Below, in pieces: positions 1 through 44,601 of a DNA stretch of 44,601 nucleotides. The position numbers were made by a program, and so were the translations under genes. Source of the DNA: an uncultured Mycoplasmatota bacterium. Lineage in GTDB: Bacteria; Bacillota_I; Bacilli_A; RF39; UBA660. Location: the NCBI GenBank assembly GCA_947571135.1, contig CANOWY010000010.1:1-44601 (forward strand), in the 5' to 3' direction. Position 1 is the first letter of the stretch, and each line of letters starts with the position of its first letter. The notes below the pieces were generated by a model. It saw nothing but the letters and a program-made list of their open reading frames with translations, did no database searches and was not told where the DNA came from.

Positions 1-78
1 TTCCTGGGTTACTTTCTAATATACCCCCCCCAGGTTGACACCACGGGTTGGGAGGATTTTCTTTTCTTCTTTTTTCAT
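1..78 (-). CDS. N-terminus of a GH5-like glycoside hydrolase, frameshifted at a poly-G tract; runs off the window
   Basis: An ATG at 78 sits 6 bases after a GGAGG (85-89) and behind a near-consensus promoter (103-131), so this is a real gene start. The first 16 or so codons read to RGVNLGG, a motif typical of the start of GH5-type beta-glucanases (usually RGVNLGGWL). At the GG codons lies a run of eight G (24-31 on the plus strand as C). As written, the frame stops at once (VY then TAG). With nine or six G the frame continues as ILESNPG to the window edge; with seven it stops after IRK. So the gene is off in this sequence unless the tract changes length. No signal peptide is visible. The GH5 name rests on one short motif; the gene start is well supported. 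Confidence 0.55.
24..31 (-). repeat. Poly-G tract of 8 (coding strand) at codons 17-19 of the GH5-like gene
   Basis: Eight consecutive C on the plus strand, read as G in the gene. It is followed on the coding strand by TATA, as are the tracts at 9712 and 11256. A change by one base in the right direction restores an open frame to the window edge. Confidence 0.9.
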
Positions 79-102
79 TTTTTTCCTCCATCTATTATCT
101 TT

Positions 103-131
103 ATTATAAGTTATTTTCTCTCTATTTTCAA
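103..131 (-). promoter_or_regulatory. Promoter of the GH5-like gene
   Basis: Minus strand: TTGAAA at 126-131, 17-base spacer, TATAAT at 103-108. The predicted transcript starts about 95 and leads straight into the GGAGG at 85-89 and the ATG at 78. Confidence 0.75.
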
Positions 132-195
132 TCATGAAAAAAACTATCCTAAAAGTATAAATAAGAAAAAATAAAAAGAAGGTTAATCCTCCCTT

Positions 196-330
196 TTAAT
201 ATACACCGTATCCGCTAAATCCTGCAAAAATGATGGCTAATAAAATAAATAATACAATTACAATTAAAGCAGAACTTATACCTTGATTATTGTTTCCACA
301 ATTATCTTGGTTTTTTTTACAGCAATTCAT
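196..330 (-). CDS. YjcZ-like small membrane protein (44 aa)
   Basis: ATG at 330 follows AAGGAGG. The product begins MNCCKKNQDNCGNNNQG, a Cys/Asn-rich head, then has one hydrophobic segment ALIVIVLFILLAIIFAG and a short GFSGYGVY tail. The ALIVxLFILL segment is characteristic of the YjcZ/Sscs family of tiny proteins annotated as sporulation proteins in Bacillus. It is paired with a second copy upstream (360-452), 29 bases away, so the two are probably co-transcribed. Its exact role is unknown even in model species; localisation to a membrane is the safest inference. Confidence 0.8.
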   Translation of the reverse strand: MNCCKKNQDNCGNNNQGISSALIVIVLFILLAIIFAGFSGYGVY

Positions 331-359
331 TATTTGGACACCTCCTTAATACTTAAAGA

Positions 360-452
360 CTAAATGAAAGCCCCGACAATGATGATTAGTAAGATGAATA
401 ATACAAGTATGATAGCTGGACCTAGTCCGTTATTTCCACAACAATGATTCAT
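360..452 (-). CDS. YjcZ-like small membrane protein (30 aa)
   Basis: ATG at 452 lies 8 bases after AAGGAGG. An earlier ATG in another frame gives only a short dead-end reading. The product is 30 residues: a Cys-containing head MNHCCGNNGLGP and one membrane segment AIILVLFILLIIIVGAFI. The segment matches the YjcZ family pattern. It is the first gene of the pair with 196-330 and is divergent from prsA. The paired CC motifs near both N-termini are shared and may be lipid- or metal-related; that is inference. Confidence 0.8.
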   Translation of the reverse strand: MNHCCGNNGLGPAIILVLFILLIIIVGAFI

Positions 453-523
453 AATTCATTCCTCCTTTATTTGTCTTTTCATTTATATTGTATGGTAAGT
501 TTTTAAGATGGTGAGTAATATTC

Positions 524-552
524 TTGTATTTTTTTTATAAATTCGTTATAAT
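524..552 (+). promoter_or_regulatory. Promoter of prsA-like gene
   Basis: TTGTAT at 524-529, exactly 17 bases of spacer, TATAAT at 547-552, with the AGGAGG and ATG of the foldase gene about 20-35 bases further on. It is the best sigma-A-type promoter in the window. Confidence 0.8.
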
Positions 553-582
553 AATTAATGTTTATATGAGGAGGATTTTAAA

Positions 583-1602
583 ATGAAGAAAAAAGCAATT
601 ATATTAGGATTATGTACTTTAATGGTTTGTGGCTGCGGGAAAACAATTCCAACTTTGGAAGATGGTTCACAAGCAGTTGTAACATTTGAAAATGGAAATA
701 TGATAAGTATTAATGATTTATATAATGATTTAAAAAATAATTATGCACTAGAGTCTTTAATTAATTTAGTAGATAAAAAAATACTAGAAGATAAATATAA
801 AGATCACATACAAAGTGCTAATGAACTTGCAGATTCTACCATGAAATCATTAGAAGAAAATTATGGAGAGAATTTACTTGCTGCCATTCAATCTTATACA
901 CCTTATCAAACAGTTGAAGCATATCGTAACTATGTATACATAAGTGAATTGCAAGAACAAGCCATAGTGGATTATGCTAAATCGCAAATTACAGATAAAG
1001 AAATGAATGACTATTATGAAAAAAATATTTATGGAGATGTTTTAGTAAATCATATTTTAGTTACACCAAATGTAAAAGATGACGCAACAGATGATGACAA
1101 GAAAAAAGCCGAAGAGGAAGCAAAAGAAAAAGTAAATACGATTATTGCTAAATTAAAAGAAAGTAATAATATAAAAGAAACATTTACAGAACTTGCCAAA
1201 GAATATTCAGAAGATGAATCAACTAAAAATGAAGGTGGAACTTTAGGATATATTAATAATGGAACCCTTTCTAAGAGTTATGATGAAATTGTAAAAAATG
1301 CATTTAAATTAAAAGATGGTGAATATTCAACTGAAATAATTACAACAGAACTTGGTTATCATGTTATCTTTAGAGAAGCCTCTAAAGAAAAAGCAAATTT
1401 TGAAGAAATAAAAGATACAATTCGTGAAACACTTTCAGAAAACTTAAGAAGCGAAGATCAAACTTTAAGCGTTAAAGCATTACAAGCATTGCGTAAAGAA
1501 TATGGTATGGATATTGTAGATAGTGAAATTCAAAGTCAATATGCTAAATCTATCCAAAACGCTTTAGCACAACAACAAAAATCTGATAGTACAACTAATT
1601 AA
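583..1602 (+). CDS. prsA: PrsA-like foldase lipoprotein, peptidylprolyl isomerase
   Basis: A 339-residue exported lipoprotein. Residues 1-18 form a lipoprotein signal with lipobox V-C-G-C, so Cys18 is the likely lipidated residue. Residues 20-145 form the N-terminal chaperone part. A PpiC/parvulin domain follows at about 150-265 (VNHILV, then SEDESTKNEGGTLGYI and the ELGYHVIF end). A helical tail ends in a Gln/Ser/Thr-rich stretch. PrsA proteins sit on the outer face of the membrane and help secreted proteins fold. The start follows AGGAGG. The gene stands alone, convergent with the RNA-repair gene, with its own promoter and a strong terminator. Family length is usually 280-330, so this copy is complete. 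Confidence 0.9.
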   Translation: MKKKAIILGLCTLMVCGCGKTIPTLEDGSQAVVTFENGNMISINDLYNDLKNNYALESLINLVDKKILEDKYKDHIQSANELADSTMKSLEENYGENLLAAIQSYTPYQTVEAYRNYVYISELQEQAIVDYAKSQITDKEMNDYYEKNIYGDVLVNHILVTPNVKDDATDDDKKKAEEEAKEKVNTIIAKLKESNNIKETFTELAKEYSEDESTKNEGGTLGYINNGTLSKSYDEIVKNAFKLKDGEYSTEIITTELGYHVIFREASKEKANFEEIKDTIRETLSENLRSEDQTLSVKALQALRKEYGMDIVDSEIQSQYAKSIQNALAQQQKSDSTTN

Positions 1603-1680
1603 ATAAGGAGTTTAAAATAGCAACTTCTTTTTTTAATTTTTTTGATTAGTCCTATTTTATCCTTTCCTCAGAATAAAAAG

Positions 1681-1705
1681 AGTCCGAATGTTTTTCGGAT
1701 TTTTT
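1681..1705 (+). terminator. Rho-independent terminator after prsA
   Basis: Stem TCCGAA/TTCGGA with a 5-base loop followed by six T. The opposite strand also ends in a T run (CTCTTTTTA), so it may stop transcripts from both directions. Confidence 0.8.
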
Positions 1706-1816
1706 GTCTGTTTTATTTTTAGAAATTGAAGAAAAAAGTCTTCTTCATTTTAACGAACTTAGAATGTGTTATCAAGACCTTGGGTTTATATTCATTTTCA
1801 AAGGTTTCGGTTTTAT

Positions 1817-4003
1817 TTAATTCTTTTTCTCTTTTAAAATTTTTTCAAATTTATTTCTTTCCGTAATAATATTTATTTTTTTAATATCAGCCTTTCTATT
1901 TTCATACTTTTCTTTTAAATATTTCATAAACAAGTCTTCTAATTTCAGTTTTGCTTTTGTATCAAAATTATTGTTTTTCAAAACATTTTCCATCTTAGTT
2001 CTTAAATATTTCCATGTATCATAATAATTGGTTTTGGTTTTCAACATAAATTGATTGCTATCTTCGATTACAAAACCTTCGATATAATTGCCATTTAATT
2101 GATAGTCTAGTTTACGGGTATCTTCATATATATTTTTAAATTCCTCTAAATCCTTCGCAATATAAACGAGTTCTTTTATTTCAATATCACATTCGCTCCC
2201 AAATTTTGTTAACTCTTCGTATGGCATTTTAGAATAGATTGTACTATTGTATATCATATCTAACATAATAAGATTTTCCTCTTGATATTCTATAATATGA
2301 GGATCATTTACTGAATCTAATACTTCAAAAACAATGGTAACATTATCTTGAAGCATTTTATTCTTTAAAGCCTCTATCTGTTTAATATTGTATTTCTTAT
2401 AAAAAATAGTTTTGAAAAATTCTACATAATCTCCTGTAATTGTAGACTTTGTTGCAAAGAAAAGTTCATTATCTTTTATAGATACTATACCAAGAAATCC
2501 ATTGTATTTTAAATAGAATTTAACTGGAAAAACTAAACTCTTCTCAAGGTTCTCTAGACTCGTCTCTTTCCTTTCTTCAATTTTAAAAAATTTATTATAA
2601 CTTCTTGCAACTATTTTATAATTCTTAGTATCAATAAATAGTCCTCTTGCTTGCGTCGTCATACTATCCCAAATCTTATTAAAAAATGCTTCCTTAGAGA
2701 AATTAAATGAATATATGCCATTTTCTAAATCACGTTTAAAAACATATTTATTTTTATTCAAATCTTCCACTAAATTATAAACACTAGTTTCCTCTGTTAA
2801 ATTGGGATTAAATACCCCATTTTTTATTTCGATATAATCATGTTTGCCATTCTTATTTAATGTAAGTACTCTTAAATATCCACCGTGTTCAATATCTCCT
2901 TCTAAATTATAAGAATATTCATACTCATTATAGTTTATCTTAAAAAAGTTTCTATGTCCGTGAATTTGATAAATTTTATGATTCTCTTTTTTCATAAACT
3001 CATTATATATTTTATCAATGTCGACTTCATAATCATCAATGCCATAAACAAAAGAATTAGTGCTATAAAAGTCGAATGCTTTTTTAGGTATGTAAGGGAT
3101 ACCACCATGCGTTATTAAATACGTAAAACTCCCAAAACGAATAAAGGCAATTTGAGATAATTTTTTCATGAATCCTCTTATCTCACTCTTCTTAATGTTG
3201 TTGTCTTCAAATTCTTGAATCGTATTTTTTATATCATAATCCATTTTAAAAGCATCATCACAAGCATATTTATATAATTTATCTTCATGATTACCAACTA
3301 AAAAAATCATATTTTCTTTCTGCATAAGTTCAGTTAAATACATAAACGTTTCATAGTTTTCTATCCCTCTATCAAAGTAATCTCCTAAAAATATATAAGC
3401 ATCTTGTGAATCGATAGGATACTCGTCAAAATATTTTTTCAAAGTACTAAAACAACCATGAATATCTCCTATTATATGCACTTTATCGTATTTTGAGAAA
3501 TCTTTAGGAAGAGTATTTAGTATGTCATCAAATTGAGTGGGTTGTATCACTTTAAAGGCATTAGGCACCTTTTCCTTAGAAAACATTTTATAAACCTTAT
3601 CTATGGCGTATTCTGGAACAATTTTATATTCTTCTCTTAACAAATTTCTTTTATACACTTCTTCTTTTGGTATTGTTGTAAAATCAACAATGTACATGCG
3701 ATAGCGATACTTTTCTGCTAATTTTTTATAAGTACTTAAGGTATCTGTAGAAGCATGCACAGCATCAATGACTGTAAATTCTCCTTTTTTCATTCTTTCT
3801 TCTAAGATAGAAAATAAAAGTTCCCATACTTTTTTATTATGAAATTGGGGAATCTCTTCTTTATAATCAATATTCATTTGTGGTGAATGAAACAGAAGGC
3901 GAATTTCATCAGAACTTAAAGTAAAATGTTCTAAATAATGTTCTCTTACAAAAGTACTTTTTCCTGAACCCATAGCCCCTCTTAAAATTACTAGTTTTCT
4001 CAT
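1817..4003 (-). CDS. Polynucleotide kinase-phosphatase-RNA ligase (RNA repair)
   Basis: About 728 residues with three catalytic modules. Residues 1-165: P-loop kinase, Walker A G9-AMGSGKS. Residues 175-370: binuclear metallophosphatase with GDIHG (D180, H182), GDYFDRG, GNHED and ITHGG. Residues 390-728: RNA-ligase nucleotidyltransferase, nucleophile Lys499 in KYNGFL, later EVLD and a LKTKT-type motif V. Such enzymes heal and seal broken RNA, for example tRNA cut by anticodon nucleases: 5' phosphorylation, removal of 2',3' cyclic phosphate, then ligation. The longer reading from 4027 lacks a ribosome site; ATG at 4003 follows AAGGAG. The ligase resembles T4 Rnl1 more than Clostridium Pnkp, and no Hen1 methyltransferase gene is adjacent. 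All key motifs are intact. Confidence 0.85.
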   Translation of the reverse strand: MRKLVILRGAMGSGKSTFVREHYLEHFTLSSDEIRLLFHSPQMNIDYKEEIPQFHNKKVWELLFSILEERMKKGEFTVIDAVHASTDTLSTYKKLAEKYRYRMYIVDFTTIPKEEVYKRNLLREEYKIVPEYAIDKVYKMFSKEKVPNAFKVIQPTQFDDILNTLPKDFSKYDKVHIIGDIHGCFSTLKKYFDEYPIDSQDAYIFLGDYFDRGIENYETFMYLTELMQKENMIFLVGNHEDKLYKYACDDAFKMDYDIKNTIQEFEDNNIKKSEIRGFMKKLSQIAFIRFGSFTYLITHGGIPYIPKKAFDFYSTNSFVYGIDDYEVDIDKIYNEFMKKENHKIYQIHGHRNFFKINYNEYEYSYNLEGDIEHGGYLRVLTLNKNGKHDYIEIKNGVFNPNLTEETSVYNLVEDLNKNKYVFKRDLENGIYSFNFSKEAFFNKIWDSMTTQARGLFIDTKNYKIVARSYNKFFKIEERKETSLENLEKSLVFPVKFYLKYNGFLGIVSIKDNELFFATKSTITGDYVEFFKTIFYKKYNIKQIEALKNKMLQDNVTIVFEVLDSVNDPHIIEYQEENLIMLDMIYNSTIYSKMPYEELTKFGSECDIEIKELVYIAKDLEEFKNIYEDTRKLDYQLNGNYIEGFVIEDSNQFMLKTKTNYYDTWKYLRTKMENVLKNNNFDTKAKLKLEDLFMKYLKEKYENRKADIKKINIITERNKFEKILKEKKN

Positions 4004-4069
4004 ATTCTCCCACTCCTTATAGTCCATTTGTATTTTTTATACTATTTATGTTAATTTTAGTTCGTTTCT

Positions 4070-4078
4070 ATTATAGCA
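4070..4078 (-). promoter_or_regulatory. Extended -10 promoter of the RNA-repair gene
   Basis: Minus-strand TGCTATAAT, about 65 bases before the ATG at 4003. No strong -35 is seen, as for most promoters in this window. Confidence 0.5.
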
Positions 4079-4110
4079 CATCAAATATTTCTAAAGTTTT
4101 AAAGAATACA

Positions 4111-4140
4111 AAAATAAAAGAACTTCTTTTCAAAGTCCTT
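4111..4140 (-). terminator. Terminator after deoD
   Basis: On the minus strand AAGGACTT, 7-base loop, AAGTTCTT (one G-U pair), then a T-rich tail. It starts directly at the deoD stop codon. Confidence 0.75.
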
Positions 4141-4884
4141 CTATTTTATGATTGATTCTAAGGCTAAAGTAATCGATTCATTTAGGGATTTTTCACGATC
4201 TTCTTGGCTCATGAATACCTCACTAAATTTACTATCCACTACTGTTAAGATACAAGCGGCTTGTTTGTCAAATGAGTCTGCTATATGAAATAATGCAAAT
4301 GCTTCCATTTCCTCTGCTACAATTTGAATACTATTAGGAACTCTAGCAAGTACATGTTCATTGTCACTATAAAATCCAAATTGTTCAGTAGACATGGCTG
4401 TTCCATTGTAAACATGTAAATTCAAATGAGTTGCTACCTCATTAATTATTGAATTTAAAGTTTTACTTGGGTAGACCATATGCGTTGGATCGCCATTATA
4501 GGAATAAGCAAAATTCCCTTCATTATAAGCACTGTCTACTATAACGATATCAGGAACATTTAATTCAGGAATTAGTCCGCCACATGTTCCAACTCTAATT
4601 ATTTTTTCAACCCCGAAAAAATAAAATAGTTCAAATGCGTAGATACTCATACTTGGCATTCCCATACCACTACCCATTACGGTTACACGAGTTCCTTTAT
4701 AGTCTCCCGTATAGACAAACATATTTCTTGTATCACTTACAAGTTTCGCTTCACTTAAGAAGTTTTCCGCAATATACTTTGCACGTAGGGGATCCCCTGG
4801 CATGACGACAATCGGCGCAATGTCACTTGCCGTACATGCAATATGTGCAGGTTTTATATGCTCTAAAACTTTTGGTGCCTTCAC
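4141..4884 (-). CDS. deoD: Purine nucleoside phosphorylase, DeoD type
   Basis: A 247-residue hexameric-type nucleoside phosphorylase that splits purine (deoxy)nucleosides with phosphate to base and (deoxy)ribose-1-phosphate in purine salvage. Visible family marks: His14, the phosphate-binding PGDPLRAK (29-36), VMGSGMGMPS, RVGTCGG, the EEMEAFALF segment contacting ribose, and Asp in TVVDS, the position of the catalytic acid. The most upstream start (GTG at 4893) overlaps the Shine-Dalgarno itself; the inner GTG at 4884, 8 bases after AAGGAG, is preferred. It is a single-gene unit with its own extended -10 promoter and terminator. Family length is about 235, so it is complete. Confidence 0.93.
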   Translation of the reverse strand: MKAPKVLEHIKPAHIACTASDIAPIVVMPGDPLRAKYIAENFLSEAKLVSDTRNMFVYTGDYKGTRVTVMGSGMGMPSMSIYAFELFYFFGVEKIIRVGTCGGLIPELNVPDIVIVDSAYNEGNFAYSYNGDPTHMVYPSKTLNSIINEVATHLNLHVYNGTAMSTEQFGFYSDNEHVLARVPNSIQIVAEEMEAFALFHIADSFDKQAACILTVVDSKFSEVFMSQEDREKSLNESITLALESIIK

Positions 4885-4912
4885 AATAATCACTCCTTAT
4901 TATTCTATTTGT

Positions 4913-4921
4913 AGTATATCA
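4913..4921 (-). promoter_or_regulatory. Extended -10 promoter of deoD
   Basis: Minus-strand TGATATACT, 29 bases upstream of the GTG start. It lies right after the terminator of the upstream gene. Confidence 0.55.
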
Positions 4922-4964
4922 AAAAAAAGTAAAGTTATAAATAAATTTACTCTACTTTTACTTT
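4922..4964 (-). terminator. Terminator after the U32 gene
   Basis: Minus strand: AAAGTAAA (4957-4964), a long AT-rich loop, TTTACTTT (4926-4933), then a run of T. It separates the U32 gene from deoD. Confidence 0.6.
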
Positions 4965-4983
4965 CGTTGACTAAAATTTTACA

Positions 4984-7236
4984 CTATAGCATTTTACAAA
5001 GAATTGACTTCGTTTCTTCTTTCTTTTCTTCCAATAATTCTATTCGATAGTTCTCTATTCCTAACATTTGAAAGTTTTTTATTTGTTCTCTTAATTCAAT
5101 ATTCTGGTAATGAAACAAATGTGTTAAATGATTTTCTCCCATTTCAGGCATTATTCGATATAATTTAGCATTACTATCTTTTAAGTAGTAGTTATTCTTT
5201 TCTTTACAAACTCTACATTTTTTTTCTTGATTCACGTGCATATTTAAAGGACAATGCTTCATAACCATTACTTCAGGTTTTCCGTAAATAAACACTTCTA
5301 TCTTATCTTTACTTGTAATATTCTGAGACAACTCTTTTATTTGTTCTAAGTTGTTTTCAACCGATAAAGTAATACGTGATGCTCCTAAACTTTCTAAAAA
5401 AGCAAAACTAGCAGAATTCGCGACATTTAAATAATAGTCACTTATTACATCATTTTGTTTTCCATATTTCGATAAAGACCCTGTTTCTCCTACTAATAAT
5501 TTTTCTCCTTTAAAGTCTGGAAAGTGATTTTTTACCCTACTGCATCGTAAATAAACATTTCCTTTATTCTTGTATTTTTGATATAAAGAATTGTCTGTTA
5601 CATATATGCTATGTACATTTTCTTCTAAACAAACAAGTAATTGTTCTTCATTGCGAACTAGAACATTTATGTTTTTCTTTGATGCTGGTTTTAAGTTTTT
5701 CTCTTTCTTAAATGAAATTTCCTTTTCTAGAAAAACATTAGGTATTCTATTTTCTCTTATTTCTATTAACTTTTCTTCTAAACTTCTTCGAATTCTTTTT
5801 AATTCACTCATAGGAATAAAAATAGTTTGATCACAAATTATTTTAATAGCCTGCAAAACAAATGGACTATTTCCCAAGCCCCCAATTTTTTCTTTTATTA
5901 CTTCATTACTTGTTGGATTTTTTTCTGCTTCTTCTACTACTTTTCCTTTTTCTATCACTACATTTTCACCATCACTAAATTGCACTCTTAAAGGTTCCTT
6001 TATTTTGGCAATGACTTCACAGGTAATGGGTATTTTTTTATAAGGAATGTTTTCTAATTGTTTCATAAGAACAGAATCAATCGTTTTTATTACTTTTCCT
6101 TTTTCTCTTACGTCCACTTTATTATCAATAGAGATGATTTCTCCTTTAGTGGCATGATTGATTAGAAGACCATTCTCGTTGTATAGGAAATTTACTATAC
6201 AACCTTTATTGCTGCTTACAAAACGAATACCATCCTCTTGATGCAAATCACATTCTAGTTTTATTTTTATTTTATCTTTAGTAAACTCTAGAACAGTTCC
6301 TAAAGGAATCCCTTGATGATTGGGTTTATCTACATTCATAAGTTCTTCATTTTTATCTCCAAATAAATGGCCTTTGGTGAATCCTCGATTAAATAAAACT
6401 TTTAATTTGTTAATTTCTTCTTCGCTTATCATTAAAGATTTATTTTCGTTATAATTATCTATTAAATTTCGATATAATTTAGTTGCAAATCCCACATAAC
6501 TGGGACTTTTCATTCTACCTTCTATTTTTAAGGAGTAGATATTGGATTCCATAATCTCTTTAAAATGTTCTAAAGTACTAAACTCTTTTGGACTTAATAG
6601 ATATTTTCCTTTCGTTGGCACTTCATGGTTATTTTCTATAAGACTAAAGGGAAGCCGACAAATACCTGCACAAGAACCACGATTTCCACTTCTATCCATA
6701 AGTAGACTGCTAAATAAACATTGCCCTGAATACGAAATACATAAAGCACCATGAATAAATGCCTCTATTTCCATATTTGTTTTAAAAGCATTTATTTCTT
6801 CTATTGAAAGTTCTCTTGCAAGTACTACTCTTTTTATCCCAAGATGTTCTAGCATTTTTAGTTGTTCCATGTTATGGTTGTGCATTTGGGTAGAAGCATG
6901 AATTTCTAAGTTTGGAAATTTATCACGAACTAATTTTATTAGTCCTAAGTCTTGCATGATAATGGCATCAACATTATTTTTATGTAAAACACGAATATAG
7001 TTTAAGCAATCTTCTAGTTCTGTTTCATAAATCATCGTATTTACAGTTACATAGATTTTTACTCCATATAAATGACAATATTTGATTGCTTTGATTAGTT
7101 CTTCTTCGCTAAAGTTATCAGCGAATGCTCTTGCCCCGAATTTTTTGCCACCTAAGTATACCGCATCACATCCATTATGAATGGCTTCAACTAAACTATT
7201 CCAATTTCCAACAGGAGATAATAATTCCTTTTTCAT
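4984..7236 (-). CDS. Peptidase U32 family protein with DUF3656-like C-terminus (RlhA-like)
   Basis: About 750 residues. Residues 1-270 are the U32 barrel, starting ELLSPVGNWNSLVEAI and NGCDAVYLGG. The U32 signature with conserved cysteines is present (EAFIHGALCISYSGQC, then RGSCAGICR). The middle and C-terminal parts match the long U32 subtype; a late Cys cluster (KHCPL, CRVCKEK) may bind metal. Despite the family name, characterised members act on RNA: RlhA hydroxylates 23S rRNA C2501 and TrhP acts on tRNA uridine. An RNA-modifying role is therefore likelier than proteolysis, but the substrate cannot be read here. The frame is open 26 codons further up, but that part overlaps a terminator and the promoter; ATG at 7236 after AAGAAGTG fits the family start. 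Confidence 0.88.
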   Translation of the reverse strand: MKKELLSPVGNWNSLVEAIHNGCDAVYLGGKKFGARAFADNFSEEELIKAIKYCHLYGVKIYVTVNTMIYETELEDCLNYIRVLHKNNVDAIIMQDLGLIKLVRDKFPNLEIHASTQMHNHNMEQLKMLEHLGIKRVVLARELSIEEINAFKTNMEIEAFIHGALCISYSGQCLFSSLLMDRSGNRGSCAGICRLPFSLIENNHEVPTKGKYLLSPKEFSTLEHFKEIMESNIYSLKIEGRMKSPSYVGFATKLYRNLIDNYNENKSLMISEEEINKLKVLFNRGFTKGHLFGDKNEELMNVDKPNHQGIPLGTVLEFTKDKIKIKLECDLHQEDGIRFVSSNKGCIVNFLYNENGLLINHATKGEIISIDNKVDVREKGKVIKTIDSVLMKQLENIPYKKIPITCEVIAKIKEPLRVQFSDGENVVIEKGKVVEEAEKNPTSNEVIKEKIGGLGNSPFVLQAIKIICDQTIFIPMSELKRIRRSLEEKLIEIRENRIPNVFLEKEISFKKEKNLKPASKKNINVLVRNEEQLLVCLEENVHSIYVTDNSLYQKYKNKGNVYLRCSRVKNHFPDFKGEKLLVGETGSLSKYGKQNDVISDYYLNVANSASFAFLESLGASRITLSVENNLEQIKELSQNITSKDKIEVFIYGKPEVMVMKHCPLNMHVNQEKKCRVCKEKNNYYLKDSNAKLYRIMPEMGENHLTHLFHYQNIELREQIKNFQMLGIENYRIELLEEKKEETKSILCKML

Positions 7237-7254
7237 AACATCACTTCTTTTGCC

Positions 7255-7263
7255 ATTATAACA
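7255..7263 (-). promoter_or_regulatory. Extended -10 promoter of the U32 gene
   Basis: Minus-strand TGTTATAAT, 19 bases before the ATG at 7236, which supports that start over longer readings. Confidence 0.5.
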
Positions 7264-7294
7264 TAAACAAACAAAAAAAGAGAATTGCTTCCTT

Positions 7295-7319
7295 AAAAAA
7301 GAAGATAACTTCATTATCT
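7295..7319 (-). terminator. Terminator after the 7407-8522 membrane-protein gene
   Basis: Minus strand AGATAA, 5-base loop, TTATCT, then T-rich. It begins 17 bases after the stop (7336) of the longer, tract-corrected reading of the upstream gene, which mildly favours that reading. Confidence 0.6.
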
Positions 7320-7335
7320 CCTTGATTTAATTTAT

Positions 7336-8522
7336 TTATTCTTTATCTATATTTTTGTCGTACGCTTCATCTGCAACTTCATAACGACGATTTTTAGAAA
7401 TGAAACTTAGCATTCTTGTAGAACCCCCCCAATAAAGGCTAAAACAAAGAAATAAATGACACCAAAAATAGTAAACTTTGGTTCTGATTTCGTAATCAAA
7501 CTAATGATAGATGCTCCAGCACTCATACTGGTTACAATTGTTAAACTATTAATCGATTTACTTGTAACATCACTTTTTAAACTAGAGAATAATTTTTGAG
7601 CAGAACTCACATAGGTTTGGGTCATATCCCATAAATATTTAATGTAATCCAAAGTATCACGTAAAGTTTCAAAACGATAACCAGAAATTGCTAAAAACTC
7701 CGTTAATTCAGCATCACTTTTGGCAATTTTCTCACGTGTAGAGATATACGTTCCCATTTGATTGATACGTCCATCAATTAAATTTACAGTTTTAGAATAT
7801 CCTTCTAACTTACTACTAAATTTAACAATATCTGCTCCCTTAACTTTAGCATTCTCTTTAACATTGTCAATTTTTTCCCAAATAATACGGTGTAAATTCA
7901 AATAACGGTGCAATTGTCCTTTAAATTCACGAATAAAAACTTGCTCCTCAATATATTTTTCAATTTTTTCAAGAGATTGTTTCTTGTTATTAATAAAATA
8001 ATACTTGTCCCCTCTAACGACGTCATAACGATCATTAGTAAACTCAAAATATTTTTGTTTTTCCGTTCTAGACAAAAGATCTGCTATTTGTTCTTTTGTT
8101 GCTTTATCAAATACAATAAAATAAGGATAAACTGTTTCAATATTTGCAAGTTCTTTTGGAACTGGTGCTCCTAAACTAAAAAGATAACTAATCGCAGGAG
8201 ACAATTTATCTTCGTAATAATCTGTTACTTTGTCTAAATCTGCAAATAAAGTATTTTCATTTACATTATGATTATTTAAACAAATTAAACCATCTTCATA
8301 AATTTTAACTGATATATCATAAGCCGTTGTAAATTCTACAAATTCTTCTCCATCTACCCCATAGTCTATTTTTCCGATTGCGAGTGCTTTTCGATATTCT
8401 TGCAATTTCTCTGAATCTAATTTTAATTGACTTTTAGCCTCTCTTAAAAAATCATAAATTTCTGTTAATTGTAACATAGTTCTTTGGAACCAACCACCTA
8501 TATATACATTGGTAATTTTCAT
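7336..8522 (-). pseudogene. Unknown membrane-anchored coiled-coil protein with C-terminal poly-G frameshift (possibly phase-variable)
   Basis: As written the protein is 371 residues, 7407-8522, start ATG after AAAGGAAGTG. I do not recognise the family. The N-terminal 200 residues are mixed alpha/beta, 200-315 look helical (RYLNLHRIIWEKIDN, STREKIAKSDAEL), and two hydrophobic segments follow (about 318-337 and 346-366). Inside the last one, ATT-GGGGGGG-TTC reads IGG then VLQEC and stops. With eight or five G it continues as STRMLSFISKNRRYEV and on to a charged tail ending DKNIDKE, stop at 7336, just before a terminator. Gene context: 16 bases downstream of the GNAT gene, so co-transcribed. Either the tract toggles a cytoplasmic tail or the sequence has one G too few. 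Confidence 0.7.
7424..7430 (-). repeat. Poly-G tract of 7 (coding strand)
   Basis: Seven C on the plus strand within the last membrane segment of the 7336-8522 gene. Length 7 gives the short C-terminus; 8 (or 5) gives a coding extension of about 27 residues. Confidence 0.9.
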
Positions 8523-8538
8523 ACAACTTCACTTCCTT

Positions 8539-8982
8539 TTAAATTTTCATACTAAAAAATGTAGAATCATCTGCCACAAATCCAAAGTTTTTATAACAAG
8601 TATGAGCAGGAATTCTAAAATTTCTACTCCATAATTTGATTTCTTTGCATTCATGATTTTTACAAACTGTACGTACTACTTCCAACATTTTGGTAGCAAT
8701 ATGATGCTTGCGAAATTCGGGCTTTACACAAACATGGTTTAAAATGGCGAATGTCCCCATCTCTTTAAATATAGTAGGAACAATAGCAATACGAGTGTGT
8801 GCTATTACTTTTCCTTCGTATTCTCCAATCACATAAATTTGATTACGATCTGTTCGATTTTCGTTAAATATTTTAAGGGCTTCTTCATAATCTGTGTGTT
8901 CTTCAAATACTTCATTACATAAATCGACAATACCACGAATTTTAGATGTATCTGCTAAAGAAAATTTTACATTGATATCCAT
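8539..8982 (-). CDS. GNAT family N-acetyltransferase
   Basis: A 147-residue single-domain acetyl-CoA-dependent acetyltransferase. Visible: N-terminal beta strand, the Gln/Arg-x-x-Gly/Ala acetyl-CoA loop region as PEFRKHHIATKMLEVV (residues about 88-103), then NFRIPAHTCYKNFGF, the usual C-terminal GNAT motif. The substrate is unknown. The start ATG follows GAAGGAG by about 9 bases. It heads an operon with the unknown membrane protein at 7336-8522. An extended -10 like element (TGATAAAAT, 9013-9021) lies upstream. Confidence 0.85.
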   Translation of the reverse strand: MDINVKFSLADTSKIRGIVDLCNEVFEEHTDYEEALKIFNENRTDRNQIYVIGEYEGKVIAHTRIAIVPTIFKEMGTFAILNHVCVKPEFRKHHIATKMLEVVRTVCKNHECKEIKLWSRNFRIPAHTCYKNFGFVADDSTFFSMKI

Positions 8983-9075
8983 ATATATTCACTCCTTCTC
9001 TACTATAAATCGATTTTATCACAAAACATATTATATTTACAAATATTACGTTTTTATTGACAAATTATTGTCGCA

Positions 9076-9786
9076 TTACTCTTTTACTTGGCTTTCTCCT
9101 GTTTTATAATCGATTTCAATTCCTTCTTGAACGTTATAGACAAAAACATGAAATTCTATACCAGCCCCATTATCTTCTATAGAATAGGCTTCTAATTCTA
9201 CTCCAGTTGCTACTAAGTTTTCTCCTTCAAATATAGGAGTAACCCGATACAGTACATGGCTATTAGTATTCTTTATATATTCTGCAATTTGATTTTCAAA
9301 ATCAAGCATTCCTTTGGTATTCATTTGTCTGGTACACGTAATTAAATTTTGTTCATTAGCATTTTCTCCAGTTAGTTGGTAACCAATTAAATGGCAACGA
9401 TTGTATAAGTATTTGCCATCTACAATATCATATTTTATAGTGTGCCATCCACTTGGTTTCACATTGCCAATACTTCCCCGGTCTTCTGTTGGCATTAAAT
9501 CCACACCGATATTTGCAATAGCAACACCACATCTACCAAGAGAATCCAATTCACTATATTTTTCATAAGAAATAGTAGAATACTCTTCTGTTTCAAAAAA
9601 AGGCTTATTGTTATTTATAACAATTACATCTGTTCCATTATACGCTGGTATCTCTTCAATATTATAAGATGGAAGATTCACTTCCTTTTTGTTTTCTTCA
9701 TAAAGGCTATACCCCCCAATGCAAGTTAAAATAATTAGTGTTGCCAGTAAACTTTTGGGACTTTGTTTTTTTCTTCTTTTTGCCAT
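9076..9786 (-). CDS. Membrane-anchored DNA/RNA non-specific endonuclease (DNA-entry nuclease type)
   Basis: 236 residues: a basic N-terminus MAKRRKKQSPK, a membrane anchor at about 13-28, then the beta-beta-alpha metal nuclease domain. Motifs: SLGRCGVA, NVKPSGWH, then the catalytic segment YNRCHLIGYQLTGENANEQN, the Firmicutes form of the DRGH motif with the general-base His in RCHLIG and a metal-binding Asn further on. Relatives include the streptococcal DNA-entry nuclease EndA; a role in surface DNA degradation or uptake is possible but not shown, as no com genes are here (a TfoX-N gene is at 41 kb). The anchor contains the IGG codons ATT-GGGGGG-TAT, a G6 tract that is in frame. It lies 13 bases after the sirtuin gene, same operon. 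Confidence 0.85.
   Translation of the reverse strand: MAKRRKKQSPKSLLATLIILTCIGGYSLYEENKKEVNLPSYNIEEIPAYNGTDVIVINNNKPFFETEEYSTISYEKYSELDSLGRCGVAIANIGVDLMPTEDRGSIGNVKPSGWHTIKYDIVDGKYLYNRCHLIGYQLTGENANEQNLITCTRQMNTKGMLDFENQIAEYIKNTNSHVLYRVTPIFEGENLVATGVELEAYSIEDNGAGIEFHVFVYNVQEGIEIDYKTGESQVKE
9712..9717 (-). repeat. Poly-G tract of 6 (coding strand), in frame, within the nuclease membrane anchor
   Basis: GGGGGG codes Gly-Gly at residues about 24-25 and is followed by TATA. It is the only one of four G tracts that leaves its gene open; gain or loss of one G would end translation before the nuclease domain. Confidence 0.85.
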
Positions 9787-9799
9787 TATTTAAAACCTC

Positions 9800-10516
9800 C
9801 TATACATATTTAAAAATATTTCCTAAACTGTCATGAATTACTAAATTTGCTAAAGTATCATAGGGTGTATCATCTTTGTTTAATAAAACTAATTTTTTTC
9901 CTTTAAAGTAAAGAATTAACCTATTGGCTGGATAAACACTAAGGCTTGTTCCCGCAACGATTAAAACCTCTGCTTCTTCTATTTTTTGAATTGCTTTTGT
10001 TAGAATTGTTTCATCTAAAGGTTCTTCGTAAAGCACTACATCTGGTTTTATAATACTACCACAAGTACATCTTGGAACTTCTACACTTTCAAATACATAA
10101 TTTGCATCATAAAATGTATGACATTTCATACAAAAATTTCTTAAGATACTTCCATGTAATTCTAGTACATTCTTACTTCCACACTTTTGGTGAAGACCAT
10201 CTATGTTTTGAGTAATGATAGCTTTTAATTTTCCACTTTGTTCTAATTCTGTTAATTTTTTATGGGTTATATTTGGTTCATAAGGCAAAGCATTCATTTT
10301 TTCTTTATAAAATCTAAAAAATTCATCTGGATGATTCATAAAAAAAGTATAACTTAAAATTTCTTCAGGTGGAAACTCAAACTTCTGGTTATATAAACCA
10401 TCCTTGCTTCTAAAATCAGGTATCTCTGATTCTGTTGAAACTCCTGCACCTCCAAAAAAAACAATATTTTCACTATTAGCAATTACTTCTTTTAATTCTT
10501 TTATTCTATCGTTCAT
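9800..10516 (-). CDS. cobB: NAD-dependent protein deacylase, Sir2 family
   Basis: 238 residues. NAD-binding GGAGVSTESEIPDFRS near residue 22-37, catalytic TQNIDGLHQ with His, and a four-Cys zinc site (CMKCHTF and RCTCG). GTSLSVYPA and the final nucleotide-binding strand are also present. Sirtuins remove acetyl or other acyl groups from lysine with NAD, giving nicotinamide and O-acyl-ADP-ribose. The FFGGAGVSTESEIPDFRSKDG form is the class U type common in Firmicutes. It is transcribed before the anchored nuclease at 9076-9786, with its own extended -10 promoter. Length is normal for the family. Confidence 0.92.
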   Translation of the reverse strand: MNDRIKELKEVIANSENIVFFGGAGVSTESEIPDFRSKDGLYNQKFEFPPEEILSYTFFMNHPDEFFRFYKEKMNALPYEPNITHKKLTELEQSGKLKAIITQNIDGLHQKCGSKNVLELHGSILRNFCMKCHTFYDANYVFESVEVPRCTCGSIIKPDVVLYEEPLDETILTKAIQKIEEAEVLIVAGTSLSVYPANRLILYFKGKKLVLLNKDDTPYDTLANLVIHDSLGNIFKYV

Positions 10517-10539
10517 AATCCACCTATTCTATAACTAAA

Positions 10540-10548
10540 ATTATATCA
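10540..10548 (-). promoter_or_regulatory. Extended -10 promoter of the sirtuin-nuclease operon
   Basis: Minus-strand TGATATAAT, 24 bases before the ATG at 10516 and directly after the upstream terminator. Confidence 0.55.
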
Positions 10549-10550
10549 TA

Positions 10551-10573
10551 AAAAAATAGAGATTTTACTCTAT
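10551..10573 (-). terminator. Terminator after the YbaK gene
   Basis: Minus strand ATAGAG, 6-base loop, CTCTAT followed by seven T. The stem overlaps the last codons and stop of the YbaK gene. Confidence 0.75.
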
Positions 10574-11035
10574 ATTTTTACAAACATCTATCCATTCCTT
10601 GAAATTAGAGGATATCATTAATTCTTCTAAACTTAATTTTACGGCACTATTATGGCTTCCGCAAGCTGGATAGATGGTAGAAAATCGCTTTAAGGATTCA
10701 TCTAAAAATACGATAACATTATCTTGTATACCAAATGGACAAACACCTCCGACTTCATGTCCAATTCTTTCTTCTACTTCTACAAGCGGAATCATTTTGG
10801 CTTTTTCGCCAAATTTAATTTTATATTTTCCATTATCGATTTTTTGATCTCCTGAGGTCACAATCAAAATAGGCTTGTTTTCTACTAAAAGTCCTAAAGT
10901 TTTGGCTATTTCTTTTTCCTCACAATTTAAGGCTAATGCGGCTTCTTTTACAGTAGCAGAAGTCACGTTAAATTCCATTATATTTTTTTCTAATCCATAT
11001 TTTTGTAAATGTTCTTTTGCACTAATAAATGACAT
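10565..11035 (-). CDS. YbaK/EbsC-type aminoacyl-tRNA deacylase
   Basis: A 156-residue single-domain protein of the YbaK/ProX editing family. Marks: AKTLGLLV near residue 44, a conserved Lys in SGDQKIDNGKY, and the signature GHEVGGVCPFGI at about 100-111. Family members hydrolyse mischarged tRNAs, for example Cys-tRNA(Pro) (YbaK) or Ala-tRNA(Pro) (ProXp-ala), in the cytoplasm. Which substrate applies cannot be told from the sequence. ATG follows AAAGGAG. The upstream frameshifted gene (11049-11508) ends 13 bases before this start, so they form an operon. Confidence 0.88.
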   Translation of the reverse strand: MSFISAKEHLQKYGLEKNIMEFNVTSATVKEAALALNCEEKEIAKTLGLLVENKPILIVTSGDQKIDNGKYKIKFGEKAKMIPLVEVEERIGHEVGGVCPFGIQDNVIVFLDESLKRFSTIYPACGSHNSAVKLSLEELMISSNFKEWIDVCKNIE

Positions 11036-11048
11036 AATCTATTCTCCT

Positions 11049-11508
11049 TTACTTTTTAATATTTTCTTCTTTTTTTGGCATTGCATAGAATGCTTCTTCT
11101 AATAATACGAAAAAATTAAGTTCTTTTTGAGCAACTATATTTAAATATTTATTAAAGTCAATATCATCTATCAATTGATAACCTTTTGTTAATAATTCTT
11201 CTAATAAATTATTACAAGTATGAAATTGTGAAAAAGTTAAATCTGCTAGGATATACCCCCCCCATTATATTTTTATTAGGAATTAAAAGAAAAAGATGTT
11301 CATAATCCAATCCTAAATCAAGAGTATTTATTAGTCTTGCAGGAATATGAGAACGAAGTAACTCATTTAATAACACCCCATTATAAACTTTGCACATTCT
11401 CTCTTCTAATAAATTAGGTAAGTGTTCTTTTACTCTGTTAATTGCATTTTTTATTTCTTTTTCTTGATCAGTTCCTTGTATGTTCGTTATCCTTTCAAAA
11501 AAGTCCAT
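11049..11508 (-). pseudogene. Unknown protein, possibly papain/transglutaminase-like, split by a poly-G frameshift
   Basis: As written the reading from ATG 11508 ends at 11212 (98 residues). The coding signal continues in the next frame: after MGG the reading YILADLTFSQFHTCNN runs on to AMPKKEENIKK with stop at 11049, just before the YbaK gene. Seven G instead of eight gives one 152-residue protein. In that form a Cys (RMCKVYNGVLLNELL), an Arg-rich strand (PARLINT), a His (DYEHLFLLIP) and an Asp (ILADLTF) occur in the order and spacing of a papain/transglutaminase-like Cys-His-Asp triad; this assignment is a guess from pattern. The frameshift falls before the Asp, so the short form would be inactive. 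Confidence 0.7.
11256..11263 (-). repeat. Poly-G tract of 8 (coding strand) breaking the 11049-11508 gene
   Basis: ATG followed by further G then TATA; eight G in total including the ATG base. Seven restores one long frame; eight ends translation 16 codons later. Confidence 0.9.
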
Positions 11509-11558
11509 GTTATCATTCTCCTATAATTTCATTAAAATCAACTTTAAACCAACAAAAA

Positions 11559-11609
11559 GGGTTCAATATTAAATATAAATAATCTTTCCTAGTTTAGATA
11601 TTGAAAACC
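11559..11609 (-). terminator. Terminator after the 11615-13118 operon
   Basis: Minus strand GGTTTTCAATAT, about 28-base loop, ATATTGAACC then CTTTTTG. The 8-bp core TTCAATAT/ATATTGAA is perfect. Confidence 0.6.
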
Positions 11610-11614
11610 ATGAG

Positions 11615-12055
11615 TTAACAGAAGCCATTTTTTCTCTTTTTATGATATAAATCTACTATCTCTTCAAAATGCTCCCCCTGCCAAATAAAATTCAAAGTAA
11701 TTACGCTTCCTAAACTATTTTCAAGTTTCAAACCATAAAAATTCTTTGCATTCTCTTTATAAAATTCACTCATTTTTATTTTTTCTAAATTTTCAAAATT
11801 TTCTAATAAATCCAATATGAGTTGTTCATAAAAAATATTGCTATATAAAGTTGGAACTTCCATGAACCAATGTCTTTCATACCCTCTTTTGGGAACATAG
11901 ATTTCTAAAGTACAAATTTCTTCTTTCCCACTTTTAACAGAAGCAAACTCCAACTCTCCTAAAACAGGTATCGAATCTATTAATATGAGTTCTAATGTTT
12001 CTATAACGACTTTTGATTTTTCTTTCGCAGTCTTTTTAATATTCTCTTTCTTCAT
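11615..12055 (-). CDS. Unknown cytoplasmic protein (146 aa)
   Basis: ATG follows AAAGGAAATAA. The product starts with a Lys-rich stretch (KKENIKKTAKEKSK), then alternates strands and helices with no clear motif; KRGYERHWFMEVPTLY and LNFIWQGEHFEEIVDLY are the most distinctive parts. No signal peptide or membrane segment. The gene begins 10 bases after the end of the membrane-anchored gene 12066-13118 and shares its terminator, so the two products probably work together. I do not recognise the family. Confidence 0.75.
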   Translation of the reverse strand: MKKENIKKTAKEKSKVVIETLELILIDSIPVLGELEFASVKSGKEEICTLEIYVPKRGYERHWFMEVPTLYSNIFYEQLILDLLENFENLEKIKMSEFYKENAKNFYGLKLENSLGSVITLNFIWQGEHFEEIVDLYHKKRKNGFC

Positions 12056-12065
12056 TTATTTCCTT

Positions 12066-13118
12066 TTATACGAATTTATTTATATCATCAATTTGAATGG
12101 CAAGGTATGGAAGATTTTTTTCTTTTTCTTTTAAAAATAAAGTAAACGTATTATCAAAATGAAAATATCTTGGATTTTCACTATCTTTTAAAGAGGATTT
12201 TTGTAGCCCCATTCCTGCTTCACTCTTTACTTTTCCACCCTTTTTATTTAATTCAAATTGAATTGTTTGCAAGGCTTTATCAATATAATACTTTTTACCA
12301 TTTGTAAAAGTTAACTCTTTATTTTCTAATTCTGTAAATTGCTTTTTCACTTTAAAATTCAAATTTGGTATTTTTAAGGTATCTTCTTCTCCAAATGTTT
12401 TACTTCCTTTATAACTTTTGCTTTCTTCTAACAGAGAATTATAAATTCCTTGAAAAGAGGTTTCCGTTATTCCCCTTGTAAGAATAATTTCATCTTCGGT
12501 TTTGGTGTTTAGTTTTATAGCAAAATAATCTTGGTCTTTATAGTACAATACTTCTACTTGATTACGAACACTATCTTTAGTTGTAGAATCAATTCCAAAA
12601 TAATCAATATTTTTGGTATCTTTAAATGTATCCTTTTTCAATTCTGTAAATTCCTCTTCAAATTCAAACTCTTTTTTTAACATTGCATACAGAAAATAAT
12701 CTTCCGAGTCATAATTTTCCCAATTAAAATAATCTAATAGTTCACTAGTTTCATTAAATTTTTCTTTAATTGCTTCTTCAATTCTATGCTTTAATTCTAG
12801 GCTTGGCGTATCAACAATTTTGTAATAACTATTTTCATTTAACTCTTTTGTAGTAAAGGTACCTTTATTTAAGTTGTCTACGATTTCCAATTGGTTTTGA
12901 AATACAATATCTCCACCTGCTAATTCTTTTAAATCATTCCATATTAAATTAAATGTTCCACACCATATAGTATTATTTGCAATAGTATCTTCTAAAGATA
13001 ACACAGCATTGGCATCTGTTATATTTTCCTTTTGATCCATTATTTTTTTTATACCAATCCCTACTAAAATTAACAGTCCCATAGCACCTGTTAAAATAAT
13101 TTTTAATTTATTCTCCAT
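12066..13118 (-). CDS. Unknown membrane-anchored extracytoplasmic protein, faintly serpin-like
   Basis: 350 residues with one N-terminal membrane segment (about 7-24) and a large outside domain. ATG follows GAGGAGG. I do not recognise it firmly. The second half shows a serpin-like order of strands: VEVLYYKDQDYFAIKL, IPNLNFKVKKQFTEL, FELNKKGGKVKSEA (position of a serpin hinge) and FHFDNTFTLFLKE. NTIWCGTFNLIWNDLK near residue 48 resembles the serpin N-terminal helix. The reactive-loop consensus is not met, so an inhibitor role is speculative; a structure prediction would settle it. It precedes 11615-12055 in one operon, with an extended -10 at 13140. Confidence 0.8.
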   Translation of the reverse strand: MENKLKIILTGAMGLLILVGIGIKKIMDQKENITDANAVLSLEDTIANNTIWCGTFNLIWNDLKELAGGDIVFQNQLEIVDNLNKGTFTTKELNENSYYKIVDTPSLELKHRIEEAIKEKFNETSELLDYFNWENYDSEDYFLYAMLKKEFEFEEEFTELKKDTFKDTKNIDYFGIDSTTKDSVRNQVEVLYYKDQDYFAIKLNTKTEDEIILTRGITETSFQGIYNSLLEESKSYKGSKTFGEEDTLKIPNLNFKVKKQFTELENKELTFTNGKKYYIDKALQTIQFELNKKGGKVKSEAGMGLQKSSLKDSENPRYFHFDNTFTLFLKEKEKNLPYLAIQIDDINKFV

Positions 13119-13139
13119 AATAGCCTCCTCTTTTTCAAG

Positions 13140-13148
13140 AGTATAACA
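13140..13148 (-). promoter_or_regulatory. Extended -10 promoter of the 12066-13118 operon
   Basis: Minus-strand TGTTATACT, 22 bases before the ATG. Confidence 0.5.
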
Positions 13149-13250
13149 TTTTTTCGTTTTTTTTGCTATCTACTATTACAAAAGAGGGTAATTTGAAAAT
13201 GGGATTGAAATTTTTATATCAAAATAAAAGTTGGTTAGCAAAATAAGAAA

Positions 13251-13308
13251 AAAGAAAAGAACACTAACTACTATTCAACAGTCTGAAATAAATAGTTTCA
13301 TTGTTCTT
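13251..13308 (-). terminator. Terminator after the copper operon
   Basis: Minus strand: outer stem AAGAACA/TGTTCTT (13302-13308 with 13257-13263), inner stem ACTATT/AATAGT, then TTTTCTTTTTT. It lies just beyond copZ. Confidence 0.6.
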
Positions 13309-13335
13309 CCTATATTTAGAAATAATTTTTTTACT

Positions 13336-13551
13336 TTACTCGGTTTCTTTCCTTACTTTAAAATCTATGTTTTCTATTTTCTCTATCACTTCTTCCACTA
13401 CTTTTTCTTTTTTTACTGTAAGAATTAATTTCTTTTTCTCTAAGGAAAGTTCGTAAGACAAAATTCCTTTTATATTTTCCAATACGTTTTTAATTCGATT
13501 TACACACCCCTCACATTTCATTCCTTCAATGTATAATGTTATCATTTTCAA
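13336..13551 (-). CDS. copZ: Copper chaperone, HMA domain (CopZ-like)
   Basis: About 70 residues forming one heavy-metal-associated domain: beta strand ITLYIEGMKCEGC with the Cu(I)-binding Cys pair, then the betaalphabetabetaalphabeta layout. CopZ carries Cu(I) to the efflux ATPase in the cytoplasm. The frame begins with TTG at 13551, which overlaps the copA stop (TTGA), a translational-coupling arrangement; ATG at 13545 is an equally possible start, giving MITLYIEG. It is the last gene of csoR-copA-copZ. Confidence 0.88.
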   Translation of the reverse strand: MKMITLYIEGMKCEGCVNRIKNVLENIKGILSYELSLEKKKLILTVKKEKVVEEVIEKIENIDFKVRKETE

Positions 13552-15728
13552 TTTATCACTCTCCCAAATCTTAACGAATTCATAACAACGGTTAGACTAC
13601 TAAAAATCATAGCAACACTTCCAAGCATTGGAGTTATAAAAATGCCAAAACTTTCCAGTGTCCCCATTGCTATAGGTAACATACAAATATTATATAAAAA
13701 GGCCCAAAATAAATTTTCTTTGATGGCTTTATAGGACTTTTTACTAATTTTAATAAAATCAAGTAAATGAGACATGTCATTATTCATGAGGATTACACTA
13801 GAGGCATCCGCTGCGATATCTGTGCCATCACTTACACTTACCCCAACAGTTGCAGATACTAAAGCAGGGGCATCATTAATTCCATCTCCTACCATCATGA
13901 CGTTTTTATTGTTTTCGATTAATTTTTTTATTTCGTCGGCTTTTTTATTTGGTAATACATCTGAAATAACCTTTTGAATACCTAATTCTTCTGCAACTAT
14001 TTTTGCTGTTTTTTCATTGTCTCCTGTTAGCATGATTACCTCTATATTTTCTTTCTTGATTTTTTTAATCACTTCTGCCATTTCTTTTCTTATAACGTCT
14101 CTTACCCCAATCAAACCAATGATTTTCTTATCTTCTACTACATAAACAATACTACATCCATTTTTAACTAAGTTTTCATACTCTTTTTGATATTCGTTTA
14201 CAATATGTAATTTCTCTACCATTTTTTCATTGCCTAAATGGTATATTTTATTTCCTATCTTCCCAGAAATTCCTAATCCATTTAATGTTTTAAAATCTTG
14301 TACTTCTCTTTTTTTGGTTACAGAAAATGCAGTATGAATTGGATGAAGTGACAATTCTTCTATATTTGCAACTAAGTTAAGTAATTCTGTTTTTTTGAAA
14401 GAAGAATAATTGTATACTGCAAAGATATTTAACTTCCCATAAGTTAATGTTCCCGTTTTATCAAATACAATGGTGTCAATATTCCTTCCTTTTTCTAAGG
14501 CTTCGCTTTCTTTTAAAAACAATCCTTTTTTCGCACAAAGACCATTTGCTACTACAACCACTAAAGGTACAGCAAGACCAAGAGCACAAGGACAAGCCAC
14601 TACCAAAATAGTAATCGCATGAAGAAGTGCTGTTTCTACTTGAATATGAAAAGCATATTGTACTATAAAGGTAATTAGAGATAGAAAAATGATGAAAGGT
14701 ACAAAGTATCCACTTAATTTATCTGCCAGTTTTTGCATTTTATTTTTGTTGTTTGTTGCTTCAATGACAAGTTTAACAATAGAAGAAATAGTAGACTCTT
14801 TTCCAATTTTTTGTGCTTGATACTCAATATAGCCATCATAACAAATAGAACCTGCAATCACTCTGCTTTCTTTTTCTTTTAATATAGGAACACTTTCTCC
14901 AGTGATAAAACTCTCCTCTACATAAGTGCTCCCCTTTAGAACAACACCATCTACTGCTATTTTTTCACCAGATCTAGCAATCAATCGATCTCCTTTTTTT
15001 ACTTCGTCGATGGACACTTGTTTTTCACTCTCTCCTACTTTTACTGTAGCAGTCATGGGGGTAATCTGTACTAATTTTTTTATCGCTTCTTTCGTTTTGT
15101 TTTTACTTTTTTCTTCTATAAAGCGACCTAGTTTCATAAAATAAATTACCATACAAATCGATTCAAAATACAAAGAATGTAATTTTACTCCTCTTTCCAA
15201 TACAATAGAAAAATAGCCATGAAGACTGTATAAAAAACTTACAGTTACGCTTAAGAAAACTAAAGTGTCCATATTAGGCATTTGATGAATTGCATTTTTT
15301 ATTCCACTTTTTAAAATATCTCTTCCATAGAATAAAAATAGGCAAGCACTTACAAGAAAAAATGTCGTATAAAAAATAGGATTATCTTGATTTAAAAAGA
15401 AAACTTTAGGCAATCCCACCATAGTTCCCATAGAAACATACATTAAAAATAAAATAAAAACACCTAAAAAAATTAATTTTGCTTTTTCGCTTTTTTTCGT
15501 CTCCTCCTCTTCAATTCCATTAAACTCTCCTCTACTTTTAAAACCTGCTTCTTCTATATATTTTTCCAACTTATTTTTACTACAATCTTCATATTCTATC
15601 GTTGCGATGGCCAAAACTAAGTTTACCTGAGCAGATGTAACTTCTTTTTGTTTAGTCAAATATTTTTCTAAACCACTAGAACAAGCACTACAAGTCATTC
15701 CTTCTATTTTTAAAACTATTTTTTTCAT
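13548..15728 (-). CDS. copA: Copper-exporting P1B-type ATPase
   Basis: 726 residues. N-terminal HMA domain (1-70) with GMTCSAC; six to eight membrane segments; the metal-transport motif C379-P-C; phosphorylation site D423-KTGT; TGES actuator loop; HP motif (SLHPIHT); hinge GDGINDAP from about 614. These mark a Cu(I)-exporting P1B-1 ATPase that pumps copper out of the cytoplasm using ATP. Only one HMA domain is fused; the separate CopZ supplies another. Start ATG follows GAAGGGAAATAAG, 50 bases after csoR. The stop is TGA, overlapped by copZ. Complete and typical in length. Confidence 0.95.
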   Translation of the reverse strand: MKKIVLKIEGMTCSACSSGLEKYLTKQKEVTSAQVNLVLAIATIEYEDCSKNKLEKYIEEAGFKSRGEFNGIEEEETKKSEKAKLIFLGVFILFLMYVSMGTMVGLPKVFFLNQDNPIFYTTFFLVSACLFLFYGRDILKSGIKNAIHQMPNMDTLVFLSVTVSFLYSLHGYFSIVLERGVKLHSLYFESICMVIYFMKLGRFIEEKSKNKTKEAIKKLVQITPMTATVKVGESEKQVSIDEVKKGDRLIARSGEKIAVDGVVLKGSTYVEESFITGESVPILKEKESRVIAGSICYDGYIEYQAQKIGKESTISSIVKLVIEATNNKNKMQKLADKLSGYFVPFIIFLSLITFIVQYAFHIQVETALLHAITILVVACPCALGLAVPLVVVVANGLCAKKGLFLKESEALEKGRNIDTIVFDKTGTLTYGKLNIFAVYNYSSFKKTELLNLVANIEELSLHPIHTAFSVTKKREVQDFKTLNGLGISGKIGNKIYHLGNEKMVEKLHIVNEYQKEYENLVKNGCSIVYVVEDKKIIGLIGVRDVIRKEMAEVIKKIKKENIEVIMLTGDNEKTAKIVAEELGIQKVISDVLPNKKADEIKKLIENNKNVMMVGDGINDAPALVSATVGVSVSDGTDIAADASSVILMNNDMSHLLDFIKISKKSYKAIKENLFWAFLYNICMLPIAMGTLESFGIFITPMLGSVAMIFSSLTVVMNSLRFGRVIN

Positions 15729-15779
15729 TTTACTTATTTCCCTTCCTCTTTATTATTTGTACACCATTTGGAATTATGC

Positions 15780-16079
15780 TTATCTATTATTAAATCTTTT
15801 AAAAAGACTGATAACTTCCTCTAATGTTTCCAATTCTCCTTTTTCTAAGTCTCTAGATACGCAATTATAAAGATGATTTTCTAGAATTAAATTGGATAAA
15901 CTTTTTATAGAATTTTGGGCAGCAGAAAGTTGAATTAGTATGTCATTACAGTAGGCATCTTCTTCTACCATTCGTTTAATCCCTTTAAGTTGCCCTTCTA
16001 TTCTATTGATTCGATTTTGAATCGTTTTCTTCTCCCCTTCTTTTCTATACGTTTTCTTAATAACATCATTTTGTTTCAA
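15780..16079 (-). CDS. csoR: Copper-sensing repressor CsoR
   Basis: About 99 residues, all-helical, DUF156/CsoR family. Copper ligands in the expected Cys-His-x3-Cys pattern: C44 (AYCNDIL), H69 and C73 (ENHLYNC). The core RINRIEGQLKGIKRMVEED is diagnostic. CsoR binds DNA without copper and lets go when Cu(I) binds. An ATG at 16100 would place the start against the operator with no ribosome site; TTG at 16079, 5 bases after AGAGGTGG, is preferred. First gene of csoR-copA-copZ, so it represses its own operon. Confidence 0.9.
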   Translation of the reverse strand: MKQNDVIKKTYRKEGEKKTIQNRINRIEGQLKGIKRMVEEDAYCNDILIQLSAAQNSIKSLSNLILENHLYNCVSRDLEKGELETLEEVISLFKRFNNR

Positions 16080-16103
16080 ATTTACCACCTCTAGTTGCAT
16101 TAT

Positions 16104-16119
16104 ATACCCCTAGGGGTAT
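16104..16119. promoter_or_regulatory. CsoR operator, perfect 16-bp palindrome
   Basis: ATACCCCTAGGGGTAT, a perfect inverted repeat and close to known CsoR sites in Firmicutes. It lies 25-40 bases before the csoR start. A second half-site (GGGGGTATTT, 16131-16140) lies 11 bases further upstream, perhaps a second, weaker contact. Confidence 0.85.
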
Positions 16120-16224
16120 TTTGTAAATAAGGGGGTATTTTTACTATTTCTTCAAATAGTTATCAATAAAAACAAGAGACAATTGAGATACCATATTGAA
16201 ATTTTTTATAGCGAATATAAAAAT

Positions 16225-16255
16225 AAGAATATCAAAGGTAAAAACTGATATTCTT
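16225..16255 (-). terminator. Terminator after the acyltransferase-SGNH gene
   Basis: Perfect 9-bp stem AAGAATATC/GATATTCTT with a 13-base loop, then ATTTTTAT on the minus strand. It abuts the stop at 16259. Confidence 0.75.
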
Positions 16256-16258
16256 ATT

Positions 16259-18496
16259 TTACTGTAAGTTTTCTTTTAAGAAAGTACTTAAAGCTGTATT
16301 TCCCTCTTCTGTTAAATGAATCCCATCTTTCCTAACATATTCACTGTGTTCTTGTAACTCTTTATAAAAATTTAAAAAGGTTACATTTTCTATTTTGGAT
16401 ATGTCAAAATTCGTTTGCTCATTTGGCAAAAGAATGTAGATTTCATGCTCTTTGCATAAGTCTATTATTTTTTTGTATTCTGAAGTACTTAAGTGTAGAT
16501 TTTGATCAAACATGAAGACTACTTTATGATGCAATGTATTTTCTTTACTTGATATTTCTAATTCATTTTTTAAGGTTTCATAATTCCAGTTGGTATTGGT
16601 GTTAAATTTAGCATTGGTAAAATTCTCATGAATTTCAGAAAAGCCATTTAATAATAAATCATTTCCATAAAAACTAATTTTATTTTTTTCTTTATCCTCA
16701 TGCTCTTTGATAGCCTGTTCTTTTTGATTCTGAAATTTTTCCAAATATACTTCTAAAAGTGACTCATAAATAGCATTAGTGTACGCTATTCTTCCTGTTG
16801 GAGTTAAATGAATCCCATCGGCATAAAAATATTCTGTATGATTTTTAGAAATAGCGTTCCAATCAATAATATGGACATTTTCATATTCTGCTGCAAGCAT
16901 AGTTAACTTGTTATTAATATGGACATCTTCATCATTAGTGACATTTAACCAAAATACTTCATTATCTTTACATTTTTCTATGATTTCTTTTTTACAAGTT
17001 TCTGAACAATCCCCATTTGCTCCTAGGTTAAGGATAACAGCACCATTGATTAAATTTCTACTATTTAAATCGTTTAAAATTTCACTTGCTTTCCACATAC
17101 TGCGAGATACTTTAGCGTCAAAATAACCATTGGGAAATGCTTTATATAAATTTTCTACTGCTCCAAGCATAACCGAATCTCCAACTCCTACAACTGGTAA
17201 ATTCGCAACGATACTTTCTATTTGTTCTTCTCCTGCTTCTAAATCATTTAATAATTTTGTCCAAGCCTCTTCTTCTTGTTTTAAATGATTTTCATATTCT
17301 TCTTGTTTTTCTTGCAACTTCTTTTCATTTTCCGCTAGTTGCATTTCCAATTCCTGCATTTCTTGGGTATAATTTTCGCTTTTTATGTATTCATAAATTC
17401 CGTAAAGTGAAAATGAAAATAGTACCATACATAGGAAGCATTTTAAAAAGGAAATATTTTTCTTTTGTTCTTTTTTTAAGGATAATCCCATTTGTAAAAG
17501 ATAGGCACCTAAGAAAATGAATGGAATTATCATAAAAATTTTTAAAATCGCATTTAAATTTACATATTGAAAGAAAAAGATAACAGGATATTGTATTAAA
17601 TAAATTCCATAACTTAAATTAGATAAAAAAGCAAGCGTTTTGGATTTTGCTATTTCTTTTTTGGTAGTTGGCTTTATGGTTGCATATTCGATTAATCTAC
17701 AAGTAATAAGGGTAACTACAAGCATACTTAAAGCATAGTAAATAGAACTGGCTGGCACAAAAAACATAGTTAGAAAAAGGATTGTAAAATAAACTATACT
17801 TATTTTTTTACTATTCTTTTTCAATTCTTTTTTTATTGTGTTACCGTAATAAGAATGAATAAATCCTAAAGATAACCCAAGTAATAAAGAATAACTTCTA
17901 GCGAATGTATTATAATAAGAAAAAATTAGATTTTCATGAAAACTCATTTGATAAAAATAAAGAAAACTTACAATTGCTAAAGAAAAAGGAATTGCACAAG
18001 CCGTTATTTTATTGATTTTCTTTGCTACTTTGTTTAAGAAAAGAAAAAGAAATGGAAAAACGAATTCAAATTGCAAAAGAATCCCCAAATACCAAAAATG
18101 TAAAAAGGGAGAATGAATGGCACGTGCAAAATAATCCAAATTTGCATGGATTTGCCAAAAGTTATTTACTCCTAACAAAACAGAAGTCGTTTCTGGTTTT
18201 AAATTAAACCAAACGATTTTTGGAAAAAAGGAAAAAATAGCAATTGTTAAAAATACAACAAGAAATAAAGGAAGATATACTTTCAAAAGACGATTTTTAT
18301 AATACGAAACTATTGAAAATTTTTCACTTTTAAAAGCCACTGTACAAGATAAATATCCACTTAATACAAAGAATATGCAAACGGCTAGATATCCTCCTTT
18401 TAAAATGTTCAAATGGTAAAAAAGAATGGATAAGCATGCTAATACTCGTAATAAGTCCAATCCTTTATAATATTTCTTTTGTTTTCTACTTCTCAT
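16259..18496 (-). CDS. oatA: OatA-like O-acetyltransferase with tandem SGNH domains, the second degenerate
   Basis: About 745 residues. Residues 1-380: acyltransferase-3 membrane domain, about ten segments, opening with LDLLRVLACLSILFYHLN and its catalytic His. A coiled-coil linker (385-420) leads to an outside SGNH domain with Ser441 in VGDSVMLG, an NLGANGD block and D560/H563 in ADGIHLTPTG. OatA-type enzymes acetylate peptidoglycan MurNAc with an acetyl group carried across the membrane, giving lysozyme resistance. A further module follows (about 605-745): it repeats the fold, ending in DGIHLTEEG (H727), but its Ser block reads G611-NDLL, so the nucleophile is lost. The reading can start at 18508 (GTG), but ATG at 18496 gives a better N-terminus. 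Wall acetylation is inferred; the acceptor could be another glycan. Confidence 0.85.
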   Translation of the reverse strand: MRSRKQKKYYKGLDLLRVLACLSILFYHLNILKGGYLAVCIFFVLSGYLSCTVAFKSEKFSIVSYYKNRLLKVYLPLFLVVFLTIAIFSFFPKIVWFNLKPETTSVLLGVNNFWQIHANLDYFARAIHSPFLHFWYLGILLQFEFVFPFLFLFLNKVAKKINKITACAIPFSLAIVSFLYFYQMSFHENLIFSYYNTFARSYSLLLGLSLGFIHSYYGNTIKKELKKNSKKISIVYFTILFLTMFFVPASSIYYALSMLVVTLITCRLIEYATIKPTTKKEIAKSKTLAFLSNLSYGIYLIQYPVIFFFQYVNLNAILKIFMIIPFIFLGAYLLQMGLSLKKEQKKNISFLKCFLCMVLFSFSLYGIYEYIKSENYTQEMQELEMQLAENEKKLQEKQEEYENHLKQEEEAWTKLLNDLEAGEEQIESIVANLPVVGVGDSVMLGAVENLYKAFPNGYFDAKVSRSMWKASEILNDLNSRNLINGAVILNLGANGDCSETCKKEIIEKCKDNEVFWLNVTNDEDVHINNKLTMLAAEYENVHIIDWNAISKNHTEYFYADGIHLTPTGRIAYTNAIYESLLEVYLEKFQNQKEQAIKEHEDKEKNKISFYGNDLLLNGFSEIHENFTNAKFNTNTNWNYETLKNELEISSKENTLHHKVVFMFDQNLHLSTSEYKKIIDLCKEHEIYILLPNEQTNFDISKIENVTFLNFYKELQEHSEYVRKDGIHLTEEGNTALSTFLKENLQ

Positions 18497-18655
18497 TTTA
18501 CACCACACTACATTACTTTATATTTCTCTTATTATTTTATAACATTTTAAAAATCGGCTAGAATTAACCAATTTTGCTCCTCTATCATTTTAACACATTT
18601 TTTTATTTCTTGAATAAAAAGAAGCACTATTACGTTTTAAAATAATGCCAATCTC

Positions 18656-19003
18656 TTATTCATCTTTCATTTCCCAACTTTTAAAATAAATGCATTCTCT
18701 ATTTTCATTAAATTTTATTTCATAAATTCCATCAAAATTTTCGTTATTTTGCTTTAATATCCACTGCGCAATAACGATATTTCCATCTATTGCTAAAGGT
18801 TTTATTTCAATATATTGAATATTTTCATTTTTAACGTGTTGCCATTCATTTCTTATTTCTTCTAGAGTTAAATAAGGTTGCATAAAAGGTGTTTCTTGGT
18901 AAAATACAGTTTTTTGAAATAAAGAGACAGCCCTTTCTATATCTTTTTGAAACCAATACTCTTTTAATTTATCTAACCAATCTTCTACGAAACTTTTATT
19001 CAT
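18656..19003 (-). CDS. NTF2-like (SnoaL-like) family protein
   Basis: 115 residues with the NTF2 cone-fold pattern: N-terminal helix VEDWLDKLKEYWFQKD, strand FYQETPFMQPYLTLEEIRNEW, then three strands (YIEIKPLAIDGNIVIAQW, FDGIYEIKFNEN, CIYFKSWEMKDE). Members are small-molecule enzymes or binding domains; the ligand cannot be read. Follows the HhH gene (19019-19279) by 15 bases in the same direction, so the three genes 19916-18656 form an operon. Confidence 0.8.
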   Translation of the reverse strand: MNKSFVEDWLDKLKEYWFQKDIERAVSLFQKTVFYQETPFMQPYLTLEEIRNEWQHVKNENIQYIEIKPLAIDGNIVIAQWILKQNNENFDGIYEIKFNENRECIYFKSWEMKDE

Positions 19004-19018
19004 TTTCTTCTCTCTTTT

Positions 19019-19279
19019 CTATTTATCTTTCCAATACCACCATTTTAATTTTTCTTTTTCATGTGTTTCATTTTCTGCATAATACACTGCCATTCTAAAA
19101 ACATAAAGTAGACATCTATCTTCTTTAAATCCCTTGTATTCACAACTTTTTACATAAAGGTCTTCAGGATTTTGTCCTTTTAAATCCTCTACACAAGTAA
19201 TACCAATATGGATTAAATCTTGTTTAATGTTTTTTCCTACATTGGGAATTGTTAAAAGATTAGTTTTCATAACTCTCAT
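19019..19279 (-). CDS. Helix-hairpin-helix protein (Cdd1-like)
   Basis: 86 residues. LLTIPNVGKNIKQDLIHIGI followed by VEDLKGQNPEDLY is a helix-hairpin-helix pair as in the Cdd1 (pathogenicity-locus) and TfoX C-terminal families, ending in YVFRMAVYYAE. Such domains bind DNA backbone non-specifically, although Cdd1 function is not established. The start overlaps the end of the GyrI-like gene by about 20 bases, indicating translational coupling. Two starts are possible (19279 and 19270). Confidence 0.8.
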   Translation of the reverse strand: MRVMKTNLLTIPNVGKNIKQDLIHIGITCVEDLKGQNPEDLYVKSCEYKGFKEDRCLLYVFRMAVYYAENETHEKEKLKWWYWKDK

Positions 19280-19916
19280 TCTCTATTTTTTTAATGGGAT
19301 GACGAATAACGGTTTTTAGTTTGCTTGCTTCACTCTTTCTAGGATCACTCAAATAAATTTCATGATGTAATCTTTCTCTCGTTATATCTAAAGTATAGCC
19401 ATTTTCTCTTATATATTCATGCATCAAATCAACCGTTTTTGGTTCCTCATCGTAAGGACCGATATGCATACATTGCACACATTCTCCTTCTTCATATGTC
19501 AAAAATTCCACTTTAGAAAAATCAAGGCCTTTCTTTTTCATTGCTTCTTCTATAGCCCAATCAAAGTCTTTTTTCGTTACAAAATCAGGTAGTCTAATAA
19601 CAGAAATAAATTGCATTTCTTCTTTTTTATTATAGTCAATTCCGTTTCTATTTCCATCTTGCCACCAGAATCCTTCTAAAGGTGGTACTACATAAGAAAA
19701 ATATCCCTCTATTTTATAAGTTCCCTTATAACTCATTTTTATTGTAAATGCAATTGCATATAGTAAGCCTATCGACTTTTTGTATTCGCTTTCCTCTTCG
19801 TTTGGATTTCCTTTTCCCCTTACGGCAATATAATTCATTTTTGGTATAGTAACAATACTTGGTTTATTTTTAGGCATATAAAATTCTTTATATTCTTTTT
19901 TATAATCAAAAGCCAT
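19260..19916 (-). CDS. GyrI-like small-molecule-binding domain protein
   Basis: 218 residues. PKMNYIAVRGKGNPNEEESEYKKSIGLLYAIAF opens a GyrI/AraC-effector-binding (SOUL/GyrI-like) fold; later EGECVQCMHIGPYDEEPKT and a second half with LHHEIYLSDPRK complete it. Stand-alone proteins of this type bind xenobiotics or hydrolyse them; residues YKIEGYFSYVVPPLEGFWW form the wall of the pocket. No DNA-binding domain is fused. First gene of the operon with the HhH and NTF2-like genes, behind a TGTTATAAT element at 19940. Confidence 0.85.
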   Translation of the reverse strand: MAFDYKKEYKEFYMPKNKPSIVTIPKMNYIAVRGKGNPNEEESEYKKSIGLLYAIAFTIKMSYKGTYKIEGYFSYVVPPLEGFWWQDGNRNGIDYNKKEEMQFISVIRLPDFVTKKDFDWAIEEAMKKKGLDFSKVEFLTYEEGECVQCMHIGPYDEEPKTVDLMHEYIRENGYTLDITRERLHHEIYLSDPRKSEASKLKTVIRHPIKKIENESYEN

Positions 19917-19939
19917 ACATACACTTCTTTCATTTTTTC

Positions 19940-19948
19940 ATTATAACA
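19940..19948 (-). promoter_or_regulatory. Extended -10 promoter of the GyrI-like operon
   Basis: Minus-strand TGTTATAAT, 24 bases before the ATG at 19916. Confidence 0.5.
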
Positions 19949-19954
19949 TAAGAA

Positions 19955-19987
19955 AAGCAAATCTCCTATTCTTAGTTTCATTTGCTT
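19955..19987 (-). terminator. Terminator after the 20002-20568 regulator
   Basis: Perfect 8-bp stem AAGCAAAT/ATTTGCTT, 17-base loop, then TTTTCTTA on the minus strand. Confidence 0.65.
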
Positions 19988-20001
19988 AACTTATTACTTT
20001 A

Positions 20002-20568
20002 TTAGTCGCATGTTCCATTATTGGTTTTAAAATATTGTTCTATTTGGAGAAGAGATTTATCCATATTAGTAAAATCTGCAAGTTTAATTAAATCATTTTT
20101 CATTTTATCTGAACATTGATCACATTGAAAATAATCATTAGTACCAAATTTTATTTGATAGTTTTTGTTCTCTATCGAACAGATAATGGTAGCACTAGAC
20201 TCTACATTTTGGTTTCCTTTAATAGCAAATGTATATATACATAAACCAATAATCATTACAAGGATAAATATAATATACCCAATTACAAATTTACCAAATA
20301 TTTTTAACATTTTCATAATCATGCCTGCTAATTGTTCTGTATTACTAACCTTTTTTATAAGTTCCTCTTTTACCTCGTTATCTAAAAGTTCGTCAATGCT
20401 AATATGTAAGGCTTTAGAAAGTAGTATTAATTGTTCTGGGTTTGGTGTTGTTTCTCCCAGTTCCCAATTTGAAATAGTTTGTCTTGTCACCTCTACAATA
20501 TTTGCTAATTCTTCTTGGGAAAAACCATGTTGTTTTCTTAATCTTAAAATATTTTCTCCTAATCTCAT
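20002..20568 (-). CDS. Membrane-tethered XRE regulator with Cys-rich outer domain
   Basis: About 188 residues. Residues 1-65: XRE helix-turn-helix (GENILRLRKQHGFSQEELA, RQTISNWELGETTPNPEQ). A linker leads to one membrane segment (about 98-120, FVIGYIIFILVMIIGLCIY), then an outside tail with Cys residues (CSIENKNY, FQCDQCSDK, final GTCD). This layout suggests a one-step sensor: outside domain, membrane, DNA-binding head. ATG at 20568 follows AAAGGAG; an earlier ATG at 20586 lies before the ribosome site. Its HTH is nearly the same as that of 41895-42329. Confidence 0.82.
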   Translation of the reverse strand: MRLGENILRLRKQHGFSQEELANIVEVTRQTISNWELGETTPNPEQLILLSKALHISIDELLDNEVKEELIKKVSNTEQLAGMIMKMLKIFGKFVIGYIIFILVMIIGLCIYTFAIKGNQNVESSATIICSIENKNYQIKFGTNDYFQCDQCSDKMKNDLIKLADFTNMDKSLLQIEQYFKTNNGTCD

Positions 20569-20676
20569 TTTTCTTTCTCCTTTCACTAGAAAGTATAGTA
20601 GAAATTCATTTCATAAATCTACCAAAAGATTTTGGAAATTTGTCAAAGAGTTTTAACAGAATTAAAAAATTGCTTG

Positions 20677-20769
20677 CTATCTTTCTTTTTTATTTTTATG
20701 ATTATAAGAATATCCTATGATACTGACTGCTAAAACAACAGCAGATAAAACCAAAACTGTTTTTTTCAT
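20677..20769 (-). CDS. Small membrane peptide (30 aa)
   Basis: ATG at 20769 lies 6 bases after AGAGG. The product is MKKTVLVLSAVVLAVSIIGY then a basic tail SYNHKNKKER: one hydrophobic segment and positive end. It lies between the XRE sensor and a remnant. It could be a toxin-like or regulatory peptide or simply an unprocessed exported peptide; nothing decides. No antisense RNA gene is evident. Confidence 0.5.
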   Translation of the reverse strand: MKKTVLVLSAVVLAVSIIGYSYNHKNKKER

Positions 20770-20805
20770 ATAATACCTCTTTTTTTGTCTTGTAAACTTT
20801 TCACT

Positions 20806-21240
20806 TTACTTTTTGAATGCTAAATTGTAACTATTGTCTATCCATTTATAAATTTCTTTTATATCGACACTTTCATCTAACTTTATAGTCATCCAATTTT
20901 CTTTGTTCATATGATAACCAACAAATAATTCTTGGTTATCAACTTTGTCTTTTATTTTGTCTTTTTGATACCTTAAAACTATAATCTCGATTCTTTTTTT
21001 GTTGTGTGTTCCTGTGCCATTTAGTAGCATAATCAACATTCCATAATTTTTCATGCTAACTTCTTTTTTATTATGAATGTTGGATCTCTTAATTATCATT
21101 TCAAATCCATTTTTATAAAGGAGCATCACATCTAAAATAATTAAATCCTACACTCCATAGTTTACAGATAATAGCATACTTCTAATTGTATCTGCTAAAT
21201 TGAATTCGTCTTCTATTATTAGTATTTTTATAAACTTCAA
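20806..21240 (-). pseudogene. Chimeric remnant: response-regulator receiver fragments joined to a YjbR/MmcQ C-terminus
   Basis: One frame, broken only by a TAG at 21148-21150. From TTG 21240 it reads MKFIKILIIEDEFNLADT, the start of a response-regulator receiver domain, then stops. After the stop it resumes DLIILDVMLLYKNGFEMIIK, the receiver's phospho-Asp strand, with about 20 residues missing between. Downstream it changes to a YjbR/MmcQ-type end: LFVGYHMNKENWMTIKLD and WIDNSYNLAFKK. The YjbR part (from ATG about 21057) may still be translated, but lacks the usual N-terminal half. This is a deletion fusion of two genes; the intact response regulator is at 24076. Confidence 0.7.
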
Positions 21241-21361
21241 TATCATAGATTTTAAAAATTAAAACTGAAAAAAATATTTTTCTAACTACATTGTACTATA
21301 TATCCTTTAAGATGTGAACCAATGGAAATGTAGCATATTCCTTTTCCATACAATTTTATTT

Positions 21362-22243
21362 TTAAAACTTAACGATAATGGTTAGCATATTATTTTTATA
21401 TTTTGCTTCTAATGTTCCTCCACTTAAATCTACTAATTGTTTTGCAATAGATAAACCTATTCCATTTGATTTTTTTGCACTTTTCACAGTATAGTATCTA
21501 TCAAATAATTGTTCTAAACTCACTTGATCCAAGTCATCTGCTTGATTAGAAAATTCTATTATACCGTTACTATATAGTTTTATATTAAAATCTTGTTTAC
21601 TATATTTAATCGCATTGGATATAATATTTTCAAAAATTCGCTTTAACATATTTTCATTTAATAGTCTAATTACTTTGTCTTTACATATATCTATATTTGG
21701 AATAATATTATGACTTGCAAATAAACTATAAAAACTTGCGACAGAATCTTCCAAAATATCATTTATTATTAAATTTTCTTGTTTCATTTCAGCCTGTATA
21801 TCGAGAGTTTTAGAAAAATCAAAAAGTTGTTCTGTAAGAAATGTTAAATCTTTTACTTTACTATCAATAATATCTAAATACTTAATCTGTTTTTCGCTTA
21901 AATTATTGTTATCCATTAAATCAAGATAACCTCTTATTGCTGTAAGAGGTGTTCTTAAATCGTGTGAAATGTTCGTTATTGATGTTTTTAATTCTTTATT
22001 TCCATTTTTGTATTCCAGTTCTAACTTTCGCAAGTTTTTTAAACTATGATTTAAAAGAACTGCTATTTTTTTCAATTTCTTATCATTTGTACTGATGGTA
22101 ATTAAATTATTTGTATCTGATTTTAAAATATCTGCTAAAGATTCCCCAATATTCTTAATTTCCTGCTTCATTATTAAAACTTTTAAAATAAAGAATATTG
22201 CTATAAATAATACTATTAAAAATAAATAAAACCAGATATTCAT
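21362..22243 (-). CDS. Sensor histidine kinase
   Basis: 293 residues. One N-terminal membrane segment (about 4-22), no large outside domain, a short linker, then HisKA with NISHDLRTPLTAIRGYLDL (phospho-acceptor His) and an ATPase domain with N box NIISNAIKYS, F box DRYYTV and G box GIGLSIAKQL. This short intramembrane type is typical of kinases that sense cell-envelope antibiotics, often through their ABC transporter. It is the last gene of a four-gene operon: response regulator, ATPase, permease, kinase. ATG lies 10 bases past the permease stop. Confidence 0.9.
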   Translation of the reverse strand: MNIWFYLFLIVLFIAIFFILKVLIMKQEIKNIGESLADILKSDTNNLITISTNDKKLKKIAVLLNHSLKNLRKLELEYKNGNKELKTSITNISHDLRTPLTAIRGYLDLMDNNNLSEKQIKYLDIIDSKVKDLTFLTEQLFDFSKTLDIQAEMKQENLIINDILEDSVASFYSLFASHNIIPNIDICKDKVIRLLNENMLKRIFENIISNAIKYSKQDFNIKLYSNGIIEFSNQADDLDQVSLEQLFDRYYTVKSAKKSNGIGLSIAKQLVDLSGGTLEAKYKNNMLTIIVKF

Positions 22244-22252
22244 AAAAATTAC

Positions 22253-23086
22253 CTACTTCAATTCTTTTTTCTTAAATAATACTAATCCTGCTCCAGTAAA
22301 CACTACTATAATTCCTAATGAATATAGTGGTAAGACTTTTGTATTAGCGATATATCCATCTGCAATTTGAAAGCCTTGTCCCGCTGGATTAATGTCTAAT
22401 AATATTTGACACACTTTCTTTTTTGTTTCACTTGGATATTTTGGATTAGGTTCTTGTTTCATTTCAAACTCATTTGTTTCTTGATTAGTTATAGATGCAG
22501 TTTCTATAAATTTTGGTGCTTGTAATGTATTCATATTAGTTAATGCGAACATCATCATTCCAAAAGCCAACATAATACTAACTACTGCTGTAATTGTCTT
22601 ATTTGAAATTAACATTGCTATAAATGTAAATATACTAGAAGTTGATATTATCATAATCAAAATACAACTGATTAACATTATAAATGATGATATAGAAAGT
22701 GTAATTTTGCCAAATAATGGTATCCCAAGAGCAATAATTACTAACATAAATAAAATATAAGAAAACAAACTTGTAATAGAAGTTATAATTAAATTAGATA
22801 AATATATATTTGTCCTTTTATGACCTATACTAACTTTGTTTCGAATAACTCCATCAGAATATTCTACTCCTAAAAATAGACTTGTAAATATTGCAATAAC
22901 AATTCCTATACTAGTAGAATAGTTAAATATCAATTGTTCAACTTCTACGGTATCTCCAAAATTTTTCATATCACTATACCTCGAGTAAATCATTAATAAA
23001 GCGAGGCCAATACTAAATATTGTTAATATCCAAAATAGTTTATTTTTACGAAGTCTCGTAAAACCTGCATTTAATAATTTAATCAA
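22253..23086 (-). CDS. ABC-2 type permease of an antimicrobial-peptide/antibiotic exporter
   Basis: About 277 residues with six membrane segments, ABC-2 type, and a loop near 195-235 (TASITNQETNEFEMK). The start is TTG at 23086, 6 bases after GGAGGTG that lies within the last codons of the ATPase gene, so translation is coupled. Partners: ATPase 23079-23993, kinase 21362-22243. Layout resembles bacitracin-type or lantibiotic immunity exporters (BcrAB/NatAB-like); the substrate cannot be read. Confidence 0.85.
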   Translation of the reverse strand: MIKLLNAGFTRLRKNKLFWILTIFSIGLALLMIYSRYSDMKNFGDTVEVEQLIFNYSTSIGIVIAIFTSLFLGVEYSDGVIRNKVSIGHKRTNIYLSNLIITSITSLFSYILFMLVIIALGIPLFGKITLSISSFIMLISCILIMIISTSSIFTFIAMLISNKTITAVVSIMLAFGMMMFALTNMNTLQAPKFIETASITNQETNEFEMKQEPNPKYPSETKKKVCQILLDINPAGQGFQIADGYIANTKVLPLYSLGIIVVFTGAGLVLFKKKELK

Positions 23087-23993
23087 CTCGCCCACCTCCA
23101 ATTAAATTCATATAATAGTTTTCTAGTGATTCTTCTTGTTCATGGATCTCATCTGCTATTAAATTTTTCTTGGATAATCCACTCACTAATTTTGATAAAT
23201 TATGTTTCCCATAAACATTTATAGTTTTATTATCCATTACTTCATAAGAAATGTTATGTTCTTCAAAATATTTAACAAATTCTTTTGGCTCATTTACTGT
23301 AAGTATTATTTTGTGTTCCATCTTTTTCATTAGTTCTTCACTTGTTATCTCTTGAATAATAGAACCACTATCTAAAAATCCATAGTGTGTTGCTATTTTA
23401 GATAATTCATCTAAATAATGACTAGATATTAAAATTGTAATTCTTCTTTCTTTATTTAATTTTAATATTAATTCTCTTATTTCTATAATCCCCTGTGGAT
23501 CAAGTCCATTGATAGGCTCATCTAAAATTAAGAAATCTGGATGATTAGCAATAGCAATAGCAATTCCGAGTCTCTGTTTCATTCCTAAAGAAAAGTTCTT
23601 TGCTTTTTTCTTTCCAGTTTTCTCTAGTCCAACTAATTTTAATAAGTCATCAATATCATCAAAACTTGGCATTCCAACTAACTTATATTGTTCTATTAAG
23701 TTATCTCTAGCAGTCATCTCTCCATAAATAGATGGGGTTTCTATAATCGCTCCCATTCTTTTTCTAGCACTTATAATATCATTAGTACTATTACTTTTTC
23801 CATATATAATGTAACTTCCATTTGTAGGTTCTTGTAGTCCACATATGATTCTTATAAGGGTTGTTTTTCCTGCTCCGTTTTTACCAACAAGCCCATATAT
23901 TGCACCTTTTTCAATATGAATATTGGCGTTATTTAAGGCTCTAAAGTCCTTATATTTTTTTTCAAGATTATTAGTTTCTAAAACTATCTCCAT
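23079..23993 (-). CDS. ABC transporter ATPase (BcrA/lantibiotic immunity type)
   Basis: 304 residues. Walker A GKNGAGKTT near 38-46, Q loop, signature LGMKQR (replacing LSGGQ: NFSLGMKQRLGIAIA), Walker B FLILDEP and H loop SSHYLDEL. The FSLGMKQRLGIA form is usual in BcrA/MrsF-type drug and lantibiotic exporters. C-terminal 80 residues form an extra domain seen in this type. It overlaps the permease start. ATG follows GAAAGGAGAAAG. Operon with regulator upstream by 82 bases. Confidence 0.92.
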   Translation of the reverse strand: MEIVLETNNLEKKYKDFRALNNANIHIEKGAIYGLVGKNGAGKTTLIRIICGLQEPTNGSYIIYGKSNSTNDIISARKRMGAIIETPSIYGEMTARDNLIEQYKLVGMPSFDDIDDLLKLVGLEKTGKKKAKNFSLGMKQRLGIAIAIANHPDFLILDEPINGLDPQGIIEIRELILKLNKERRITILISSHYLDELSKIATHYGFLDSGSIIQEITSEELMKKMEHKIILTVNEPKEFVKYFEEHNISYEVMDNKTINVYGKHNLSKLVSGLSKKNLIADEIHEQEESLENYYMNLIGGGRVD

Positions 23994-24075
23994 AATCTTT
24001 CTCCTTTCTTGCTATCCATCTTAATAGAAAAGTGTTAAGAAAATGGTTAAGATTTTGTTAAGATTTTATTAAGAT

Positions 24076-24732
24076 TTACTCTTTTATTTTAAAACCAATT
24101 CCCCATATAGATTCAATATACTCTTTTTCTGTGTAATCTCTAATCTTTTTTCGTATATTACTAATATGCACTCTTAATGAATTTTCATCACAGTCCTCTG
24201 TATCCATACTTATTAAATCGAGTAGTTTATTTTTGGTAATCACCTGTGTTGGATTTAAAAGCAGTTGTTTTACTATTGCATATTCTGTCTTTGTTAAGTT
24301 TACTTTAGTGTCACAAACAAGTAAGGTATGATTATCACTTAATAAGTTTAATTCTTTATACTTTATTGCATCTACAACGTTATTAGTATTTCTTAATTGC
24401 ACCTTTATTCTGGCAAGTAATTCTTTACGATCAAAAGGTTTGGTTATATAATCATTAGCCCCAGATAATAAACAATTTACTTTATCATCACTAGAAATTT
24501 TGGCTGAAAGAACTATTATTGGAGTATCTTTTATTTGTTTAATGATTTCTTCTCCACTTAGTGCAGGTAGCATTAAATCGAGTAAAATCAAGTCATATTT
24601 TTCTTTTTCAAATAAAAGCAAAGCCTCTGTTCCTGAATACGCATGATATGTCTTATAATTTTCTGCTTCTAATATTTCTTTTAAAACATTATGAATGCTA
24701 ATATCATCTTCAACAATTAAAATTTTTTTCAA
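24076..24732 (-). CDS. Response regulator, OmpR/PhoB type
   Basis: About 218 residues. Receiver domain 1-115 with acidic pair ILIVEDD, phospho-Asp in LILLDLMLP, Lys in ITKPFDRKE; winged-helix domain from about 125 (TKTEYAIVKQLLLNP, SLRVHISNIRKKI, IWGIGFKI). The frame is open to 24825, but an extended -10 (TGGTATACT) sits inside that extra part, and TTG at 24732 begins exactly at the family start (KKILIVEDD) after GTGGTGA. It controls the ABC transporter/kinase operon, which it heads. Confidence 0.92.
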   Translation of the reverse strand: MKKILIVEDDISIHNVLKEILEAENYKTYHAYSGTEALLLFEKEKYDLILLDLMLPALSGEEIIKQIKDTPIIVLSAKISSDDKVNCLLSGANDYITKPFDRKELLARIKVQLRNTNNVVDAIKYKELNLLSDNHTLLVCDTKVNLTKTEYAIVKQLLLNPTQVITKNKLLDLISMDTEDCDENSLRVHISNIRKKIRDYTEKEYIESIWGIGFKIKE

Positions 24733-24750
24733 GATTATCACCACATTTAT

Positions 24751-24759
24751 AGTATACCA
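24751..24759 (-). promoter_or_regulatory. Extended -10 promoter of the two-component/ABC operon
   Basis: Minus-strand TGGTATACT, about 19 bases before the TTG start at 24732. Confidence 0.55.
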
Positions 24760-24933
24760 AAAACCTATCCTTTTTCTAAATTTATTTTTCTTTTTTTTGT
24801 TTTCTTCTAAATTTTCTTTTGTCATTTAACTTATGTACTTTTTTTGTAAGATACTTACCTTTGTTAAATTAGATAAAAAAAAGAATGTAATTTTTTACAC
24901 TCTAATTTATAATTTGTAATTTAACACTTACTT

Positions 24934-25180
24934 TTAAAACCAATAATTCTTCATTTGCTCTAAAAACTCTTTTGATACAGGATAAGTATTACTATCATAA
25001 ATTATTGAATCTATACCACAATATGGACAAATTGCCGTTTGGTTATCATCACACCAATCTACAATTAACTTTGGATTAAATATTTTTAAACAATAAAAAC
25101 AACCACATAATTTTGAATTATATAAATACTCTCTGTTGTAAGAACTACATATATGAGCATTTTTTAATTCATTTGTTTCC
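24934..25180 (-). pseudogene. Zinc-ribbon cytoplasmic protein with a frameshift at its start
   Basis: The frame NELKNAHICSSYNREYL then KLCGCFYCLKIFNPK, DWCDDNQTAICPYCGIDS and KEFLEQMKNYWF matches a family of small cytoplasmic zinc-binding proteins in Bacilli and Clostridia: two CxxC pairs plus the TAICPYCG segment. The stop is at 24934. But the only ATG with a ribosome site (25172, after GGGAGG) is out of frame by one base and reads MN-stop. No other usual start exists in the frame before an upstream stop. So the gene looks killed by a small indel in the first few codons, or begins at a rare codon. Confidence 0.65.
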
Positions 25181-25206
25181 TCCCGTTATATCTTCTCAAC
25201 TATAAT

Positions 25207-25563
25207 TTATTTTAATTTTTCATAAATATGTTCACAAGATTTGCAAGTAATTTTCATTTCATAACTTGCCAGTTTTTTATCTAATATTGTGATTAAAGGT
25301 TCTTTATCTTTAGGACAGCAAAATCTATTTTTTATGATCACTAGTTCATCATTACAACTTTGCCCTACATTGCTATCTTCAAAATCTAATAATGCACTCC
25401 CAAAACTACCACAATTGCATTTGTATTTTAATTCTAATTTATCATAAGTTGCATAACATAAATAGCCTATATTTTCGTTGCAATTATCACAATATATCCA
25501 ACCTCCATAATTCGCTGCGAGTCTTGTTTTAACTAACTCCTTATTTTTTACTACTCGTGCCAT
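25207..25563 (-). CDS. Zinc-ribbon-rich protein, unknown
   Basis: 118 residues. ATG follows AAAAGGAG. Cys pairs at IYCDNCNENIGYLC, YKCNCGSFG, FCCPKD and ITCKSCEHIY suggest two zinc ribbons, perhaps four pairs with the central NCG. No catalytic motif or membrane segment. It lies just upstream of the frameshifted zinc-ribbon gene, which is a different family. I cannot name a function. Confidence 0.75.
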   Translation of the reverse strand: MARVVKNKELVKTRLAANYGGWIYCDNCNENIGYLCYATYDKLELKYKCNCGSFGSALLDFEDSNVGQSCNDELVIIKNRFCCPKDKEPLITILDKKLASYEMKITCKSCEHIYEKLK

Positions 25564-25594
25564 AAACTTATCTCCTTTTTAAATGTAATTTGAA

Positions 25595-26014
25595 TTACTT
25601 TATCTCAAAACTTTCTGTCTTTAAATCACAATAATATCTACCACTTGTAGCAGTAAATTTTAAAACACAGTAATCTGAATCCGTTACACCTTTTTTATAA
25701 AACATAGTATCCCCTTTTTTCCAAATCATATTTTTAGTTTCTTGGTCTGTTAATACTTCCATTGTTCCTTTTAACATAACCCCCACATACTTAATGAGTC
25801 CTTTATGATAAAAATATAGACTAGCATTAGAATTTTTTTGATATTGCTTTACTCTCATAGATGAAGTATTGGTAGAAAAATAAAATTCTTTTAAACCTTT
25901 TCGTTTTCTAGGTTTTAGCATTGCTTTCACATTAGGATAATTTTCATTATCAATAGAACTTATAAAACTAACTTTTTGCTTATCAATAAATTTTTCTATT
26001 TTCTTTACGTCCAT
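25595..26014 (-). CDS. Pyridoxamine 5'-phosphate oxidase-like (flavin-binding split barrel) protein
   Basis: About 139 residues. KIEKFIDKQKVSFISSID opening, then PNVKAMLKPRK, EFYFSTNTSSMRVKQYQKN, the flavin-phosphate-binding segment (R/K residues), and ending GRYYCDLKTESFEI. Small proteins of this type bind FMN or F420 and are often annotated general stress protein 26-like. A reading from 26047 exists, but ATG at 26014 follows AGAGGAAG. Substrate unknown. Confidence 0.85.
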   Translation of the reverse strand: MDVKKIEKFIDKQKVSFISSIDNENYPNVKAMLKPRKRKGLKEFYFSTNTSSMRVKQYQKNSNASLYFYHKGLIKYVGVMLKGTMEVLTDQETKNMIWKKGDTMFYKKGVTDSDYCVLKFTATSGRYYCDLKTESFEIK

Positions 26015-26043
26015 AAAACTTCCTCTCATTTTCAAATTATAAC

Positions 26044-26205
26044 TCAATATCTAATTATGTAATATATAACATATATCCAACTCATTAAGCCATGAATGAT
26101 TGCCTAGCCTAATAGAATACCAATTCACATAACTTATAAAATCGCTAGTGCACTCCCAAAAATGAATCCCAATTTAACACTTTTGGTAACAACATCTTTT
26201 TTAGT
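26044..26205 (-). pseudogene. Decayed small membrane protein gene
   Basis: One frame reads KDVVTKSVKLGFIFGSALAIL, then TAA, VM, TGA, IGILLG, TAG, then AIIHGLMSWIYVIYYIIRY and TGA at 26044. The two halves match the pattern of a widespread tiny membrane protein (GSALA...ISY...IGWAI.HG...WIYVIYY.I.Y), with TAG standing where a Trp (TGG) is expected. Three stops in one frame and no start codon mean it is dead. It lies between the PPOX gene and a BLIP-like lipoprotein. Confidence 0.6.
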
Positions 26206-26207
26206 TT

Positions 26208-26753
26208 TTATCTATAACTTGCAACAGAACATTTTTTACTTTTATTGTTAAAAGTTGCTCCTAATCTTTGTCCAGTTTGATCTGCCCATACGTAACTAAT
26301 AGAGGAAGCAGATATACTTTCTAATGTTCCTTCTGCTCCTACTTTTTCTACAAATTCTTCATAGGTGAAAGAATCTTTATTTAATAATTCTTGTAGTTCT
26401 GTTTTGGTAGGTAGTGTAACATTTTCATCTTTAATTGTTTCTTTGTCAATAGTGGCTTGGATAGTTACATCTTCTCCATATGTTTTGAATGTTATCCAGT
26501 TTTTAGAATCGAATTTCCAAATTGGGTCACTTCCAATCATAGCGTCTGTAGTAGATTCAAAGCCTATAATTTCATTAATTTCTTCAATAGTATTTGTGGC
26601 TTTTATTTGTTTCATACATTCTGTTATGGTACAATTTCCCTTTACTTCATCTTCTTTTGTTTTTTCTTCTGTTTGATTCATAGAACAACCTGTTGCAAAA
26701 ACAATAGCACATAAAAAGGCTACTAAACTGATTATAAATTGTTTTAATTTCAT
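26208..26753 (-). CDS. BLIP-like lipoprotein, copy 1
   Basis: 181 residues. Lipoprotein signal with lipobox ATGC (Cys23). Two similar units follow: residues about 47-105 (KATNTIEEINEIIGFE, IWKFDSKNWITF) and about 125-181 (DSFTYEEFVEKVGAEGTL, SYVWADQTGQRLGATFNN). Each has helix, strand, loop and W/F strands as in beta-lactamase inhibitor protein (BLIP)/SmpA-like repeats. Cys pair NCTITEC and a late KKCSV could be disulfides. A paralogue is at 31169-31711 (shared NEIIGFE, QATIDKE.IK, GEGTL). Role outside the cell is unknown; protein binding is the family habit. Confidence 0.85.
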   Translation of the reverse strand: MKLKQFIISLVAFLCAIVFATGCSMNQTEEKTKEDEVKGNCTITECMKQIKATNTIEEINEIIGFESTTDAMIGSDPIWKFDSKNWITFKTYGEDVTIQATIDKETIKDENVTLPTKTELQELLNKDSFTYEEFVEKVGAEGTLESISASSISYVWADQTGQRLGATFNNKSKKCSVASYR

Positions 26754-26872
26754 ATTTTCTTTTCTTCCTTTCTTTATTACATTTTCTATTTTAGCATATA
26801 CAAAGAAAAAAGCAAAATCTTCTATATTTGCTTTCTCTTTATCATCTATAACATAAACTTTTTTTACTTACA

Positions 26873-27508
26873 TTATTGATTACAACCACTAGTACAAACT
26901 TTTTGTGAATTAAGAACTTGTTCCATATCTTTTTTTAATTTTTGTTTTAAAGCCGAAACTTCTTCTTCGGTCCAATAGGCACCTGGTTCTGATAAACCAT
27001 GAGTATCTTTTGAGGTTTCATAATCGTTTCCTATAATATTTCCTTCGATAATAAAAGTCACATTAGGTACAAAAATCCATGGTTTTCCTTCATCATTGTA
27101 TTGTAAATAACCATCTAATAAATGGACTATCTCGTTATATTTATCCATACTGGTTGCTTTTAATTCCTTTGTATTCGTGTAGTATATTTTTTCTATCCCC
27201 ACTTCTTTGGCAACTTCATTTAAATATTTCACATAAAACTGACACCATGGACATTCTGGAAAACCTAAATAAGTAACTCCTGTTCCATGTTTCATAATCT
27301 CTATAATTTCATCTGGAGTTCTATAAACAAAAACATTTTCTTCTGAAACTTCTGTATATTCGCTTGCAAATTTTTTTGCCTCTTCTTGAATATTTGGTTG
27401 GGTATTGTAAGTTGTATTTTTTTCTTTCATCTTTTTACTGATGAAGAAGAAACCTCCTATCCCTAATAATAGCACCATAAGGAATACTATCATAATTTTT
27501 TTCTTCAT
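26873..27508 (-). CDS. Exported thioredoxin-like protein with CPWC motif
   Basis: 211 residues. Membrane anchor/signal at about 4-24, then a thioredoxin-like domain: TYLGFPECPWCQFYVKYLNEV with redox pair CPWC, later cis-Pro in FVPNVTFIIEG, and a C-terminal CTSGC. The family (bacteriocin transport accessory or PedC/BrcD-like) helps disulfide chemistry outside the cell, but the partner here is unknown; the adjacent BLIP-like lipoprotein has Cys pairs and could be a client. ATG follows GGAAAAATG-type weak site. Confidence 0.8.
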   Translation of the reverse strand: MKKKIMIVFLMVLLLGIGGFFFISKKMKEKNTTYNTQPNIQEEAKKFASEYTEVSEENVFVYRTPDEIIEIMKHGTGVTYLGFPECPWCQFYVKYLNEVAKEVGIEKIYYTNTKELKATSMDKYNEIVHLLDGYLQYNDEGKPWIFVPNVTFIIEGNIIGNDYETSKDTHGLSEPGAYWTEEEVSALKQKLKKDMEQVLNSQKVCTSGCNQ

Positions 27509-27580
27509 TTTTCCTTCTTCCTTTCTACTAAACTAAATTTTATAATTTAGAAAAAAGAAAAGAAATAACGGAGCGGTTGA

Positions 27581-27603
27581 AAAAACTCAACATTTGGTTG
27601 AGT
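27581..27603 (-). terminator. Terminator after the 27606 regulator
   Basis: Stem ACTCAAC/GTTGAGT with 5-base loop then six T on the minus strand; a perfect, strong hairpin at the stop codon. Confidence 0.8.
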
Positions 27604-27605
27604 TC

Positions 27606-28316
27606 TTAATTGCAGTTACTTTCAATCGTTAATGGTATTTTATAAGATGTTATTTTATCTGTTTCCTTGGTTGCTTCTATTTCCAAATACAAACTTTCTT
27701 CTGAATAAGTTTTACATATTTTTTGATAATCATCTATGGCGAAAACAACTTGTTGAAGAAATTCTTCTAAGGTGATTTTTTTATTTTCATTGTAATGATA
27801 CGTATCTATTATTTTGGTGTGTTCATTATTTTTTTCGTATAAAGTGCAATTTATGCTACTATATTTCTCCATATCATCTCCACCACAATAACTAACACTA
27901 CTAATATAAATAGAGGATTTAGAATTGTTATAAGCAATACTCCCTGTTATATTAAAATTAGCACAATTTGCTTTCAACATTTTAAATTCAAAACCCTTGT
28001 CTTTATTTACAAGATGAATAATACCTATTCCTCCCACTAATAATAAAGAAATTATAATTACAGTAAAAGATAAAATATAGAGAGTTTGTTTTTTTCTATT
28101 TTTCTTATTATACTTTCCTTCAAAAAGATCATCTAAACTAATATTAAAATCTTTGCTCATTTGTTTCATAAGAGATGTATCTGGCATATTTAAGCCATTT
28201 TCCCATTTACTGACTGCTTGGTAAGTGACATTATACTTTTCTGCAAGTTGTTTTTGGGTTAAATGATGTTTTTTTCTTATCTCTTTTATAAATCTACCAA
28301 ATTTTTCTTGATTCAT
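27606..28316 (-). CDS. Membrane-tethered XRE regulator with outer domain
   Basis: About 236 residues. HTH 1-65 (GRFIKEIRKKHHLTQKQLAEKY, YQAVSKWENGLNMPD), a basic linker NKKNRKKQ, one membrane segment (TLYILSFTVIIISLLLVGGIG), then about 125 residues outside with Cys residues (KANCANF, SYCGG, INCTLYE). Outer sensor tied to a DNA-binding head is the likely design. ATG at 28316 is chosen over 28334 for its GGAG site. The nearby membrane gene at 28451 precedes it in the same direction. Confidence 0.82.
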   Translation of the reverse strand: MNQEKFGRFIKEIRKKHHLTQKQLAEKYNVTYQAVSKWENGLNMPDTSLMKQMSKDFNISLDDLFEGKYNKKNRKKQTLYILSFTVIIISLLLVGGIGIIHLVNKDKGFEFKMLKANCANFNITGSIAYNNSKSSIYISSVSYCGGDDMEKYSSINCTLYEKNNEHTKIIDTYHYNENKKITLEEFLQQVVFAIDDYQKICKTYSEESLYLEIEATKETDKITSYKIPLTIESNCN

Positions 28317-28450
28317 GTTACTTCTCAACTCCATATTGAACTTTCTTAGTCGCTAAGAACTATGTTTTAACTGAACTATTCGTTACAATATTGCTTTTGG
28401 TTCGTTTTTTATTTAATCTCTTGTAGTAATTGTAATTTTATAGTTACTTA

Positions 28451-28831
28451 TTATCTTTTCATTTTTGTATTCAAACTATTTATAAATTCTTTTCTTCTCA
28501 TAATGGTTGCAATTATAACAAACAAAGAATATATTAAAATTCCAATAAATGGTTGTGTATTAAATTCTGTTGTCAAGGAAGTACTAATGCAAAAGAATAT
28601 AATAGTCAACACTAATATTATCCAGTTTGAATTTTTTATCCTATTTATATACAAATAACCCAATGGTATATATATAACTCCCACTAATAATTTTACGATA
28701 TAATCTGGAATATTTGGTAAACCAAATATCATATTGAGTTCACTACCATTAAATACCAATGACAACAATACAATAATTCCACCAAATATATAAAAACCTC
28801 CTATAAATGTTATGACTTTTGATTCTTTCAT
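28451..28831 (-). CDS. Four-helix membrane protein, paralogue of 41468-41848
   Basis: 126 residues, four hydrophobic segments. Start MKESKVITFIGGFYIFGGII. It is very similar to the product of 41468-41848 over its whole length (shared SKVITFIGGFYIFGGII, LPNIPDYIVKLL, YIPLGYLY). Function unknown. Both copies sit next to a membrane-tethered XRE regulator, which suggests a working pair: membrane partner plus sensor. Confidence 0.82.
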   Translation of the reverse strand: MKESKVITFIGGFYIFGGIIVLLSLVFNGSELNMIFGLPNIPDYIVKLLVGVIYIPLGYLYINRIKNSNWIILVLTIIFFCISTSLTTEFNTQPFIGILIYSLFVIIATIMRRKEFINSLNTKMKR

Positions 28832-28881
28832 AATTTTTCCTTTTTTATCTAACCTTGTTTGTCACTTTTCAAAAACTATAA

Positions 28882-29050
28882 CTAATTCTTCCATTTTCCC
28901 ATATTGTGAGTTTCTTCATCTATGATCCCTTTTTTAGTATTCTGTGCCAACTAAATAACATGAACTTGTCGAGTTCTTCTCCGCTATCTAAAACTACTTG
29001 GACAAATACTGTATGATTTTACTATTCATTTTCATTAAAAATCACTCATT
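28882..29050 (-). pseudogene. Unknown gene remnant with in-frame stops
   Basis: An extended -10 (TGATATACT, 29062-29070) precedes a frame reading VIFNENE, two stops, then NHTVFVQVVLDSGEELDKFM to HRILKKGS and stop. A shift of frame there continues IIDEETHNMGKWKN to a TAG at 28882. The text has protein-like composition and its own promoter, so a gene was here. The family is not recognised. Confidence 0.45.
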
Positions 29051-29108
29051 TCGTTATTAATAGTATATCACGTATAATTTTTATTTTTATATAAATTATT
29101 GGTGAATT

Positions 29109-29576
29109 TTAATTTTCTAAATATTTTTTTAGTTCTTTTGCAAATTCGACTTCATTTAACTTACTTAAATCTTTGTCAAAAGCAAGAGAAGAAGACGTTA
29201 TTTCTTCTCCCATCCAGTTTTCTTTTACGTAATTCCTCTCTTCCTCCAATGAAGAAAATGTTACTTCTACTCTATATAATCCTGTAAACTTTCCTAAATA
29301 TTTTTTGATAGAAACTCTGTTATCTTTTAAGAATAAATAACTATCTCTTATAATTTCTGAATATGAATTTGCTTTTAATTCTAAAAATTCAGTTTCTGAT
29401 ATCTCTTTTTTTTCCACTACGTTATTATTAGAATCTAGTATTTCTTTTTGATATTTATTATCCCTTTTTTGAACTCTTAATTCATCATTAATGTAATATC
29501 TTTCATAACGAATAGGATTACTTAAAGGCAAATCGTTTATAGAATTTATAATGTATCTTTTTGTTAATCTTCTCAT
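29109..29576 (-). CDS. CYTH-domain-like protein
   Basis: 155 residues. Layout fits the CYTH/triphosphate-tunnel fold: K/R-rich strand start (RRLTKRYIINS), RYERYYINDELRVQKRD, EKKEISETEFLEL, SYLFLKDNRVSIKKYLGKF and RVEVTFSSLEEERNYV, WMGEEIT. Alternating charged strands lining a tunnel are as in thiamine triphosphatase or class IV adenylate cyclase, but an ExExK at the N-terminus is not seen, so activity is uncertain. ATG has a GAAGGAAT site. It follows the extended -10 at 29607. Confidence 0.7.
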   Translation of the reverse strand: MRRLTKRYIINSINDLPLSNPIRYERYYINDELRVQKRDNKYQKEILDSNNNVVEKKEISETEFLELKANSYSEIIRDSYLFLKDNRVSIKKYLGKFTGLYRVEVTFSSLEEERNYVKENWMGEEITSSSLAFDKDLSKLNEVEFAKELKKYLEN

Positions 29577-29606
29577 TTCTATTCCTTCCTTAATTGTTCT
29601 AATTTT

Positions 29607-29615
29607 ATTGTATCA
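29607..29615 (-). promoter_or_regulatory. Extended -10 promoter of the CYTH-like gene
   Basis: Minus-strand TGATACAAT, 31 bases before the ATG at 29576. Confidence 0.45.
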
Positions 29616-29650
29616 TACCTTATTATCTTGTAACTTTTTTAAATAAAAGC

Positions 29651-29670
29651 GAAATCTGCATAAAGATTTC
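29651..29670 (-). terminator. Possible terminator
   Basis: Stem GAAATCT/AGATTTC, 6-base loop, followed on the minus strand by GCTTTTATTT. It lies in the 29577-29855 gap, possibly ending transcripts from 29856. Confidence 0.4.
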
Positions 29671-29694
29671 CTAATTTTTAATATTTTCAGGGGA

Positions 29695-29766
29695 ATATGG
29701 TTCAATCCACATAAAAAGAACGCTAGTTTTTTAAATAAAAATATAGAAACATAGCGTGAACCATAT
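29695..29766. repeat. Nested inverted repeat in an intergenic gap
   Basis: ATATGGTTCA (29695-29704) is a perfect inverted match to TGAACCATAT (29757-29766), and inside it CGCTA pairs with TAGCG. No gene lies in 29577-29855. It may be a folded RNA, a MITE remnant or chance. Confidence 0.45.
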
Positions 29767-29855
29767 GTGAACTTTTCTGATTCTCAAAAACACATAACTT
29801 ACGTATATATCTTTTAAGATTTTTCAATCTCTTCTAAATGTTTTTTTTATTTTAC

Positions 29856-30314
29856 TTATCTTTTCCATTTTTCTAATTTATAGCCCTTTTCTTCTAAAGT
29901 AGTATGAAAGTCTTCGGCAAAATCTAGAAACTTTTCTATTTCCTCTGCTTGATAAATATTTTTAGGTCCATATAAAGTTTTACTTGATGTTCCTTTTATA
30001 TTTAATATTTCTCCGAAATTTTCGTAATTCTTTTCATATTGAAAACAGATTTGATTATATTTTGGATTGTAAGAAACATTTACGACTTTATCCATTTCGA
30101 TATGATAAGCCTCTGAATAATCTCCTAAATTACTATCTACTTGGATTAATACAACATCAAAATCTTTTTTCCTATACCCTACAATATAGTCATAAAAAGA
30201 AGCCGTATTTGTATCTAGTATAAATCCACGTTCAAATTTTGAAGATGTCATATACGCATATAAAATTTCGTATGTATCACCTTCTGGAACAGATTTATTA
30301 AAAATTTCTCTCAT
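29856..30314 (-). CDS. Unknown protein (152 aa)
   Basis: ATG at 30314 lies after AAAAGAGA. Soluble, no signal peptide. The central part is strand-rich with acid residues (FDVVLIQVDSNLGDYSEAYHIEMD), then YNPKYNQICFQYEKNY and a helical end (EEIEKFLDFAEDFHTTLEEKGYKL). Not recognised. Preceded by an extended -10 (30373-30381). Confidence 0.7.
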   Translation of the reverse strand: MREIFNKSVPEGDTYEILYAYMTSSKFERGFILDTNTASFYDYIVGYRKKDFDVVLIQVDSNLGDYSEAYHIEMDKVVNVSYNPKYNQICFQYEKNYENFGEILNIKGTSSKTLYGPKNIYQAEEIEKFLDFAEDFHTTLEEKGYKLEKWKR

Positions 30315-30372
30315 TCTCTTTTTCTTTATTGCACAATCCTCTTTATCATATTCTGGTACAATTTCTTTTTTT

Positions 30373-30381
30373 ATTATACCA
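30373..30381 (-). promoter_or_regulatory. Extended -10 promoter of 29856-30314
   Basis: Minus-strand TGGTATAAT, 59 bases before the ATG. Confidence 0.4.
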
Positions 30382-30662
30382 TAAATTCTTTCAGTTTAAA
30401 AATTTGTTTTGTTCTATTTCACTGACAATAATGAGATAATAAAAGCAATATCTTATAAAATTATACCACGTATTATTTTATTTTCTGTCATGGCATTTTC
30501 TGGAACAACTACTGCATTTTCAATAATTTTATAAATATAAGGGGAACATTCATCTATCATTGTATTGATAGAAAAACTTCTTTTTTACTTTATATATGGA
30601 ATATCTCCTTTTGAATTGGTTCTTTATAAAGATGGTTTGAAGTACAAAATGATTAAAAAAAA
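30382..30662. other. Intergenic stretch with possible small reading (30453-30560)
   Basis: No solid gene between the promoter at 30373 and the terminator at 30663. A minus-strand frame from 30560 reads MIDECSPYIYKIIENAVVV to ENKIIRGIIL (35 residues) with no ribosome site and stops upstream in the same frame. It may be a gene remnant; I cannot place it. Confidence 0.3.
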
Positions 30663-30698
30663 GAAAAATATCTTAATTTTAACCTTAAGATATTTTTC
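30663..30698 (-). terminator. Strong terminator after 30698-31144
   Basis: Perfect 14-bp stem GAAAAATATCTTAA/TTAAGATATTTTTC, 8-base loop, then CTTTTTTTTAA on the minus strand, touching the stop codon. Confidence 0.8.
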
Positions 30699-31144
30699 TA
30701 TTCTAAAACTTTTTGTGCATTTTCTTTTTTCATTTGGGATAGTTTTGAAGTCTGAATAGTAGCAACAAATAAAAGTATAAAACTTCCTATCAAACAGACA
30801 AAATAAAGTTTTCCAACAGGTGTACCATTTTTTACCCCTTGAACATCTGCATACATTTTATCGTTTGCATAATAAGCCGTTATACTTCTTCCTTTCATAG
30901 CAGGATTAGCACTATGAGCATTTTCTAAATTGTATGTTTTTCCTTTATACTCTACTTCTACATCATACTTATTATAAGTAGAACCATTTTTTTTATTTTT
31001 TATTTGTGTAGTTTTTGCACTTAAAACAACTACTTTTACTTCTTCATAATCTGGGTTACTTTTGTTTACCATAAACCACAATCCTACTGTTGCAAGGACA
31101 CAAACGACAAAAGAAATCCATAAAATCATTACTTGTTTTTTCAT
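30698..31144 (-). CDS. DUF3592-type membrane protein
   Basis: 148 residues: membrane segment near 6-26, an outside beta-rich domain (VKVVVLSAKTTQIKNKKNG, YDVEVEYKGKTYNLENAHS, ITAYYANDKMYADVQG) and a second membrane segment near 116-134, with a short charged tail. This two-helix sandwich is the DUF3592 pattern; function unknown. Follows the BLIP-like copy 2 by 24 bases, likely one transcript with the strong terminator at its end. Confidence 0.75.
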   Translation of the reverse strand: MKKQVMILWISFVVCVLATVGLWFMVNKSNPDYEEVKVVVLSAKTTQIKNKKNGSTYNKYDVEVEYKGKTYNLENAHSANPAMKGRSITAYYANDKMYADVQGVKNGTPVGKLYFVCLIGSFILLFVATIQTSKLSQMKKENAQKVLE

Positions 31145-31168
31145 CTCTAACTCCTACTCTTTAGGAAC

Positions 31169-31711
31169 TTATCGCAAAGAAATGATACTACATTTCCCAT
31201 CTTTGGTAGTAGAAAATGTGGCACTAAAAGTTCTATCGTTTTTATCTACCCAAATGTATCTATCTGATGTTGAAGTTTTACCAGCAAGAGTTCCTTCTAC
31301 ACCACCAAGTTTTTCCACCATTTCTTTATAAGTATAAGATTTTCCTTTATTTAAAGATTCTTTTAATTCGCTAAAAATAGAAAAATCGTTGTCTTCGTTT
31401 TTGATTTTTTCTTTGTCAATCGTAGCTTGTAAAATTGGACTAGTAGAACTCATATCTAAAGTAATCGATTCTTTATCAGACAATTTCCATGTATAGTTTT
31501 CAGAATAATTACTTTTTTCTCCTTCAAAACCAATAATCTCATTAATTTCTTCTACTGTTTTTTTGGTATCTAATAAAGTAATGCATTCTCTAACTTCACA
31601 GTTGCCTTGCACTTTAGGAACTTTCTCTTTCTGTACTTCTTTTTCACCACAGCCTGTTGCTAAACTTAAACTTAACAACCCTAAAATCATATACATACTT
31701 CTTTTTTTCAT
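31169..31711 (-). CDS. BLIP-like lipoprotein, copy 2
   Basis: 180 residues. Lipobox ATGC (Cys21). Two BLIP/SmpA-like units: KTVEEINEIIGFEGE with YTWKLSDKESITL, and SYTYKEMVEKLGGVEGTLAG with RYIWVDKNDRTFSATF. Clear paralogue of 26208-26753: shared NCEVREC/NCTITEC Cys pair, EEINEIIGFE and QATIDKEKIK. C-terminal GKCSI Cys also shared. Signal then soluble outside; binding partner unknown. Extended -10 TGTTATACT at 31736. Confidence 0.85.
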   Translation of the reverse strand: MKKRSMYMILGLLSLSLATGCGEKEVQKEKVPKVQGNCEVRECITLLDTKKTVEEINEIIGFEGEKSNYSENYTWKLSDKESITLDMSSTSPILQATIDKEKIKNEDNDFSIFSELKESLNKGKSYTYKEMVEKLGGVEGTLAGKTSTSDRYIWVDKNDRTFSATFSTTKDGKCSIISLR

Positions 31712-31735
31712 TTTTCAAACTCACTTTCTAATTCT

Positions 31736-31744
31736 AGTATAACA
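31736..31744 (-). promoter_or_regulatory. Extended -10 promoter of BLIP-like copy 2
   Basis: Minus-strand TGTTATACT, 25 bases before the ATG at 31711. Confidence 0.5.
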
Positions 31745-31785
31745 CTTTTTTTATATAAGGAAATTATTTTTTGCTTTTTTCTTTC

Positions 31786-32895
31786 CTATTTTTCTAAATC
31801 CCAAGTAAGTCCATTATCTTTACTTATAAATAATAGTTCCTTCTCTTCATATCCACCCGTTAAAACACTTTCATATACAGAACATTTTAATTTTAATATT
31901 TCATTTTCGTAATAAGGATTTTCTTCAACAGTGATAAAATGTACACTATTGTTTTCATAGTTAAATTTAGAAGAAGAAAATGTTTTTCCTCCATTTTGAG
32001 TCACGAATAATCTTCCGTAACTTTCGTTTCCCTTTAATCCAATATTGCCTGTTGAAATAGTAAACCCAATTGTTTCATTTAAAAATACAAATTGTGCTTC
32101 TAAACTTACAATGAGTGCTTCTTCGGTGATAGCATAAAAATTATTGCCATTATCAGGACTTCTTAAGACATTTACTGCCATATTTTGAGGCAGTACACTC
32201 TCTACTTGAATCACTCGTAATATAGTAGATGAAAATTGCACTTCATAAAGTGGCTCCTTATCTTCAGGCAATAGGTATTCTTCACTTTTTGATGGCTTAG
32301 TTGTTGTACTGTCATAGATAATATGAACATCTTCCTCCCACAATCCATCCTTATTTTGTATCCAGGTAATCGATTCTTTTAAAGTTACTTTTTCTTCTTC
32401 ATCGTAATAAGTATATTCTACTTTTCTTCCTTTAAACATTTCAAAAGGATTATAGTCTTTGTCTTCAAAATAGGCATGTACTTTTTCTTTTATTCCGACA
32501 ATAAAGGATCCAAAGGAATCGTAATAAGCCATATCCACATAGGGTTCTTTTTGTAAAACAGCAACATACGTTTTATCTTTTAATCTAACTGAATATTCTG
32601 GTTTATAAAATATAGAAATTAAAAGAAAACATGGAATTAAAACGATTAGGAATGAAAACCCAATGACTAGATACGTTATTCGTTTTTCTAGTTTATTTTG
32701 ACACTTTTTTAGAATAAAGTCTGTAATTCCTACTAAAAAGTGAATCAGAATCACCAATATTAGAATAAACACTACCCAATTTCGTAATCGTAAATTCATA
32801 AGATAAAGTAAAAATTGAAAAACGAACATACTTCCTAAAAATAGTAAGGATTTTTTCAAACTATTTTTTCTTATTTTTTTTCCTAACTTTTTCAT
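31786..32895 (-). CDS. Membrane protein with outside BNR/Asp-box repeats
   Basis: About 369 residues. Three hydrophobic segments in the first 110 residues (SLLFLGSMFVFQFLLYLMNL, WVVFILILVILIHFLVGI, LVIGFSFLIVLIPCFLLISI), then a beta-rich outside domain. Asp-box-like motifs S-x-D-x-G-x-x-F/W occur as SPDNGNNF, TQNGGKTF and SKDNGLTW, typical of sialidase-type beta-propellers; no catalytic sialidase residues are evident, so binding is likelier. Two starts are possible; ATG at 32895 has GAGG 6 bases before it. It overlaps the end of the upstream XRE gene (ATGA), so both are made together. Confidence 0.75.
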   Translation of the reverse strand: MKKLGKKIRKNSLKKSLLFLGSMFVFQFLLYLMNLRLRNWVVFILILVILIHFLVGITDFILKKCQNKLEKRITYLVIGFSFLIVLIPCFLLISIFYKPEYSVRLKDKTYVAVLQKEPYVDMAYYDSFGSFIVGIKEKVHAYFEDKDYNPFEMFKGRKVEYTYYDEEEKVTLKESITWIQNKDGLWEEDVHIIYDSTTTKPSKSEEYLLPEDKEPLYEVQFSSTILRVIQVESVLPQNMAVNVLRSPDNGNNFYAITEEALIVSLEAQFVFLNETIGFTISTGNIGLKGNESYGRLFVTQNGGKTFSSSKFNYENNSVHFITVEENPYYENEILKLKCSVYESVLTGGYEEKELLFISKDNGLTWDLEK

Positions 32896-32903
32896 ACATT
32901 TCC

Positions 32904-33917
32904 TCATTTCAAAATAATGCTTTTTTCATACTCTTTTAAATAGTTTTCTTGTAAAATCAATTTTCCATTTTTGATAATAAATTTAGATGTATTGGGAATT
33001 TCTAAGTCTTGTTTTTTTTCTTTCATAGCGGTTCTGTAATAATAAAGTTCATCGTTTTTGATTTCAAAAGTACCTTTAGAATTTTCTAAAAGAGTTTTTC
33101 GTTTTTCTTGCTTTTTATCATAATAGGAAACAGACAAGGTTGCAATAAATTCCTCTTCTTCTTTTCCTAAATAAAAGGAAACATTTAAATCGGATTCTTC
33201 CGTATATAAGGTATGCATTCTATTTAACCCTTCTAATTTTTCTTTGTATTCTTTTTCTTTTAAATTATCACAATAATTTCCATCACGAATTTGGTAAGTT
33301 ACGGTATTATAAAAAAGTTTTCCCTTTATGGTATATTCTATTATACTTATCATGGCTTGTTCATCATAATAGTAGATAGTATTATAACAAGGAATGGCTT
33401 TTAACGTGTTTAGGTACTGTTTCACTTCTGATTCTAAAATGTTTTTGCCTCTCATATTTTTATAAGAAAAACTATTTTGATACGTTGTATGAAAAAAAGA
33501 AAATTTAGGTTTTCCGAGGTTAATCAATTTATTTGTGTTATGGGTGTACCTTATATGATCTACTGTATAACCAAAAGGAATCAGTTTAAAAAGGGATATA
33601 AGTATAATGATTAGAAATGGAACAGATAGTTTTAGTATTTTTTTCCAATATTGTTTTTTCAATTTTTCTTGTTCTTCTTCCAATTTTTTCGTAATATCAA
33701 TGTCTTTTTTATTTTGGATTTGTAGTATTTCGTAAATAGTTGTATCTAAAACTTGGGCTAAGTTTTCTAAAATCGAAATATCTGGTAAACTTAATCCCCG
33801 TTCCCATTTACTTACGGCTTTATCTGTAACATGAATTTTTTCCCCTAATTCTTTTTGAGTTAAATTTGCCTCTTTTCTTTTGTTTGCTATCCACAACCCT
33901 ATTTTATTGTAATCCAT
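32904..33917 (-). CDS. Membrane-tethered XRE regulator with large outer domain
   Basis: 337 residues. XRE HTH 1-65 (GLWIANKRKEANLTQKELGE, DKAVSKWERGLSLPD), coiled linker (about 75-100, EEEQEKLKKQYWKK), one membrane segment (ILKLSVPFLIIILISLFKLI), then about 210 residues outside, strand-rich. Stop is TGA. Start follows GAGGGA. Overlap with the BNR membrane protein suggests a two-protein sensor, the outer propeller feeding the tethered regulator; this is inference. Confidence 0.85.
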   Translation of the reverse strand: MDYNKIGLWIANKRKEANLTQKELGEKIHVTDKAVSKWERGLSLPDISILENLAQVLDTTIYEILQIQNKKDIDITKKLEEEQEKLKKQYWKKILKLSVPFLIIILISLFKLIPFGYTVDHIRYTHNTNKLINLGKPKFSFFHTTYQNSFSYKNMRGKNILESEVKQYLNTLKAIPCYNTIYYYDEQAMISIIEYTIKGKLFYNTVTYQIRDGNYCDNLKEKEYKEKLEGLNRMHTLYTEESDLNVSFYLGKEEEEFIATLSVSYYDKKQEKRKTLLENSKGTFEIKNDELYYYRTAMKEKKQDLEIPNTSKFIIKNGKLILQENYLKEYEKSIILK

Positions 33918-33990
33918 ATAAATCCCTCACTTACAACCATTATATAATTTTAAATGATAAGATACAATCGACTGTTGGTTTACAAGAAAA

Positions 33991-34015
33991 AAGTAAATCT
34001 TTTTTCGATTTACTT
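33991..34015 (-). terminator. Terminator after the 34206-34575 remnant
   Basis: Perfect 9-bp stem AAGTAAATC/GATTTACTT, 7-base loop, then TTTTCTTG on the minus strand. Confidence 0.7.
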
Positions 34016-34086
34016 ACCAATATATTCTCTTTAACTCATTTTAGAATCTATAGTCTAATTTCCTTTACATCAATACATGAAGATGT

Positions 34087-34176
34087 TTATTTGATTTTTT
34101 CATTCTCTTCTCTATTAGAAAACTTTTCTAGTCGATTCTTTCTTTTCATTATCGCTTTTTTTCGTTCAGTATTCAT
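34087..34176 (-). CDS. Possible very small basic protein (29 aa)
   Basis: ATG at 34176 opens MNTERKKAIMKRKNRLEKFS and ends ENEKIK at 34087. There is no good ribosome site. It lies in the gap 33918-34205 and may be chance. Confidence 0.25.
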   Translation of the reverse strand: MNTERKKAIMKRKNRLEKFSNREENEKIK

Positions 34177-34205
34177 AACTTTGTATTTTTATTTTAGAAA
34201 AATTT

Positions 34206-34575
34206 TTATAATAGACTTTCTTCTATATAATTTGTGAGTTCATTTTTATTTTTTAACTTATGGGCGGTTATAATCGTATAACGATAGGAGTTAATAGTTA
34301 TCTTTATATCATCAATTTCACAGTACCAATTCTTTCCTTGTTTATAGATATAGTAACCAAATAAGAATTCCAAAGTGATCATAAAATTTAACTAATGGGT
34401 AAGCACTTATGACTAACATTATCATTTCTGCTAGGAAAATAAAATGCAACCTATTAAATTCTTTTCCTTTTTCTTTGTCAACTATTTTTCTCATCTCCTC
34501 TATAACTTCTTTCACAAAATCGTCTAGAGACACATGAAAGATATTGCTTAACAAAGATAAATTTTTTATATTCAT
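34206..34575 (-). pseudogene. Truncated, frameshifted membrane XRE regulator
   Basis: ATG 34575 opens IKNLSLLSNIFHVSLDDFVK, the tail of an XRE HTH domain; the DNA-binding half is missing. It continues through a membrane segment (FIFLAEMIMLVISAYPL) to DHFGILIWLLYL and stops at 34342. Beyond, another frame reads LFGYYIYKQGKNWYCEIDD and on to LTNYIEESLL with stop at 34206, clearly the same protein's tail. So the gene has lost its N-terminus and carries a frameshift. Sixth membrane XRE gene or remnant in the window. Confidence 0.65.
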
Positions 34576-34579
34576 TATT

Positions 34580-35554
34580 CTACTTTTTATTTATTAAATC
34601 TTGACCTTCGACTCTACTTCTTATAAATGAATCGTTTATAAGAAAATTAATAAAATCATTAATAGTTAATTTAGCATTTTTTTCAAGCAGTCTCTCCTTT
34701 TTATTAATAAAATTAGGCATTCTTTTTTTTATTTCTATAGAAGATAATCCTAAATATTCAAACCAATAAGGTAAAATCAGTTCTTTATATTTTGCTAAAC
34801 TATAATCTAGAGTATTATGGCCTTCCCCATATTTTGACTTTCCACTTAAAATAGTATACAGTTCATTATCTGAAATCAATTCGATAACAGTATGAATAAT
34901 ATCAAATTCAAATTCAAAGATTTTATAATAATCCACAATAGTAGCATTTAACATATCCCAGTGATCCTGGTTTGAAATTTTTTCGCTTTTATCATAATAT
35001 AATTTCATTGCTGGTGGCATGCAATTGTCGTTTGGTAATAAAGCATGAAGATTTTCATGACATAAATAAGCAATATTATAATTTATATCCATGATTCCTT
35101 TCCAATGTCCCCAAAAAATATACTTTTGATCAACACATTTTCCAGTATTCAATTTCGGATGAGAAATATATACATACATTGTTTTTTTAGAAGTGTTCAA
35201 TCTTATAATATCTTTAAGCCATTTATTGATATCGTTTTTCTTTTTTTCCCAAGTATTTTGAATTAACTTTAAATAGTTAACGCTTTCGTTATAATATTTA
35301 GAAAACAAATCATCTTGCATAATTTGATTCATCATAGAATCCCAATGATTGTGTAATGCAAACTGCTTAAATTCTCCACTAATAAAATATTCTTCCATTG
35401 TTTCTGTTTTTAATTCTATTTCTTCTACAATCTTAGGGTTAAGTATATTAACGATTATATTTTTTTTCCATAGAGTTAACTCTTCCATATTATTTCTATT
35501 ACTAATCATTTTCAATACTAAATAATTTTCGTCCATTATAAACTTATAATTCAT
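34580..35554 (-). CDS. Unknown protein with HExxH motif, putative zinc metallopeptidase
   Basis: 324 residues, soluble, no signal. A classical zinc motif H166-ENLH (in NIAYLCHENLHALLPNDN) sits mid-protein, with possible third ligands downstream in HTVIELISDNELY (Glu). The N-terminal 130 residues are acidic/helical and unrelated to peptidases I know. The C-terminal part is helical (EYLGLSSIEIKKRM, INDFINFLI). It lies directly upstream of the broken XRE regulator. An ImmA-like pairing of metallopeptidase with XRE regulator comes to mind, but the sequence is not ImmA. Family unrecognised. Confidence 0.7.
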   Translation of the reverse strand: MNYKFIMDENYLVLKMISNRNNMEELTLWKKNIIVNILNPKIVEEIELKTETMEEYFISGEFKQFALHNHWDSMMNQIMQDDLFSKYYNESVNYLKLIQNTWEKKKNDINKWLKDIIRLNTSKKTMYVYISHPKLNTGKCVDQKYIFWGHWKGIMDINYNIAYLCHENLHALLPNDNCMPPAMKLYYDKSEKISNQDHWDMLNATIVDYYKIFEFEFDIIHTVIELISDNELYTILSGKSKYGEGHNTLDYSLAKYKELILPYWFEYLGLSSIEIKKRMPNFINKKERLLEKNAKLTINDFINFLINDSFIRSRVEGQDLINKK

Positions 35555-35589
35555 ACATATTCCTCTATAAACTTCCTATTTATGAGATG

Positions 35590-35598
35590 ATTATATCA
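35590..35598 (-). promoter_or_regulatory. Extended -10 promoter of the HExxH gene
   Basis: Minus-strand TGATATAAT, 36 bases before the ATG. Confidence 0.5.
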
Positions 35599-35659
35599 TA
35601 TAAAAGAAATTTTTAAGAGCAATCTATGCAAAAGATTTTGATTATAATCAAAAAAAGGA

Positions 35660-37480
35660 TTAAAAATGCGTTTCTATCCACTTTACATATTCATAGATCA
35701 AATTGCTTTTCCTATTTAAAATAATTGATTTTTTGGCTAGTTCTATATCGTCTGTTATGATATTGTCCACATTTAATTCTATTACTTTTTCCATATTTTC
35801 TTTAGTATTAATAGTCCAAGCATAAATTTCTTTTCCTTCTTCATGAATACGATTTACTAATCCTTTTGTAATGTTAGATGTTTCTAAACTAAAATCATCT
35901 GCTGCTGGAAATGCATGAATATCACCATAAAAAAGACTTGCAACATAAACCGTTTTTATAGTTTCATCCATATGTTTTACATTCTCTAAAACTTGATACA
36001 CTTGAGAAGCAATTACTACATTTTCTATGTAATTTGCATTCTTAATAATTTCAATCACTGAGGCTTCAAAATTTTCTTCTTTTCCAGTTGGCTTAAGTTC
36101 AATATTTAACTTCATATCATTTTCTTTTGCCCAATCCACTACCTCTTTTAAAAGGGGAATTTTCTCTCCAATGAATTCATTTTTTAAAAAACTGCCAGCG
36201 TCTAAATTTTGGCGTTCTTCTTTTGTAACTTCCCAAACATTTTTATCCACTCCTGTAGTTCTTTTTAAATTCTTATCATGTATAACAATAATTTCTTTAT
36301 CTTTGGTTTGTTGCACATCAAGTTCAATCACATCTGCCCCTAATTCTTTAGCCCCTCTAAAGGCTGCCATTGTATTTTCTGGATATAAACTAGAGGCTCC
36401 CCGATGCGCCGTAATTTCTATTTTTCGCGTATATTCAATATTAATATCATATTTTCCTTTGTAAACACCATAAGTAAACATAGTGCCAATTCCTAAAGAT
36501 ACAATCGTAATTCCTCTAAAGATTCGTTTCAAATGTTTATTGGTTTTTGTATTTTTTTCGGTCATGGTGATAGAGATGTGACTTCCCTTTTCTCCTAATT
36601 CCTTTTTTCTTACATAATACAAAGAACTTATTCCAGCATAACTAATAGGAGCAGATAAAAGTGTAAATATAAGAAAAGAAATAGCAACAAACCCAAAAAG
36701 AATTGTGGTAAGAAAACTTTTTAATAATACATTTCCTAGTATGTCTTGTATTTTTATAATAAGAAATAATCCTAAAGCAATATAGAAAATAAAACAGATG
36801 AAAAGCGTTAATTGCACAATTGCTAAAGTAATCAAATCTTTTAAATGGTGTTTGTGTCCTAAAACATGGCTTCTTTTCCTAGCGACTTTAAAATTCGCAT
36901 TTTCTAATATATAATAATGAATAGTATATAAAAGGCGTAAAAATAAAACACAGAAAAAAGAAAAGAGAAACATACAAAGAATCACTAACGTTTGGTTTTT
37001 ACTAATATACTCTTGAATAAATTCAGGAATCATAATTCTAGAAAAAAAACTTGAACTGACTCCAACATTTAAAAAGGGAATTAAAAATAAAATAAGAATG
37101 GTAAATCCTATATTTTTAAAATGAACTATATTTTTACACTTTTCTAAAGAAATACGAATAGCATTTGTTATATTTATTTTCTTCTCTTGATAAGAGCAAT
37201 CTAAAATAACAATAATCGTTGTAATATCAAATAAAGTATATATGGAAATTATTAGAAATAAGAAAAGCAATAAAATAATAGTGTATGGATGTATAAAAAA
37301 GGAAATCATATTTTCCAAAGTTAAATAAGGAAAACCTCTTACTTTCATAATAAAATCAAATAGATGTACAAATAAAGGTGTACATAATAGAACAGATAAT
37401 AATTTAAAAAAGAATTCAAAACCTACTAATGTTTTTAAATTATAACGTATCATTTTAAATGAATCTTTTATATGTTCCAT
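35660..37480 (-). CDS. Glycerophosphodiester phosphodiesterase with N-terminal membrane domain
   Basis: About 606 residues. Residues 1-340: six to eight membrane segments (GlpQ-associated membrane domain). Residues 355-600: GDPD barrel with ITAHRGASSLYPENTMAAF (catalytic His, Arg, Glu), DVIELDVQQTKD, IHDKNLKRTTG (second His), LNIELKP, VYAWTINT. Such enzymes hydrolyse glycerophosphodiesters or lipoteichoic-acid-like chains outside the membrane. A reading from 37534 exists, but ATG at 37480 follows AGAGG and a promoter lies between. Monocistronic. Confidence 0.9.
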   Translation of the reverse strand: MEHIKDSFKMIRYNLKTLVGFEFFFKLLSVLLCTPLFVHLFDFIMKVRGFPYLTLENMISFFIHPYTIILLLFLFLIISIYTLFDITTIIVILDCSYQEKKINITNAIRISLEKCKNIVHFKNIGFTILILFLIPFLNVGVSSSFFSRIMIPEFIQEYISKNQTLVILCMFLFSFFCVLFLRLLYTIHYYILENANFKVARKRSHVLGHKHHLKDLITLAIVQLTLFICFIFYIALGLFLIIKIQDILGNVLLKSFLTTILFGFVAISFLIFTLLSAPISYAGISSLYYVRKKELGEKGSHISITMTEKNTKTNKHLKRIFRGITIVSLGIGTMFTYGVYKGKYDINIEYTRKIEITAHRGASSLYPENTMAAFRGAKELGADVIELDVQQTKDKEIIVIHDKNLKRTTGVDKNVWEVTKEERQNLDAGSFLKNEFIGEKIPLLKEVVDWAKENDMKLNIELKPTGKEENFEASVIEIIKNANYIENVVIASQVYQVLENVKHMDETIKTVYVASLFYGDIHAFPAADDFSLETSNITKGLVNRIHEEGKEIYAWTINTKENMEKVIELNVDNIITDDIELAKKSIILNRKSNLIYEYVKWIETHF

Positions 37481-37519
37481 TTTATCCTCTTCCCTTTTTC
37501 TCTTTTTTGTTCCATTCTT

Positions 37520-37528
37520 AGTATACCA
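37520..37528 (-). promoter_or_regulatory. Extended -10 promoter of the GDPD gene
   Basis: Minus-strand TGGTATACT, the same nine bases as in front of the response regulator at 24751; 40 bases before ATG 37480. Confidence 0.5.
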
Positions 37529-37625
37529 CATCAAAAAAGAACTTGAGTAAAATATAACAAGTTCTATTCTTTTATGTCATATGCTTCAAATATTGAATGA
37601 GTATTTTTTATATAGTGGTATAGAA

Positions 37626-37641
37626 AAGAATTTTGATTCTT
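37626..37641 (-). terminator. Possible terminator after YtxH
   Basis: Short stem AAGAAT/ATTCTT with 4-base loop, then TTTTCT on the minus strand, 13 bases past the YtxH stop. Confidence 0.4.
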
Positions 37642-37653
37642 CTATTTTTTATT

Positions 37654-38058
37654 TTATTTGGAAGATTCTAATTTTTCTACTACTGCTTTTGAAACTTCTA
37701 AGGCTTTATTTCGAACTTCATTTGCTGTTTTTTCTAAAGCATTGTTTCCTTTTTCTTTTGCCAAATCTACTAAATCATTTGCATTTGCTTTTATACTATT
37801 TGCTTTTTCTTTCGCCATTTTCAATACTTTTTCTTTATCTAAAGACGCTATTTCACTTTCTAATTCTTTTATTTTTTTATTAAGTTCATTTGAAATTCCT
37901 TTTTCTTTTACTTCTTTGGCTTTTTTTGCTAGTTCTTCTATTTTTTCTTTTAATTCTTCTCTTGTTTCCTTACCACTTTTGGGTGCAAATAATAATCCTG
38001 CTCCAATCCCTAAAGAAACACCCAATGCTAATTTTCCTAAATCTTTTTTCTTACTCAT
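37654..38058 (-). CDS. YtxH-like protein
   Basis: About 134 residues. After MSKKKDL comes the diagnostic GVSLGIGAGLLFAPKSGKETR, a membrane-inserting Gly-rich segment, then a long helical region with charged repeats. YtxH proteins are general-stress proteins of unknown mechanism in Firmicutes. ATG at 38058 follows TAGGGAT; the earlier open frame has no site. A plus-strand frame across it is a shadow. Confidence 0.85.
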   Translation of the reverse strand: MSKKKDLGKLALGVSLGIGAGLLFAPKSGKETREELKEKIEELAKKAKEVKEKGISNELNKKIKELESEIASLDKEKVLKMAKEKANSIKANANDLVDLAKEKGNNALEKTANEVRNKALEVSKAVVEKLESSK

Positions 38059-38172
38059 ATTATCCCTACTTTCTAAAACTAGTATAAGAGAAAATAAAGA
38101 GAAGGACAACCAACATAAAAAGGAAACTTGTCTGTTTTACAACAAACTATAGATAAATGTGTTTTATTTTTT

Positions 38173-39045
38173 CTATATTTTTTTCCATACCATTTGGTTT
38201 TCTTTAAATTCATAACTTAGTTTCTTTTCTTCATGTAAATACGATAGATAAGATTTAATTGTACTACCTACTAATACATATTGGTTGGGATTCATAGTTA
38301 AATGATAAACATCAAATATTTCTTTTAAAATACTTTCAAAAGTTTTTTCTTGTTCACAAATTTTTAAGATTTTGCCTACAATTTCTTCTACTTTGTTTGT
38401 ATTAAGTTCTATTAAAATTGCTAAAGTATTTGTAGCATTCACATGGGATGGAATATATATTTGTCCATTTAAGTTAGATAAAGATTCTAAAGTATTTAAA
38501 AATTCTCTTACATCATAGAGAAAAAATAGATGGTATTTTGAAATTGTCTCTTCACTAAATAAAGCATCTCCTAAAAAATAAACGTTATCACTTGTTTTAA
38601 TGCCTATCATAGAAAGGAAATGTCCTTTTAAAAGAAAGTATTCTAAACCAACAGGCAAATTATTTTCAACATCTAGTACTTTAGATGGACTGGCACATAA
38701 AAATTTATTTTGTAGTTCTTTAAAGGGATAACCACCATAAAGAAAAGAAGGTTCTAAAATAGGATATTCTATAAAAGATTTTTCGATTTGGTAAGCCAAA
38801 ACTTTACATCCTGTTCTTTCTTGAATTACTTTATTTCCGCCAATATGATCTGCGTTAGAATGGGTATTAATTATACCTAAAATGTTCCATCCTTGTTCTT
38901 CTACTATTTTTAATATTTTCTTTCCTGCCTCTTTGTCATTTCCTGTATCAATTAAATAAATGTTTTTATTATCTACTTTATAAATTCCAATATTGGTTGC
39001 ATTTTTTATATAGTATGTTTTTTCTCCTACTTGTATAAGTTCCAT
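38173..39045 (-). CDS. Metallo-beta-lactamase-fold hydrolase
   Basis: About 290 residues. MBL fold: NIYLIDTGND, metal motif THSNADHIGG (an Asn where the second His of HxHxDH usually lies), a KGHFLSMIGI segment, LGDALFSEETI (metal Asp) and SHV for the final His. A 70-residue helical tail follows (VEEIVGKILKIC onward). The HSNADH form is a known subgroup of MBL hydrolases in Firmicutes; the substrate is unknown. ATG 39045 lies 6 bases past GGAGG. Its promoter TGGTACAAT (39073-39081) lies within the end of the MATE remnant. Confidence 0.88.
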   Translation of the reverse strand: MELIQVGEKTYYIKNATNIGIYKVDNKNIYLIDTGNDKEAGKKILKIVEEQGWNILGIINTHSNADHIGGNKVIQERTGCKVLAYQIEKSFIEYPILEPSFLYGGYPFKELQNKFLCASPSKVLDVENNLPVGLEYFLLKGHFLSMIGIKTSDNVYFLGDALFSEETISKYHLFFLYDVREFLNTLESLSNLNGQIYIPSHVNATNTLAILIELNTNKVEEIVGKILKICEQEKTFESILKEIFDVYHLTMNPNQYVLVGSTIKSYLSYLHEEKKLSYEFKENQMVWKKI

Positions 39046-39070
39046 CATTATCCTCCCGTTTTTCTTTCTT

Positions 39071-39289
39071 TTATTGTACCATGAAAAAAGCAACTGCGAT
39101 AATGGTAATTGGAAATACAATACTCGTAGCGGCATTCCCTAAAAATCCTAGTTCACTATTTCCAATAAAGATTTGATCTACAATGTTGTAAAGTGAACTG
39201 ATAAGTAATGATACTATACAAGGAATTGAAAATTTCAGTAATAGTTTTGCTACTTTTTCTTTTCCTAGATATTTGTTGTTATTTTCCAT
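39071..39289 (-). pseudogene. MATE-family exporter, truncated to its N-terminus
   Basis: ATG 39289 follows AAAGGAGG and opens YLGKEKVAKLLLKFSIPC, SLYNIVDQIFIGNSELG, LGNAATSIVFPITIIAVAF, unmistakably the start of a MATE (NorM/MepA-type) efflux protein. It ends after about 72 residues (usual length about 450) at 39071; what follows is the MBL gene's promoter and ribosome site. The rest has been deleted. A proper start signal remains, so a short membrane peptide may still be made. Confidence 0.85.
39073..39081 (-). promoter_or_regulatory. Extended -10 promoter of the MBL gene
   Basis: Minus-strand TGGTACAAT, 28 bases before ATG 39045, inside the end of the MATE remnant. Confidence 0.45.
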
Positions 39290-39340
39290 AACACATCCTC
39301 CTTTTATTTTTTTTTGAATCCATGCTTTTAGACAAATAAA

Positions 39341-39371
39341 AAATGCATAGAAACGTCTTATGTTTCTACGC
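39341..39371 (-). terminator. Terminator after 39485-40309
   Basis: Stem GCATAGAAAC/GTTTCTACGC with one mismatch, 7-base loop, followed on the minus strand by ATTTTTTATTTG. Confidence 0.7.
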
Positions 39372-39484
39372 AATATTGCTGGTTCCGACATATTTAATTT
39401 ACCACAAAAATTTTTTTTATGTAAGTATTTTTTTCTATAAACTATTTAAAATAACTCATTTTTTTTATAAAACCGTAATTATTT

Positions 39485-40309
39485 CTAATCGTTAAGTACT
39501 TCATTTTTATCCAAAAGTTTTACTAATACTATTTTTAACACAAGAGATAGAATTCCAATACCTATTAATGCATATCCATATCGACAAATGGAATTCAGAG
39601 ATAAAACAAACTTTCCACTACTTGCAAGTTCTTGATTTACTAAATTTATTAACCAAGGCATTAAAACTCCAAATAAAATTCCACTAATTAAAGTTGCTTC
39701 ACTAAGATTTCCTAACCATTTGTAATAACTATTCTTTAAAAGAGCAATTACTATTAGAATAATTACAATACTTCCTATTAAAATACTTTTAAAAGTTGTA
39801 CTTCTAAAAAACTGAAAAGTATCAATGGCTACTTTAGCATTACTTGGCAGATTTTCTTGTACTTCTTTTATTGAATTTTGAAATTCTTTATTGAATTCTT
39901 CACTGCTTACCATATCTAATAGTTCTTTTTTTTCTTCCTCTGTAATGGTAATTCCATAATTTTTTAATACATCTTCACTATTATGAATTATATTTTCTAA
40001 TTCGTGAGATAAGTTTATCTCTTTTATTTCTTTTCCACTTAGAAGATCCATCACTTTGTCAAGACTATCCTCGATTGCATTTTTTAAATCATCATTTTCT
40101 TCTATTACTTTTGTAAGTTCTTTTTTGACATTTTCTTTATCAATATTTGTATTTTTTGAAACTTCTTTTACAATTTCTGTAGTTATTTCTTCTTTAACAA
40201 ATCCTTCTATATTTTCGGTTACGACTGCTTCTAGATTAAGAGAGACTCCTAAAACAATAAAAGCAAGTGTCATGATAATAGTAAGGATACCAATTAAAAA
40301 CTTTTTCAT
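39485..40309 (-). CDS. Unknown multi-pass membrane protein (274 aa)
   Basis: First segment at about 4-25 acts as signal/anchor; a helical, acidic outside part follows (TEIVKEVSKNTNIDKENVK, LSGKEIKEINLSHELENII), then three or more segments from 172 on (SILIGSIVIILIVIALL, TLISGILFGVLMPWLI, YGYALIGIGILSLVLKIV). Not recognised. It is monocistronic, behind a TTTTTTT-rich leader, with its own terminator. Confidence 0.75.
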   Translation of the reverse strand: MKKFLIGILTIIMTLAFIVLGVSLNLEAVVTENIEGFVKEEITTEIVKEVSKNTNIDKENVKKELTKVIEENDDLKNAIEDSLDKVMDLLSGKEIKEINLSHELENIIHNSEDVLKNYGITITEEEKKELLDMVSSEEFNKEFQNSIKEVQENLPSNAKVAIDTFQFFRSTTFKSILIGSIVIILIVIALLKNSYYKWLGNLSEATLISGILFGVLMPWLINLVNQELASSGKFVLSLNSICRYGYALIGIGILSLVLKIVLVKLLDKNEVLND

Positions 40310-40365
40310 TTAAACTCAACTCCTATAGGTATCATAACAAATTTTTTTCTAAAAATATATTTTTT

Positions 40366-40914
40366 TTATATTTCTTCAAAATAAGAATACAAACGATTTT
40401 TCCTATTTTCTTGGATATAAATTACTACATTTTGGTCTTGCGTTACAAAAGCATGCCCTTCGTATTCCAAAATCAATTTATCTTCTCCATCATAAAATTG
40501 CCATAATTTCCCTATAAAATCATCGTTTCTAACTTCTTGCCAAGTAGAGTCCTTAAAACAATCTATAATTTCTTGAATAACACTTTCTTCGGTGATTTCT
40601 TTTATTTTGATGTATTTATACTGAGTAGCAACTGATGTTATTTCCCCAGAAGAATCATGTTGAGCGAGAACCACTTTTTTGGTATTTTGTAAACTTTCTA
40701 ATAAGAGGTTTACTTTGCGTTGCCCTTCTTCTTGTTTTTGCTTTTTTTCTTTGGCTTCTTTTTCTTTCTCATTCAATTGCTCAATTCGATTATTATTGCT
40801 AGCATTTTCTAACATTTTTTCTTTTTCTATTTTAAAATGAGCAAAAGTAAAGAACAAAATAACTCCTAAACCAACTACCATCAAAAGCAATAAAGCAATC
40901 TGCTTTTTATTCAT
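40366..40914 (-). CDS. Unknown membrane-anchored protein with coiled coil (182 aa)
   Basis: ATG 40914 lies 8 bases past GGAGG; the earlier ATG at 40929 does not. Anchor at about 6-26 (IALLLLMVVGLGVILFFTF), coiled coil 30-65 (EQLNEKEKEAKEKKQKQEEG), then an outside beta domain (VLAQHDSSGEITSVATQYKY, VVIYIQENRKNRLYSYFEEI). Unrecognised. Extended -10 at 40944. Confidence 0.75.
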   Translation of the reverse strand: MNKKQIALLLLMVVGLGVILFFTFAHFKIEKEKMLENASNNNRIEQLNEKEKEAKEKKQKQEEGQRKVNLLLESLQNTKKVVLAQHDSSGEITSVATQYKYIKIKEITEESVIQEIIDCFKDSTWQEVRNDDFIGKLWQFYDGEDKLILEYEGHAFVTQDQNVVIYIQENRKNRLYSYFEEI

Positions 40915-40943
40915 TTCTGTAACCTCCACAATCTATTTTTTAT

Positions 40944-40952
40944 ATTATAGCA
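40944..40952 (-). promoter_or_regulatory. Extended -10 promoter of 40366-40914
   Basis: Minus-strand TGCTATAAT, 30 bases before the ATG. Confidence 0.5.
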
Positions 40953-41028
40953 TTAAAAAGAAAAACGCAAAACGATTTGTTTCTAGATTTTCTTACGATT
41001 TAGGATAATGAATGAAAAATTTTTTACC

Positions 41029-41334
41029 TTATTTACTAATTTTTCTAGGAAGTTCTTTACATGTTTCTAAAATGATTTCTTTATTCATTTCTTTATTTTC
41101 TATATCTTCTATTTGATACATCTTTTTTGCACCTTCATACGGAATTTGCTCTGTTAAGTTATATTTTTTGTTTCCTTTTACACATTTTACAAGTAAACGA
41201 TTGTCATAGATTCCTCCAAATAAAATATTGTCATAATAAAGTAAATATTCGCCCATCATAGGCCTACAAGTAATTGTTTCTAATGCACTTAGTTGTTCTA
41301 AAACGTATTCTTTATATTCTTTTGTTGTTTTCAT
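41029..41334 (-). CDS. TfoX N-terminal domain protein
   Basis: About 101 residues. EYVLEQLSALETITCRPMMGEYLLYYDNILFGGI is the TfoX-N core (RxMxGxxxLYxxGxxFA-like), followed by the LLVKC strand and a charged end. Stand-alone TfoX-N proteins are of unknown function in Firmicutes; in proteobacteria TfoX/Sxy regulates competence. ATG at 41334 is better spaced to AAGGA than the one at 41340. Confidence 0.85.
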   Translation of the reverse strand: MKTTKEYKEYVLEQLSALETITCRPMMGEYLLYYDNILFGGIYDNRLLVKCVKGNKKYNLTEQIPYEGAKKMYQIEDIENKEMNKEIILETCKELPRKISK

Positions 41335-41467
41335 ATTCATTTTCCTTTTTCTTTTTTATTTTTTGTATGCTTTTTTTAAATATTAGCCATATTCGATTGT
41401 TTCCTATGCTTCCACTCATAAAATCTATGATTATAATACATAAAGAAATTGTAATTTTTCCTTTCAC

Positions 41468-41848
41468 TTATTTTTTTAATATTGTTTTTAAATTATTTGT
41501 AAATTCCTTTTTTCTGATAATAGTTGCAACTATAACAAAGAAAGAATACATTAAATTTCCTATAAATGGTTGTGTATTCACTTTTGTTGTTAAAGAAGCA
41601 CTAATACAAAAAAATATTATTGCTAATGCTACTATTATCCAATTTGAGTTTTTTATTCTATTGACATATAAATAGCCTAATGGTATATATATAAAACTTA
41701 TTAACAATTTCACAATATAATCTGGAATATTGGGTAAATCAAAAATTATATTTAATCCACTACCATTAAATATCAAGGATAAGAATACAATAATTCCTCC
41801 AAATATATAAAATCCACCTATAAATGTTATTACTTTTGATTCATTCAT
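41468..41848 (-). CDS. Four-helix membrane protein, paralogue of 28451-28831
   Basis: 126 residues, four hydrophobic segments, ATG after AAGGCGG. Nearly the same protein as 28451-28831 (SKVITFIGGFYIFGGII, DYIVKLL, YIPLGYLYVNRIKNSNWII, NTQPFIG). It lies 46 bases after the XRE gene 41895-42329 in the same direction. Function unknown. Confidence 0.82.
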   Translation of the reverse strand: MNESKVITFIGGFYIFGGIIVFLSLIFNGSGLNIIFDLPNIPDYIVKLLISFIYIPLGYLYVNRIKNSNWIIVALAIIFFCISASLTTKVNTQPFIGNLMYSFFVIVATIIRKKEFTNNLKTILKK

Positions 41849-41894
41849 ATTTACACCGCCTTATCTAATTGTAATTCGTATTATAGTTTCTACT

Positions 41895-42329
41895 TTAAGT
41901 TTTTGAACTATCTACTTTATTCGTAGAATTTTTACATTCCATCTTTTTTAATACTCCATTGATAACTAAACCAATTCCATAACCTATTGCTAACCCTCCA
42001 ACTATAATTATATTTATCTCACTATAAGTAAATCTATTAGCAGTAAATGACCATATCCCAGCAATACTACCACAAATAATCATTGAACCTAAATAAATAG
42101 AGTTGTTTTTTTCATTCTTATCTTTAAAATTCATCTCATTACCTAAAAGGCTATCAACACTAGTTTCAAGTATTTTAGAAAGTAACAATAATTGCTCTGG
42201 ATTTGGATTTGTTTCTCCTAATTCCCAATTTGATATTGTTTGTCTTGATACATTTATTTGTTCTGCTATATATTCTTGTGAAAATCCTTTTGCTTTTCTT
42301 AAATTATAAATGTTTTTATTTAATTCCAT
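41895..42329 (-). CDS. Membrane XRE regulator, paralogue of 20002-20568
   Basis: 144 residues. HTH 1-65 (KNIYNLRKAKGFSQEYIAEQ, SRQTISNWELGETNPNPEQL), linker, then two hydrophobic segments (SIYLGSMIICGSIAGIWSF, IIIVGGLAIGYGIGLVING) and a basic end. Its HTH is nearly the same as in 20002-20568, but the outer part differs. ATG follows GAAAGGAG. Upstream of the four-helix membrane gene, probably one operon. Confidence 0.82.
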   Translation of the reverse strand: MELNKNIYNLRKAKGFSQEYIAEQINVSRQTISNWELGETNPNPEQLLLLSKILETSVDSLLGNEMNFKDKNEKNNSIYLGSMIICGSIAGIWSFTANRFTYSEINIIIVGGLAIGYGIGLVINGVLKKMECKNSTNKVDSSKT

Positions 42330-42511
42330 CTTTTTTCTCCTTTCACAAAAATTGTATTATAAATAGGGTTTGCAATTCTACCAAAGACTTTTATAACTAT
42401 CGCAAATTTATTTAACATTTCAACAAACTAACTATTTCTGTATAACTTTGATACTCTAATTATATCACTTTCTAAGGATTTTTAATAGCGTATAAAAAGA
42501 GAATTATAAAA

Positions 42512-43050
42512 TTATAGTCCCTCTATAACAAATGGGTTAATACTACAGACTTGATATGTTTCTTCAATGTTAAATACTATACTTTCAATCATATAAGTAA
42601 TCACTTTACTATCAATATCTAATAATTTCTTTTGTGGAACATAATTAAAAATAATTTCTAAAATATTTTTTTTATTAAATTATTACGCTTATAATCAGCA
42701 ACAATCTTTTTTGAGATTTTTTCTACTAACTCTTTGTTATTATCAATTCCGTTTTTAATTTTATTGATATTTTCTTCTTCTACGAGATGATGATATTCTC
42801 TTTCAGTAACAAATACCCATTCATTTGTAGGACATATCATCAAGTCTATTGGAATAAGAGAGGTAGTTTTTGAAAGTATAGTTGTTTCAAATGGCTTAAA
42901 TTCTTCTCGTATAAGGTCTTCTACCAAATAAGGAAATGCTTTATTGACTTTCGTTTTTTTCTTATACATATCTAACAAAATATTTATAATTCTTTTTGCT
43001 TCATTATTTAACAAATCAGTTAGTTGTGTTTCAATTTCATAGCCCTTCAT
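42512..43050 (-). pseudogene. Unknown protein, split by an A8 homopolymer frameshift
   Basis: ATG 43050 after GAAAGGAGG gives 130 residues ending IKKIF at 42658. The coding text goes on in the next frame: NILEIIFNYVPQKKLLDI, SIVFNIEETYQVCSINPFV, stop at 42512. The switch lies at a run of eight A (coding strand; T at 42666-42673); nine would join the parts to a 179-residue protein. Not recognised; helical first half (KRIINILLDMYKKKT), then IDLMICPTNEWVFVTE. Could be slippage-tolerant, a real pseudogene or a sequencing error. Confidence 0.65.
42666..42673 (-). repeat. A8 homopolymer (coding strand) at the frameshift
   Basis: Eight T on the plus strand. An added A would restore the full-length frame. 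Confidence 0.85.
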
Positions 43051-43190
43051 TTTGTCCTCCTTTCATTCTAATTTAAAGTAGTAAAACTCCCTTATTTTAA
43101 GTACAAAAACAGGCTATACCTTTCCACCTTTTATATGGACATATTTTTACATAAAATATACCATAATATCAATATCGGAGGTGGTTTGAC

Positions 43191-43442
43191 ATTAAGCATA
43201 GAACAAGAAAATTACTTGCAAATAACATTGTTTACTTTAGGCATAAAAATGATTGGTCGCAAGAAATATTTGCTGATAAAATCAAATCAAGTCCAGCATA
43301 TATTTCACAATTAGAAAATGCCAAAAGAAATGTTACTTCCGATTTTATTGATAAATTAGCCGATTCATTTGGTGTTGAACCACACGAACTATTTATCAAA
43401 AGAGACTCTATCAGTAATAAGAGAGTTGATCAAAAGAAATAA
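43191..43442 (+). CDS. Small XRE-family HTH regulator with unusual start
   Basis: A frame of 83 codons: KHRTRKLLANNIVYFRHKND, then WSQEIFADKI, PAYISQLENAKRNVTSDFID, KLADSFGVEPHELF, a clear lambda-repressor-type HTH (residues about 10-68). It ends TAA at 43440-43442. The only start near the GGAGG (43177-43181 region) in this frame is ATT at 43191; the TTG four bases upstream is in another frame, and the frame is closed by TAA further up. So either ATT is used, or there is an indel at the start. Phage or mobile-element-type regulator, transcribed opposite to 42512-43050. Confidence 0.65.
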   Translation: MKHRTRKLLANNIVYFRHKNDWSQEIFADKIKSSPAYISQLENAKRNVTSDFIDKLADSFGVEPHELFIKRDSISNKRVDQKK

Positions 43443-43603
43443 CGCCAATTATTTCTTTTATTTTTACTACATCGCCATTATATCACATATTTTTACATTT
43501 CAAACGATAATACGCCTATATATTCTGAATATTTATACGACTCTTTTCTATTCGGTGTAAATGATAAAATTTAAGTGTAAAATTTAAAGATTAGGGGTGT
43601 GTT

Positions 43604-43858
43604 ATGAATAAGAATGATAGTATTATAACTTACATAGATTATGGTTACATTAAATACGACATAAAACCTATTATGAATAAAAAAAATTTAAGTAAAAATC
43701 AAATAGTTAAAAAAACTGGGCTTCATCATCAAGTAATCGAAAGATATATGAACGATTCTGTAACTCGATTTGATAGAGAAGTTTTGGCTAAATTATGTTA
43801 TGTTTTAGATTGTAACTTAGACGAAATTATTACCTATGTAAGACCAAAAGGCAAATAA
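43604..43858 (+). CDS. Small Cro/CI-type HTH regulator (84 aa)
   Basis: ATG follows AGGGGTGTG. A 20-residue head (NDSIITYIDYGYIKYD) precedes the HTH: IMNKKNLSKNQIVKKTGL, HHQVIERYMNDSVTRFDREV, LAKLCYVLDCNLDEIITY. This short form resembles YozG/Cro-type regulators of mobile elements. Ends at a terminator overlapping the stop. Plus-strand partner of 43191-43442, 160 bases downstream. Confidence 0.8.
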   Translation: MNKNDSIITYIDYGYIKYDIKPIMNKKNLSKNQIVKKTGLHHQVIERYMNDSVTRFDREVLAKLCYVLDCNLDEIITYVRPKGK

Positions 43859-43869
43859 TATTGTCTTTT
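43846..43869 (+). terminator. Terminator after 43604-43858
   Basis: Stem AAGGCAA/TTGTCTT (one G-U), 6-base loop, then T run; extra A-T pairs lengthen it. It overlaps the last codons. Confidence 0.65.
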
Positions 43870-44150
43870 TTTATAACTGAAAGTCATCTTTTTCATTATA
43901 ATAGGTTAATTTTTTCTTCAAATTCATTCATCGCATTGCATTATCAAGATTTTTATTGATAATGGTCACTTTATAATACACAAGATAAAAAAGATATGAT
44001 TTTTCACATCCCTTTGTTAATTTCATAACCAATTTTTAATACTTTCTTTATTTTAATTTAAAAATATTGTATCAATTAGAGTGCTTTTTTATTTTATATG
44101 TTTATGCTACAAATTATAATGTTTAGTTTATTTTTCTATTTCGTACCCTT
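43870..44150. other. Intergenic stretch with a faint coding remnant
   Basis: No intact gene. On the minus strand near 43905-43975 VTIINKNLDNAM in one frame and NEFEEKINLL with a stop in another look like the frameshifted C-terminus of a lost protein. The signal is short. Confidence 0.3.
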
Positions 44151-44601
44151 TCATTTTTCTTTTTCTACTTTTCTATTTTTATATGCACTTTTTTCAATAT
44201 AAGCCATCATTCGATTGTTTTCTATGATTCCACTTATAAAACCTATGATTATAAATGCAAAAGTAATCTCTTTCTTATCTTTGATAAAGCCAAAAATAAT
44301 AAAAAACACAATTACAATCATCATAACAATAAGTTCAAAAAAATGTTCTCTTTTCCATTTATTTTTAAAATATTCTATTTTTTCTTTTAAAGTAAATGTA
44401 CTATTTTCTAAAGCATGTAATAAATTTTCATCGGCTTTTTCTTTATAATTTTCTTCTTTTAATTTTTCTCCTGCAAAAAATTCATTTAGCGTGATTCCTA
44501 GAACTTCACATAATGGCTTAAATAAAGAAACATCTGGAAGACATATTCCTGTTTCCTTGTTCAAATGACACATCATCAATACTATTGTTATTTTGAGAGA
44601 T
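44151..44601 (-). CDS. Membrane XRE-type regulator, 5' end outside the window, HTH degraded
   Basis: The visible part begins in the HTH: ETGICLPDVSLFKPLCEVLG, TLNEFFAGEKLKEENYKEK, then a helix (STFTLKEKIEYFKNKWKRE) and two membrane segments (FFELIVMMIVIVFFIIFGF, FAFIIIGFISGII) with a basic end. The usual AVSRWETG before ETG reads IVLMMCHLNKETG here, lacking the conserved Trp, so the HTH may be frameshifted or decayed. The gene continues past the window edge. Confidence 0.6.
   Translation of the reverse strand, partial: SLKITIVLMMCHLNKETGICLPDVSLFKPLCEVLGITLNEFFAGEKLKEENYKEKADENLLHALENSTFTLKEKIEYFKNKWKREHFFELIVMMIVIVFFIIFGFIKDKKEITFAFIIIGFISGIIENNRMMAYIEKSAYKNRKVEKEK

Follow-up and report, generated by a model that had tools for sequence, protein, structure and literature searches.

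A candidate two-gene membrane sensor-switch in gut Bacilli, pairing a tethered HTH_3 regulator with an Asp-box protein

A 44,601-nucleotide stretch of DNA from an uncultured Mycoplasmatota bacterium (GenBank assembly GCA_947571135.1, contig CANOWY010000010.1), referred to here as the window, carries two neighboring genes that seem, with somewhat more confidence than doubt, to encode an autoregulated membrane sensor-switch in which the outer domains of both proteins would act as a joint outside receptor. One transmembrane (TM) helix would anchor the regulator, leaving the HTH_3 domain inside and the outer domain (ED) outside. The partner would be held by three TM helices so that its Asp-box domain is exposed beside the regulator, and ED and the Asp-box domain would together form the receptor. 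Ligand or partner state would then alter the dimerization or stability of the regulator, which would act on a 15-bp dyad element of its own promoter. Direct contact between ED and the Asp-box domain, and the sensing of a ligand, are thus presumed steps of the scheme. All window features described below lie on the reverse strand.

The regulator and its Asp-box partner

The regulator gene (33917 to 32904) encodes a protein of 337 amino acids and is preceded by a GAGGG Shine-Dalgarno sequence (33924 to 33928), 6 nt before the ATG at 33917. An HTH_3 domain was identified by Pfam (E value, 7.8e−14) at residues 10 to 63 (33729 to 33890) and is the best-conserved part of the regulator, with 64 to 76% identity across pairs. 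A hydrophobic stretch at approximately residues 93 to 112 (33582 to 33641), which is a helix in the structure model of a relative, is the predicted single TM helix, with the N terminus inside. The remaining ∼220 residues (approximately 117 to 337; 32907 to 33569) form ED, which was delimited by alignment and is of mixed alpha-beta secondary structure according to the relative's model. Relatives of the TM-ED part with 51 to 53% identity adjoin the same partner. Two cysteines of ED, Cys177 and Cys216, were invariant in a seven-sequence ED alignment and likely form a disulfide. No sequence match to ED was found in Pfam or the PDB, and the Foldseek matches listed were of HTH and Asp-box/propeller types only. 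The HTH_3 match, TM helix and outer domain bear out the tethered regulator described in a first-pass annotation of this sequence.

The partner open reading frame (ORF) as called runs from 32907 to 31786 (373 amino acids) and has four bases, ATGA, in common with the regulator ORF, an overlap that the first-pass annotation took to make the two proteins in fixed proportion. The four bases are literally present, but as a gene arrangement the overlap was rejected as an artefact of start choice in ORF calling. Homologues of the partner align from residue 4 or 5 of the long ORF, and within TGAGGAAATGTATG a GAGG Shine-Dalgarno sequence (32902 to 32905), lying over the regulator stop codon (32904 to 32906), is spaced for a second ATG at 32895. 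Equivalent sequences in relatives are commonly TAAGGTG, TGAGGT or TAGGTG. Regulator and partner genes of homologous pairs are separated by 6 to 15 nt, with one gap of 74 nt (L176), and none overlap. Given these starts, spacings and gaps, the partner gene most likely begins at 32895, encodes 369 amino acids (31786 to 32895) and lies 8 nt from the regulator gene. A fixed proportion set by ATGA is thus not supported, since the overlap is an artefact, although translational coupling of the two genes is plausible.

Three TM helices were predicted by AlphaFold at residues 4 to 33, 38 to 64 and 68 to 96 of the partner (32608 to 32886; pLDDT, 52 to 84). Apart from these helices, which were also present in the aligned model of a relative, the partner was modelled poorly from its single sequence. 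A middle beta domain follows at approximately residues 100 to 200 (32296 to 32598), placed by alignment and containing seven strands in the relative's model, and the Asp-box domain occupies approximately residues 213 to 369 (31789 to 32259), as indicated by Pfam BNR matches in the family and by Foldseek. Two forms of partner could be distinguished across the family: long partners have three TM helices and the middle domain, which is missing from short partners, consisting of one TM helix and the Asp-box domain.

The relative's model was obtained by running AlphaFold2 on the regulator and partner of a related pair (L175) as one chain with 43 aligned sequences; a TAG stop codon was read as Q solely as a folding device, and natural read-through is not claimed. 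The model was locally confident (pLDDT, 79; pTM, 0.36) and contained a mixed alpha-beta ED, the three TM helices and seven-stranded middle domain of the partner, and an Asp-box domain of short strands. As the artificial linker would place ED on the wrong side of the membrane, the model has no bearing on contact between ED and the Asp-box domain.

Motif searches identified three Asp-boxes in the partner, SPDNGNNF (32137 to 32160), TQNGGKTF (31978 to 32001) and SKDNGLTW (31801 to 31824; Pfam BNR E value, 3.4e−4), beginning at residues 246, 299 and 358 of the 369-residue form with spacings of 53 and 59 residues. Three Asp-boxes were reached by approximately 1 in 10,000 shuffled sequences. The window partner scored 20.6 bits against Pfam BNR, under the curated cut-off of 27, while 22 of 24 family members matched at an E value of ≤0.1, mostly weakly. 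A profile of the partner family gave a weak match to sialidase (best E value, 0.014). Foldseek searches of the PDB matched CyRPA, NanH, sortilin and GH74 with probabilities of 0.93 to 1.0, with target TM-scores of only 0.10 to 0.28; these structure matches appear consistent with Asp-box blades and not with a demonstrated closed propeller. The likeness to Asp-box propellers (sialidases, sortilin/Vps10, GH74 and CyRPA) lies in the S/T-x-D/N-x-G-x-T-W/F motifs and in local fold similarity (PMC2716378). Those described so far have 6, 7 or 10 blades (PMC2716378), whereas here three motifs in ∼160 residues amount to roughly three blades' worth, and a catalytic role is not suggested. Of the BNR propeller assigned to this protein by the first-pass annotation, the evidence thus extends to the three Asp-boxes and not to a complete propeller.

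Conservation of the pair and its promoter element

Among 386 genomes of the window's own family, the Asp-box family was found in 30 and a strong ED match in 22, with both in 14 genomes where 1.7 were expected (kinship ignored). In 13 genomes, representing 12 genera of one Bacilli family, the regulator and partner genes were adjacent and identically ordered; the partner was of the long form in 11 of these and of the short form in 2 (G345 and G439). A second scan covered named genome records, overlapping the family sample; one query sequence gave no match, and loci were found with an alignment query. At 12 of the 14 long-form loci, and at 3 of the 16 short-form ones, the regulator gene lay immediately upstream. 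Record titles referred to uncultured Bacilli, Tenericutes, Erysipelotrichaceae or Firmicutes, and several gave rumen, rectum or rabbit ("Lapin") as the sample source. In a class sample of 300 genomes, matches outside the family were marginal, and the regulator-partner system thus appears lineage-restricted as far as sampled.

Flanking genes were mostly singletons (49 of 58), so the pair is kept while its neighbors change, and adjacency persists down to ∼41 to 45% partner identity. Across 18 pairs the distances between regulators correlated with those between partners (r = 0.87), a value reached by none of 5,000 permutations (kinship ignored). A search for a conserved neighborhood had been proposed in the first-pass annotation as a check on its reading, and the pairing was indeed recovered, in 12 genera and amid unrelated flanks; the reading thus withstands one refuting outcome named there, an absence of conserved pairing.

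In another genome of the window's genus (G018), a broken remnant of the partner with stop codons lies between the same two neighbor genes (L020, 7045 to 7758), and no intact regulator is left, which shows recent loss. As the partner survives there only as this remnant, the system is dispensable.

Upstream of the regulator gene, a 15-bp element, TAAACCAACAGTCGA (33968 to 33982), was identified with the consensus TAAACYAACRGTNGA and the dyad T..AC(Y)...(R)GT..A. It occurs at a fixed position in 16 of 16 loci with this HTH and is without counterpart at three loci with a divergent HTH. The element lies ∼60 to 65 nt before the ATG and, in most loci, 22 to 23 nt before a TATAAT-like −10 sequence. 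From the sequence and the conserved spacing of the element, the core promoter of the window pair (33939 to 33967) is predicted to comprise TTGTAT (33962 to 33967), a 17-nt spacer and TATAAT (33939 to 33944). With TATAAT counted as −12 to −7, the element spans approximately −49 to −35 and is centered near −42, a position from which lambda-CI-type proteins activate. This center, together with poor −35 hexamers, suggests activation rather than repression. The best-conserved positions are dyad symmetric (T0/A14, A3/T11, C4/G10 and Y5/R9), as expected for a dimeric HTH of the Cro/CI type, and the HTH is predicted to bind here.

Exact copies of the element numbered 16 in 18 genomes, with 12 at the regulator promoter and 4 inside genes; the reversed control gave 4. 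The other exact copy in the window's genome falls in coding sequence. When the element was sought together with a −10 sequence in 228 genomes, nine matches were obtained, seven before HTH-ED genes, one before an HTH-Asp-box fusion gene (G297) and one before an acetyltransferase gene (G036). Seven of eight held-out promoters carried the element exactly and the eighth with a single mismatch, compared with four to five mismatches in decoy HTH promoters. A wide regulon was rejected, as the extra copies lie in genes and the acetyltransferase match is at chance level (two in the reversed control). The element is essentially single copy per genome, at the regulator promoter. From its distribution we infer that the operon is autoregulated, probably with few other targets, and that it may be the main or only target of the regulator.

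Other tethered or HTH_3 regulators were noted alongside these loci. Another HTH_3 family has its own palindrome-like elements, TCTACTAATTGTAGG and TCTACTAAAAGTAGG, upstream of 4142 in L177 and of 5015 in L197, respectively. The window itself carries a second tethered HTH_3 regulator of 242 amino acids (27606 to 28334), composed of HTH, TM helix and outer part, whose promoter is without the 15-bp element (four mismatches). It is followed by a gene for a membrane-anchored CPWC protein (26873 to 27508) that looks like a thioredoxin-fold accessory protein.

Outer domains on the input side and rival readings

In one relative (G065), a TM helix connects the same HTH (HTH_3 E value, 7e−12) with a distinct Asp-box domain, ∼480 residues long, which had no significant sequence match to the window partner. 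The next gene, 11 nt downstream, encodes a TM-ED protein that lacks an HTH and matches the window ED (E value, 1.5e−44). HTH-Asp-box fusions were also identified in G297 and G359, where the stretch read contained no ED gene, and the promoter element precedes both the swap locus and the fusions. The HTH can therefore sit behind either outer domain, and of all the observations this domain swap argues most strongly for placing both outer domains on the input side. The bipartite outside sensor envisaged by the first-pass annotation thus draws indirect support from adjacency in 12 genera, unrelated flanks, correlated divergence and the swap.

The main rival to a joint receptor is that ED alone senses, as in a one-component regulator, and that the Asp-box protein is a surface or envelope output gene of the autoregulated operon. 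HTH-ED genes with the same promoter element but no partner occur in G044 and G293, and in G442, G270 and G362 the gene following HTH-ED encodes a different small membrane protein. Asp-box genes without a regulator are also common (13 of 16 short-form genes, and the long-form genes of G049, G339, G378 and G155), and because the element is essentially confined to this promoter, the output of the system would be the operon itself. On the other hand, the fusion of this HTH to Asp-box domains in three genomes would make such domains its input, and the swap locus keeps ED as a separate neighbor; sensing by ED alone is accordingly regarded as rather unlikely, though worth serious consideration. Were the partner instead to inhibit the regulator, or to protect or hold it as a chaperone, without binding a ligand itself, it would behave as known co-component partners do, with ToxS and TcpH shielding ToxR and TcpP from proteolysis (PMC9214523, PMC11323476), and the strict order of regulator then partner would fit. 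This role is considered improbable; with its conserved Asp-box domain and the modules added C-terminally in short forms (a YEEIR fusion in L189 and, in single members, a Big_14 or DUF3221 domain), the partner looks more like a surface receptor. Chance or whole-region synteny without any functional link, which nothing favors beyond the restriction to one bacterial family, was rejected as extremely improbable given the singleton flanks and the adjacency of pairs with strongly diverged partners.

Under the joint-receptor reading, a more speculative extension may be considered, although it is a long shot. The Asp-box domain could be a fractional propeller of about three blades that is completed by a second copy or by ED, closure around a ligand being the dimerization switch of the regulator, and HTH, ED and Asp-box domain could be exchangeable modules of one lineage-specific family of self-regulating sensors.

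Two other origins were rejected. PADLOC gave generic HTH-region matches for the regulator and none for the partner, which does not indicate a defence system, and viral contigs contained no ED relatives, which speaks against a phage origin.

A small membrane or lipoprotein family with the motif KRYEEIRxxVxxxVxW, termed YEEIR, was observed next to the Asp-box gene or immediately following HTH-ED (L172, L173, L190, L191, L194, G442, G270 and G362), in addition to the fusion to an Asp-box domain mentioned above. It is possible that this protein is a third component; the window held no convincing copy.

Comparison with known systems and other features of the window

Co-component systems such as ToxR/ToxS and VtrA/VtrC combine a membrane-tethered transcription factor with a separate membrane receptor subunit and have been reported so far chiefly from Vibrio and other enteric bacteria (PMC9214523). 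The window pair resembles them in being a conserved two-gene operon, in which a regulator with an N-terminal cytoplasmic HTH, a single TM helix and, on the outside, a domain containing conserved cysteines is followed directly by the gene for a membrane-held partner with its own outer domain, the two proposed as the input. Homology to the ToxR/VtrA superfamily, with its CadC-like HTH and lipocalin-like partner, was not found. The HTH here is of the HTH_3 (Cro/CI) type rather than CadC/ToxR-like, the partner has an Asp-box domain and three TM helices in place of a lipocalin-like domain, ED is without an assigned fold, and the hosts are gut Bacilli instead of enteric proteobacteria. The genes do not overlap, and HTH and outer domains are swapped in a relative. 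The pair would work like a co-component system but, by its HTH and partner types, stands outside the VtrA/VtrC superfamily. The first-pass statement that no named system matches thus holds in that neither the partner nor ED falls within a named protein family, but not for the layout, which follows the co-component paradigm (PMC9214523). If the proposed scheme is true, it represents an apparently independent co-component version in gut Bacilli, assembled from HTH_3, Asp-box repeats and a domain without a named family. For lineages known chiefly through metagenomes it would also be a candidate system for sensing the outside, and the predicted operator and natural domain swap open it to tests in a laboratory Gram-positive host.

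The regulator is also a transmembrane transcription regulator (TTR), its single chain combining a DNA-binding domain with at least one TM region, and the single-pass HTH type is the commonest TTR layout (PMC10269533). It differs in being conserved together with a partner gene and a promoter element of its own, and the main text of the TTR paper makes no mention of an Asp-box, BNR or propeller module (PMC10269533). A literature search for a propeller combined with a transmembrane regulator in Firmicutes found nothing. In Bacteroides hybrid two-component systems, a propeller and Y_Y_Y outer sensor is found in the same chain as histidine kinase and receiver domains. The shared feature is an outer sensor of propeller type that is connected through the membrane with a DNA-binding domain (see PMC10269533); no histidine kinase or receiver domains were found in either window protein.

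ED-like outer domains without HTH were observed in genomes of the window's genus (among them L027, L030 and L049, from G009, G010 and G000:C24, respectively). These proteins occur genus-wide, adjoin an apparent glutamyl-tRNA synthetase gene and in some cases have a long Lys/Thr/Ser-rich N terminus. Around the window pair, neighboring genes (34580 to 35554 and 29109 to 31711) encode proteins of 324, 180, 148, 152 and 155 amino acids without a clear Pfam or NCBIfam family. Elsewhere in the window (1817 to 4027), a single protein combines AAA_33 kinase, metallophosphoesterase and T4-type RNA ligase domains, the arrangement of RNA repair enzymes of the end-healing and sealing kind.
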